Source: Oryzias latipes
Taxonomy: Eukaryota > Chordata > Actinopteri > Beloniformes > Adrianichthyidae
Direction of reading: 5' to 3'
Assembly (NCBI RefSeq): GCF_002234675.1
Contig: NC_019877.2
Span: 4,681,041-4,745,040, forward strand
DNA length: 64,000 nt
The notes under the pieces are model-generated. The model ran no database searches and had not been told where the DNA came from. It saw only the letters and a program-made list of their open reading frames with translations. This document shows, piece after piece, positions 1 to 64,000 of this stretch (the first letter of the stretch is position 1; every line of letters begins with the position of its first letter). The translations under genes were made by a program, and so were the position numbers.

Positions 1-240
1 TAGTGTATTATAATGTTCATTCCTCACAAGCAAAAACCCCAAAGTGTTATTTTGATCCATTCATGCATTTCTAAGTATTTCTCCAAATCCTGTGCTTTGA
101 GCTTCAGCCCCTCCCAATCCATGAAAACGAGCAGGTTCTTACATTGTGACATCACAAAGTGAGGAACAGTCCCTTGAGCTCGGAAAATGACTCATATTTC
201 ATAAAAAATGTGTTTTGTAGAGTGCCAAATGTAATATATC

Positions 241-305
<65 letters not shown>
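241..305. repeat. (AT)n(AG)n compound microsatellite
   Basis: About 25 bases of AT dinucleotides run directly into about 40 bases of AG dinucleotides. The minus-strand open frame across it, a run of Ser-Leu and Ile-Tyr, is an artefact of the repeat. Confidence 0.97.
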
Positions 306-309
<4 letters not shown>

Positions 310-429
310 TTTACAGTAGTTTACTCTGAAAGACTTACAAAAAGCATGATATAAGCCTTTTAAAGAAAAAAACCCAATCAAACCTACATAAAGTGTGAAT
401 ATTTCCTGCAATCTCTGTAAAATTAACCC

Positions 430-1060
430 TTTAAAGTCCCACTCCCAGTCCCATTTTTTGAGGTATTTTAGAGCTATTTGAGCCATTTTCCCATTGTCTT
501 TTGTGTATGCCATTTTCTAGGTCATAGTTTCTGTAGAGAAGCAGTAGTTTAGTAAAAATTTAAAACTGAGTTATGGGCGGAACCATTGGGAAGGCGCAAC
601 CCCGCCCGTCTTACCCTCCCTGTAGCTGAGAGCTCTCTGTTTACACTCTCTCCCTGCTAGCTTACAGTCCATAACACCCCCAGCCTAACATTCCTAAGGC
701 AACTAAAATGGCGAGCCCTATTTTAGTTATCCAGCTGTAGAGTTTTAAATCAGATGTCAACTCAGACGAGGAAAACAAAGATGTACATGGATCTAGTCAT
801 CTAGAACGGGATGCATCCGAACAGAACGGAGCAGGAAGCTCCGCCCAGTGTATTTTCAATGTCACAAATATGATTTTCCAAACTGCATTTTTTTGTCTGC
901 TCCTCATTAAAGATTTGAATAAAGACATACTCAGAAAAGCAATGTTAATCATAATTTTCTTCATATATGATCTCTATCACTACAAAAATGCTGCAAGAAC
1001 GTGTTAAAAACACCAAAAACACAATTTTTTATTGAAGTAGGTCCTCAACACTAGATATGT
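430..1060. repeat. Recurrent dispersed repeat (family A), longest copy
   Basis: This is the longest copy of a family found at least nine times in the window. Shared landmarks in order: a block near TTTCTAGG(A/T)CATAGTTTCTGCAGAG, then GAGTTATGGGCGGAACC, CAGACGAGGAAAACAA, GGATCTAGTC, a TTTTTTTGTCTGCTCCT block, and an end block rich in AACACCAAAAACACAATTTT. There is no coding capacity. It is probably a non-autonomous transposon. Confidence 0.75.
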
Positions 1061-1592
1061 TGCTGGAAACCTCTAAAATGTACGCTCTTTGAAATACTGT
1101 ACCTCTTTAACCCATTACAGATCACAGTGACTCCATTGACTCTGGCGTGGAGAAAAGCTGCTTTTCATATCAGCTTTATGACGATGAGCAACACAGTACT
1201 AGCGTAAAGTGTTGCATAATGTCATAAAGCCGCTCATGCGGATATACCCTGATTCCATAAGGAATTTACTACTGTGAAGTATTGCATATCAGCAAAAATC
1301 TGCTTTTTCGCTGCTCAAAACCCACTGGAATTACGTGAATTGCGTTAAATGGTTAAATAGTTACATAGTTACATAGTTATAAGAATGTAAACACAGAAGC
1401 TAAAGCGCTGGTTAAACAGTCTCTGGACTGCCCCGGTGTCACAGAGTCTGTTTTCTTTTCCTGTTTTCAATTTTTTTTCCTCTGCATGACTTTTTTACTT
1501 TTATTTTCCAGGTTCTGCAGTAGCTGGAGAGATTGATGTGGACCTCAACCCTCAACTCAAACAGTCCTACTGAAGAATGCTCATTCTCCACA

Positions 1593-2387
1593 ATGCCCTT
1601 GCTTACAGACTGGCTACTGCGCCACTCAGTGGTCATGTGTTTGCTGCTGCACAGTTTGGTCCTGCTGACCTTCTGCTTTCATCATGCTGCCACCACGTGC
1701 TCCAACCGGTGCTACTGCTCTGAGAGCGAGACCGGAGGAAAGACGGTGCGCTGCAGCAACCTTCAGCTCACAGAGATCCCACTGGACATCCCCAATGACA
1801 CACAACGCATCTACTTGGACTTTAACCTTTTGACCTCGGTCCCAACGAACGCTTTTGGAGGTTTATCCAACTTGATTGAACTGGACATATCGCATAATGA
1901 ATTAACCCAGCTCGAGCCCGGTGCCTTCAGAGGCCTCGGCCCCTCGCTTCAGTTCCTAGACCTGTCCTCGAACAAGTTAGTTAACTTTAACCCCGAGGCC
2001 TTTGATGGCCTACGGGCATATGCCAACCTAACGAACAATCCATGGCACTGTGACTGCAATTTGCAGATGGCCATGCCCCGCGTGGACCTGGAGCCTGTGT
2101 CGCTCACAGGCATTGTGTGCCAGACTTCTGACCCAGAGGAAATAGGCGTTGAAGGACATTCCTTCCTGTTGAAACCAGACATTGACTTATGCGTAGTGAT
2201 GAAGAAGACTACAGATGTTGCCATGCTGGTTGTAATGTTTGGCTGGTTTACGATGGTCATCTCCTATCTGGTTTACTACGTGAGGGCTAATCAAGAGGAC
2301 GCCCGCAGACATCTGGAGTATCTGAAGTCTTTGCCCAACCGGCAGGGCAGGTCAGAGGAGTCTTCCACCATAAGCACTGTGGTTTAG
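1593..2387 (+). CDS. LRRC3-family leucine-rich repeat membrane protein (LRRC3B/LRRC3C-like)
   Basis: A single coding exon gives a 264-residue type I membrane protein. Seen: a hydrophobic signal segment (about residues 8-30), an N-terminal cysteine cap (CSNRCYCS, then VRCSNL), three leucine-rich repeats containing YLDFNLLTSVP, LDISHNELTQL and LDLSSNKLVNF, a C-terminal cap (NNPWHCDCN), a transmembrane helix at about 209-230, and a short tail with NQEDARRHLEYLKSLP ending STVV. That tail and the helix are the family signature. I chose the ATG at 1593 over the in-frame ATG at 1533 because it puts the signal peptide at the N-terminus, as in LRRC3B. A splice acceptor (ttttccag) ends at 1511, so the exon begins there and 5'UTR exons lie upstream. 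The fragment PLLTDWLLRHSVVMCLLL resembles LRRC3B. Linkage to ghdc and kcnh4 favours LRRC3C, which is also on human 17q. Family certain, member not. Function in fish unknown. Confidence 0.93.
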   Translation: MPLLTDWLLRHSVVMCLLLHSLVLLTFCFHHAATTCSNRCYCSESETGGKTVRCSNLQLTEIPLDIPNDTQRIYLDFNLLTSVPTNAFGGLSNLIELDISHNELTQLEPGAFRGLGPSLQFLDLSSNKLVNFNPEAFDGLRAYANLTNNPWHCDCNLQMAMPRVDLEPVSLTGIVCQTSDPEEIGVEGHSFLLKPDIDLCVVMKKTTDVAMLVVMFGWFTMVISYLVYYVRANQEDARRHLEYLKSLPNRQGRSEESSTISTVV

Positions 2388-2745
2388 CGCTAATATAACA
2401 ACACATGTTACTGAAATTGTATCTCATAATGATGGGGCTTGCGACGCGGCCTGTACTTACACGGCCACCATCGGTGTCACCCAAGACGGAAACAAGTTCC
2501 TGCAGCGGAAGCTCCAGCATTTGCAACTTGTTCAGATGAATAATTCATCTTTCAACAGACCATCAAGACTTTTTTTTCCTTAGTTGATGGCCTAAGCTAG
2601 TAAAAGCAGTGGTGTGTTTCTGGTGAGTATGGGACACAAATGGGATTCATCCGGTGGTGCGTGCACTTTGATGCACCAACAGAGACAAGACACAGCTGTA
2701 TGAACACCAGAGGAACGAGCTTCATGTACAAATGCCTTTTCTATT

Positions 2746-2751
2746 AATAAA
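2746..2751 (+). terminator. Candidate polyadenylation signal of the LRRC3-family gene
   Basis: AATAAA lies about 360 bases after the stop codon. It is the first good hexamer downstream, so it gives a plausible short 3'UTR. No transcript evidence is available. Confidence 0.5.
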
Positions 2752-3529
2752 ATCCCTATGATATGCACACAAATGGTTTAAGTGAACTTAAGTTTTGCAT
2801 GGACTCTTTTGAACGAGTCTGTTTATAGAATTGAGTCCACTTCCTCCTGGAGAGAAAAGCACAGGAATTCAGTTTTTCATGAAGGGGCTGTGTGTTTGAT
2901 ACTAACCCATCAGGCACAGCATGTCTATTAGATTACTCATACATCTATTGCAGATATCTACTGGACATCTCTGATTTTATTACTCTATAAGAGGCTTAAA
3001 CTCAAACTCAAACTTTATTTATTTATATAGCGCCTTTCATTTCAATTAAAAACACAAAGCGCTTTGCATAAAAGCAGATAAAACAGTCATAAAAACCAAA
3101 GATTGTTAAAAACAGCAAACAAAGGACAATCACACAAAGATGGGACCCCTCCCTCACCCCCCAACCCCCCAACCCACCCACCCACACCCCACCTACCCAG
3201 TTCCCCCCGTAGAACCCTGAACAGAACCAAAGAACTGCAGCTTAAAGAAGGTCTGGCTTGGTACTGCTGCGAGGAAACGATATGATGGGGATCCATTTAT
3301 TCCAAGGCCCAGCCCGACCACAGGGGTCAGTACCACAGCCCCCGCCCAGCACAGAGCAGCCCAGGGCCCACTCCATGGCTATTAGACCACAGAGCGGGAA
3401 CCCAGCCCGCCCAACGAGAACGGGCACTGCAACAGCAACAGCACCCCCTACAGGTCAAGCCGGTGGTGCCCCAGAAAAGTGGATCCCCAAGAGGAAACAC
3501 TGGAGTTAAAAACATCAGAATAAAAATGA

Positions 3530-3790
3530 TCATAAAATAACAACAATAAAAATAGAAAAAAAGATAAAAAAAATAAATAAAATAAGATTTAACAATTTTA
3601 GTAATTAAAAAATAAAATACGTAAACTGATTAAAACATAACCTACGTATCATTGGTAAAATAACAATAAAAAGAATAGCATATTAAAAACAGAGATAATA
3701 ATAGTCCTTACAAATAAATAAATAAATGAATAAATACGTAAATAAATAAATTAATTAATAAATAGATAGATAAAAAATAAAAAGACATAG
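3530..3790. repeat. A/T-rich low-complexity tract with AAATA iterations
   Basis: An imperfect (AAAT)n-type tract that includes AATAAATAAATAAATGAATA. It is simple-sequence DNA with no coding signal. Confidence 0.8.
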
Positions 3791-3937
3791 GAAATGTTCA
3801 AAGTCATTTAAAAGCCAATAGAGTTGGCTTTTAACCAATAGAGTTCTCAAAAAGATCTGCATACCAGAGTCTTCTATACACCTACTTGTAGCCATCTAAT
3901 TTTGGAATATTTTACAGTACTTTTTTAAAAAACATTT

Positions 3938-4165
3938 AGCCGGTTTAGCTCGTGCTGGTTTGCAGCGCCTTCTGTCCGTGAAACCAGGGTTTGACTCTGG
4001 GCTGCTCCCTGTTCCCTTCTCTACTTCTGTGCCAGTCCCAAGCCCGGTTGCTTTGAGAGGGTTGCGTCAGGAAGGGCATCCAGCGTAAAACATTGCCAAC
4101 TTTACCATGCGACTCGTTCGCTGTGGCGACCCCTGATGGGAAAAGCCAAAAGGGAAACAACAACT
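3938..4165 (+). mobile_element. tRNA-derived SINE-like element with LINE-type tail
   Basis: The head has an A-box-like TAGCTCGTGCTGG and a B-box-like GGTTTGACTCTGG, as in tRNA-derived SINEs. The tail has CAGGAAGGGCATCCAGCG and CTGTGGCGACCCCTGATGGG, a block shared by many teleost SINE and RTE-type repeats. The assignment rests on these recalled consensus blocks. Confidence 0.65.
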
Positions 4166-4194
4166 TCAGATAAAATAAAACTCTGCAATTTTTA

Positions 4195-4480
4195 ATGCTT
4201 TTTGGGGTCACAGGGTTGCTGGAGCCAACCCAGCTACTGCTGGTCACCTGCTTGTTGCAGGGCCACCTAAGGACAACTTAAAAATACCAATTAAACTAGG
4301 AAGCATATTTTTGGACTAAGGGAGGAAGCCGGAATCTCTGGAGAAACCGCCCACACATGCACGAGGAGAACATGCAAACTCCACACAGAAATCTCCCAGC
4401 TGGGATTTGAGGCGGGACCTTCTAACTGTGAGGCAAGAGTGCCAGCCACTGCACCACTGCACCACTGAGCAGCTCACAAT
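4195..4480. mobile_element. LINE (L2-like) 3'-end fragment
   Basis: It carries the common teleost block series GGGGTCACAGGGTTGCTGGAG, GGGAGGAAGCCGGA, GAGAACATGCAAACTCCACA and CAACTGTGAGGCAAGAG-like sequence, ending near a CACTGCACCAC run. This is a degraded 3' end of a non-LTR retrotransposon; no ORF remains. Confidence 0.65.
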
Positions 4481-6654
4481 TCTATTTAGTCAAGACCTTT
4501 AGCATTGCGAAACTTGCTTTCTCCCATTATCGCAAAAAAAAAAAAACTTTTTAAACTATTGACTCTAAGAGTTACTGTTTTTCTCATTTTAAGCCTTAAT
4601 AATTGTTTGTTTTTTACAATCCTGGACACTTTCGTGTTGGGGTAATTTGTACAATTTTTGCTTCTGGTTGATGATGTCAGGCACCATCTTGTCTGGTCCT
4701 CTAAAGCCTAAAACCACCATTTAAGCACCTTCTAAATTATTCTTTATGTTATTTAATCGCTCTATTTAATTACCCTCCTCAAGAAAAACGGTGGCTTATT
4801 TACAGCATGCAAGGGATGATGGGACACAATTAACTTTAGGAAAGTGTTCTGCAGGAGATCTAGTGATGTGCAATAGTCCTCTATGAGTCAATGTCTACTG
4901 GATGAATAAGGCTCATCTATAGCTGTGAACATCTAAATAACCATGATTTATATATCTAATGGACACGTCCGTTTACAAGAAAAAGATACATGTCTTATAA
5001 AAAGATCAGAAACCTTCAGAACTAGGAAGTTTAAAAAAAAAGAAAGTGGTTATTAGTCACCAGATTGTGGGGGTTGGTGCATTTCATGACCAGACAAAGA
5101 TGTTGATTTTCAATTTCCCAACACCTCCAAAGAACAGGATGCCTTTGAATCTCCTCGGATTATATCATCAGTCAAGGCCTTTAAACAGGACGGAATGGAG
5201 GTGAAATCGAATTGGTATCACACACAGCTCCTAGATGGACTCATTTCTCTCAGAAAATCCCAACTCCACCTGAATAATGTAATTTGATGTTTGAGACCAG
5301 GGAAAGGGTTTTTCAACAAGTGTTGCACCTATGCTTCATACACCATCGCCTGCAGAGCCAATGCAAACAAATAAGTTATTCATGATGAGCACGAGGAACG
5401 CTGGTGCTGAAAGTCTTGGACGGCACCCATCTTCTCGAGTGACCCAGATTTGGCAGAGAAATTAGGAGAGGATACCACAGGGGATCGTCTGCCACCGTCT
5501 TTCCTGCCTGAGTTGCACTTGTTACTTTAAAGCACTTTCCAAATGGCCTTAAGCTGCTGGCAGAGGGTCCAGAAGAGTCACAATGCATTAGGATGGCACA
5601 ACTCAAAGCAGCGTACCGCTCCTTTCACAGCTTGGGTCCCAGCTTTTTAGGCTTTAAGTGTTATGTGACAAGCAGGGATGATTTAAATGATGTGAGTTCA
5701 GGTTGGTGCCTAATGTGGTAGCTTATCAAGATAATAGGAAAATGCTCGTTTAAAATCAGAGGAGGGGCAGCAATTCTATAATGTTTTCATTTTGTTTCAC
5801 ATCTGAACTTAACTTATTTTCTTGAATATCTTCTTACCAGAACGTTCAGTAAATATTTTTTTAATCAGCCAAAAACTACTGTTCCCAGGGCCCCACCAAT
5901 TCACATTTGGTGTAATTGAAAAGCTCCAAATGTCCTATGTAGAAAAGAAAGGGAGTTAATTCAGTTGTATGCAGTAGTTGGACTATAATCAAAAGTTTAG
6001 AAATGTTCTCTACAGAGGACACATTTACTTCGCTGGTAATCAGGACGATAAACAGATATAGTAAAAGATCATTGCATTACTTTTTAAACTAATCTGCGAC
6101 ATAAGTTTTAATTTTGTACAGGAATAATCTGCGTCTTTCTTTTTGGTTTCTTCTCCAACTCAATTTTTTTCCTTTTTTTTTGCACTATTCAATTCAATTC
6201 AATTCAATTTTGTTTGTAAAGCCCAAATTCACACCAACAGTCGTCTCGATGGGCTTCGTATAGGTAATTGAAAAAGTTAAACATAAAATCAAAAGGATCA
6301 TGAATACATAGAATTCAATAGGACAATACTAAATTGAACTAATTAAACAGCCTAAACTAAACTGGACATCCCTGCCCTTAGACCCCCCTTCGCAGTAAGG
6401 AAACACTCCTAAAAAAAACGGACTAGTTAAAATAGCACAAATGCAGGTTTAAAAGCAGGCTGAACGCAACTTTCAGTTTGTGTCAGTTTAGTTAGGTTTT
6501 CATTTCTTTAAATGTCGTAATAAATGTCCATTTAGGTTGCCATAGAGTGAAATAAAATGCCTCAAACAGTCTAGTTGGCTTAGAGTGCTTTAGTGCATTT
6601 CACTTCAATACATGACTTATGACGTGATGACAAGGGCTCACAGAAAGAAGGCCG

Positions 6655-6905
6655 GCTGGGGTACCTGAAACAGAACATCAACGGGGGACCTTTCTGTGTG
6701 GAGTTTGGATGTTCTCCCCGTGCAGGCGTGGGTTTTCATCATAGGTTCATTGGTTACTCTAAATTGTCCCTAGGTGTGAATGTGAGTGTGCATGGGTGTA
6801 TGGTTTGTGGCCCTGCGACAGACTGGCGTCCTGTCTAGGATGTCCACTGCCTTTGCCCATGAGTGGCAGGGATAGGCTCCGGTAGCCCCGAGATATAATC
6901 CTATA
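6655..6905. mobile_element. LINE (L2-like) 3'-end fragment, opposite orientation
   Basis: It contains TGTGTGGAGTTTGGATGTTC, CTCTAAATTGTCCCTAGGTG, CCCTGCGACAGACTGGCG and GGGATAGGCTCCGGTAG, the reverse complement of the block series near 4195-4480. No coding capacity. Confidence 0.65.
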
Positions 6906-7159
6906 TCTCATAGAAAATGTAAATATCACTAAGTTTTATTTTGTGGATGTCATCAAAGAGTTATAGGAAAACACCTTACTTTTAAAAAACTTTTGCATTT
7001 TTTGTGAATTCTTTGATGTAGTGGACTTTACAGGGTTAAAACTAAATCTAGATCCAGACGGGATTTCAAATAAGGAGAATAAAATCTCATAAGGCAGGAA
7101 AAGTGTAATGTAAAAAGAGATGTATTATGAATTACTGTGTGACACCTTTGTTACTCATT

Positions 7160-7580
7160 CCTTAAAGTCCCACTGATCATCTTTTGATCTATTTAAATCA
7201 AATCATATTTATGCCGTTTTTTTTGCCAAATAATTTTCTGGGACATTGCAGAGCAGCAGGAGTTCACTAGAAATTTGGCTCTGAGTTGTGGGTGGGACTG
7301 TTGGTGCAGAGCAACCCCACCCCCCTTCCCTTCCCCATTGCCAAGGCCTTGGAGCAAGGAGCTCGTGGAACGCCCAGGGTTTTTTCTACGTCACAAATAC
7401 AATCATTTTCAAGCAGCGTTTTTTTTGTCTGCTCCTGACTCAGAATGGTTTGATTCAGGAAATACTCAGAAATACTAATTTTAGCTTAATTTTTGCATAA
7501 AAGTCCTCCATCATTAGAGAAATGCAAGAAAAACATGTTAGAATCATCAAAAACACAATTTTCTAAGGAGTGGATCTTTA
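7160..7580. repeat. Recurrent dispersed repeat (family A), copy 2
   Basis: About 420 bases. It begins AAAGTCCCACTGATCATCTT and ends with AACACAATTTTCTAAGGAGTGGATCTTTA-type sequence, so its ends are roughly inverted (CCCACTGATCAT against GAGTGGATCTTT). It carries the internal GAGTTGTGGGTGGGACTG and TTGTCTGCTCCTGA blocks. Confidence 0.7.
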
Positions 7581-8804
7581 AATAAAACAGCTCAAAGTTC
7601 TACTTTTTGAGTTTGCCAACAGAAAACAAACTGTTGGTCTTGAGAAAGCTGAGGTGCGGCTCCCGTGACGAGCAGGAGGATCCGCCACACTGAAAAATAG
7701 ATGGTAAACCTCTCTCTGACATTTCCTGCCACACACAGCTTTCCCCACTTTTCGTCCCTCGGATCCTCACATTCTCTGCTCCTCCACAAGAGGAGATAAA
7801 CCGAAAACTAGCAGCAGATGAGCGTGTCAGTGTTTACTTCTGCTGATGTGAGTGAGCCCTTTCTTTTGTTCAGCAGTATGTACGACAGGTGTGTGTGAAT
7901 GGCCGGAGCGAGGGTGCCGGTAATGTGACGCCTCTGCTGCAGCATGCATAAATGTCACTGAGGTTAATTTAAATTTCAGGCCAGCTCAGCTTGCTCCACC
8001 TGCTGTCTTGGACACGCTACACTGGTGTGAGCATTGCAACTGCTGGGTAATGGGACACAAAGTGGGGGATAAGGTAACACATCCAATCCCGCAGAGAACA
8101 GGCCAGTTTAGGGTTGCAGGTGAAAATGTTGCCGTGCTTGGAGGCCACAAACAAGAGAAGCCTCTGCCAATGTTCTCTGAGAGGATCAGGAATTCTGTTT
8201 CTCCTTCAAACAACAGGATTGATGTGAAAACAAATTGTGTGTCTTTGATGACTTCAAGTTAAGTAGAAACTAGACAACCATTTTGATATGATAATAGCCT
8301 GCCTAAACCAACTTTCAGACAATTCTTCACTTGAGAGGTTTCAACGCTCTTAAAGTAAATTTGTCACCTCTTTTATTCATTTCACCTTGTTTTAATCATT
8401 CCTGGTGGAAACAAAAGTGGGATAGACAAAGAGGAAAGCTTTTTATTCTTAAGTTTCCAACCACTTGGACGCACGAAGAAAATCATTTATATTAATTCAC
8501 CAAAAATCCAGGATATGACAAATATTGAGCAAAAAAAAAGTTTTCTATAAGATTTTTATATGAGGTTTTAAAAACTGTATGATTGATGGCAAAATCAGAA
8601 AACTTGGAGTTTTCCCCCAAAAACGTTTTTTTTTATATGAAGTAAAATGAATATAATCAAGAATTGAATTTAATATGTAAAAACAAGCCTGATCAAATAT
8701 TCTGTCAATGCAAAGAGTACATTTTCATAAGAAGTGAATTGTCTGCTACAACACACTGCTATTTAATCCAAATGAAATAAATACACTGGCTGGTTTAGAA
8801 AAAT

Positions 8805-8940
8805 ATTCATTGATTCGTTCATTTTCTTAACCGTTTTTTCCCTTTCAGGGTCACGGGGCTGCTGGAGCCTATCCCGACCACTTGTGGGCGAAGGCAGGGG
8901 ACAACCTGGACAGGTCGCCGGTCTGTCGCAGGGTTAGAAA
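8805..8940. mobile_element. LINE (L2-like) 3'-end fragment
   Basis: A short relic carrying GGGTCACGGGGCTGCTGGAG, CCTATCCCGACCA and GGACAGGTCGCCGGTCTGTC, in the same orientation as the fragment near 4195. Confidence 0.6.
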
Positions 8941-9397
8941 AATATACTGATGCTATTTTTAAACTGACTGTAAACAATAAAAAAGCACTTTTAAAGTTTC
9001 TTGATGTGCTTTTTTGCTGGATAAACCTGCGGAGCAATTGAAAAATGTCTTTCACTCTTTGGGTCAAAACACATTTAAATGGCAGTAGCCAAACTTCCTC
9101 CCTTTCTAAGTCCAAAAACAACAAGGTAAAGTTTGTTTATAATGCCCTGTTAAAAAGTCTGCTCATAACTTTATTTTTAAGTTATTTTTTTCCTACATAT
9201 TTTTGTCACATGAGACAAACAAAAAATATTTCAATAAAAACAACTTAACAGTCTCACGCAGAAGCAAAACTTTTATGACACTAAAAATTTCTGATGAAAG
9301 GTTACAGGTTACATTTCTTGTTCAATTAATTAAGTCAATCTTAATAGTGGCATTCTTTAAAGCCAAACTCGACTTTAAACCACATGAAGTGGCCACA

Positions 9398-9411
9398 GTG
9401 CCACCTAGTGG
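9398..9411 (-). promoter_or_regulatory. CTCF-consensus match
   Basis: Read on the minus strand this is CCACTAGGTGGCAC, a full match to the widely used vertebrate CTCF core CCASYAGRKGGCRS. It lies about 1.7 kb upstream of the gpam first exon. Occupancy is unknown. Confidence 0.4.
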
Positions 9412-11034
9412 ACAAAAGTATGTAACATTTGAACGCCCTACGGTGGCCGAGAAGGACACTGACATCTTACAAAATTCACTTTTAGAGGGTAACATGGCTC
9501 TCTAGGCTGTTTACAAGAATAAATCAACAAAACCACTGCCTTAGAATGCAAAAAAGAAAAAAAATATTTGTAACAAAAACAACAATTTATTGACTGAATG
9601 ATTTATTTAAAAAAGCGTTTATTACTAAGGTCAAGCTTGAATAATCCAAGCTCTACTATTATTTACAACATACTTCTTAAAATAGCCAACCGTTGCTAAA
9701 ATAAACCTTCATACATACATAAAATGACTGACAACGCATAAAACATAAATTACTTTAATTAACTTAGTTAACTAAAGCAAAAACAACAGACCAGAATAAG
9801 TAAGGAGACAAAATAACAAAATAAAGTCACACAAACCTTTAACTTATTTATCCTCCTGACTGCTAGCAATGCAAGTTTGTTCTCTGTAGAGGACATTTCC
9901 AATGCTGAATATCAACCACTAAAAACTCTTTTTCCTATCAACAGAGCACATTTTGGGCTTTTAAAATGATACTAAATGTGAAAAGGTCAGGCTCTCTGAA
10001 CTTTTTGTTTGATTTAAAAGAAATTTGGCTGAACTCTTTTTTGTCAAGAGGTCATGAATTGATTGACAACACCACTTGTTTGGAATAATTATCAAAAGTA
10101 AAAGAAAAAATGGTATAAATCAGCAAAAAAAATGTCTACTATAAACACAAACAGAATCACAGGGGATGCATCTGAGATGAGTAACCTTGTAAAAGGTAAA
10201 AGATCCTTTAGCTAACATACAAACATTACTAAAAATATATGCACATGAATCCTTTTAAAACTGATCAACTCTTGTTTGACACAATAACAAGTAAAACCTT
10301 AACTTCAGGGTGACTTGAAAAATTGAAATTGAAAATTGTAAATTGAAAACTTGAGCCAAATAATAAATTGTAACTTGAATTTCCATATGTTTATAACAGA
10401 AACTGAAAGAAGTTCTGGTACCCGGTTTTAGTTCTCTTCAGAAAATTTGTGTTTGTTTCAAAAATACAGTTTAAAGCTTTTTTGGCCATAACAAAATTAA
10501 AAAAAAGAATTTATGTTCATAAATTAAAGCATTTCAACAATAAAACACATTCACTTCACACAATTAACCATACATATTGTAACATAATTAACTAAATGTT
10601 GTCTTTTCATTTTACAGCCAATTTAAGAACAAACCACCCCACCGTAAACCATATGATACAAAAATGTATTTCAAAGAAGAAATTGGGTGCAAATGTTAGG
10701 TGCAATAACAAAAATGAAACCAATAATAAATAAACGAAAGAACAATTTTAAAACAAGAACATCTGACCCAACTAGTCCAAAGAGTTCAGAGCTTTTTTAA
10801 AAGATTTTAATAAAATAAAAATAATTCAAACATTCGTGATAAATAAATAAATAAAAAAATTGTTTATGTCACTAGCATAAAAAACTACTTTTTTTTATCT
10901 TTTTTTTTTTTTTACTTTTTTTTATCTTGAAGCATTCCATTTTTGCAGGAAGTCGTCAACTTATCTTGGAATGAGTTGTGGGGACTTTCTTTGCCCACAC
11001 AAAACATTAATTTGAAAAACCGTGCCTATGGAGT

Positions 11035-11300
11035 AAGTTAACTTCCGGTGTAGGAGAACAACATCCGCTTGCGCGCGGGGTCGTTCCGCCATTTCTTCCC
11101 CGCAGTCAAGCATCATTGGCTCTCGGCTGGAGAAGGCTGGCTTTCAAGCAAGTGACGGCTCACCGCAGTGTCAAAGCGCTGTGCCGCTCCGTCCTCTGTC
11201 TGCTCGTCACTATTACAGCAGAGTTCAGCTCGCCAGCGGTCACGATTTTTGTCGATTAGCTTATTCCTGAGACACGAATCTGCGTAACATGAAACTGAAG
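11035..11300 (+). promoter_or_regulatory. gpam: gpam promoter/first (untranslated) exon region
   Basis: A locally CpG-rich island (CGCTTGCGCGCGGGGTCG near 11070) in otherwise A/T-rich DNA. It holds a YY1-like CCGCCATTT near 11087 and an inverted CCAAT box (ATTGG, 11114-11118). A good donor (AAG|gtaagc) closes the exon at 11300. The start site is inferred, not seen. Mammalian GPAM promoters are reported to respond to NF-Y and SREBP; the ATTGG box is compatible with that, but this is inference. An ATG at 11289, just before the donor, opens a short upstream frame, so this exon is untranslated for gpam. Confidence 0.6.
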
Positions 11301-12469
11301 GTAAGCGATATTTTAATTTTAGCAAGTCAAGCTAACGGTGATGCTAGCCGGCTCAGCGGCGGAGGAATGGATACATTTTTGCAGCCAATGGCAATGCGGC
11401 TCGCGTGCTGATATGATATGGTGCCAGTTTTTTACTGTAACACGAAATTACATGACGTTTTTAATAAAGTTATATAGAAGTTTATGAAATAGCACAACGT
11501 CACCCTTGTATAATTTTAGAAATATTGATATAAGAGTGCCCTTTGTGACAAGCTTGATATGCTAGTACTATCTTGTTAAATAAGTTAACTCGCTTCCTTG
11601 TTTTAGTTCATGACAGGCCGAACCAACTTTTTTTTTTTTTTAAGTTCAGTTCTGAAATAAGCCTGGCAGGACGCCACAAGGCAAGCCGCGACATATTATA
11701 ACCGTTCAGGGCAGGCAGCGTTGATGATCTCTCTCTTGAAGTGCAGCTTTTCATGATCCGGCCACGGTGAAGATGTGTTTAGCCTGTGCTGAACAAAACA
11801 AAGTCAAAGCAGAGAAGAGAGAAAAAAAAGAGACAACAGGCTTCCCTGGTTTGTGCTTTTGTCTACTGGTATTCTGCACAGCCCATCTGTCACAAAGACT
11901 AGTCTAGTTTGACCTGGTTAGTTCAAACAGAATGCGGAGTGTCAGACAGATTAACCTAAATGTGAACTCTGGGAGCTAAAAGTATTGGTAGCATATCATC
12001 CACGTGTTTACAGTAAATCACAATATTAAAAAAATATGTTAATATTGTTTTTAATTTACACTATCTTGACCTTTTGTGTTCCAAAGTGAGATAACTAATT
12101 CACATCATCATAAAAGACATGCAACAGTTTTAACCCTAGATTTCAGTTAAATAAGTCAAACATATTTTTATTTTGAAAATACGTAATTGATCTATTACAT
12201 CCACTAGGTTTTCTTCTGAAACAGTTTCTTGCTCTTTTTTTTTAAAATAAAACTGTTTTTCTACTTGTCTTTATTTGAATAATTCATTACTTCACTTCTT
12301 TGTTCACTTTAAACCACTAGTTGTGTTGATAAAGGTTTTTTTCGTGAGCAAATAAAATATTTAGTCGAATCATGAACTTAAAACTAAATCAAGTTTTGAA
12401 TTTTAAATCAACTTGATTCTGTAGTTTGGCTTTGATACCCAACCCCACTAGATATATTTAGCTTCCTTT

Positions 12470-12560
12470 GCTTTAAAGACCCATTCTGAAATTTGACATT
12501 TAAAAGACCTCTGGGAAAACTTTAAATATGATTAAAAGATGGTCAGAGTGGCACTTTCAT
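12470..12560. repeat. Recurrent dispersed repeat (family A), terminal fragment
   Basis: AAAGACCCATTCTGAAAT at one end and AAAGATGGTCAGAGTGGCAC at the other, with TTTAAAAGACCTCTGGGAAA between. It looks like two family termini with the interior deleted. Confidence 0.45.
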
Positions 12561-13839
12561 GTTTTTCTTAATCTGACACGAAAGACAACAAAAAATTGTT
12601 TTTTAAAATAAAACTAAAATGATAGCTATGCTACATCTCCTTATGACTCAAATCTAACTTTTTTCTCTCATTTATCGGGGTCTAAAAAAATAAAAATAAC
12701 AATTGAAGACACTGCTGTAGTCCCTGACGCTGTTCACAGTCAAGTTTTCCTGATCTGTGTTTATATGATTTGTTACCACGACGTTTAACTAATCATTTTT
12801 ACAAAAAACAAACCAGGGAATACAGTTAAATATCTCACCAGCGTTCGAAATAAGCGGTCATCCTGTTGTCCGAGACGACCAGATTTCACGGAGGACAACC
12901 AAAAATGAACCTGATGGTTGTCCGTGTGACATCCTGGTCTTTTATTTAACACTTTGGTATTTTTCGACTATTTTTCAAAGTTTTTGGGAAACCGACCTCC
13001 GACTTTTTAAGATAAAACCGAGTGTACACGAACGATCTCGCGTGACTTCCGAACGAACCGAAGACATCGCAGAATGACAACATTGCACCTGCATGTCTTG
13101 TTTAAAAGATCAGGGATATGAGTCTTTACTGCTACTGCAGCACACAATGTAAACATTGTATCATTTACACAGGTGTTTATTTAAAATAGATGTTATATCA
13201 TATTATAACTTTTCATCACATATAAACATTACTTTATATTTGGAATGCTGTACTAGTCCCAAGTGTTCTAAATGTTAAAAATACTCATTAGGTTACAGTG
13301 TTGGTTAATGTAATCAAATTTCTGATATATTATAGGGTAAGATAAAGTATTTTCATTTGATCGTGACAGTATTTGATTTACATGGCAATACTTTGTGTAA
13401 CCAGATGCTTCAATATTTAGTAAAATGGTTGTTTTGAATATTTAAAGAGTTTTTTTAAATGTCCATCATAAGAGGCAGTTGATATTAGATGTATAGAAGA
13501 AATAAAGATGTAATTACTGACATCTGAGTAGGTTTTGTTGCTGTTGAATATTGGTATCAAAGGACAACCAAATATTACATTTTTTTTCCTTATTTCTAAC
13601 GCTGCTCACAGAATTTACATTTCCTAACTCCTCTCCTCCTTCTTTGCTGTGTAAACAATGTATTATCTCTTTGTTCCTTTTAAAAAGTTTATTATGACAT
13701 TTTGACATTTAATATGTCAAAATGATAGACCTGTTTATCCTGTACAGTATGCTTTCTAAGGAACCGAAAAAAAACTTTGATATCACTTGATAATTGCATC
13801 AAACATTATGAAATCTTTGGAAAACTTGGATAAATCCAT

Positions 13840-14395
13840 TCCACTCCAATCATCTTTTGATTTTTCTTATTTTTCAAATGGTTTATTTCAAGCAATCAAG
13901 GAATAATGCACAAAGCAATACAATACACATTCATACATTTTCAAAGTGTTTTTAGTGGTCTTTTAAATATGATTGCTGTTTTTAGCCAAATAAAAACCTG
14001 TGTAGTTTTCTAGGACATAGTTTCTGCAGAGTGGCAGGAGTTTTCTTCAGAAATTTGCTTCTCAATTGTGGGCGGGACCGTTGGTGCTAGATTTGGTGGT
14101 AGTTTGTGACAGAGTTTAGAGCCAGATTCTAGTTCAGACGAGGAAAACAACGACGTTTGTGGATCTAGTCGTCTACATTAGATTCACCAGAACGGACTCA
14201 TTGGCTTCGCTGAGCGTATTTTCTACACGATAAATACAATGTTTTTCAGACGGCCATTCTTTTTTGTCTGCTCCTGATTTACAACAATTGAAGTAGAGAA
14301 AATACTCAAATACAATCTTATCTTATCTATCTTAATACATGTCATTCATCATCAGAAAAAGCCATAAGAACACGTTTAAAACACCAAAACACCAT
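13840..14395. repeat. Recurrent dispersed repeat (family A), copy 3
   Basis: Has CTAGGACATAGTTTCTGCAG, ATTGTGGGCGGGACCGTTGG, TTCAGACGAGGAAAACAACG, GGATCTAGTCGTCTA and TTTTTTGTCTGCTCCTGA in the same order as the 430-1060 copy. It lies inside gpam intron 1. Confidence 0.75.
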
Positions 14396-15040
14396 GGCTG
14401 TGTCCAAATTCCCACCCTCTCCCTAACTACAAAAAATCTAAATAGTATGGGACTATTTAGTGCTTTGGATTTTAAAAGCAATTCAGACACCATTACTGCT
14501 TTTTTTTCCTAAACAGGAATATGACGTCACTGATGTCGCAACATGATACAAGCATTTTATGACAACTATTTGAAAATCCACAGTGTTCTGATGATTAAAA
14601 TGTTGATAGTTTATTAAAAAAAAAAATACATTTAAACACATTTTATTCTGCAACACTGTTCAGATGCAATGCATTGTGGTCTATATTCGCCAAATTCAGG
14701 GAGCAGTAATGCACACTGGTTTTTCACAGAGACTTCTGGGAAATTTGTAGGGGCCTGAATTTTGGACATTGGACTTTAGAGAAGATTTGTTTCCAAAGTC
14801 AGATGAGTAATCTTGTTTAATGTTTATAACATGAGTTTTAGTGATTTTTTTTTTAATTTTATTTTAACCCAAACACAAAGCAGCTTTTGACTTGTGAATA
14901 TAAAGAAATGTGCAGACTTCCTCCTTAAGTGGATGTCCAGGTACTTGAATATTTAAAATCCTGATATTCTGATTGTTTTTAACAGAGCGTCAGCAATTGA
15001 TGTGTGTGATCGAGCCGGAGTGGAAATTGAGGCCGAGACG

Positions 15041-18000
15041 ATGGAGCTGTCGGATGGCTTGTTGCTGCAAGTCAGCAGTGGAGAGCAGTGGTGCAGCCGC
15101 TGGAAGCACCCCGTTGAAGAGTCTGTAAGTCAACAACGTCAATTAACTCTCATAACGTCTTTCATCTGCCGCATCAGCAACATTCGTGTTAAAAGATGAA
15201 AGGCAATGGTCTCAAGTTCCCTTTGGTGTGCTATCTGTTTTTCTTAATTGCGTTTTTCTTCTTCTTGTGCGTCTGTTTGAAGGACCGCAGCACCAGCCCC
15301 TCAGTTCTGCGCTCGGTCGCCAGCTCCTGGAAGGACGGCCTGTTAAACAGAAAACGGCCCTTTGTGGGCCGATGCTGCTACTCCTGTACTCCACAAAGCT
15401 GGGTAAGATCACTCCACCATGGCTAATCTCTAATCTGAAATCAGTAACTAAATCAATTCTAAAAAAAAATCCATAGTTATGTTAAAAAAAAACGAAAAAA
15501 GTAACCAGAAACTATGAAAATAATGCATGGGAGCAAAAATGTGAAAGATCTGTGGTTTAAATTGATAAGATATAAGAAGACATTTAACACAAAGACCAAA
15601 CAAAAACTAATAAGTATCTTCTTTTCTTTGTAGGAACAGCTTTTCAATCCAAGCATCCCATCTCTGGGACTTCGCAATGTCATCTACATCAATGAGACGC
15701 ATACTAGGTAAACAGAAAGAATCTACTTCCTCCTGCAAAATGTCACTTCTAGAGGATTTCTCTTTAAAGTAAACCAAGAGCCTGGAAAGTGGAACAATAT
15801 TTTTTTTTTAAATGCAGCTGCTGGATCTTTAAACATCATCATAAATGGCGTTAAGTCCACAGGACGGCTGTGTGAAATAATGAAAGCAACAACAGTTGAA
15901 TAATTTAAAATGTTAATGAAGACCAAACATGCTCCCAGTGACGGATCTTCCATTTACATTTGGTAAAATGCCATAATATATCAATAGTAAAAGAGCTAAA
16001 CATGTTCAGGTGTTTGTTCTTTTTTAGTAAAGAAGATAATATATGCTAGTTTCTTTTTTGTTTTTTTGTTCATTTTGGATTAATTGTGGCCAAAAAAATA
16101 TTAATTATAAATAAATACATAAATAATTTAATTAATAATATTTATTAAAAATAAATTATTTATGTATTTTTATTTAATTAAAAAAACTTGCCAAATTTTC
16201 CTTTCATGGATTCTTTATGGTTAAGGTTTTCAAATCGTTTTTATAAGTGTTTTATTTGGGACTAGAATGTATTTTTTGTTCCAGGAACTCAAACACATCA
16301 TATATTTATTTTACTTCTCTCTGCTTCTACACCACCAAGTCGCTTCTGATTGGTTCCCTTGATCAACAGGGACGACCTTTTTGCTGTGTCATGGCTGTCT
16401 TCTATTTTTATTTATTTTTTTACCCCATGGGGATGGATGCTAACCATCTCTCATTAAATGGAAATACAGATGAGGATGTGTAAACTGTACAGCTGGGGTT
16501 ATTTCACCTGGTATATAGAATAAGTGCTGTAAAAATCTCCATATAAAAATACAGATAGCCTATTGAAGGCCATTTCTTTCTTTTCTTGACATAAAAAGAA
16601 GTAGAAACGGTTTTTCTTTACTTGAGAAAATGTCAATGTTTTATCAGACCGGTGCAGGATGGGTAACCAGCATAAAGTAGAAATACAGAGAAGCAATGCT
16701 TGATAATTACAACATTTTGCACATCTTTTTGTGTTCATCTGACAATATTACCCATGGACTAAAGAAACTTTCATTCACTGCTGCCATATATAAATATCAT
16801 TTGGCAATAAAAAGCAAACGATATTAGAAATTAAAATATTGTGGGGGAGAAAATTGTTGGTTATTTCAAAAAAGTGTAACTCATTAAAAATGTTAACTAA
16901 ACTTTACTGTGTCAGAAAGTTATAGTATAACATCAGACCAATCAAAAAATTATTATTATGTTTTTAGTACAGTTCTCCGGCTCCTGTAAACTAATTTCAT
17001 TTTCTCTCTCATTACTTGGTTGGTCGTCCTTTGACATACATTAGTGCAGTGTTTTTCAACCAGTGTGCCGCGGCACACTAGTGTGCCGTGGGAGATGGTC
17101 AAGTGCGCCGTGGAGAAATTGCCCTCATTAACTGATCTAAAAACATTTTCCATCTCCAGGAAATCAGCTCTTTGTTCATCCAAACAGGCCCTGATAAAAC
17201 ACTGAGTAGTTAGGAATATAAAAGATCTTAAAATTACTTTTTCTTTGTGTTTATTTAATTCTATTAAGGACATTTTGATAAGAATCACGGTACCGCGATT
17301 TAGCTGCAGCTATAACTGTGTAAGGAAAAGTCCCGCCCCTTTAACTGTCTCCGCCAATCATTCTTGAAGACTTAATCACATGTCATCAGTCTGACCAATC
17401 AGAAGTGGTTAAAGTCTTCACTTCCTTGTTCTTAATTCTGCTGATAAAGTCGCTCAGTTCTAACAAAAATACCAGCTAGAGCTCGTCTTTAGCTGGTGGT
17501 TCATCTCTTAGAAAAAAACAGCCGCAACTTCCTGCTTTTTCTGCCACAATTATCACAAAAATCCACGTGCGCGCGCGGGGGGGGGGGGGGGGGGGCTGTC
17601 GATCAATACAGACCATGAATTTCTGCTTCGTTTTTTTTGGATGCTGGTGTGCCGCGGGATTTTTGTCAGGGTTAAAGTGTGCCGTGGCTCAAAAAAGGTT
17701 GAAAAACACTGCATTAGTGTGTCAAAGCAAAGAGTCAATCAGCATAGATGAGCTGCCTTCAGGTCATTTGCATTGTTTGCTCTGATGTTCGTCATCTTCG
17801 CCCATTGATTTGATGGAGTTCAGGTCAGGCGAATCTGATGGTCAACCAGCATCATCGTGGTCATCAAAGCAGCGTTCTTTTAACGGTGTGGGCAGCTGCC
17901 AAGTCCTTCTGGAAAATAAAAATCAGCATCTTCATCATTGACTGTACATAAGAACTGGACTGCTGGACTCCTCCCCCTCACATTCCAAACAGGAAGTACC

Positions 18001-21000
18001 CACAAGCCAACATCCTATAGACTTCTATAGAGAAATAAACAGCCATTACTTATTCATTCTATTTGTTAAAAAAACATTTTTTGCTCTGCTACCTTATTTT
18101 TAAATGTTCTTGCTAATCTTCATTTGTTGTGCAAGTTATTGAAGTTATAAACTGGCCAATCAGATGTATCAGTAAAAGAATGTGGTGCCTTCTGGCCCAG
18201 ACATCCGACATTCAAAATTTCAGATTTCAAGTAGCCTGCTTTCAAGTGGGAGGGGCATGGATTTCTTCACTCCTGATTGGCCAGGATGATAGCCATAGAA
18301 ACATTGACTCAGACCGACGTGAAACAATCGTTGCTCACTGGCTCCAACATATCTCGTATCGTGAGAAAATGCAGACTCAATTGACTTCATTTGGTTAGAG
18401 CCAGAAGTAGACCATTTTCTATGGGTGATCTCACTCAGTCCAGTTCTCATTTACAGTCAAATATTTTCGTGCAGTTCGTCAGCAGAGGAACACGAGTTGA
18501 TCTAGAAGTTCTAGTCCTGTGTGTACTGTTGTTAAGTCTTGTGATGAAACATTTTTAGTGTATTGCATTTTTTTTCTCCATGTACCTTTATGAGATCTGG
18601 ATGATTCCACTGTTCTGCCTTGTTGGAGATTAGTTCATCCCAGTCCGACCTTCTGTGGCTGAAGGCAAATTTACTCTCACTAATGGAACAAACTTGTATT
18701 CTTTTCCGTTTAGTTTCTAATCTTTATCGCTGTGGGTTTCTTCCATCGCAGACAACGAGGCTGGTTGGCCCGCAGACTGAGTTATGTGCTGTTTGTCACA
18801 GAGAGGGACGTCCACAAGGACATGTTCACCAGGAACGTTGTTGACAATGTGTTGAACAGCAGCAGGTAGGTGTCAACGTGACATTTAAAGAGACTTTCAA
18901 AATATTTACAATCACTGCTGATTTTTCTTTTTGGGAGGAAAAAAAACCCCTCTGCAGGGCTGATGGGGAAAACCGCTTCTGAGGAAAAATGATAGTGATT
19001 CAGCTGTAGAGCCTAAGGGGAAGAAAGGAGGAAGCAAATGACATATTTGAGATGGTTGTTAAAAGCTCTGGTTTTATTGATGGCAGGGTGGAGACGGCTA
19101 TTCTAAAATCAGCTGCAGATGTGGAATCTGTCAAGCCGGGTTATGAGTACAAAGCTGTCAACAAAGTGAAGCAGAAAGCCAGGAACGTCCTCCAAGAGAT
19201 GGTGGCCAACATTTCTCCAGCTTTTATCAGGTGTCATTGCCTTTACATTCCCAGGAAATCGTCATTTGTTAATCTAGTGTGTGTGTAAATATAAAACCTT
19301 TTTTATTTTAACTCGATCTGGTTTAGGCTGACAGGGTGGGTTCTACTGAGGCTGTTTAATGGCTTCTTCTGGAGCATTCAGATCCATAAAGGACAGCTGG
19401 AAATGGTCAAGAAGGCAGCAACAGAGGTCAGTAGCAGCTAAACAGACAGCCCCGTTGGACATCTCATGCATATTCAGTGCACTTTTATGGTCATTTCTTA
19501 AGTTTTGACCAATCCTTATTGTTTTTTTTTTCTTCTTTTTTTCAGCAAAATGTACCCATGATCTTCCTCCCTGTTCACAAATCCCACATTGACTATCTGC
19601 TCATCACTCTAATTCTGTTCTGTCACAACATCAAAGCTCCACACATTGCTGCTGGAAACAACCTGAGCATCCCCGTCCTCAGGTAAGAAGACATCAGGCC
19701 TTTCAGGAAGTTTCATCTACAAGATACTTCAGATAAAAAATAGAACCTTTTTTATTTTATTTTTTCATTTTCATTTTTTTCAAGCTTATTTCTCATCTCA
19801 TATTGTAGTTACTTTTAAGACTAAAAGTATCTCAATAAGTTAAACATGTCATTTATAAAAAGAAATCAGAAATGACAAGATTTTCATAATTTTATATATT
19901 TTTGTAGCTTCAAAAATAAGTACAGTACTTTTAAAAGATTTCCTAAATTTTTTGTTTTTTTGTTTTATGTTCCTGCAGTGTCCTCATCCGAAAACTTGGC
20001 GGCTTCTTTATAAGGCGGAGAATGGAGGAGACGGAGGACGGGAAGAAGGATGTTTTGTACAGATCTCTTCTGCATTCTGTAAGACCTGCTTCTTTCTGTT
20101 CAGTGTCTTTTATTTATTTTTATTTTTAGATGGGGTCAATACTCGTCACACATTTAAAAAAAAACAAAAAACTTTTGACCATTTCTTTCTCTATATCTGC
20201 TGTTACATTCTGATCCCCCCCTCCCCCCATTATTCTTGCAACAAAATTAAGCATTTGTGTCAAGAATCCTTGGAAGAAATTGGTTGCATTTCTAATAGGT
20301 TTAGCAAAGCTTTAAGGCTAATTAAAAAAAAAATTTAAGCCAACTTTTGTAAAATTAATAATTACTCTATGTTCCTTTTCTGCTGTAACCAAGAATAAAA
20401 CTCTTGTTTTGCTAAGAATTTATATAAAATTTGGGTCCATTGGGTCAAAATGTGTCACTGAAGCATGTTGGCCTCCCTAATGAGAATATTAGTTATGTTC
20501 TTGTGTTGCTAACTTTTAATTGGTCCCACACATTTGTTGTATTTTAGGCCTAACCTCCTCAACCAAACATGAACATTTAAAACAGTTTCTAATAGGTTAA
20601 AAAAGGCATTCATTTAGCCTTGTTGACAATGTTGGAAATGAATAATAAAGTTACATTGAACAGAGTCTAGACCGCATTAATTCATTTGACAGCAATAAGG
20701 CAGTGAAACCCATCTGTACTTACTACAAAAAAACCTCAAGTGAAAAATCAAACCTTTTTGTAATTTCGGTGTGTTTCTCGCAGTACGTAGAGGAACTGAT
20801 GAAGCAGCAGCAGTTTTTGGAGGTTTACTTGGAAGGCACTCGCTCCCGCAGTGGAAAGCCGTCCACTGCTCGTGCTGGCATGCTGTCCATCGTTGTTGAC
20901 ACTTTGTGCACCGGCGCCATCGGAGACGTGCTGGTGGTGCCAGTTGGCATCTCCTATGATCGGATCATTGAGGGAAACTACAACAGTGAACAGCTGGTGA

Positions 21001-24000
21001 GCTTTCAGATGACTTTTGTCAGTCAGATGTCTCTGTACTTTGGGAAAATATGAGTTATGTTGAATCATTTTTTTCTTAGAGATATAAATCTTGGGTGTGT
21101 TGTCATAGATTCTTTTAATATTTTAATCTGGATACACTTTAACTTCTTAACTTCCTCATTCCTTAGGGAAAACCCAAGAAGAACGAGAGCTGGTGGGGAA
21201 TAGCATGTGGAGTTTTCCGAATGCTCCGAAAAAACTACGGTTGTGTTCGTGTTGATTTTAACCAACCATTTTCTCTAAAGGTATTTGATAACTTTATTAG
21301 AAAGTTTTTCTTTTAACTTATTTTACATCAGAGTTGTACCCTGCGGCAGGAAATTACACATGATTTTCAAATGATCTTAACCTTTCTGTCTGATTATGCA
21401 ATCATCGGAATCTGAAGCCAAGAAAAGCAGCTTTGCGCTACTTTTACGCACAGTTGCTTTTTTATCGCAACTATTTGGCCGTTAACACAATATAACCTGA
21501 TTCCAACAGATTCTAAAGCTGAGAAAAGCAACTTTGCGCTATTATGCGGAACTACTGAAAGAATTACGACGACTATCCTTTCACCGTTTAGGTAATTAGC
21601 ATAAACCAAAGAGATTCTGAAGCTGAGAATAGTATCTTTGCATATCGACACAAAGCTGCTTTTCTCATCCTTTAGAATCAGTTTGAACTACGTTAATTGC
21701 GTTAAAGGTTGAAGAGTTAGGATAACTCAAAGAACATCAACACTTCATCTACTGAGTTAAAGGGTTAATTGCAGGGGTTTTCTTATGGTTTAAAAATTAA
21801 AATGGATTTTATAATTAATGTTTTTTAGTTCTATTAAACTTTAAAAATGTTTTTATGACTCAGAGGTTCTGGAAAATCCCCACAAAGATTAATTTTTTTG
21901 GGTTTGTTCATCTGCAGGAGTACCTGGACACCCAGAGAAACCGTCATCTTCCACCACCGCTATCCCTGGAGAACACTTTGATGCCCACCATTATCTCTGA
22001 ACAGTGAGTGTCTGAGCGTGAGGGATCTCCTCAGCCCAGATGTTCCTCAGTGTTAAAGGCGACAGGGTTCATGGACCGGCTGGCCTCGCCCTTCCTGCTG
22101 CCTCACAGCAGTGTCGGTCATCTGACATCGGAGAACGGGTCTTGATTTTCCTGCTGGCGGGGGTCATTTTAGTTCAGAGCTGTCCCTTTAATAAAGCGAC
22201 GACGCTTCAAGGGTGTTTTCTCTGGAGCAGCTGCTCTCTCTGGGGTTGCACACTCCAACCGGCTATTATCAGAGGGGAATAAAAAGAACAGCACTTCTTT
22301 CTGGCCTTGAATACCAATTCAACACTTGCAGCCTTTTCTGGTCCTTGAATGTGGTTTTAGGTTTGAGATAGGCTGAAGCACAAGGCTGTGATCCTGGAAA
22401 TAAAAAATAAAAGCAGCTTTAGGATTTCATTCTTTTTAAAATTAATGTTGACATGTGGAAAATGTTATCTCCATGCTGGATTAGTGTTTGTTTAAGTGAC
22501 TTCTGGTGGAGAAAGGTCAATTCTGTCTAGACTTGTAATCTTTGATGCATCAGAATCCCAATGAAACACAGATTGTCAGTTTCCTGTTTCGTAACTCATC
22601 ATTCACCTTCTTTCCCACCCAGTTTCCAGCCAGAAATGTGTTTGAGTAAAGTGGTTGCCGGTAACTGCACGCCCTCAAACCTGCTGTTTTGAAATCAATT
22701 CCAAATAATCAGTTGAAAATGTTTATTTTTCCTCATACTTGTGGTATTTAGACCTAAATCTTATGTCTGCTTTACGGGGTGGAGTGTTCTTTAGTCAAAA
22801 TATGCAACAAAGAAAAAGATAAAAACCTTTTAGGTTGAATCTAAATTAGTTTTAAGTCAATATCAGTCACTTTTTGTAGTGGGAATGATCATAATTGGTA
22901 CTCTAATTATGATGTGCAGCAAGCCTTAATTGCAAAATCCAGAGTGTTTTGGCATTTTTTCTTTCTTACTGAGCCGTTAGTGAACACTTAAAAACTCAAC
23001 AAAATTCGTACGCACCTTTTACCACGTAAAAAAACCAACCGATTTTTCGACATAGCGATAGACCGCCACCCAAATATGATGACCTCACAACGGGCAAACC
23101 TGTAAAAAAAAGAAAAAAAAGAATGCTGCCAACATTTCTTATGAGGCTCCAAAATTTTTTAAACCACATAATGAAATAAAACACAAAGAAGTTTTAAAAT
23201 TATTATGGGATGGCCACAGCAATGTTTTGGCTATGTGTGATATTTTGCGATTTTTGGCTTTGACGTCATGAAGAAGCCACCATTTTTATATTTATATAAC
23301 TGGTATAATGCTGCTCGCAGCTTTAATTAATCTTATTTTTAAAGTCCACTTATTGCGTTGATATTTCAACATAAGCAACTAAAAGGTGGCTCACTATCTA
23401 TACTTTTTATCCATCACAGAAATAAATAAAGAATAAAGAAAGAAAAAAAGAATAAAAGGAACAAAAAAAGCAATGGCCTGTTTTTGTCTTCAAATTAAAA
23501 GCTTTGATAAATCAGGTTTTGTTGTGGTTTGGTTTCCAGGCCGGAGCTGTTTGAAGGGCAGGAAGAAGAACAGGCCGACAGAGAACTGCCTGAAGAGATC
23601 TATCGACGACAGCTCATCAACAACCTGGCCAAGCACGTGCTCTTCAGTGAGAAACCTACACACTCTCCACCTGCTTCAAACAATATTCACGCCTAAACCA
23701 GTCGCTTTAATTCACACACATCTAGTCATCGTCCTGCACTGACTTGGACTACCTGAAGGTTGAAGGTTCGACTCCGGTTAACATAAACTAGTGATGAATA
23801 CTCATCATATTGAAGCTATAACAACCATTTTGAAAGAAAGTAATTTTTAACTACATTTTTTATATAGAGATATGAATTGCATTATCAAAAATAAAGGTAC
23901 AGTCACCAAACTTTCTTACATGACTAATTATCACCCATTTTGCTAGTTAATAGATTTTTTTCTAGTTGGTAGTTGATCTATTTTTGCTTAATTATCTAAG

Positions 24001-27000
24001 CTTCCTCACAGAAGTGCTCTTTTTAAGTGTTCAACCATAAAATAAAGTGAATGAAAAACAAATATAAAAAAACCTTGAACTGTTTATTACATTTTTTTAA
24101 ATGTTTTACAAATGTATCAGGCCAGTATCTGCAAATGTTTGTAATCAAATGAATTGGATTGGGGCCAAAAAAACTTGATCAGGCTTAACTACCCTCTTGA
24201 CCGTAAAACTTTACAAAATAGGAGAAAGCTATAAGTTTAAATTTCCAAACATCAAGCACAAAACCATAACCTGAAGAAGCCTCCTGATAAGAAACGTCTG
24301 ACTTCTTAACCAAACTTTAGTTGTGGTTAACTTACTATTTTCTTTCTTCACTTATTAAGATCTCAGTAAATAATCTACAATTACTTTTCATTGAAAGCAC
24401 TGGAGGTCATTTTTATTTCCTTCTGCTCTGAGCACAACAGTCTCCTTTCATCCTCTGCTTAAAGGTGCTCCTGTTCACCAGGAAAGCACCAATGAAACGC
24501 TATCCTCCTTTCTTCCATTAGCTGAAATCCAACACACAGCGCAGCATCAGCCCATCTGCATCCGTCAGGGCGCTTTGCCCCCGAGTAACACGGAAAACAA
24601 ACCAGTTCTTCCCAGCTCATTCAGCTGCATTCTCCTACAGCCGGCTTTTTCCTTTTTTTTTTTTCTTTCTCTCTACACGCAGCCAATTACAGAGCCTTCT
24701 GCTGGATGGCATGTTGTTTTCAGCCAATAGGGAGAGGGGGAGGATGGAAGCCTGAGAGAGGAAGAATGCAGTACCGGTTTAGGTGTACAATAATCTTTCG
24801 GAACTCAGGGACGCACTGTGCTTGAGATGTCCTCCAGTAACCTTTCTACTAAAAGCCTGGCTTTTTATCAACCCAATGTGCGTCCATTTCCGGTTAAATC
24901 AGTAAAACATTTTGGTAAAGAATGGTCCTACATGAATACATTTTGTGACTAGATAGAACACTACAATTGTTTTTTATCTTTCTGTGTAAAAGCAGATGAC
25001 ACAAGGGACTTTTATTAACAATTAAAATGTTAATTTCTTTATTCATCTTCATCCAACGTTACATTAAACATATTAAATCTAAAAACAGTTCATTCCTGAT
25101 CTATCATTGCATCACAGTTTGTTTCTCATCTCCCCTCAGCGGCTAACAAGTCGTCCTCGATCATGTCTACTCACATCGTGGCCTGCCTGCTGCTGTACAG
25201 ACACCGACAGGTAAGAAAGGCGTTTTCTTTTGTCATCCTCCGCCCACACATCCAGTGTAATATTTTCTTTATGCCTGCCTGTGCAGAACTTATAGCTGAT
25301 GCGTTTCTCCTGCCTGAAGGTGACTTCATGGTGGACAAAAACTGCTGCCTTCTAAGACAGTGTGTGCAAAATAAACTGCATAAGTAAGGCTTTCCAGAAG
25401 ATGTTGCTGCATTTCTTTTTTCTAAAGTGTTCCCAGTGGTCTTATGATAATGCTTTTTTTTTTTCCTGTAATGTTTTTAGAACATAGTTTCTGCAGAGCG
25501 CCAGGAGTTCATTAGAACTATGCCTCTATAAGTTGTGGGCAGGACTGTTGGCACAAAGAAAGGTGCATTTCTATCGAACTCCTGCCGCTCTGCAGAAACT
25601 ATGTTTTAGAAAACAATCAGGTTTTTTGGGGGAATTTTAGCCCAAAACGGCGTAAATGATAATTAAAAGACCACTGAGAACGCTTTGAAAATAGATCAAA
25701 AGATGATCAGAGTGGGTCTTAAAGTAAAAAAAAAAAAAGACAATTATTATAACTGAACAAAAGGAAGCCATAAAATACATTTTATAGACGGATCTTTTTT
25801 AAAAATAAAGTTAAAATATTCAAAGTGATTCATAGCACAACATTATTTAGCAAACTGCCTCAGAACATTGTCTTTCTTTTAAATCTATGTGATTTATTCT
25901 TAGAAATAATTCATGCTTTCTTATGTAACCTTATCCTTAATGTAGTATGTGACCTTATTTTGGATTAGATGTGTTTACAGGATTTAATTTTTTCAGGATA
26001 AGATCAAATTGTTGGCGTGAATGTAAACAATAGCTTGTCTCATTTTCTGAGATATCCAGCCTTTCAAGGTCATGAGGCTCTGAGATACAAAATGTTTCTG
26101 CATAGAAGCTGAAATCTGACCTATTTCTGCATTTAGATGTCCCTTATTTTGTTTCCTACTTTCTTTTTCCCCCACCATTTTTTCAAACCTTTGTAACTGT
26201 GGTCTGCTGCCCTCTACAGGCGCTTTGCTGCCACTACATGAACAGGGAAAACAGTTTATCATGAAAATGTTACAGTGGTCTTATTTTGAAAGATTAATTC
26301 ATTTAAATATGGTTTATGTTTGAAAATTAAATTGTTGATCTTCACGCATCCTCCAGGGTGTGGTGCTTTCCAAGCTGGTGGAAGACTTCTTCAACATGAA
26401 GGAGGAGATCTTGTCTCGGGACTTTGACCTGGGCTTCTCGGGGAACTCTGAGGACGTGGTCATGCGGGCCCTCCACCTCCTGGAAAACTGCATCAATGTA
26501 ACCAGCAGCTCCAGCGGCAACGGCGAGTTTACCATCGCACCGGGCCAAACGGTGCCGGCGCTGTTTGAGCTCAACTTCTACAGCAACTGCCTCTTTCACG
26601 TCTTTATTTCTGACGCAGTTATTGGTGAGTTGAACAAATCGGATTCAAAAACACATTTTGTATTACTACTTTCTTTTGTGTTTTAAATTCACACACTTTT
26701 CTTCATTTTTGCCTCCAGCCTGCAGCATCCTGTCTCTGCAGAGGGAGCTAAAGTTGGAGTCCAATTCTCATAACCTGAACGAAGATCCTTATGTCTTCCC
26801 CCTGGGTCAGGAGAGGCTCATACGCAAAGCTGCTGGGCTTGCTCATTTTCTCATAAATGAGGTGGCCGTAGCACCAGTAAGTCCTTGAACCCTGTCGCCC
26901 CTTGCCCCCAGGCTGCTGACGGGTAGCGGTACAGAGCCACAGAGAAATAAAACACGACCTACATTTTCTTTTTGGAAAACTACATCCGACTCTTACTTGA

Positions 27001-28656
27001 AGCGTGTCGATTCGCTCAGTGGGTCACGTGTTGAAAATCCAACCGCTACTTTGTCAAAGCGGTTACACCCACTGCTAAAGTGAAACCCCTGAGCTAGTAA
27101 AGTTAAAGACCAAAACGTATTTGGAAAGTTTCTTTTAGCAGAGCCAGAGAGGAAACAGAAGAAGAGCCTTCGACTTCAAAATAAAAGCCATTTAGCAGAC
27201 AAAAACCAGGAGTCTTTACTTCAAACATGGATTAATTGTGACTGTTCCTACACCCCATAATAATAGTGCAGAACATTCAGCAGCTGGCTGTCTAATATTG
27301 CAAAGATGTTGCTAATAAAGTTGTTCAAACGGTGGATTCATGTTTATAACTATGTTAAGCAAATACCTGTTTTAGGGACGGTTTTTCTTTATTCATCCAT
27401 CACACCTAAAAGTTGGACGTGGCTGAAGTTGGGGTTTGACTTTTTTTATAGCCTTCCCTTTGACAGTTATTGGAACATCTATATACATTTTAATAGTTCC
27501 TACACGATATCTAGCATACAAATAAAGTTTAAGGCAGCTGCAGATATTTTACAGATACAAAATGAAGATAAACTGGAGACTTGAAAAAAACTATAAACAT
27601 TTCCTGTGTGAAAGTTTTTCTGTTAAAAAAATAAAGCTTCAACTCTCCTTCGCTTAAACTGCATTTATCTGCATATTTACTTGAAGAACTTGTGCTGTAA
27701 TGTCAACATTTGCCTTTTATTCTGTGTTTCTCAGCCTTGTCAGACAATTTACCAGGTTTTCCACGACGCAGTGACCCGGCTGATCCAGTATGGAGTCCTC
27801 TATGTGGCAGAGGTGACGTAAATGACATCAAATGTGAAAATCTAAAGTCCCAAAGTAGCCTTTATTATATTCTATGTATATGGTTACCAGGAGGATCAGG
27901 AAGAACTGAGCCCCAGCCCCGCAGAGGAACCATGGCCCAAGAAGTTTTCAGAACCGCTCTCCTGGAGAAGTGACGAAGAAGATGAGGACAGTGACTTCGG
28001 AGAGGAGCAAAGAGACCGCTACCTAAAGGTTTTTATCTCATTTTCATACCATTTAAAAAAAAAAAAATGGTATGACATCACTCGACATTTCTGATATGAC
28101 GCGTGTTCTTTGGCCGCCAGGTGAGCACCTCTGCAGAGCATCAGGAGTTCTTCCTCTTCCTTCAGAGGCTGCTCAGCCCGGTTCTGGAGGCTTACAGCGG
28201 AGCTGCCATTTTTGTGCACAGTCTGAGTGAGCCCATGTCAGAGTCTGACTTCACCCAGAAGCTCTTCAGATACCTGCTCACACGCACAGAGAGAGGAGTG
28301 GCTGCCTATGGTAATAAAACATCTGCTTTCAATCGCAGTGTGTTAAGAACATTTCATGTGTTTGTTCTCTTTTGTACTTTTTTTTTTTTTTTTACTTTAT
28401 AGGTGAAAGCGCGACTCATTATCTAGTTAAGAACACGGTGAAGACTTTCAAAGAGCTTGGGGTAAACTTCTCTTTAACCGTAAGTGGAGTTTTAAGGTGG
28501 ATTTTACATGTTCATGGTGCGTTTGTGATCGTTTTGCAGGTCCTGAAGGAGAGAAAAGAGGACAAAGTGACGACTCTGGAGCTCAGCAGCACTTTCATAC
28601 CTCAGGCCAATCGGAACAAACTCCTGCAGTACATCTTAGGCTTCAGTCTGCTGTGA
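15041..28656 (+). CDS. gpam: Glycerol-3-phosphate acyltransferase 1, mitochondrial
   Basis: It acylates sn-1 of glycerol-3-phosphate, the committed step of glycerolipid synthesis, at the mitochondrial outer membrane. Coding exons: 15041-15124, 15283-15402, 15634-15707, 18752-18865, 19087-19230, 19327-19426, 19546-19682, 19979-20078, 20784-20996, 21167-21280, 21918-22003, 23540-23646, 25140-25210, 26357-26624, 26719-26876, 27735-27812, 27891-28028, 28121-28310, 28403-28461, 28540-28656. All junctions are GT-AG and in phase, giving 823 residues (human about 828). Acyltransferase blocks: HX4D (H223-D228, VHKSHIDY), GGFFIRRR, EGTRSR at about 308-313, VPVGISYDR at about 343-351. KRPFVGRCCYSCTPQSW lies near the N-terminus, and the acidic RSDEEDEDSDFGEEQ stretch precedes the C-terminal domain. 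The start at 15041 (gagacgATGG, strong context) is the first in-frame ATG after an in-frame stop at the exon 1-2 junction. Conservation favours GPAM over GPAT2. Confidence 0.96.
16113..16169. repeat. A/T inverted repeat, 18-bp perfect arms
   Basis: Arms AAATACATAAATAATTTA (16113-16130) and its exact complement (16152-16169) are separated by 21 A/T bases. It could form a cruciform or a hairpin in the nascent intron. Confidence 0.85.
17047..17711. mobile_element. Non-autonomous hAT-type DNA transposon with 8-bp TSD
   Basis: Terminal inverted repeats CAGTGTTTTTCAACC and GGTTGAAAAACACTG bound 665 bases. They are flanked by a perfect 8-bp duplication CATTAGTG (17039-17046 and 17712-17719), the hallmark of hAT insertion. 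Subterminal GTGTGCCG repeats lie at both ends. There is no transposase frame. A run of 19 G (17577-17595) lies inside. Confidence 0.92.
17938..18460. mobile_element. MITE with terminal inverted repeats (family C), copy 1
   Basis: The ends read TTGACTGTACATAAGAACTG and, inverted, TTGACTGTAAATGAGAACTG. The interior is non-coding. A second copy in the opposite orientation lies at about 34900-35375 in the FERM gene. The target-site duplication is not clear. Confidence 0.7.
20079..20783 (+). other. gpam: gpam intron 9
   Basis: About 700 bases, A/T-rich, with no exon or recognised repeat. The acceptor is gtttctcgcag, ahead of the exon carrying the EGTRSR block. Confidence 0.7.
21390..21730. repeat. 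Degenerate tandem repeat, about 105-bp unit
   Basis: Related units start near 21405, 21508 and 21612, each carrying a GAATCTGAAGC-like or GATTCTGAAGCTGAGAA-like block followed by a (C)TTTGCGCTA-like block. The tail TACGTTAATTGCGTTAAAGG also occurs, diverged, near 1330-1350. It lies in gpam intron 11. Confidence 0.6.
22004..23539 (+). other. gpam: gpam intron 12
   Basis: 1.5 kb with no exon seen. The segment at about 22985-23330 belongs to the dispersed family B (see 33380-34030). Confidence 0.65.
22985..23330. repeat. Dispersed repeat family B, copy in gpam intron 12
   Basis: Shares AAATTATTATGGGATGGCCA with copies near 33530 and 55300, plus neighbouring TTTGGC/GACGTCATGAAGAAGCCACC blocks. 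Boundaries are uncertain. Confidence 0.55.
23647..25139 (+). other. gpam: gpam intron 13, with a G/C-richer CCAAT-bearing block
   Basis: 1.5 kb without exons. The segment at about 24400-24800 is more balanced in composition than its flanks and holds two CCAAT boxes (24683-24687, 24724-24728) and a GAGAGGGGGAGG tract. It could be an internal regulatory element; this is inference only. Confidence 0.45.
25420..25730. repeat. Recurrent dispersed repeat (family A) as a head-to-head inverted pair
   Basis: The left half reads AACATAGTTTCTGCAGAGCG followed by CCAGGAGTTCATTAGAACTA. The right half carries the complement (CGAACTCCTGCCGCTCTGCA) and ends GATGATCAGAGTGGGTCTT. Two copies of one family end therefore face each other. 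It lies in gpam intron 14. Confidence 0.7.
26207..26220 (-). promoter_or_regulatory. Near-consensus CTCF motif in gpam intron 14
   Basis: On the minus strand CCTGTAGAGGGCAG, one mismatch from CCASYAGRKGGCRS. This is sequence resemblance only. Confidence 0.25.
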
Positions 28657-31400
28657 TCCAGACCCCCACCCCCTTTCACAAAGGGCTCCTACTGGTTACT
28701 CCTAAACAACCCCAGGTGCTACACTGTGGATCCATTTTACCAGGAAGTGCCTTCACGTCAAAGCCGCTAACTGTTAGCCGCTAGGTTGGGAGAAACTTGA
28801 AGGCAGTCTTTTGAGTCTCTGATGAACGCACATCGGAGCGCCACGCTGACGAAAACACTCGCGCATCATTTCTAACTAGAAACCGCCAATACGTGCACAT
28901 CAACTCTCTAAATTAGACTTAAACGACGACATACAAGCAATTGATGTTTAAAATCAAACATATCTACTGTTCTAACAAGATTTCTGACTCTTTGTGCAAA
29001 TTATTTTGAAAAGCCAACTAATTAGCAAATGTTTCTGGAACTGTAGAGACTCTGTTATGAAGCACTTATTCTTTTTACTCGTCTCAACTCAGTGAAAGCA
29101 TTTTTTCTTCTCTTATTCCAGTTCCAGATTGAGAAGTTCACTTTCTAATTTGGTAATTTTCCACAAAAACCGACAAACCTACAAATTTAGTTGAACAAAT
29201 CCAGCTCAAAATTCCTGCTGCTATAGATCTGTGTTACGGAAGCGTCCAATACTTTTTTATCTTTTTATTTTCTTTTATTTTTTTATCAGCTACATCTGAC
29301 TTTATTGTGATGAGTTTTAGAGACAAACAAACTTGAGCAGACCAGAGAAAAAGGCAATGATTTATGTTCAAATGAACTGGGAAACGATGCAAAAAAAATT
29401 AATGAGAAAATTTCAAAACGAAAGATTTTTTTCTGACTTTTAACATTTTTTTTAAAAATGCGCCAGTGTTTTTTAATTTATTTTTTTTATTAAGGGCACT
29501 CAAGTACAACACACTAGAAGATTATGTAGCTCACAGCTTTTTAGCTACAGCTGAATTTACCATACAGTGCATAGGTTACAAAAGCCAGTTGTTTTAAAGC
29601 GCATGTAAATACACGTGTGACGCATTTTTAACTATCTGACTGAAAAAAACAAAAAAGTGGATTTTCCTCCAAATTCCTCTATACGGCACACCTTGCTAAC
29701 GTTAGCAAAGCGTTTTGGTTCGAAAATATTTACTAACCTAAATCAGTATTTGGCCTTCAGAGGCCCAGCACTAGAATTAGATGCTCACAACAACAGCCTT
29801 CACTTTTTAATGAATGTTACATCTCACTGCTCTTAAACGCCACAGCCAGGACATCAATGTGCACCTATACGACAAAGATCCACTCTGATTACCTTTTAAT
29901 TTATTTTCAAAGGGTTCCCAGTGGTCTTTTAATTATCAGCATGACGTTTTTGACCCAAATCAAAAAACCTGTGTCGTTTCCTAGGACATAGGTTCTGCAG
30001 AGCAGAACTACTTTTTTTTCACCTGCTCCTCATTCACAACCACTGGAATAAAGAAATAGTCAGAAATGCACTTTAAAAGCCTAATTTTCTTTTATATACG
30101 TCCTCCATCATCAGAAAAATTCCACAAGAAACATGTGAAAAACGCCAAAAAAGAAGATTTTCACCAGAGTGGGTCTTTAATGGAAATGCAGAACAAATAA
30201 TCGCTTTGATCCGGTAAATAAAAGTTTAACAAAGTGTGCAGTAAGCAGATGAAAAATGCATTTAAATGTGAACTGTGAAATGTGAAATTTCATAACTTCT
30301 TTCTTACAAAATATGCTAACAAAGTCGAGCTACAAATGAACAAATGTTGTTTTTTTTAATAGTAAACATCAAGCCTGAACATAATAAATCAAAAAGCAGA
30401 GCAGTACAACAACAAAGTGGGATCATACAGTACAAGCGCATTCACCAACAAAATGTTTTTATCTGTTATTTCGAGCCAGTTTTCTTCCATAATAAAAAAT
30501 AATTGTAATAAATGAGAGTTTTGGGAGAATTTGAACTTGAATGTAAATGTCCATTTGGAATCAAGAGGTTTGAGTGAATAAAAAGAAAGTGTGACGGTCC
30601 TGAAAAGGAGGAGGAGGTGGTGTTGTGTAAGCAAACACAAATGCTGCTGTTTGCAGTCAGTTTGAATGTTTAGTTTTGAATTCATGTGGAATTGTACGAA
30701 CTTTTTTGTGCCTGTATATGTTGACGTAATTTATCAGAAGTTACTTATAGCCCCCATTTGAGGAATAGTTTACGAAGGAGGGCTGCAGCATGTGGAAGAG
30801 TGAAACATGTTGGGTCTGAAAGCAGAAAGTTCCTGAGAACGCATCAAGATTTAGAACTTTTTTTCTGAGCCCGCAGCCTCACAGAGGTGTGGACTTCCAG
30901 CGAAACCTCTCCTCGTACTGCACTGCACGCTCTTCTGGCTGCCTTCAATCATCCACAAGGTTACCTGTCAATCTGAGCGACGCCGTGCAGTTTCGTTTCA
31001 TAGAAACATATTTTTGTGTTACATTTATTTCTGAAAAATCAGTGTGTGTAATTGTAGAAATCTGTCGGTACAAATGATTTTTTTTGTTTTAAATCCATGG
31101 TTACTGAAGCTGCATTAACACCCCACCATGTACTGATGTGAAAACATGCCTGTGTCTGGGGAGCAGGTGCCTTTTTTTAAGCATTGTAGTTCTGTTTGTG
31201 TGTGTTTTTTGTTTCATATTTGTGCATGATAACAACTGTTTTATGTTGCATCCTAAAGAACTCTTTAGATTGTAACTTAAAGTAAATATGATGTGTTTTA
31301 AGAGGAATTCACCCGCTACTGAAAGAAAAAAAGAAAAGAAAAAAGCTTTGGGGGCAAAGCACAGTGGGCATCATTAGATATTTTTAAATAAATTAATAAT
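28657..31400 (+). other. gpam: gpam 3'UTR and downstream spacer
   Basis: There are no exons. Mammalian GPAM has a long 3'UTR, so much of this may be transcribed. The candidate distal polyadenylation signal AATAAA is at 31387-31392, about 230 bases before the next gene's start codon; earlier hexamers exist (for example near 30383). A family A copy lies at 29870-30185. Confidence 0.5.
29870..30185. repeat. Recurrent dispersed repeat (family A), short copy
   Basis: Begins AAAGATCCACTCTGATTACC and ends CAGAGTGGGTCTTTAA-like, so the two ends are an inverted repeat. It carries CCTAGGACATAGGTTCTGCA and the TCACCTGCTCCTCATTCACA block, with the middle deleted. Confidence 0.7.
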
Positions 31401-31535
31401 AGATTAACAATGGTTGTGTCTTTTATTCACTTCTTTTTATTGATCTCTTAATGTTTATTCACTGACACGGTTCAGTTGTAAAGTTTGAAATCTTTGTCCC
31501 GGTGTGATGAGCTCAGTCAGGAGTTGGTAGGTGTC

Positions 31536-31563
31536 TGGAGGAGGAGGAGGAGGAGGAGGAGGA
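31536..31563. repeat. (GGA)n microsatellite in the 5' leader of the FERM gene
   Basis: About nine GGA/GAG units end some 55 bases before the start codon at 31619. The purine tract would sit in or just upstream of the 5'UTR. Confidence 0.85.
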
Positions 31564-31618
31564 AGGTCTTCATGTCTAAGGAGGTGTGAGACTCAGACAA
31601 ACGAACGCTTTCAAAAGA

Positions 31619-34600
31619 ATGGCAGCGAAAAAGACTCGACACGTTTGTGTCCTCCTACCGGACAAGCAGCATCTAGACTGCACTGTGGGGGTGAGTAGAC
31701 AACCATTTAATGATATTAAGTTCAGATTTTCACATTTTATTTTATTTTTATAAGAGTTTATAAAGTTTGGTAAAGGAAAACTGTAAAAATTGCTCAAAAA
31801 TCATAATGAATGTGGAAGTTGTTAGGCTAACATGTTAATAAATGTAATTAAAAAACCAAAAGACAGAAATTATTGGTGCACAATTCAGTTGAGTCAGGTA
31901 CTACAAAAAGAGTTCTTAAAGAAGCATTGTACCTATAAAGTATTACATGTTAATTAAAAGTAAATTAGAAAGATGGATTAAAAAAAATACTTTAAAATTG
32001 TTGTGTGATTTCTTTTTTTTTTAAGGGTAACAAGGTAAAAAATTTCATTAAAAAATAAGACAATTCAAATGGGTCAATCACTGCTATGAGTGTTTTTTAA
32101 AGAAACATTTTTTTAGTACTAATGAATTAATCTTAATTTAAAGTAACCCCCCCCCCAAAAAAAAACAACAACAACAAATTGTATAAATAGAAAAAAAAAT
32201 CTTGTAAAATCAGGAAGAAAAATGCGCTCGTTATAAATACAGTTTGATTTGCTTTGAACTTGGTATTAAATCAGTCATTTCAGCATTTGTGGGTTGTATA
32301 TTTTGTGTTTTTGCTGCTACTTTCAGGTCAAAGCCAGAGGTCGGGAGGTGTGGACCAGTATCCTGAGACAGCTGGGGGTCGGGGACCTCCAAGTGTTTGC
32401 TTTGGCTGTTCTCAGAGGTAGAAACGGGAGCTCCAGAGAAAATGTTTTCCTTTGTTAACTTCGGAATGCTGGGAATTGGGGAGGATTTGTATTCAAGGAA
32501 GAGGAAGCAGGGATGATTATTGTACCTGACAGATTCTTTTTTTCTTTTTGAAGATAATGAATACATCTTTGTTGATTTGGATGAAAGGCTAACCAAGTAT
32601 TTCTGCAAGAGGTGGACCAGAGAGTCACCAATGGTTTGCGGATCCTTTTTTACATAAAATAATGATTATGATAATAAATGAGCACAAGTCTTTACTGTTT
32701 GTCCTTTTAGGTCCCTTACATTTTATTTTTAAGAATCAAATTTTATGTGGAAAGTGGCCTGTTATTAATGTAAGTTTATATGACATATTTTTTTAGATAG
32801 TTTAAATTGGGTGAAATTGCACATTAGGAGGCTTTTGGCTTGTTTCAGGAGCAGCAGAGTGCAGCAGCTGTACTATGCAGAGCTGAGGCAGAAGCTGTTG
32901 CTTTCACAGAGTCATCATGAAGAAGCTCTGTTCTTCCTGCTGGCAGCTTTGGCCCTCCAAGCTGAGGTTGGAGATCACAGAGAGACAAATGATGAAGACT
33001 TCCATCACTACTTTCTGCCTGAAGATTACTTCCCTTCCTGGGTAAGAACTCTCACAGATAGACAAAAAGATCAGAAAAAGTGACACAAATGTGGGATTTT
33101 TTTGTGTCAGCTCATTAAGCGCAGAGGGAGGGACTACGTTCTTCAGAACGTTGGGCTGCTGCACGCCGAGCTGAGGGGTGAGGCGAGCAGCCGAGCCGTC
33201 CTGCGCTTCATTAGAGAGGCCAACCGCCTGCAGGACGCCGCTTTGACGCTCTACAGGATGAGACAGGTCGGACCATGTAGATTTTGACCCCAAAATGTAT
33301 AAACATAAACATTTTTATGTCCCACATTTGTTGTTTTCGTAATCCTTCTTTCTTATTACACCTTGGAGTAAACATTTCACCCCGTCACATACTCAAAACT
33401 CACCCGCCTATTACCTGGAGAAAAGGACTTTTTTGACTTTTTTTTTTTTTTGGCCGGTCCTTAGAAAACGATGACATCACGTCAATTTTTAAAAATCCAC
33501 AGACACACATATCGGGGATATTCAAAGGGAGTTATACAATTATTATGGGATGGCCATCAAATTTACGACTTGGTGGCCATATTTTCACCAATGTGAAATT
33601 TGGCAATTTTCACTTTTTTGCACAATACGAAAACATAAATGATTTATTTATTTATTGTTTGGATCTTCACAAAATTTCACACGCAGTTTGTCAGTTGAAG
33701 TTTACCTTTGACCTTTGACCTCAGGAAAAGACCACCATCTTTGATTAGGAAAAAAAAAAGTTTTACGTAAATCTAGATATTTAAACTCTAGGAATTTTGA
33801 TCACTCGCCTCCTATCACTGGGACAGAAAAGCCGCCATTTTGAAAAATCTTTTTTTTTTAAATTGATATTTTCATGAATTTGTCATGCGTAGCTCTGACC
33901 AGGCAGAGGGGGAGAGTGAAAGGGCCTGAAGCAGTCATTTAGCCAGTGAGGGCAAGTAAAAATGGGCAATATGGGTGGCAAGGGCAGTGATGGATATTGT
34001 CTGTGGGCCATCCAGTGCTCACAGCTTTAATGTATCCATTTTCTTCTGGCTGTGGGTTTTTTAAAATGCTGTTTTCTTTTGTCTCTCATATTACCTGTAG
34101 AACAAAAAGAGCAGAAAAAGCTCAATTTTTCTTGGTGTGGCAATGACAGGAGTCCATATTTATCAAGTGGGTCCTTCAAACTTTGTATTTGCATTAATAT
34201 ATACAAAAGTTTTACCTTGAAAAGAATTGCTTTTCCTGTTTTATGATCTGATTTTTACAGGAAATCAATGGGATTCATCAGATTCTTCTGGACTTTTCCT
34301 GGAACGATATTGACTCCTTGACGTTTCAGGTAGTTTTCATCTTTTTGAAGCTGGTGAAAGTATTTGATCATAGATTTAAAGGTACTCTTGGTTTTTTTTT
34401 CTTGACTGTTGATCTTCAGGGAAGCAAGTTTGAAATCGTCTCATCCGCCTCTCTGTGCATCCCCAAGCTAGTGTATCACTCTCCCTCTGCTTTCCACTCC
34501 AAACACATCCTGATGCATATCAGAGACAGCCACCGGCTGCACTTCAGCACCAGAGAGGCCGCCATCTACGTTCAACATTTGGAAGACATGGAGGGTTGAT

Positions 34601-36320
34601 CACTTCTCTGCCTTCATTTATTCCAGCATTTCTTGGAATTCAAACTTTGGCTCGTCCTCAGATGTGTTGATCTGAGTTTCGTCGTCTTCTCATGTGTGTC
34701 TCCCCAGCCGGCTGCTGTTACAGAGAGTCCTACATCTGTGACACGACGGCCTTGAAGCAGAGACTTCAGAACATCCTGTCCTCCATGTCTGACTGTAGCG
34801 CTGCAGAGGAGGATGAAGGCACTCCTTCCGGTAAGATTTAAGCCGATGCTAGCAAAACACAAGGAAGAATTGGTTTGTTTAACTTGAATCAGAGTTTTAG
34901 CCAATAGGAGAACTGGACTGAGTGAGTGAGACGTCACTCACCGAAAACTGTTCACTTCCTACTCAGTCGCCATTTTTTTTTTGCAATGGAGACGCCGTCA
35001 TGCTTCAGTCAGATGACATCATTAAAGCAGTGATTGATCCAAGTCGGTCTAGGTCAACATTTCTATGGCAACCACTCTCGCCAATTAGGAGTGAGATTGA
35101 TGGAAGGCCACACCCCTTCCACTCGAAAGCGGCCTTAGGAGAATCTGTCAAATATTTTGATTGTATGTTGAGGCATCTGATTGGTCAGTTTATAACTTGA
35201 ATAAGCTGCACTAAAGAAAAAAAATATTATGAAAAAAGTTTAGATTTGCAAGAACATGTTAAAAAAAGGTAGTATAGCCATTTATTTCCCAATAGACGTC
35301 TGTGGGACTTTTCCTGTTTGGAACGTCAGGGGGAAAGGGTCTGTCAATCAAGTTCTCATATACAGTCAGTGGTTGTAACAAAGTGTCTCCAGCTTAATTT
35401 TTAGCATGAGTCCCAAAGGCCAAGTTCCATGACCTGGGTTTAGTCAGTGGAAGAACTCGCCTTCTACTGCCAACCAAAGCACAATTTTCTCCAGGTGGTG
35501 AGGTATCCCACCTGGGAGGAGGTATCCCACCCACGCCATGTCTTTGGGCTGGACCTGACCGGGACCTGTGAATAGAATCCCGGCCTTCAGATGCTGGCCT
35601 GTGAGCCCCAACCCCAGACCTGGCTCTCAAACCCCTCCACCCCCTTAGGGTGGCACTCCTTAAGAGTGAGAAATGTGATCACACAGAGAGAGCTCGGAAT
35701 AGAGCCCCCGAATCAAGTGGGAATCTGAATCAAATGTCTCCTGGGACGCCTCCCTGGGGTGTCCCACTGGCCATAGACAGCAGGGAAGACCCCGGACACG
35801 CTGGAGAGACCACATCTGTCGACTGGCGTCCGAATGCCTCGTGGTCCCCCCAGATGAGCTGGAGGAAGTGGCCGTGGAAAAAGATGCCCACGACTCGGTT
35901 CCAGATGAGGCAAAGCAAATGGGTGGATTATTTATAACCATACATTTTGTTGTGTTTTGTTGTCATTTGTCCACCTGCCAGAAGCGAAGCTGTGGATGGA
36001 TGAAGAATTTGTTGATGACCCTGCTGATGTGCCGTGGTTGGCTGAGGTGCTGTTTGGCGTGTCAGTGGACGGGCCTTTGGTGCTGACCTCGTCCTGCTGG
36101 GCAGGTTAGTCTGAATAGAGACCATCTAAGCAAGCCTGTTGTGTGTAGGTGTAACCTGATGTTTTTCTCCTGTACCAGCTGTCACAGCAGAAATGAAACA
36201 GGTGAGCAGAACCAGATCCCTGCTTGAGAGCTCTGACTCTGATCCTTCATCACATGCCTGACAGTTTTCTGTGTTCAGGTTCTGTGGAGGAGGGCTGGGG
36301 AAGCGGCGTCTGTGGACTAA
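31619..36320 (+). CDS. FERM-domain protein, FRMD1/FRMD6 (Willin) type
   Basis: A membrane-cytoskeleton adaptor; FRMD6 acts at cell junctions upstream of Hippo signalling. Exons: 31619-31690, 32327-32417, 32554-32633, 32711-32769, 32849-33041, 33111-33266, 34101-34166, 34261-34329, 34420-34594, 34708-34830, 35982-36104, 36179-36201, 36279-36320. All are in phase, giving 423 residues. F1 starts RHVCVLLPDKQ; F2 has EEALFFLLAALALQAEVGD and FLPEDYFPSW; the F2-F3 linker LGVAMTGVHIYQ is on a 66-base exon; F3 has FEIVSSASLCIPKLVYHS. YRESYICD and the acidic FVDDPAD motif recall FRMD6. FRMD6 is about 620 residues, so the C-terminal tail here is short. Two donors are weak (gtcgga after 33266, gttgat after 34594). 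FRMD1 or a fish-specific FRMD6 paralogue are both possible. Confidence 0.88.
33380..34030. repeat. Dispersed repeat family B, copy in FERM-gene intron 6
   Basis: Contains AATTATTATGGGATGGCCAT, TCTTCACAAAATTTCACACG, TTTGACCTTTGACC and GCCGCCATTTTGAAAAATC. Matching blocks recur at 55250-55870 and, inverted, at 38345-38640. It has no coding capacity. Confidence 0.65.
34900..35375. mobile_element. MITE (family C), copy 2, inverted
   Basis: Starts GAGAACTGGACTGAGTGAG and ends GTTCTCATATACAGTCAG. Internal blocks such as TTTCTATGGCAACC, CTGATTGGTCAGTTTATAAC and TTTCCTGTTTGG are the complement of blocks at 17938-18460. It lies in the intron before exon 11. Confidence 0.65.
35376..35930. mobile_element. 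Degraded non-LTR retrotransposon-like repeat
   Basis: Blocks such as CAGGGAAGACCCCGGACACG, CTGGAGAGACCACATCTGTC and GATGAGCTGGAGGAAGTGGC match the common teleost LINE 3'-end series as I recall it. Open frames of 60-95 codons across it on both strands share no family. The element name is not fixed. Confidence 0.5.
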
Positions 36321-37447
36321 CTACAAAGGATTCATCCTAGTTTTAAATATTGTCATGCAGAAGCTGAAGTTCTGACATTTAACAAACACGGAAACATTTT
36401 CAAATCAATTTTTTCTGTTTTGTTTTGAAAACCATGAGCTTGATTGTTTTTAACATCAAGCTCTGAGTAAAGTTTTTTTTTAATTTTCCAATTTAAGAAC
36501 TGGATTATGATCAAAATAAAGGCAAGTAAAGCTAAGTAAAGCATAATAGAGGTGGGATTATAGAAATTTGCTTCCTCCCACGCCTTTAAAGCCATTATTT
36601 AAATATATTTAACAAACTTAATATTTGATGGATTAAATGTGTCAAGTACTGCATGTAAGTGCTTATATGTCTATAAGTATAATTGATAAGAATATCTACT
36701 TTTACTTTTTATTTTTCCAATCAAATTATAACTAATAATCTTACGAAAATTAAATATATCTCTGTATAGATGTATAATTCTTTTGTTTGCCTCCTTAAGG
36801 TTTTTGTTTATTAGTTTTGTTTTGATTTCTTGAAATAAACCAATTCCAACAAACAGAATCTATGTTAAAAACTGGTTGGAAAAAAATGTGATTGTAAAAA
36901 AGTAAAATTTTGTTTTAAATTTACAAAGATAAATATAAAGTTGGAAAAGGACCATTTATTTATTTTTGATCAAACCGTATTCTGTTCTAATAAATGGCAT
37001 AAATGGAATCCATTTTAAAAGAAAAATGGAGCAAGAATTATACATGAAAACAATTTATACAACCTGTAGTAACAAATGGTGCACAAAAACATGTAAGTCA
37101 AGCTCATTCAAATAAATCTTTACAATTTGTTTTGCTACATATTTCATGTCGATATCGTTTTTTCAATGTTTTGTGAAGATGAACTCATCAAAATAAAGAT
37201 TTATCTATATATCTTTGCATCAAACTTTATTAAAACACATTATTTTCCCGTTGACGTCACCACTTGAAAAACCAATCAGTGTTCGTTTTGATCCCAACAC
37301 GGAAGTAGCCCGTGTTGTTGTGGCAGTGAGATCCATCCTCCGTTAAACAGCCACAATGCGTGTTATTTAGGGTTTTAACAGTAAAAGACAGCAGTTCTGG
37401 TTCTTTCATATTATTAGTTTATGATAAAATCCCATTGCGTGTCGTAA
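36321..37447. other. Intergenic spacer between the FERM gene and ghdc
   Basis: A/T-rich, with no exon. AATAAA at 36515-36520 is a plausible polyadenylation signal for the FERM gene, about 195 bases after its stop. The last 150 bases (CACGGAAGTAGCCCG near 37300, an ETS-like GGAAGT) probably belong to the ghdc promoter. Confidence 0.5.
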
Positions 37448-40400
37448 ATGAGTTTTCCGTGGATCTACGCGGCCCTTGCGTTTGGTTTTGCGGTTTTTTC
37501 GGTTGCCATTGCCGTAAATGGAAACAATTTGGGTAAGTGGTCTGGTTAAAATAATGAAAATAGACAAATGAAAATGTCCAAGACTTGCTTCCTGTCTAAG
37601 TTGATGTAACTGAGCAGTACCGTTAGCCGCTAGCGCCCTCTTGCGGTGGCTACATGACATTTCTGGTGATATAATGTAGATTTTTTGCAGCCATGCCACC
37701 GGCTGCACCCGCAGTTGTCGGCGTTTGCGCTCTGACCGGGATGTTTCTGCTGTGGAGAGACATCAGCTCAAAGCTGAAAGGAGACCAGCGGACGTGGGGC
37801 AGCCTGCTGGGTCAGTATGCGGCCGTGAAGGCCGTGGGGCTGCTGGGGAGGCGGCAGAGGAGGAAGCTGGACCTCGACACCGTCAAGGTGAAGGAGGCGC
37901 AGGAGGAGACGCTGTTGAAGCGGCTGCGTAAAAACGCAGACACATGTTATGGAAGACAGTACAACTTCAGCTCCATAAAAGGTGGGAGTCAAATGGTTTT
38001 ATTTAGATCTCATCTCCAAGCCTTCCTCTTTCCGTAATTCACAACATTTACAACTTTTTTTTTTTTAAGTTGTCACTAAAAAAGTCCCAAGTGAAATATA
38101 AATTACAAATATAAATTAGGTTGTATTTGCATTATAGAATTCCCATCTTACTGATGCTGCTGCACAAAATGAGTAAAGACAATAAAATGAGAGTTTGTTC
38201 CTTTCATGTCTTACACGCCCCTCAATCTCAATTCATAAATAAACTTTTTTTCGTCTTTTTTTTTCTAAAATGGCTGCTTTTAAGTTATTTCCATAGCAAC
38301 CACTTTATTTTCTGGTCATATATTAAATTTACACAATAGTCGAGTGAAAAAAATGTTCGAGCAACAGGAAAACGCCACGCTGACGCCGTTCCAAATCTAC
38401 AAATGTTAAAAACATTTTTTCTAAAGTAGTGCCCCAATGATGCTCAAGGAGTTGGAAGGCGATAGATCAACATCCTTGAGAGGAGTTTACATTTGTGGAA
38501 TGTACTATAAAAATGTGTTCTTTTAAACTTTATGAAGGTCAAAGGTCAACAAAACTTCAGTTGTGGTTTTAAACTTAACCTGGTGGAGTGTGTTGGAAAT
38601 TTTGTGAAGATCACTCAAATCAAACTTTCCCATATTGTGGAAAAAAAATGCGGGACAGAATCGGATACTGTTTGTTTGTCTGTTGTATGTCGTCAGACTC
38701 TGAGGCCTTCCGGGCTCTTCACCCTATAACCACGTATGAGCACTACCGAGAACTCATCCAGCGCATTGCAGCCGGGGAGCAGAAGGTGATCATTGCGGAG
38801 AGGCCGCTGATCCTGGCTATGACCTCTGGGACGTCCGGACCCAGCGCCATGCTGCTCAGCACCAAGGCCACAAACGCAGAGTTCTTCCTCCAGGTGAAGT
38901 CACTTCTTCATCTAGAACTTTCACATGTTCCTGGTAACAACAGTTTTTCCTCCAGGGGGTGGCTGTGTGCTTAGATGTCATGCGAGAAGCCTTTCCTGAG
39001 ACGGACAGCCTTCAGCGCACCGCCAAACTCTTCTACACTCCCACGTTTCGCCAATCGGAGGCTGGCATTCCCATCGGACCAAACTCCTCCACGCCGGCGT
39101 CTTCCCGCCACATGCTCAACCTTTACACCACTCCGGCTCCGGCCTTTGAGGTGCGAGAAGGAGCGGACAGCTGCTCGGCCTCTTGGCTCCTGTTCTTCTT
39201 TCAGGAAAATCCTCTCTGCCCCCTCAGGTTCCCAGTGAGAAGGACACCCTATACCTGCACCTCCTGTTCGCTCTGAAGGATCCCACTGTGGGAACTCTGG
39301 AGTCCAACTTTGCCTCCACGGTTTTTTACGCTTTCGCTGCCCTTCAGGTACACAACTGCAAAAAATCTATCCACGTTATAGTTTGAAAAGAGCCCCACTG
39401 TGAAAATGGATCAAAAGATGATCAAAGTGTTCCCAGTGTTTTTTTTTAAAGTTCTGATCATACCTGTTTTAGCCAAAATCAAAAACCCGTGTCGTTTTCT
39501 AGGAAATTGTTTCTTAAAGAAAGTTTCTAGCTTCATTTCTTGCTTTTACTCAAAGTTTTTTGCATTAACAAGACATTTGGGTTCAGGAGCACGCCATGAC
39601 TTCATTGGGTGTTTTTGTGGAGATTTAATATAGAGGAACACAAATTCATACAATCAGAATCCAGCACTTGGTAACTACAGCAGGTTATATCATGTGTGGC
39701 AAATTTTCCTTAAATATGAATTTCAATCCAGCGAAATCTATGGTTTTTTTTGTTTTTTTTTTTAACAGCAGTTTTCAAGTTTTTCAAAAATGTAAAAGTT
39801 GCATTCACATCGCTTTAGGCAAAGTGTATGGAGTGATTTTTGAGCCATCATTCTAAGTGCAACACTGAGCATGAAACTTAAAATATTTTGCTCTTGAAAT
39901 TCAAAAATAAGTGCAATCCCAACAATTTTCACTCGAGAGAAATTCTCTCTTTTCTGCACTCGTAGCAGAAAAATGTGCAAATAAAGCCAGCCAATCACAA
40001 ACATGGACATGAAAGTTGATGCTGAGTGGTCAGAAATTCTTCCAAGCATCAACTCATTTCTCAACAATATAAACCTGCCCAAGTTAAACGAAGATCAAAT
40101 CACAAATTTAGACTCTCCGCTCTCGTTGTCTGAGCTTCATGAAGCTCTGTCACTTATGCCTAACAGCAAAGCACCAGGACCCGACGGCTTTCCTGCAGAG
40201 TTTTATAAGGAATTCTGGGAACAACTGGCACCAACGTTTTATAAAACGGTAAAATTCATCAATGAAAGCCAATCTCTACCACCTAACATGAACTCTGCCA
40301 ACATTATCCTTCTTCTAAAACCAGACAAAGACCCCACGAGTCCTTCCAGCTATCGCCCCATTTCTTTAATTAATGCAGATGTAAAAATTATCTGCAAAGC

Positions 40401-43400
40401 ACTAGCACAGAGAATAGAAAAAGTCACTCCTCACATAATTCACTTTGATCAAACTGGATTCATCAAAGGCAGACACTCGGATGACAATGTCCGCAGACTC
40501 GTTAACATAATAGACTTTGCCACCATCAAAAACCAGGAAATGACCATACTATCATTGGATGCTGAAAAAGCCTTTGATAGAGTAAACTGGAAGTTCCTCA
40601 TTGCTGCCCTCCATAAGTTTGGGTTTGGAGAATCATTCATCAATTGGATCAAAATATTATATCACAACCCCAATGCATCAGTTAGAACTAATAAACAGAC
40701 TTCCAATAGGTTTTTTCTTGGAAGAGGAACTAGACAGGGTTGCCCACTCTCCCCCTCTCTTTTTGCAATATTTATCGAGCCTCTAGCCGCAGCAATAAGA
40801 CAGAATGAGAATATTAAAGGAATTAAAACCAAACACAGCCATCATAAAATTAGTCTCTATGCAGATGACATATTACTGTTTTTAAGTAATATACATTCTG
40901 TAAATGAAACGGCAACAATCATTAATGAATTCTCTTCTATATCAGACTATTCCATTAATTGGAATAAATCTGTTTTATTACCACTGAACAGTAACGCGGA
41001 GCAAGGACTCACAATACCAGTTAAATCAGGCAATATAAAATATCTAGGTATTTATTTTTCCCCCAAAATATCAGAACTGGTGCAGCTAAACTACACCCCA
41101 TTACTGAAAAACATACAGGACGATCTAACACGCTGGACCAACCTGCCTTTGTCCCTTATGGGCAAGGTAGCCACGGTTAAAATGAAAATCTTACCCAAAG
41201 TTAATTATCTCTTCTCAATGATTCCCACACAACCGCCATTAAAATGGTTCAAAACATTAGACTCATCCATATCAAGCTTTTTATGGAACAATAAACCTGC
41301 AAGAATTAGTCTAAAAACTTTAAAATCTGCAAAAAGCTGTGGAGGATTAGAATTACCTAACTTCCACAATTACTTTCTTGCAAATAGATTACAATATATC
41401 TTAAAATGGTTAAAAAATAATCCAGAAACCAACTCATGGCTAGACTTGGAACAGGCGTTATGTGGAAAGATCAACCTGTCAGATCTTCCATTTATTAGCC
41501 AAATAGTTAAAAAACAGGATTGTTTCAAAAGTATTAATATAAATGCCACTTTAACAGCCTGGTGGGAATTTCTCAAAATATCAAAATCATCAATTCAACC
41601 GTGTAACATGACACCAATCTGGAACAACCCAGACATCCTCATAAACAAAAAAATTATCCACTTCCCAGCCTGGCAAGCAGGGGGCATAAAACAACTAGAG
41701 CACATAATTATTGATAGAAGATTCATAACTCCCCAGGAACTTCAAGACAAACATGGAATATATAACTTCTTGGAATATCAGCAACTTAAATCAATTATTA
41801 CTAAAAAGTTTAAATACAGAGACAACGATTTAAAGCTACCAGATGTAGTTACCACTCTGATTAATTTCTCAATGAATAAAACTCTCTCCAAAATATACAA
41901 ACTTTTATGTAATTTAGATAACAATATTTCACTTCCGACAACAAAATGGGATGCAGATTTGAGCATCAGCACAGATGAAAGCTTTTGGTCAGAACTTTGT
42001 CTAAACACCTTTAAAATGACAAAAAGTCCAAATCTGCAGCTAATCCATTTCAAAACTCTTCACAGAATTTACTACACTGGACAGAGGATGTTCAAGATGG
42101 GTCTCAGCAACTCAGACATTTGTCAGCACTGTGACAGTAATCTACCCGATAATTACATGCATGCACTATGGTTCTGCACGCCTGTCCAGGCTCTCTGGCG
42201 GCAGGTATGTGCCGATCTATCAGTCTGGCTTAAGGTTTCAATCACAGCTTCACCGTCACTTTGTGTGCTTGGTGACATGAGTGCCATCGATGTTGAAGGA
42301 GGATTAGGTTCTATCATTTTCATAACTCTTTGCATTGCTAAAAAAACTATTTTAATAAATTGGAAAAGCAAGAAAAATATAAATATAAGTCAACACAGAA
42401 ATCTGCTGCTTGATCATATCAGCTTGGAAAAAATGTCAGCCCAAGGTTCAAGTAACTTTGAAAGAATTCAGTCTCTCTGGTCTCCCATGGCTAACTCCAT
42501 GACTTAGGGGGTGGGGGGGGCCTGGTCGTCGCTGCTCCTTGCCCTTCTGCCGTAGGCCGGGGTGGGGGTCGGGGCCTCCGGGGCCTGGCGGGGGGTGGTG
42601 GGGGCTCCGTTGGTCGGGGGGTCGGGTCCGGCGCCTGGGTGGGGCGGGCTGGGGCGCTGCGTGGTCCTCTGGGCTTGGGTGTGGGGGTGCGTGGTGGGGG
42701 GGTGGGGTGGTGGTCTGGCTTGGCTTGGGGGGGTGGTCCCTTTGCCTGTGCTGGGGGGGGTTGGCGGGGGGCGCTGCCTGGGGGGGGGGCCCAGCGGCGC
42801 TGGATGGGCTTCCCATCTACACCTGGGGCTGGGATCGGCCCTTCCCTGGCTCTGGGGCGGGACGGGGCAACCCTCTTGGGGCCCCCGGTCGCTCCGGGTG
42901 TCATCCGCTTCGGCTGCGGGGTCTGGGGGGGGGTGGGGTGGGGGGTCTTGTCGGCCCTGTCCTGTGGGGGGGCATTCTGGGGGAGGGGGGGGGGCCACTA
43001 TTGATACGGGGCAGGGGGGGTTGACGGGTCGGGGTCTCCGCTGAGGCCATCGGCGGTTTCCCCGGCCGGTTGGCTGCCTCGGCCCCGTCGAGGCCTGACC
43101 AGAGCTCTTCTAGGGCCGGCGTTTGGGGGTGGGGGCCGGGGCTTGCTCCGGGGGGGGCCAACGCTTTCTGGCTCCTCTCTCTCTGTGTGGGGGGGGTGGT
43201 GCTGGGCCTGGGGTGTCGGCGCCTCCGGGGGTGGGGCCCCTGGGCTGGGTGGGCCTGGCCCCCTTGTTGGGGGGGGGGCGGGGGACGGCTGTTTGACCAC
43301 CGGGGGACAGTCTATCAGCTGTCCCCAACTTACCCCCTTCCTCATATAACCTCATAATAGGATGAGGGGGTGGGGGGCTTAGCCTGCGATGGGCCTTGGG

Positions 43401-45150
43401 GGGGGGTTACAAGGCAGTGGCCCCCCTCCTATGGTTGCCGTATGGAGTGGGCCCCCCCTCTTTCGGTTTTATTTGCACCTTAGACATGTAGGGCCCTTGG
43501 TAGGGGGGGTGCTTGGACATCACTGCCAGCAAGCAGCAGATGTCCTCCTAGCACCCTACCCGCCAATTTTAACCGCACCTTAGACATTTAGGGCCCCTTG
43601 GTGGGGAGGGTGAGGGGACGTCACTGTGAGTAATCAGGAGATGTCCCCTTAGTGCCCTACCCGCCAATTTTAACTGCACCCCCCCTTAGTACATACACCC
43701 CTCCCCCCTCAATATATACATCCCAACATAAACGCACACACATGCACACACACACTCTCTCAAACACACATACACGCACACACATTTTGCAAGGAAGGTG
43801 GGACCTGGGACCATCTGTCCCCTGCCTCTTCCCTGGTGGGGGGTACGGGCCCCTTTGCAACGGCGGCCGTGTCCCCGGGGTGCCGGCTTCCTGGGCCCGG
43901 CGGTGCTCTCTCCGCGCGGTGGGGGGGTTCACATTACATCTGAGCCGGGGGTGTTCGTGTCCCTGGGGGGTGGGTTCTGGTCCTCGCTCCTGAGTGCTGG
44001 GCCCCGCCAAATTTCCAACTGTGGCCGAGCCTGGTCGGGCCATATTTACAACACCCCTTGTGGGCCCTCCTTTTTCCCCGGGGTTCCCCCCTCCTGGGCG
44101 GGGGCGGCGGGCCCCTGCCTCGCTCTTCCCTGGACCAACCGTGGGCCGGGCGGATGGCTGCCTGGAGTGCGGAGCGGGTCTCCCTTGGGGGGTCCTGGCT
44201 CGTACCTGGGGTTGGGGCGGGGGGATGCCCGGAACTCCTGGGTGGTGGTGGGGTGCTCGTCTGGGGCTGTGGGCGTCCTTCTCCGGTGGTGCCCTGCGTT
44301 GGGTTCTCCCGGCGCGGCGGGGGGGCTGCTCTCCTGGTCGGGCTGGGGCGGCGCTCTCTTTCCCTCCGTGCCTCCCTGCTCTCTGGCTCTGGGGGCCTTG
44401 CGGCGGCCCTGCTGGCCCTGGCCTGGGTGGCGGGCTTGGTCGCCCGGGCGGTGGTTGTTCCCTGTCGGTTCCCGTGTGGCGTTGGGGGGATTCCGGCTGC
44501 CGCTGCTGGTGCGGTGGGGGTCTTGGGGTGGGGATGGCTGGGCACTCTCCCTCCTTCTTTTCACGTTCCACCATCCATTTTAGAAGAACATAAACACTCA
44601 CCTGGGCACAGGTGTTAGCTCACCTTTGTACTAACAGTTTGCATGACTGAATGACTGAAATATTTCACATTAGTTGGATTTAAGGCATAAGTATGCGTGT
44701 GAACACTATCTGTTTTGTGTACATGTCGACAGGTGGACATTTTTGCAACTAACAGGTGTGTTTATAACATTTGAGTGTGTGTGTGGACAGGCTCCGCCCT
44801 TTTTGTACTACATTTGAACCTTACCGTAATGATTAACAACCAGTAAACTTGTTGCTTTATGCTGCTTCATGGTCTTACCCCCCTTCCCCTCCTGTTTTCA
44901 CCCTCCTACCCCCCCCTCTCTCTAACATCCCTCTCTCTTCTTCCCCTCTTTCCTTTTCCGTCCGGTCCAACACCAAAGATTTTCAGACATGTTTGAAATT
45001 AATAAAGGTTGGCCTCAATTACAAAAGGGGTTTATTCAGGCATACCTTTGGTTTGTCTGAAGATTAATAACCCCTCTTGTTAAAGTAAAATATGTCCAAC
45101 CCAAGAGGCCCTCAGCTCTCATCTGACTGCCCAGTTGTTGGACAGGACAA

Positions 45151-45188
<38 letters not shown>

Positions 45189-48100
45189 AATTCTTCCAAT
45201 CAGCTCGTATACTGGATCCAGTTTGTGTGCGATTGGAAGAATTCCTGACCAATCAATATCATGTCAAGTGCAAAATCCTTTTTTACCGCACAACATTTTT
45301 ACACCCAAAACAGTGATTGTTGCACTTCCACTTTCACTGAAAAGTTCACGTTAAGGTGCGGTTCGGGCTTCCGGGTTAAAAAATCTTGGATTTAGACAAA
45401 TTTCTGCAACCTTTTTCGTGCTCCACGTACAAAATGTGCGGCCAATGAACGCTCGCTGCAAGTTAAACCAACTTTGACCAATCAGGGACTCCCATTTGGT
45501 AGCAGAATCGCATCTCTTAATTCACGGAAGTGCCATTCATTAGAAAATTGGTCATGGAGTAGAAATGAATAATTGCGGTTTGGGTTAAATTATATTAAGT
45601 CTTTCATATGTTGGAATAAAGCTGTGAAAGAAAAAACCTGGAGGTAGATTGAAGACATTTGCACTGCTTGGACATTTCGGACCAAGGCTCTTCCAACTGT
45701 AGGTGGCGGACATGCGCTAGTAAACAATAGAAAAAGAAGAAGAAGCCCCTCCCTGCTCGTCTAGTGTGAACACCGAGGTCTATACTTGTGCTCAAGAACC
45801 CGCGTTTGTCACGTTCTTGTCCGTAGCTTTAAAGAATTGAAATCTGAAGTGCGAATAAACTGCTAGAAACCCAGAATTCTCCCTGACCCACTCAGGAGCG
45901 CTGGCAGGAGCTGGTGGAGGATGTTCACAGCGGCACAATCAGCAGCTCTTTGTCTCTGGAGCCCAAAGTGAGGACCAGCCTGGAAGCTCTCATGAAGCCA
46001 GACCCCCAGAGAGCTGCACAGCTGCAATCCCACTTCCAGGGGGGCTTCAGCGGGATCGCCAAGCGCCTGTGGCCGCATCTTCACCTGGTGCTGGCGGTGG
46101 ACTCGGGGTCGAATCAGATTTACGGGGAAATGCTCAGGGAGCACTACTGCAAAGGGGTTCCTTTCTACTCACCCTTTTATGCAGCAACTGAAGGTAAGAA
46201 CATCCATCACAGCTAAACTATGGGCACAAAACTCTAAATTATTAGTAAAGTAAGTCAAATTAGTCCCGTTTTAACTGTAGCCAGATTTTCATTTGAGCTG
46301 ATATCGAGCACATTGGTGCGTGTGCGCCTCCTGCAGGTCTGATAGGGGTGAACCTCTGGCCTCAGGAGTCCAGGAGACGGTACCTGCTGTGTCCACGTTC
46401 CATGTTCTGCGAGTTCCTGCCAGAGAGCAGCCTGGAGGAGGAGACGCCACGAACTCTGCTGATGGAGCAGGTGAAGCAAGGAGAGAGCTACGAGCTCGTC
46501 ATCACCAACGCCTCGGGACTCTACAGGTCAGCCAATGAGAATTCATTAAAAAAAAAAACTTTTTTTTTTTAGATTTAAACAGTTGAATTTTAAAATAAAA
46601 TGAGTGACTGCTGTTAAATCTCTGACTACAGACCGTGTAGAGTCAGACAGAACAGGCAGGAGAAGAAAAATGTGGTTCACAAACTTTTGTTCTCAGTAAA
46701 ACTATCGTAATTGCCGGACTCCAAGCCCCTACTTTTAACCCTGCTGCTTAAACAATCGTGCAGCTAATTTATAGATTTTTTTTCGGGGTTATTCTGATGG
46801 AACAGATGGACGCCTGAGGGGCGGGGGTCCTGCCGAGCAGCTTTGAGATCAGCGTAATAAAACTACGTCTAACATAAATGTAACATTCTGTGATTTTAAT
46901 GAACGAAAGGGAGATTATGGTCATTATTTGTTGTTTCTGGACAAAAGCGATGTTTTATTTTAAAAAGTTAGGCGGAAGATGATCATAAATCAGACGGCTT
47001 TAGCTTAAGGTGGAGGACCCGCTGTGGCAGGTGGAGCAGAGCTGTCAGGAATCCAATAAGGAGGAATGTTGCAGCGGGAAAGTCCTGCAGGAGGAGAGCT
47101 GTTCACCCTGAATACAGAGTCGGACACGCCTCCACCTGTTGGTCGTGTAAACATCCCTTGTTACAGCACGGACATTCGGGGCTTATAGAGAAGTGTGGCC
47201 TATATTTGTACAATAATAAATTTAGTTGGTGGGGCTTATATTCATGTTTGCTTTATAGTCAAGAAATCACGGTATTTTAAAAGTAAAATTTAGCTTCGAC
47301 TTGAAAAAAAAAAACTCAGTAAAACCATAAAATATTTAAGAAGTTCTGTTAAAAATAGATCTTTTAGTGCATTTTCTTTTTCCCCATGATGGAGGAAATG
47401 CAGACCGACTTCCTGAACTGACCTGGCTCCGCCTCCATCAGTTTTCAAACCAACTTAAACAGGAAGTCTGCTGTAAAAAGCAAATCAACATCTGGCTTCA
47501 GAAGCTCGGTGGTTAGGTTTTCATCAATAAAACCGGATTCTGTTATCTTGAGTTTGTTTTAAGACGTTGACACCACAGAACTGGAAACTAATCTCAATTG
47601 AGGCAAATCGACAAACGACCTCACACACAAGTAAAGCAGTTACCAGGTTTTATTAACTTTAGCTTTAGCCTTTTCTAAGACATTCAAGTTAACCAAAAGA
47701 GGTTTTTAGGACACGTTAACACAGGGGTCGGGAACCTATGGCTCGCGAGCCATATATGGCTCTTTTGATGGTCACATGTGGCTCGCAGACAAATCTTTAA
47801 TTATACTTTTTTTTTCATTAGACCAGTCCTTCTCGGGCGCGATGCGATGCCAGAGGCGCGCAGTAGTAGCGGTGCTTAGAGAGAGAAATCTGCGCCAGCG
47901 CTATCAGTTACTATTATCTATTATTTCACAGAGTTTGTACCAGCTGGAAACCTGTGAATTGCCGTGCCTAAAACTACGCGCTCCCGTCTCTGAGGAAGAG
48001 CGCGCAGTTGCGGGGACGGGATGTGTGAGGGAGAAACCAGGGGGGTGGGGCTGAGGTGTTGTGGGGACAGGCAGCAGGTGAATCGCGCAGGGATTGTAAA

Positions 48101-50346
48101 AACGTAAAACCCGCTTCCCGTCACTCACTGCAGTGTGAGTATATGTTTGTCTCCACGTCTGCATGTGAGCGTCTGCCTCACATCTACAGAACATTCAGAC
48201 CTACGATGACGTTTAAAGTCTCAACGCCTGCGTGAAGCAGAAACTTACCACGTATCAACCAGACTAGACCATCAGCAAAACTACCACGAGAAATACTCAT
48301 CATTTATTAGCAACAGAATAACAATGTTATTAAAAAGAATCCACAGACTTATTGTACTTTAAAAATGTTGAAATTAAATCAAATGCACACATTCATTTGT
48401 ATATTTAGTTTTAAACAAATTGTCGCGGACTGAGTTGGATGGCTGTTGGGCCGCGTTAAAAGTTCTGGAGTTCATGGAACGCATCGATCAAGCAGAGATC
48501 TGATTGGCCCTCAGTTCTGTCGCTCAGCCTGTTGTTAGGTAATCTGGACCAATGGGGTTCAGCTATGGGCCGAATAAGGGAAATAGGAGGGCTGCAGCGG
48601 GAGGGGGGAATATAAAGTTGGGAGAAGCGCTCTCATGTCGGCGGGAGAGATTCAGGAGTTGATGAATTAATTGAACGGCGTTTGTTGCGGTCTGCAGTAA
48701 TCGGAATAAAGAACTTTAAAAGAGGTTAAGTCTCCGTGCCTCAGTGTGGGGAAGGGACACTACATTATTGTATGGCTCTTTCGAAATTACATTTCAAAAT
48801 ATGTGGCATTTATGGCTCTCTTGGCCAAAAAGGTTCCCGACCCCTGCGTTAACACAACAGAGCGGTTTGAGATGCAGTTTCACTGAATTCAGACAAAATG
48901 AGCTTCATGATTCATGAACTCATGATTATTTCATTTTTTATTATTTTCTTACAGATATCGCATGGGTGATGTTGTGAAAGTTGTTGGATTCTACAACCAG
49001 TGTCCCATGGTGGAGTTTCAGTACAGGTACCATCACTGTGCAGAGCTGGTCTGAGGTGGAGGCAGTCCTGGGGTGTTGAATTAAAAAAACAACTGAATTA
49101 TTTCAATAAAAGTAATATTTACTCTAGAATAAGTAAGGGAGTAAAGGGAGGCGTGAACCGTCTGAGGCGAAGCATTAAGGCATTATCTCGCTGATACCTC
49201 GGTCACTTATGAAAGAAAGGAATATTAAATCAATTATTAGAACTTTAATCTTCTTATTTTGTAGGTTTACGTTTTTTTTCACAAGAAGTGAGCTATTTAA
49301 TATGCTGTGTGACATGTCGTCATGGGAACCGCTGCATCCAGGGAAGTGATTTAGGAGACAAACGTCCAGATTTGTTATGCGAAGCGTCATTCCAGAGGGA
49401 AAGTTCAGCTCTTGTTTTTGTCCAGACGATGAAGAAAAAGTTTGCTTCAAAAGAAACAAAAGTCATTTCATCGCTTTGATTGAAGAATTATCCACCATTA
49501 ATGAATAAATGTTTATCATCAAGCAAACAACTTCTTTCCTTAATTACTAATACGATCAATTATGAACATGTATTCACTTTGTGTCGAGAAATAAAGGAAG
49601 CAGGACAGAAAGACGGACTTTTTTAAAATGAAAGGCGACATTTAAAACTGTTTTAAGAACTGAAATAAACATATTTTTGGCAGTGATGCGTTTCCCTAAA
49701 TGTAGATCTTGTTCCCTCTGTCCCGTAAGACGCGGTCAGATGCTGAGCGTTCGAGGGGAGAAGGTGTCTGAGGCGCTGTTCCTCGGTGCGTTGAAGAAAG
49801 CTGTGGATCAGTGGCCTGGAGCTCAGCTGGTTGACTACTCCTGTGCTGAGAGCGGCATCTTGGGTAAAAAACCAAACAAAAACTGTACTTTGATTCCAGA
49901 TTTTAAGTGAGATTTTTCGAATGTTCTTGGTTTTCTGGTTGCAGGAGACTCGATGGGCGGCTCAGACCCTCATTATCAGGTGTTCGTAGAGCTCAAAGGT
50001 GTGAGGAATCTAACCGAAGAGCAGCGTCATAAGGTTAGGGGAACAGCCTCCATTTTTTCCCCCTTTTTTAAGGAAATCCTTCCTTTCTCTTGGTGCCATT
50101 GCTGCGTCTTCTCCTCCCTTTCAGCTGGACGTTTGCCTGCAGCAGGACTCGGCGGTGTACAGATCTTTCCGCATTAAAGGCAGCATCGGTCCGATGAGGG
50201 TGCAGCTGGTGGCGGACGGAGCATTTAGGGAACTCCGCAAGCGGATGATGGAGCACAGCATGACGTCACCCAACACATTTAAAATGCAACGAGTGCTGCG
50301 CAGGAAAGAGTTTGTGGACTTCCTACTTGGAAAAACGGTGTCCTGA
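37448..50346 (+). CDS. ghdc: GH3 domain-containing protein
   Basis: A vertebrate member of the plant GH3 adenylate-forming fold; its cellular role is unclear. Exons: 37448-37532, 37691-37981, 38697-38893, 38956-39150, 39228-39347, 45896-46193, 46337-46526, 48955-49026, 49730-49863, 49945-50033, 50125-50346; all in phase, about 630 residues (human about 530). Seen: two N-terminal hydrophobic stretches; MTSGTSGPSA at about 167-176, aligned with the GH3 ATP-binding SSGTS motif; FYSPFYAATEGLIGVNLWP, like the GH3 YASSE...GLN motif; YRMGDVVKVVGFYNQCP, like GH3 YRVGD. The C-terminus has NLTEEQRHKLDVCLQQDSAVY. The ATG at 37693 in exon 2 is an alternative start (601 residues); I prefer 37448 because exon 1 is open and splices in frame. 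The neighbour kcnh4 is also linked to GHDC in human. Intron 5 holds a 5.1-kb LINE. Confidence 0.93.
37632..37646 (-). promoter_or_regulatory. CTCF-like motif in ghdc intron 1
   Basis: On the minus strand it contains CCGCAAGAGGGCGC, close to the CTCF core but with two departures from CCASYAGRKGGCRS. Weak on its own. Confidence 0.2.
38345..38640. repeat. Dispersed repeat family B, inverted copy in ghdc intron 2
   Basis: Contains TGCCCCAATGATGCTCAAGG, GAAGGTCAAAGGTCAACA and TTGGAAATTTTGTGAAGATC, complementary to blocks of the copy at 55250-55870. The intron runs 37982-38696. Confidence 0.55.
39385..39535. repeat. Recurrent dispersed repeat (family A), fragment in ghdc intron 5
   Basis: GAGCCCCACTGTGAAAATGG, ATCAAAAGATGATCAAAGTG and AAAAACCCGTGTCGTTTTCT match the terminal part of the family. 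Confidence 0.5.
40048..42507 (+). CDS. LINE ORF2 reverse transcriptase, 5'-truncated
   Basis: An RNA-templated DNA polymerase that copies LINE RNA at a nicked chromosomal site. About 820 codons are open without frameshift or stop. Seen in order: NSKAPGPDGFPAEFYK, YRPISLINADVKI, QTGFIKGRHSDDNVRR, LSLDAEKAFDRVNW (catalytic Asp of motif A), GTRQGCPLSPSLF (motif B), ISLYADDILLFL (catalytic YADD, motif C), KYLGIYF, and a C-terminal Cys/His cluster CQHC...HALWFC as in L1-group proteins. The N-terminal endonuclease is missing because the insertion is truncated, so this copy cannot mobilise itself. The open frame extends upstream to an ATG at 40003, but codons before about 40048 are flanking DNA and the duplicated target, not element sequence. 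Confidence 0.93.
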   Translation: MNSFLNNINLPKLNEDQITNLDSPLSLSELHEALSLMPNSKAPGPDGFPAEFYKEFWEQLAPTFYKTVKFINESQSLPPNMNSANIILLLKPDKDPTSPSSYRPISLINADVKIICKALAQRIEKVTPHIIHFDQTGFIKGRHSDDNVRRLVNIIDFATIKNQEMTILSLDAEKAFDRVNWKFLIAALHKFGFGESFINWIKILYHNPNASVRTNKQTSNRFFLGRGTRQGCPLSPSLFAIFIEPLAAAIRQNENIKGIKTKHSHHKISLYADDILLFLSNIHSVNETATIINEFSSISDYSINWNKSVLLPLNSNAEQGLTIPVKSGNIKYLGIYFSPKISELVQLNYTPLLKNIQDDLTRWTNLPLSLMGKVATVKMKILPKVNYLFSMIPTQPPLKWFKTLDSSISSFLWNNKPARISLKTLKSAKSCGGLELPNFHNYFLANRLQYILKWLKNNPETNSWLDLEQALCGKINLSDLPFISQIVKKQDCFKSININATLTAWWEFLKISKSSIQPCNMTPIWNNPDILINKKIIHFPAWQAGGIKQLEHIIIDRRFITPQELQDKHGIYNFLEYQQLKSIITKKFKYRDNDLKLPDVVTTLINFSMNKTLSKIYKLLCNLDNNISLPTTKWDADLSISTDESFWSELCLNTFKMTKSPNLQLIHFKTLHRIYYTGQRMFKMGLSNSDICQHCDSNLPDNYMHALWFCTPVQALWRQVCADLSVWLKVSITASPSLCVLGDMSAIDVEGGLGSIIFITLCIAKKTILINWKSKKNINISQHRNLLLDHISLEKMSAQGSSNFERIQSLWSPMANSMT
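42508..43450 (+). repeat. Strongly G-rich segment of the LINE 3'UTR
   Basis: Runs of 4-10 G recur throughout the + strand with very few A, so several frames are open on both strands by composition alone. Many G3+ tracts are spaced closely enough for G-quadruplexes. L1 3'UTRs in mammals also carry a G-rich tract; the length here is unusual. Confidence 0.8.
43475..43680. repeat. Tandem repeat, about 100-bp unit, two copies
   Basis: GCACCTTAGACAT begins at 43475 and again at 43575, and a third GCACC start falls at 43676. Each unit carries TAGGGCCC, ACATCACTG or ACGTCACTG, and CCTACCCGCCAATTTTAAC. It lies within the LINE 3'UTR. Confidence 0.8.
45154..45186 (+). repeat. Poly(A) tail of the LINE insertion
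   Basis: About 33 uninterrupted A follow GACAAGTT and run directly into the 3' target-site duplication. Confidence 0.95.
45187..45895. other. ghdc: Remainder of ghdc intron 5 downstream of the LINE
   Basis: No exon here. It includes the right arm of an inverted repeat broken by the LINE (45231-45250) and a segment at about 45700-45760 (AGGTGGCGGACATGCGC, then AGAAAAAGAAGAAGAAG) that resembles teleost transposon ends. The acceptor for exon 6 is gacccactcag. Confidence 0.6.
46703..47274. mobile_element. MITE with degenerate TACGGTAATTTC-type ends
   Basis: The left end TATCGTAATTGCCGGACT and the right end, inverted, TACCGTGATTTCTTGACT form diverged inverted repeats. Adjacent GCTTAAACAAT and GGGGCTTATA blocks match a repeat series common in fish as I recall it. 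It lies in ghdc intron 7 and is non-coding. Confidence 0.6.
47722..48846. mobile_element. Non-autonomous hAT-type DNA transposon with 8-bp TSD
   Basis: Perfect 15-bp terminal inverted repeats CAGGGGTCGGGAACC and GGTTCCCGACCCCTG bound 1,125 bases, flanked by the 8-bp duplication CGTTAACA (47714-47721 and 48847-48854). Subterminal ATGGCTC repeats lie at both ends. No transposase frame. An LTR-like block sits inside it. Confidence 0.92.
48421..48773 (+). mobile_element. Solo-LTR-like segment nested in the hAT element
   Basis: About 350 bases starting TGTCGCGGACTGAG and ending GGACACTACA (a TG...CA pair), with a TATA box (AATATAAAG near 48610) and AATAAA near 48705, in the order expected of an LTR. 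I could not confirm a target-site duplication, so boundaries and class are tentative. Confidence 0.4.
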
Positions 50347-50553
50347 AACCCATAAAACACCAGATTTACAGATTTGGACATCATTATGCCGTGCCTATGA
50401 AGCACGAGAAAAATATTTTGTAATTATAGCGAAAAATTTCTTCTGAAAAGTTGATAAGGATTCACATAATGATGGACATAATGTCAGCGGCTCAAGAAAA
50501 AACGAAACATTTTTTGATGTTGTTACGAGCCACGCCCCCATCTGAGGACAAAC

Positions 50554-50559
50554 AATAAA
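50554..50559 (+). terminator. ghdc: Candidate ghdc polyadenylation signal
   Basis: AATAAA about 208 bases after the ghdc stop. It is the first good hexamer downstream. Confidence 0.45.
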
Positions 50560-50627
50560 CAAAAGCTAAAAAAGTTTTAAAACTTTTGTTTTAAATTTAT
50601 TTCTGTTTATGTAAGTTTTTAGAGTGA

Positions 50628-50641
50628 ACGCCACCTAGTGG
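50628..50641 (-). promoter_or_regulatory. Near-consensus CTCF motif downstream of ghdc
   Basis: On the minus strand CCACTAGGTGGCGT, one mismatch from the core CCASYAGRKGGCRS. It faces away from the + strand site at 50965. Confidence 0.4.
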
Positions 50642-50964
50642 CTATATGGTCAACTGGCCTGGTTCCACTTGAACATTGAGGGTGAACGTTTTTTTTATAA
50701 ATATGCAATTAAATTATTTTATCAAATAAATTTATTGAATGATGTGAGGAAAATGTATTTTCATTGCAGGTTTGTAGTTTAAACTTGTGATGTAATTTTG
50801 TTTTTTTTAACAAATACTGTAATACATGTTTTGACTTTCATATTTATTGCTCTGTTTTATTCTTGTCCAATTTCTTGGAAAGCATAATATTAATTAATAT
50901 AAACTCACATTAAAATGGATTATCTAAAAAGCAGAGGTTCACACACCTGTAATAGCACGATGCA

Positions 50965-50978
50965 CCACTAGGTGGCAC
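50965..50978 (+). promoter_or_regulatory. CTCF-consensus match between ghdc and kcnh4
   Basis: CCACTAGGTGGCAC is a full match to CCASYAGRKGGCRS. With 50628-50641 it makes a divergent pair 0.3 kb apart, an arrangement often seen at chromatin-domain borders. Confidence 0.45.
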
Positions 50979-52197
50979 CAGTATGACATAAAACAATTTC
51001 ATTTCCCAGGGATTTTCTTTTAATTCTTAAGGTATAAATTACATTTTTTTTAAAACAAAATTTCGTAGAAAATCATTTTTAAATGAGATATTTAACATTT
51101 GTTTATTTTTATGGGGAAAACCCCCTGCAAATAAACATTATTTTAAATGTATTTCATGAAGAAAGTTGAGCAAAAAGTAAAAAATGAAGCTGTAACGTTA
51201 TATTTCAGCAAAGATTTCTCACTTTTTTCCACTGTAGCATTGGATTGGTTTGGGGAAGTCGGGGCTGCTTTCTCCGTGGGTTTGTTGAGGTTTGGGTGTT
51301 CTTAATCAAGAGCAGAAATGCTGCAGGCGTCGCAAATCAGCACTAAAATACTAAAAATTACTGTTGGATTTCGTTGAAAAATGAAATCAAAACAACCCCC
51401 CGCCATTTTTTTCCATGCTCTCCAAGTAAAGAACTAATGTTGGGCTTAGCATGTCACCCTGCTTGCTGCAGTCATTTTTATTTCAAGCTGGATTACCTTC
51501 ACTGATTACTTGTTGATTCATTTCACTTTTTCAATTGAAAAGCCATAAAAAAAGTCTCTTTCCTCCGCTATTGAACGTCAAGCTTCTTTTTTGTGTTTTC
51601 TCTAAAATGACACAAAATGGATCTTTGTTTCAGCAAAGTTTGCCTGAATAATGTCGCAAAGTGAACTCCTTCTTTACTTTTCTACCTGAATTACTGTAGT
51701 GTATTTATTTTATTAACTTGTAGATTGTCACACTTTTCATTTTCTGACTGCCGTAAAGAATCCCTCATCATCAGGTTTCTTGATGTAGCTCACAATATTT
51801 AATATTTAATGGCAATCACATTAATTTAATTAATAGTCTGGGGTCATCTTACAGAATCGAGACACTTTGAATGAGATCTGCTGAATTTTGTCTTCACTGT
51901 TTGTTTTTCTACGTTTATTTAATCCAAATCCAAACGCTTTCACTTCTACAGATATTTGCTGCTTTATCACTGATTAGCCTTCCGGTTTGTTCATCTTTAC
52001 ACATATTTTCCGTGTTATGTTCATCTGTTTTTACGAAAGTAATAAAAACAAAACAAAACTATTTTTCTATTGCAGCCTTATACTTAATGTTCCCTTTGCC
52101 TTTTAAAAATGATAACTTTTACTTACAAAAGGGACATTTTGAAGCTTAATTAATTAGTTCTTAAACCGATGTGAAAGATGTTGCTGATGAACTTGAG

Positions 52198-52198
<1 letters not shown>

Positions 52199-52256
<58 letters not shown>
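52199..52256. repeat. (TA)29 microsatellite
   Basis: 58 bases of uninterrupted TA dinucleotides. Confidence 0.98.
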
Positions 52257-52259
<3 letters not shown>

Positions 52260-53689
52260 TCTGAATACAAAACTATGATTTCAGAGTATTAAAATTTTTT
52301 AGAAACCTAAAATTGTTCCAAATAGTAGTCCTGATGTTTTCACTGTACACGACTTTTTTGTCGTTTTGAAATAGTCAAAGTTACACTTTTTAAAATCAGA
52401 TTGAAAACAAAAACGTGGCATGAAAACATACTTTTCTTTTGCTAAATCTTTTTTTAGACGGTGAAGCTGCAACAGAATCTTCTAGATTTTAACCGCCCAA
52501 CTTTTTAAGATTTAAAAAAAAATATAGATATGACAAAATATGCAGTTTTCTGTTATCTCTTAAATTCCAGAAAAATAATTTTAAATAAATTTCTGTTGCA
52601 AACATGATTCTAATTCAAAATGAAATTACATTATTGTACTTTTGGTTTATTTGCTGGACAAATCAAATGCAAATACTGTCATTAACTGAAAAAAATGTTA
52701 CTAAAAACATTTCCTTTTTAAAATTTCATGGGTGAGACTGGAAAAGCTATCAAACTTTAAGAAAGACATAATTTTGGGCTGTTATGATGTCAACATGGTC
52801 CAATTTTTTTTGTTTTTTGGAGGGATTTACATATTCTTGAATTGAATAGATGAACTCCAAATCAAATATTGAACACTTTTACCATGGATTAATGCAATAT
52901 GGTCATATATCAAACTAAAAACTCAATTTTAGCAAATGTAAAGTAAAGTCTAGCTCATGTTTACATTTTCTTGGTTTTTTTATGGCTATATATAAGATCT
53001 GTGTACAATTACATTTTTTTTGTCTCTTCTCATGACGTCATAGTCATACAAATAAGGGCTTTCACACTTTTGTTGTATATGTGGTTATATATAAATCTGC
53101 ACTGTTCACTACTTTTCATCAAACTTCTTCCTTTTTTGGCACAATATCGCCACCAGAGGTGAAAGTTGAAACTGCAGCCTCCATAAATAAACCTAAAATG
53201 TGATGGCCAGCAAAAATCCACAATTAACTGAAGAAATAAAAAAAAAAAATTAAAGTTTCCAAAAACATAAAATAAAATACAAAAAATTTAAGGATGAATG
53301 AACGGTGTCCTGCTTGTGCCGGTCCCAAGAATGGTTAATGTAGAAAAAAAAAGACGATTGCATTCACATTTCAGAGAAATGTCTTTTTGAGGGATTAGGA
53401 ACCATTTTCTCAAACAATCAAGTGAAAGGGTTGAAACATACATTTGAAAAGCAGCCAATCCAGCTAAAAAACCTTAAAACCCTTTGGTTAAGTCAGGAAA
53501 AACAGTTTTAAAAAGGAAGATTTAGCACTTCATCATACCTGCAATAAGAAAGCTGAATATAATGAATATAAATTAACCCACCTTAGTAAACATAAATGTC
53601 TGATTGACGTACAGACAATCCACAGAGACACTGCAGGGTGTCAGATGCTCCAAAAAAATAAAAAAATAAACTACCTTTCTCTGCCTGTC

Positions 53690-54336
<647 letters not shown>

Positions 54337-55249
54337 TGAGTTTCTTTTTTTTTGGGCACATTTATTTCGGGGGGGAAAATGTAAATTAGTGAAACTTTTA
54401 CTACTAAAAATCAATATTTAATAAACACTTAGATATTTAGTGATCAAAACATTTGTAGCATTAACTAAAAAAAGGTGATTTTTTTTTTTAAAGGACTTTT
54501 CCTCGCGGTTTGTCTCCTTAAAGCTCGCCGCTCCACTCTGCCAGACCTGCTTGTCCTCTGTTTCTTGTTTTGTACTTTTTGGCTCCTCATGGGAGGTTGT
54601 ATCTCACCGCAGAACGATGCCGTGGAGACGTCTGTGTTTGTTTAACCTGTCCTCCCTCAGCTGACTGAGAGTCAAACATTGTTCTAAAACCAGAGTTTTA
54701 GTCACACCTGGGGAGGAAAACGGAGCAGTTGAAAGTAGAGCATGCAGTTAGGGGTTTGACAGGTGAGCTGTGACCTTTAAGATCCTAAAGCAGACTAACA
54801 CACGGCTCTCGATGAGCTGTGAACAAGCTTGGTTGGAGGTGAAAAACGGTCGTGTTTTTGTATTTTTTGGCTCGTCAAGGTCAACAATTCAGCAGAAAAT
54901 GCACCAAAAAAATGGAAGTGTTTTTGGTCTGTATTATAAAAATTCTGCAGAAAGAATATATTTTCTCAATTGTTTACCCAAGTGGATCCACTTTTGTGAG
55001 CAGGTCTAGACGAACAAGTGGAGAAACAAATGCAAAATATCCTGGAAATGCAGATGCAAAGATGAAACTAATAAGAGAACGCAGTCTTTTTGTGTATTAA
55101 AAACTGCACACACACAGGCTGGTGAGCACCTAAAACCGTTTCTTCAATCAAGATGAAGTTGGTGCAATAAATGCAATTTTTATGTCCTGCATTAGTCCTG
55201 GAGTGCAGGCACCAGATTGGTTTAGCAATTCTTCTCATTTCTTTTTATG

Positions 55250-55870
55250 TGCCTTTGAGTGAAAATGTCACCCCACCATATACGTCATGGATATTCAAAG
55301 GAAGTTTTGAAATTATTATGGGATTGCCACAGACCCAAGGCTTGGTGGCCATGTTGTAGCAAAGTGTAAAATTTGCCAATTAGTAAGTTTTCCCATAAGG
55401 TGGTCATACGAAAGTCTTTTTAAAATTTCACGCACTGCCAGGTTCTAACCACAACTGAAGTTTGGTTGACCTTTGATCTTGATAAGATAAAAAGTAACTC
55501 CTTGAGCATCATTGGGAACTCGCAGCGTACTGTGAAAATTTAAAACATGAAACGTTAGTTCAAACTGAATGAAACGATACGGCATATGATAGGAACGTTT
55601 TAGGAATGTGGGAGCAGTTACGGTAACAAAAAACCTCTGTTGCCAAGGAAATCCAAAAGTTTACTTTTGCAGATTCTTCTCAAACTTACACAGACCTGTG
55701 CATCTCACCCAGATGACCAAAAAACGAAATGGTTGCTATGGAGATAAAACTATTATAGAAGCTGCCATTTTGAAAAATAGTCGCTGAACAATCTGAACAG
55801 AGAGGCAAAATGAAGGGCAGGTGCACAAGAAGATAATGGGCGTGAGGCGAGGGTGGGTAGTGCCTGCAGA
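55250..55870. repeat. Dispersed repeat family B, copy in kcnh4 intron 1
   Basis: Carries AAATTATTATGGGATTGCCA, AAAATTTCACGCACTGCC, GGTTGACCTTTGATCTTGA, CTCCTTGAGCATCATTGGG and GCTGCCATTTTGAAAAATAG, matching the copies at 33380-34030 and (inverted) 38345-38640. Confidence 0.65.
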
Positions 55871-58800
55871 CCCCTACAGTTCATTCCAGTTTAGCTTATA
55901 TATTATATTTTATTTATTTTTTATCTGTAGCTGAATTGCTTCACTTTTACACAGAGTGCAATCTGACTCATCAGTTTTGTTTATAATATTGTTTATTAAA
56001 CTTTAGATTTTCCTTCAAATGCAAAACATCCATAATTTATGCATTAAAACGTTTTATAAAATAAAATAATCACTTTTTAAACAAGTAGAACCAACTACAC
56101 TTTATGGATGATTTATTTATTTATTTTACAAAATGTGCAAATGCTTTTCAAGCCAAGTTTTATTTTATTTATTTTATGTGGTTTCTTTTTTGGATGAACA
56201 TGATGCTGCCACACTTAAACTGTTTAACATGCACCAATGAAAATCAACATTCCTATACAGTATTTATATTACGTTACATATTTTTCCAGGTATTTCAAAT
56301 TTATTTTTATCTAGTTTTATTTCCTTAAAATCTAACTTTTCTCTGAATATCCGCGTTGTGAATTCCATAGCCTCGTGTCTTAGTTGCAGGTGAAGCTGCA
56401 TTGCATGCGGTTCTGCATCACAGATGTTTTTGAGTTCAAGATGCACTCGATCCTCCTCATGCATGTTCAGCTTTGTGATGTTTGCATTTGTTCAGGGTGC
56501 ATTTTTCTACAAAAAACATTCAAATCTTTAGTCAAATAAAGAATCCCATCTTCATTTATTTATACGTATTATGCCTTAGTATTAAAATATATATATTTCA
56601 TAGTTCTGGTTAAAAGACACCTAGAACCTACAGCAGATGTTGATTCAGACGTGGGCGAAAAACACTTGATTAAAACGCAACAATATTTATACGCAGAAAC
56701 ACTTAAAGAAACTCTAGAATCTGTTTCAAATGCTTAAAAGGGTTTGTTGACAGTATATGAAAGGCCAAATGCTGGTTCAGGGTAATGCAGAAGCTTTATT
56801 TAAAAGGTGGATAGAGAATGCGGATCAGCGATCCTTACTTCTGCAGTTTGAAGAACAATATGAACCAAAAATGTATTGTTTTAGCACCAAAGCTTTAAAA
56901 AAGAAACAATGACAAAATAAAAGATTGATACAAGGCTGTGAATTAATAGACATCAAAAACAAAAAGTTTTAGCCCTAATTGTATTCGATATTTATTTATG
57001 ATTGTACTTTGATGTCCCTTGGGACATCAAACCCTGGGAATGCGAAGGAATTGAATTAAAGTGAATTATTTTTGGCTTAATCTTTTCTCTGAAATCTACA
57101 CTGCAAAAACAGGCCCCTTAAAAATAAGTCACAACTTCTTTAAAAAAAAGTCTGTCGCACCAATGATTTTTTTCTTTTCTTAAAACAATTCTAGTCACGA
57201 AGACATGTATTTTCTTAAACCATGATAAAGGTACTAGGATGCTAATTTGACAAAAAATGGTGTAAAAAGATTTTGAACTACACAAAAAAATCTTAATCAA
57301 TTCTAAATTTAACACTTAGCACTTTTAGAACATAAATCTATGTTTTTGCTTCCAAAAATATTGACAGTGCAGTCTTTTTTTTTACTTTAATAGAAACTTT
57401 TCAAAATTTAGCTTTTTGAGTTTTAAATCGAGTTTTTCTAATGTCAAAAGTATGGAGCAAACTGGTTTAATTTTTTCTCCCAGATCCTAGCTCTTAATGA
57501 CAGATAAACTTTATTGCGGAGTCGTAGTTCATAAAGCAACAAAAACACACATGCACCAACAACAAACTTGTTATCCTTTCAGTAAACACTCATGTTTCCA
57601 CAGCTGTGATGTATATTGTTTGACACTATTTGCTCTGTTAGTGAGCAATACAATAATTATATTTACAGAAGCATTCAGGTGACACAAATTTATACGTTCG
57701 ATTTCTCAAAACAGCCTGCAGTGTGCTGGCTTGGGACAACACAAAAAGCTCACTAGCATAAGTCTAAAATCATCGTTGTGAGTCACTTTTAGTCTCTGAA
57801 GGCGGCCAATGAGCCACAAATTCTTGACCTTTGATTTTGAGAAAAACTTGGAAAGGTGTAGAGTAAAGAAGTTAAAACAACTTGGTCAAATGTACTGAAT
57901 GTCTAAAAACAAGTTTGAAACCTTTGCAAGGATCAAATAGTTTGCATTGTGTGTTATTGAAGTTGCTCACATGTTGCGGCATCTCAGCCCTGTGGCAGTT
58001 GTTGTTCAAGCTCTGGAGCCGAGCCAGCACCGCTGCAAGCGACAGCCTGCTGTTGTACAGAGCTACGTCACACTTCAATAAATAAAGAAGTTTGTTTTGA
58101 TCCTAATCTAAATATCCCAGTGATCTGTAATTCTCCAGTGGGAGCTTAAAAAACGGAGAGGTTGTTGTTAACAGCGTGACACACGTATTTGCGGTTCTCA
58201 GAGCCACCATAAGGCTGTGGCTCCTCGAGGAGTGGCACGCTGCCCATTCTCAAAATAGCTTCCTTCCTGTTGCCCCGGTGACCGGGTCCCACCACTTGAC
58301 GTGAAGGATGCTGGAACACTTGGGCCCTTTTAGAAAAGGGTTGTCCACTGAACACAAAACCCTTGAACTTGCTTTATAATCAAGCACTTTTAGACAACAG
58401 CTGGTCTCTTGTTTCGGAAAGGCACAGTGGCTTTCCGCCTCAGTGCCATCAGTCTGTCAGGCTTATCAACCTCCTTTTTTTGTTGTTTTAGGCTCTAATG
58501 GATTTGTGAAAAAAAAAACTTTAACATTATTTGGCATTTTAGAATGTCAATCAAGCCAGTCATTGTTCAATTAGCACTAAAAGACATTGCAAAAAAAACC
58601 TAAAAAACATGATTTAAATGTGATATCTTTACACATAAATGACAAGTCCTGCTTGTCTTCATCATATTTACATTATTAACCCTTTGATAGGGATGTACAT
58701 AATTGAATTTTCAATATTGTCGAAATCTATTGAACTTTAAAACAACATTGTTAAAATTAAACTGGTGCAATTTTAGGTTTGTTGCATCTTAAATCTCATT

Positions 58801-58914
58801 TTTCTGTCAGAAAATCAATAATTTACGGGTCCCAGCACTACAGTTTCTAGGACTACAGTTTCTAGATTGTGAATGGCTGAATCATTTTAAAAGGCGTAAA
58901 TATGTGGCAAAACA

Positions 58915-59770
58915 TTTTACATTCAGGGCCACGTTGGGGTTGAGATCTGGAGACTTACTAGGCCACTCCAGGACCTTGAAAGCTTCCTACGAAGCCACGC
59001 CTTCGTTACCTGAGCAGGGTGTTTGTGATGGTTGTCATGTTTAAAGACCCAGCCATGTTTCATCTTCAATGCCCTACCTGATGGAAGGAGGTTTTCACTC
59101 AAAATCTAACCATACATGGCCCCATCGTTCTTTCCTTTACACGGATCAGCCGTCCTGGTCCCTTTGCTGAAAAACAGCTCCAAAGCATGATGCTTCCACC
59201 CGCATGCTTTACAGTGGATGTGGTGTTCTTTGGATGAAGCTCAGCATTCTTTCTCATCCAAATGCACCGAGTAGAGTTCTTACCAAAAGTTCCATTTTGG
59301 TTTCATCTGTCCATAGGAAATTCTCCCAATCCTCTTCTGGATCATCCGAATGCTCTCTAGCAAACAATAGACAGGCACTGAATTTACTGAATGCACTGAA
59401 TTAAGCGGCAGGACACGCCTGGCACTGCAGGATTGAATCCCTGGCAGCGTGGTGTGTTACTGATGGTAGTCTTTTTTACTTTGGTCCCAGCTCTCTGCAG
59501 GTCATTCACTAGATCCCCCGTGTGGTTCTTGGATTTTTGCTCACAATTCTTATAATTATTTTGACCCCACGGGGTGAGATCTTGCAGGGAGTCCCAGATG
59601 GAGGGACATTGTCAGTGGTCCTGTATGTCTTCCATTTCCTAATAATTTCTCCCACAGTTGATTTCTTCGCACCAAGCTGCTTACTTATTGCTGATTCAGT
59701 TGTCCAAACCTGGTGCAGGTCATCAATTTGGTTTCAATGTTTTTTTTATTTTGTTTTTTTCCCCCATTTT
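58915..59770 (-). pseudogene. Degenerate Tc1/mariner-type transposase
   Basis: Read on the minus strand, fragments such as [24 protein letters not shown] are the familiar Tc1 transposase core (TVKHGGGSIMLWGCF). Further along are the blocks whose + strand reads CCCTGGCAGCGTGGTGTG and GACCCCACGGGGTGAGATC. Stops and frameshifts break the frame, so no active enzyme is encoded. I could not define terminal inverted repeats. It lies antisense within kcnh4 intron 1. Confidence 0.88.
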
Positions 59771-60389
59771 GCCTCTGATATACAGTACACCTATGATGAA
59801 AATAACAGGCCTCTCTCATCTTTTAAGTGAAAAACTTGCACAATTGGGGGGCAGACTAATTTCTTCTTTTTTTTTTTGCCCCACAGTACATTGGTCTGGT
59901 ATCTCATTTGTTTCCTCATTTGTTTCCATTTAAATCTTATTCCCCAACGTACCCTGTTGCACCCCCACACAATTCAAATTCGTATTCAGAAAAATTTACA
60001 AATCTAAACTGGTTTATTTTATTGTATGTCTTTGTTTTTTGGCATGTGAAGAATTCTGCTGTGTTTGCAGCAGAAACAAAACAAGCTGCTTGCATGTTGT
60101 GCTTGTTTCCCGTCTTAAAAGATCTGCATCAGTTTAGGCTGCAAGTGTGAGATGAGGAGAGGTTCTTTATTAGATTAAAACAAAGCAGGAACATTTAATT
60201 CTCAGAAATAATGTGTATTTTACACATAAGTCCATGGGTTTTGATGAATCGTTAGGAAAAAATTGTTTTTAAATTTTTAAAAGGCAAAATTTCCCCAACT
60301 TTGCTAAAGTTCTCACATTTCTTTTTTGTGTTTCAGCATTCTCTTTTAGCAAAACAGTTGTTTATACTTCTAGTAAAAAGTTCTAATCC

Positions 60390-60685
60390 GATCCATTTTT
60401 AAATCCATTTTTTAAAAAGCTGTTGGCGTGCAGCAACCCCACCCTCCCTTCCCATCCCCGTTGCTGAGAGCTAAAAGCGAAAAGCTTGTGGCCCGCCCAA
60501 TATATTTTCTACATAACAAATGAGATGAAATTTTTTCATCTGCTCCTATTTAACAATGATTTGAATAAAACAAATGCAATTTTAAGCTTGTTCTTCTTTA
60601 TAAATGTCTTCCATCAACAGAAAATGCCACAAGAACACATTTAAAAACGGCCAAAACACAATTTTTACTGGAGTGGGTCTTTGAA
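60390..60685. repeat. Recurrent dispersed repeat (family A), copy in kcnh4 intron 1
   Basis: Carries GTTGCTGAGAGCTAAAAGC, GCCCGCCCAATATATTTTCT, TTTCATCTGCTCCTATTT and the end block AACACAATTTTTACTGGAGT-GGGTCTTTG. Confidence 0.7.
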
Positions 60686-62239
60686 TATTAAAATCTATTT
60701 ATGTCTTCAAATAACTTTATTTTTTCTATACTAATTGAGTTATTTTGACTAATTTAACACTACAGTCAGTTAAATGCTACAAATACATATTTATTTCTTC
60801 TATTACAATACAAATCACCCGAGACATAAAGGTTAATTCCTCATAGACTACGCTTATACCGCTTGCTCTGCGTTTGACCTTCACTTTTATAGAGGAGAAA
60901 GTGATTGCAGTGGGATTTTAATTTAATACTTCTTGGACTGTGGAAAATTGTGGCGCTAAATCATGATCTGCAATCAAGATGTCACAACAGGTTATCAGAA
61001 ACCTTTGACTGAGCATTTTGTCCTGTTCTATGAATGTAGAAGAACCTGATTTGTCTTTTCCTTCCCCGTTTTGCACGTAAACAGTTGTTTGGATGTTTGC
61101 CGACTCTCATTGTGACACAAAAGCTCAGTTTGTGTTGTGCGTTCATGCCTGGCCTGTGCATCCATTCCTACCTCCCATGGCTCATTCTAACCCCCCCCAA
61201 AAACAAACACATAGGTGGTTTTTCTCACAGCGGCGCTGCCCTGTGGGGCAACGCAACCACAAAGCAGCTGCAGGCAAAGATAAGAAGCTGGTTTATTTTC
61301 TCCCTCAACCCTTCTGTTAAAAGGCTACCAAAGAACCTGAATGGGGGGGGGGGGGCACTCTGAAAGATTTGGGACTCATTGTTGCTCAGCTGATGAGAGG
61401 CTTCCTAAGTCCTGCAGACCATACCTTTTATTTTAGGAAATCAACATTTCTGTAGCTGCATTTTCACTTTTAAAAATATTTTTTTTTAAAGATTTTTGAA
61501 ATGATTTCTGAGTTTTTTTTTGAAAAACCTCTAAAATCCTCACGCGAGTGCTGTTGAGACAGGAGAAGTCGAACTTTCAGGTTTGCACCTTGCATGGCAG
61601 CTTTGATCCCATTGGAATGATTATTTAGGTGAGTGGGCGCGAAGCTTTCTGCAGTGGAAAACAGAGCAAAGATTTCAGTTTCGTTGCTGGACTCACTTCT
61701 GTTTCCACTCAGCTATAAAGTAAACATTTTCTCTGTAAATTTAAAGGAATTGAAAGCAATCAGCACAGATTCTAACAAGTTACTTTTTGCAAGTCTAAGT
61801 TAAAGGTCATAAAATCTGGATGCCAACAGTCCTTTTTACAAGTCTTCTTTGAAGATATTATTGGTGACAGAAACTCGTAGGTGTCACGTTGTTAGACCCC
61901 CTGAAGTTGTGTTTTTGTTTTTTTTAAGCTGTTCTCGTGGCATTTTTCTGATCATGAAGATCAAAATTGCATTTCTGAATATTGCTTTATTGAAATTGTT
62001 GTGAATCAGGAGCATATGAAACACGCTGTTTGAAAAAAGATTGTTAACAGTATGCCGGGCGGACCACGAGCTCCCTGCTCCGCTCCATTCTGATGCATCC
62101 ACTTCCAGACAAATAGAACCATGTGCATCTTTGTTTTGCTCGTCTGACCTGACATCTGGCCCAAAACTGTACGGCTGGATAGCTACAATACTGCTCGTCA
62201 TTTTTGTTGTACTGGTTTGGGCGTGAGGGGCAGTAAGCT

Positions 62240-62460
62240 AGCGCTAGACCGTGCAAACAAGGGTGACAAATCCAAGCCTTGAGGGCCGGTCTCCAGCTGG
62301 TTTTTCACAAATCCTGCCTTAGCTGCTGTTGCATACCTGGATCAGGTGTGTTTAGCCAAAAAGGAGCTTAAAATGACAGGTTGGCTGGAAAACATGTAGG
62401 ACATGTTGCTCATGTGCGATTCCAGGCCCTCGAGGCCTGGAATCGCACATGAGCTTTCTG
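62240..62460. repeat. Palindromic teleost repeat fragment
   Basis: Begins with CAAGCCTTGAGGGCCGGTCT and CCTGGATCAGGTGTGTTTAG, blocks common in fish DNA transposon relics. It ends in a 21-bp perfect inverted repeat (arms 62408-62428 and 62434-62454, 5-base spacer). Confidence 0.6.
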
Positions 62461-62469
62461 GTGTTAACA

Positions 62470-62690
62470 GAAAGCTCTCAGCAATAGGAAGTGGAAGTGG
62501 GTTTGCTCTTCGTCAAGAGTCCTGCCCACAACTCAGAGGCAAATTTCTAATGAACTACTGCCGCTCTGCAGAAACTATGTCCTAAAAGCCAACCAATGTT
62601 TTTTTATTTTGGCTAAAAATGACAATCAAAATTTAACGACTCCTTTAAAAATAGATCAAGAGATGATCAGAGGGGGTCTTAATCTATGTC
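62470..62690. repeat. Recurrent dispersed repeat (family A), reverse-oriented fragment
   Basis: Contains GTCCTGCCCACAACTCAGAG, TGCCGCTCTGCAGAAACTAT and AGATGATCAGAGGGGGTCTT, the complement of the 5' half of the 7160-7580 copy. Confidence 0.7.
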
Positions 62691-64000
62691 AAAATGTTGT
62701 TAGGAGTCCAAACCAAATCTCAGGTGTTTTGTTTTTAATCCAACTCAAGTTTTTTTTTGTCACATATTCAAGTCAAATCTCAAGTTCTGGAACATTAATG
62801 CAAGTCGTGTTTACAAGTCAGAGAGTGCTCTGAACTTCAAATCAAATCAAGTTTTTGGTTCTTAATTCAAGTAAAGTCTCTCTTTTTAGTAATAACTCTG
62901 AATCAAAGTGACAATTTTTTAAGACTTTAAAATTAGATGCAAATCTTGTATTAAAATACCAGAACATCCACAACAAATTCGACCTCTGATCAAGTCAAGT
63001 CCCAGGTCCCTGTCTGCGAGGCTGAAGTCACCATCTCTGCCAATCACTAACTTTTTCCTCCATAACTGCTCATTTGCCTTAATAAGACGATCCACACTCT
63101 CAGGGATTATTCATCTTGACATAAATTTAATTCAATTGTCATTTTATGCAGAATAACTTGTCACAATAACCGAGAGCATTAGCAGGAGCATCGAGTAGCA
63201 GCATCATGTCAGATTAGAGTTTCAACAAGCCAACACAGATGTTTAATTAAGGAAGCTCCATAGCAGCAGAGCGGCCACTCCAAGCCAAACGCCTCACAGG
63301 ATTAAAGCCTGAGAAAGAAGGCTCTGTCACAACAGCATGAGCGCACACTCGCACTGTTTGTGGTTCATGAGGGAAGCGTAGAATCTACAGGAAATGAAAG
63401 GAGACACTTTTAAAGAATCAGTATTTCCTGACATATTATGAGATTCTTCAAATAAAACCGTAAATTTAAGGATTTCCTTCTTTATCATGACTCGAGATGC
63501 CCATGGGAATGTTTAAATGATCCAAGTCTGTCCTATTTAATCTAAAACTATAAAATCATTAGGATGTACAAAAAATGCACAGTATTTTAAATGAGTATTT
63601 TAACAAAGTAAATTTATTATAGTATAAACACCAAATGTGTTTTTCTAAAAATTGTAATGAAGTCAAATAAAGTGTGATGGCGCTTCATGCAGAATTTAAA
63701 GACACCAGAAAAGTCTTGCAGGCTGAAAAAGGAATGTAATGCAAAAGGTGAAAGAATAAACAGAATAAATCGACTAAGAAATGTCAGATAGCTGCTCCTT
63801 TAGTGGCAGTACTGACTGACACAAGTCAACAATACAAAAATCCAAACTTTTTCGTGACGAGTGCTTGTTCACAGATTGTTGTCGATTTTTAACCGATGCT
63901 ACAGTGTTAATGATCAAACTTTGTACAACTCCACAGCTGAGAATTTCTTCTCCTTCTGGTTTAAAATATCCTTTCAGAGTGATTTATGACTGCACCTGAA

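Follow-up and report, generated by a model that had tools for sequence, protein, structure and literature searches.

The element at positions 40046–45186 of the window (the whole 64-kb stretch of medaka DNA analysed) is almost certainly a recent insertion of a 5'-truncated L1-clade LINE, placed in an intron of ghdc by target-primed reverse transcription (TPRT). It has the anatomy of an L1 insertion, an exact target-site duplication (TSD), empty paralogous sites and a near-identical family, and the relatives read have open ORFs. The features are as follows, all on the + strand.

40017..40045, left arm of a roughly 91-bp palindrome hit by the L1
40032..40045, 5' TSD AGAAATTCTTCCAA, an exact match to the 3' copy, with paralogous empty sites
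40046..45186, 5'-truncated L1, 5108 nt plus a tail of 33 A; it lacks about 2.81 kb of 5' sequence present in full-length relatives
40048..42507, remaining part of ORF2 (819 codons and a stop), running from the RT region through the Cys-rich end and matching RVT_1 and human L1 ORF2p
42508..45153, 3'UTR of 2646 nt with two G-rich, A-poor blocks
43475..43680, 101-bp tandem repeat within the 3'UTR, in two copies
45000..45153, terminal 154 nt of the L1 family, with predicted hairpins at about 45026–45075 and 45093–45144
45154..45186, poly(A) tail, 33 A
45186..45199, 3' TSD AGAAATTCTTCCAA, an exact match to the 5' copy
45200..45261, rest of the roughly 91-bp palindrome (centre and right arm), which belongs to a dispersed repeat

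Insertion site and coding remnant

The AGAAATTCTTCCAA 14-mer has only two exact matches within the 64-kb window, one on each side of the element, in agreement with the perfect 14-bp TSD of the preliminary description. The final A of the poly(A) run (45186) doubles as the first base of the 3' copy. Related copies of the target repeat provided paralogous empty sites: 25 of 29 aligned across the insertion point with no L1 in between, each flank covering 14 nt or more. These sites support the reading of the repeat as a real duplication. On the upper strand, the insertion site reads GGTC/AGAAAT.

By our reading of the frames, the L1 is in sense orientation and sits between coding exons 4 and 5 of a gene with a GH3 domain (GHDC-like). 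The element had been assigned to ghdc intron 5. The ghdc intron holds, but the number is not confirmed: counted by coding exons it would be intron 4, provided that no non-coding exon precedes them.

From 40048 the RT frame runs open to a stop at 42505–42507 (819 residues plus stop), and the catalytic motifs start at 40558 (DAEKAF), 40726 (GTRQGCPLSP) and 40858 (YADD), followed by CQHC at 42121; about 820 open codons had been announced. RVT_1 matched this ORF2 at profile positions 4–204 of 205 (E = 4.5e-42). Among solved proteins in the PDB, the top match was human L1 ORF2p (residues 424–1178, E = 2.9e-108), as compared with E = 2.3e-19 for the best chain named neither LINE-1 nor RNA-directed DNA polymerase. 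By these comparisons the window element is an L1-clade LINE, as first described, and its RT is nearest to L1 ORF2p among the solved proteins. The endonuclease has been lost from the window copy through truncation.

Family, age and alternative explanations

Copy searches were run in the window's own genome (734 Mb, presumably of strain Hd-rR) and ranked the best matches first, the number of diverged copies being outside their scope. The RT query (2462 nt) returned 2114 candidates, of which the 40 scored, the window copy included, were 98–100% identical over the full query. For the family 5' end there were 414 candidates, and the 40 scored (query copy included) were 99–100% identical. The nearest other copy shares 99.77% identity with the window element across 3962 nt. 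Full-length relatives measure about 7.9 kb; at least 16 of the 40 RT copies have a same-strand 5' end 2808–2819 nt ahead of the point where the RT query begins. In one of the 40, an opposite-strand 5' end lies 2567 nt away, as either L1 twin priming or an adjacent copy would produce. The near-identical copies that the preliminary description proposed to look for were found, along with full-length relatives. The outcome that had been named as evidence against a young insertion, strong divergence of the genomic copies, was not seen among these best matches.

ORF2 was open in all four copies read, and an ORF1 frame of 288 codons was present in the three that reach that region. In C1, a full-length relative, about 490 nt separate the two open frames. 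C1 ORF2 contains an apurinic-type endonuclease domain (Exo_endo_phos, residues 16–239, E = 2.5e-17) N-terminal to RVT_1, and it matched human ORF2p over residues 7 to 1178 (E = 3.2e-168), with its endonuclease matching the human L1 endonuclease chain 1vyb (E = 8.5e-31). L1 ORF1 typically combines a coiled coil, an RRM and a C-terminal domain (Transposase_22 type). For the medaka ORF1 frame, Pfam gave no Transposase_22, only weak, mostly coiled-coil-like matches, all below the cut-off, and no ORF1p chain was matched in the PDB. Its C-terminal half may resemble the ORF1 of fish L1. Relatives outside the medaka genome were not confirmed in viral_contigs or genome_contigs, and phages gave no match.

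Truncation points vary among family copies. A script found exact flanking repeats of at least 8 nt in 14 of 18 insertions, the window element included; among these, the L033 repeat is of low complexity, and those of C3 and L026 lie 15–18 nt off the element start. The L022 insertion has a repeat of 6 nt. The remaining three yielded none by script, although L020 and L035 show one by eye. All 18 sites differ from one another by eye, with no one fixed target. The family thus has poly(A) tails and TSDs of L1-type size (roughly 7–20 bp) at non-specific sites.

The window copy carries three private substitutions in 5108 nt, one in the RT part and two in the UTR, which bears out the claim of a young insertion. 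Two fall in the first 3962 nt (compared with 7 copies) and one in the last 1504 nt (compared with 21 copies). For the 3'-end alignment, 22 of 30 loci were used and 8 left out. In a recheck, the 6 of these 22 rows that leave the element within the aligned stretch were dropped; the 16 kept gave the same private change, relative to 15 rows. The relatives compared were the best-scoring ones, and an apparently private change may be common to an unsampled sister, in which case the insertion would be younger still. With a published calibration, the three substitutions correspond to an age of about 0.2–2.5 My. From divergence, the one measure of recency used here, we infer that the insertion occurred well after the Hd-rR/HNI split. 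It is possibly still polymorphic in medaka, as the preliminary description suggested, in keeping with the age estimate. That description also spoke of an active L1 lineage; the 99–100% identity of the scored 5' ends and the four open ORF2 frames point to a recently active one.

The open frame of 819 codons could also be expected if an old L1 had been preserved by selection as a co-opted intronic RT gene. We consider this very improbable: the non-coding part is as fresh as the coding part, with two of the three private changes in the UTR, and youth alone accounts for the open frame, given the many near-identical copies. Even less credible is a segmental duplication or an assembly artefact in place of retrotransposition. 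The nearest copy, C24, is 99.8% identical, as a duplicate would be, but it begins elsewhere, directly past ORF1, and is flanked by a 17-nt repeat of its own. Moreover, the 1500 nt upstream of the window element are unlike those of all seven other copies compared.

The 3' end admits another reading. An AATAAA at 45001, about 150 nt ahead of the tail, would fit a 3' transduction, with the L1 proper stopping after this signal and the last ~130 nt representing source-locus flank. The terminal 154 nt, however, had 1167 candidates in the genome, and the 40 scored were 98–100% identical (10 identical, the window copy included, and the others 98–99%). This repetition across the genome makes the segment the L1 family's own 3' end, and the transduction is refuted for practical purposes.

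Recent TPRT of a family member thus remains the explanation to be followed. A full-length relative would have supplied the ORF2 protein in trans. This protein would have made a nick in the lower strand, at a pyrimidine/A-rich position inside one arm of the old palindromic repeat, and priming on the poly(A) end of the L1 RNA would have been followed by the copying of about 5.1 kb. Copying would have halted about 2.81 kb before the RNA 5' end, and filling in of the staggered break would have produced the 14-bp duplication. Owing to this early halt, the window copy lacks both ORF1 and the endonuclease and is not expected to be mobile on its own.

The 3'UTR and its terminal hairpins

The human L1 3'UTR is far shorter than the 2.65 kb of the medaka element. 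The two G-rich, A-poor blocks span 42508–43330 and 43801–44560, with longest A-free runs of 238 and 255 nt, and the sense strand of the 3'UTR holds eight canonical G4 motifs. In some 250-nt windows the A content falls to 0–1%. This depletion prompted the idea of an insert-specific A-to-G editing, which we rejected because the 3'UTRs of relatives have the same G-rich composition; the second block was read in 23 of 30 loci, the other 7 having no anchor word. Among the matches listed in the open-licence literature, there was no report of a G-rich fish L1 3'UTR.

The terminal 154 nt are predicted to fold better than shuffled sequences (z = –2.57), and hairpin 1, a stretch picked after looking, gave z = –3.99. 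The evidence from covariation is mixed, and the divergence of the family is too small for a test. At tail position 41, a subfamily change replaces a G-U by an A-U pair, so that pairing is kept, whereas single-copy changes at positions 74, 101 and 124 break pairs. In the related end L041, the first hairpin is weaker (–18.2 vs –22.3 kcal/mol). In stringent-type LINEs, retrotransposition requires the 3' tail sequence or hairpin, and a SINE partner shares this tail. One locus, L042:1392-1316:-, was considered as a candidate L1-tailed SINE, since only the last 77 nt match, at 82%. By eye, however, a TSD-like AATTTTAGGTT lies on both sides, which points rather to a diverged L1 in a short, truncated copy.

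Template recognition may possibly be assisted by the hairpins besides the poly(A). A composite 3' end can be pictured on this model, in which the G-quadruplex-prone, A-free 3'UTR would keep internal A-rich sequence from priming, and ORF2p would recognise the two hairpins together with the poly(A). We regard this as a rather unlikely arrangement.

Comparison with known L1 systems

As in human LINE-1 (L1HS; ORF2p PDB 8sxt/8uw3/9k6g), one ORF2 of the medaka family combines endonuclease (in relatives), RT and Cys-rich end, and its copies show a poly(A) tail, flanking repeats and 5' truncation. The medaka family differs in its distant sequence, its G-rich blocks in a 2.65-kb 3'UTR, its ORF1 frame unrecognised by Pfam and the spacing of the open frames in C1. 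For human L1, too, a stem-loop at the end of the 3'UTR has been proposed (PMC5135761). Table 3 of PMC4746887 gives six L1 families in medaka, and these resemble ours, by description and not by sequence, as L1-clade LINEs with a long ORF2. L1 families have thus already been reported in this fish, and that of the window element is of this known kind, possibly one of the six. Swimmer 1 is another fish L1 family. Taken singly, the element is one more young L1 insertion, ordinary apart from its unusual G-rich tail. The inbred medaka strains and long-read panel (PMC8862245) make insertion polymorphism in the family directly scorable.

PMC3747384 describes Tx1-group elements as L1-clade relatives, some with target-specific insertion; the medaka family, unlike these, has 18 differing sites and no fixed target. 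The same paper describes stringent-type L1-clade LINEs with a conserved 3' end, which in monocots has a solid predicted RNA structure and in Chlamydomonas is followed by poly(A). The medaka family resembles them in its conserved 3' end; we do not count it as a member of this type. Its G-rich 3'UTR and conserved predicted hairpins offer a testable case for how template recognition in vertebrate L1s passed from the tail-specific to the poly(A)-based mode. If the composite 3' end were true, this vertebrate L1 would stand midway between the stringent plant/algal and the relaxed mammalian types.

Insertion site and host gene

The 14-mer AGAAATTCTTCCAA has two exact matches in the 64-kb window, at 40032-40045 and 45186-45199, in agreement with the perfect 14-bp duplication that the preliminary description placed around the LINE. 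The ORF2 frame of the window L1 runs without a stop from the 5' junction until the stop codon at 42505-42507. This frame, also described previously, carries the RT motifs, and a profile search returned a nearly complete RVT_1 domain (E 4.5e-42). The nearest solved protein was human L1 ORF2p, with an alignment spanning residues 424-1178. Because the alignment starts only at residue 424, the endonuclease half is absent and the copy is 5'-truncated.

The L1 lies in sense orientation between two exon-like frames matching the GH3 family N-terminal domain. The frame at 38938-39276 matched profile positions 112-198 (E 3.4e-4; 20.4 bits, below the Pfam cut-off of 23.6), and that at 45887-46216 matched positions 216-304 (E 1.1e-23). 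By our reading of the frames, they would belong to a GHDC-like gene, with the L1 between its fourth and fifth coding exons. The preliminary description was right in observation and reading, apart from its intron number 5, which is unconfirmed, and the polymorphism that it raises as a possibility.

Features of the insertion site and tail
40017-40045 and 45200-45261: target palindromic dispersed repeat, interrupted by the L1; related copies share 76-93% identity with the site in the window
45154-45186: poly(A) tail of the window L1, 33 A

Joining the flanks with a single copy of the duplication yielded a palindrome of ~91 bp, 80% matched, which was one of four detected with the same settings in the 58.8 kb of the window without the insert. 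Its opposite arm holds a third, inverted near-copy of the 14-mer (45233-45246). The palindrome is part of a dispersed repeat with 44 candidates in the genome, 40 of them scored. The insertion point was spanned without an L1 in 25 of 29 copies, the remaining four matches being too short to decide. These paralogous empty sites show that the direct repeat was created by the L1 insertion. Elsewhere, a perfect palindrome with 21-nt arms and a 5-nt loop was found at 62408-62454 (coordinates shifted by the removed insert).

The L1 family and the age of the insertion

We searched the genome containing the window (734,051,031 bases, 25 contigs). The RT part gave 2114 candidates, of which 40, among them the window copy, were scored; these covered the whole query at 98-100% identity. 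A same-strand 5' end was located 2808-2819 nt upstream in at least 16 of these 40, a lower bound because the scored 5' ends numbered just 40. This distance gives a family full length of about 7.9 kb, excluding the tail. A search with the 5' end of a single full-length copy yielded 414 candidates, and the 40 scored (query copy included) were 99-100% identical. One further scored RT copy, G000:C15:9365856-9370884, had an opposite-strand 5' end ~2.57 kb away, as would be expected from twin priming of the L1 or from an adjacent copy. The 5' ends of full-length copies were read from loci L040-L042 and L074-L076. In six of six distinct copies (C1, C3, C18 and L074-L076), an E-box-like CACGTG stood at the family's extreme 5' end (...CACGTGATGCTGTAG).

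ORF2 was open over 1256 codons, stop to stop, in all four copies that we followed towards their 5' ends. Three of them reached ORF1 and kept its 288-codon frame; the fourth was truncated before it. The RT-part frame was intact to the same stop in seven of eight copies (window included) and shifted near the end in one, locus L005. The open ORF2 frames and the near-identity of the scored 5' ends support, as proposed earlier, an L1 lineage that has been active recently. The suggested genome check recovered near-identical copies and full-length relatives; no single master was singled out.

Among the copies compared, the best other match was on contig C24 (99.77% identical over 3962 nt). It shares with the window copy 19 states found in none of six other copies compared, which places the two in one subfamily. 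The C24 copy starts just past ORF1 and has a flanking repeat of its own; we therefore read it as a sister of the window copy, not its parent. A further 3' end of the family lies beyond the window, ~44 kb downstream of the window L1 (G000:C19:4770421-4770574). A young 5'-truncated copy at locus L026 apparently landed within the RT region of a second L1 copy, its tail continuing into L1 RT sequence.

Two substitutions in the first 3962 nt were private to the window copy (against seven copies), as was one in the last 1504 nt (against 21 copies, and likewise with only the 15 clean rows). The total is three in 5108 nt, or 0.059%, a count that unsampled sisters could lower but never raise. The small number agrees with the recent insertion suggested in the preliminary description. 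PMC5705604 gives 2.455% SNPs between the medaka strains Hd-rR and HNI and a split ~18 My ago. On this calibration, the insertion would be about 0.9 My old (Poisson range 0.18-2.5 My), well after the split. HNI should therefore lack it. Medaka L1 families with a long ORF2 have been reported before (six in Table 3 of PMC4746887), so the insertion adds one more to a known type.

The 3'UTR and the 3' end

The 3'UTR of the window L1 is 2646 nt long and contains two G-rich, A-poor blocks on the sense strand (within 42508-44560). The first has 49.5% G and 4.5% A, the second 39.6% and 4.9%, and the longest stretches free of A measure 238 and 255 nt. The ORF2 part is rich in A and poor in G (35.5% and 15.3%). 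Long open frames in the 3'UTR are a product of the A scarcity and do not count as evidence for genes. Eight canonical G4 motifs were found on the sense strand and none on the antisense strand; 500 base shuffles gave a sense mean of 0.55 (largest 4), a weak control that destroys runs of G. The remaining 58.8 kb of the window held one and five on its two strands. The first block was alike in all seven relatives read (A 3.7-4.6%, six to nine G4 motifs, stretches of 172-271 nt free of A). For the second block, readings came from 23 of 30 loci. Sixteen of these, window included, had 4.9-6.6% A; the other seven had 10-31%, their copies being truncated within the block, so that flank was counted. Fish L1 is described as AT-rich in PMC7140322, whose main text does not contain the word UTR.

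The 3' end is the part of the window L1 that deserves specialist attention. A 3' transduction was ruled out, as the last 154 nt are the family's own sequence. This terminal stretch (45000-45153) is predicted to form two hairpins, with a fold z of -2.57 against shuffles, 2 of 200 being as good. The first hairpin alone reached -3.99, for a stretch picked after the fold was known. The last 77 nt were 82-95% identical in three further ends from fetched loci. All four ends were predicted to form the second stem; the first hairpin was weaker in one related end. Single-copy changes were mixed, some preserving pairs and some disrupting them.

One 82% match, at L042:1316-1392 (-), was confined to these 77 nt, with unrelated sequence upstream. 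It probably derives from a different L1 lineage, as a short truncated copy, although it could conceivably be a SINE. A terminal stem-loop has also been proposed for human L1 (PMC5135761). On that proposal, a hairpin in a vertebrate L1 has a precedent.
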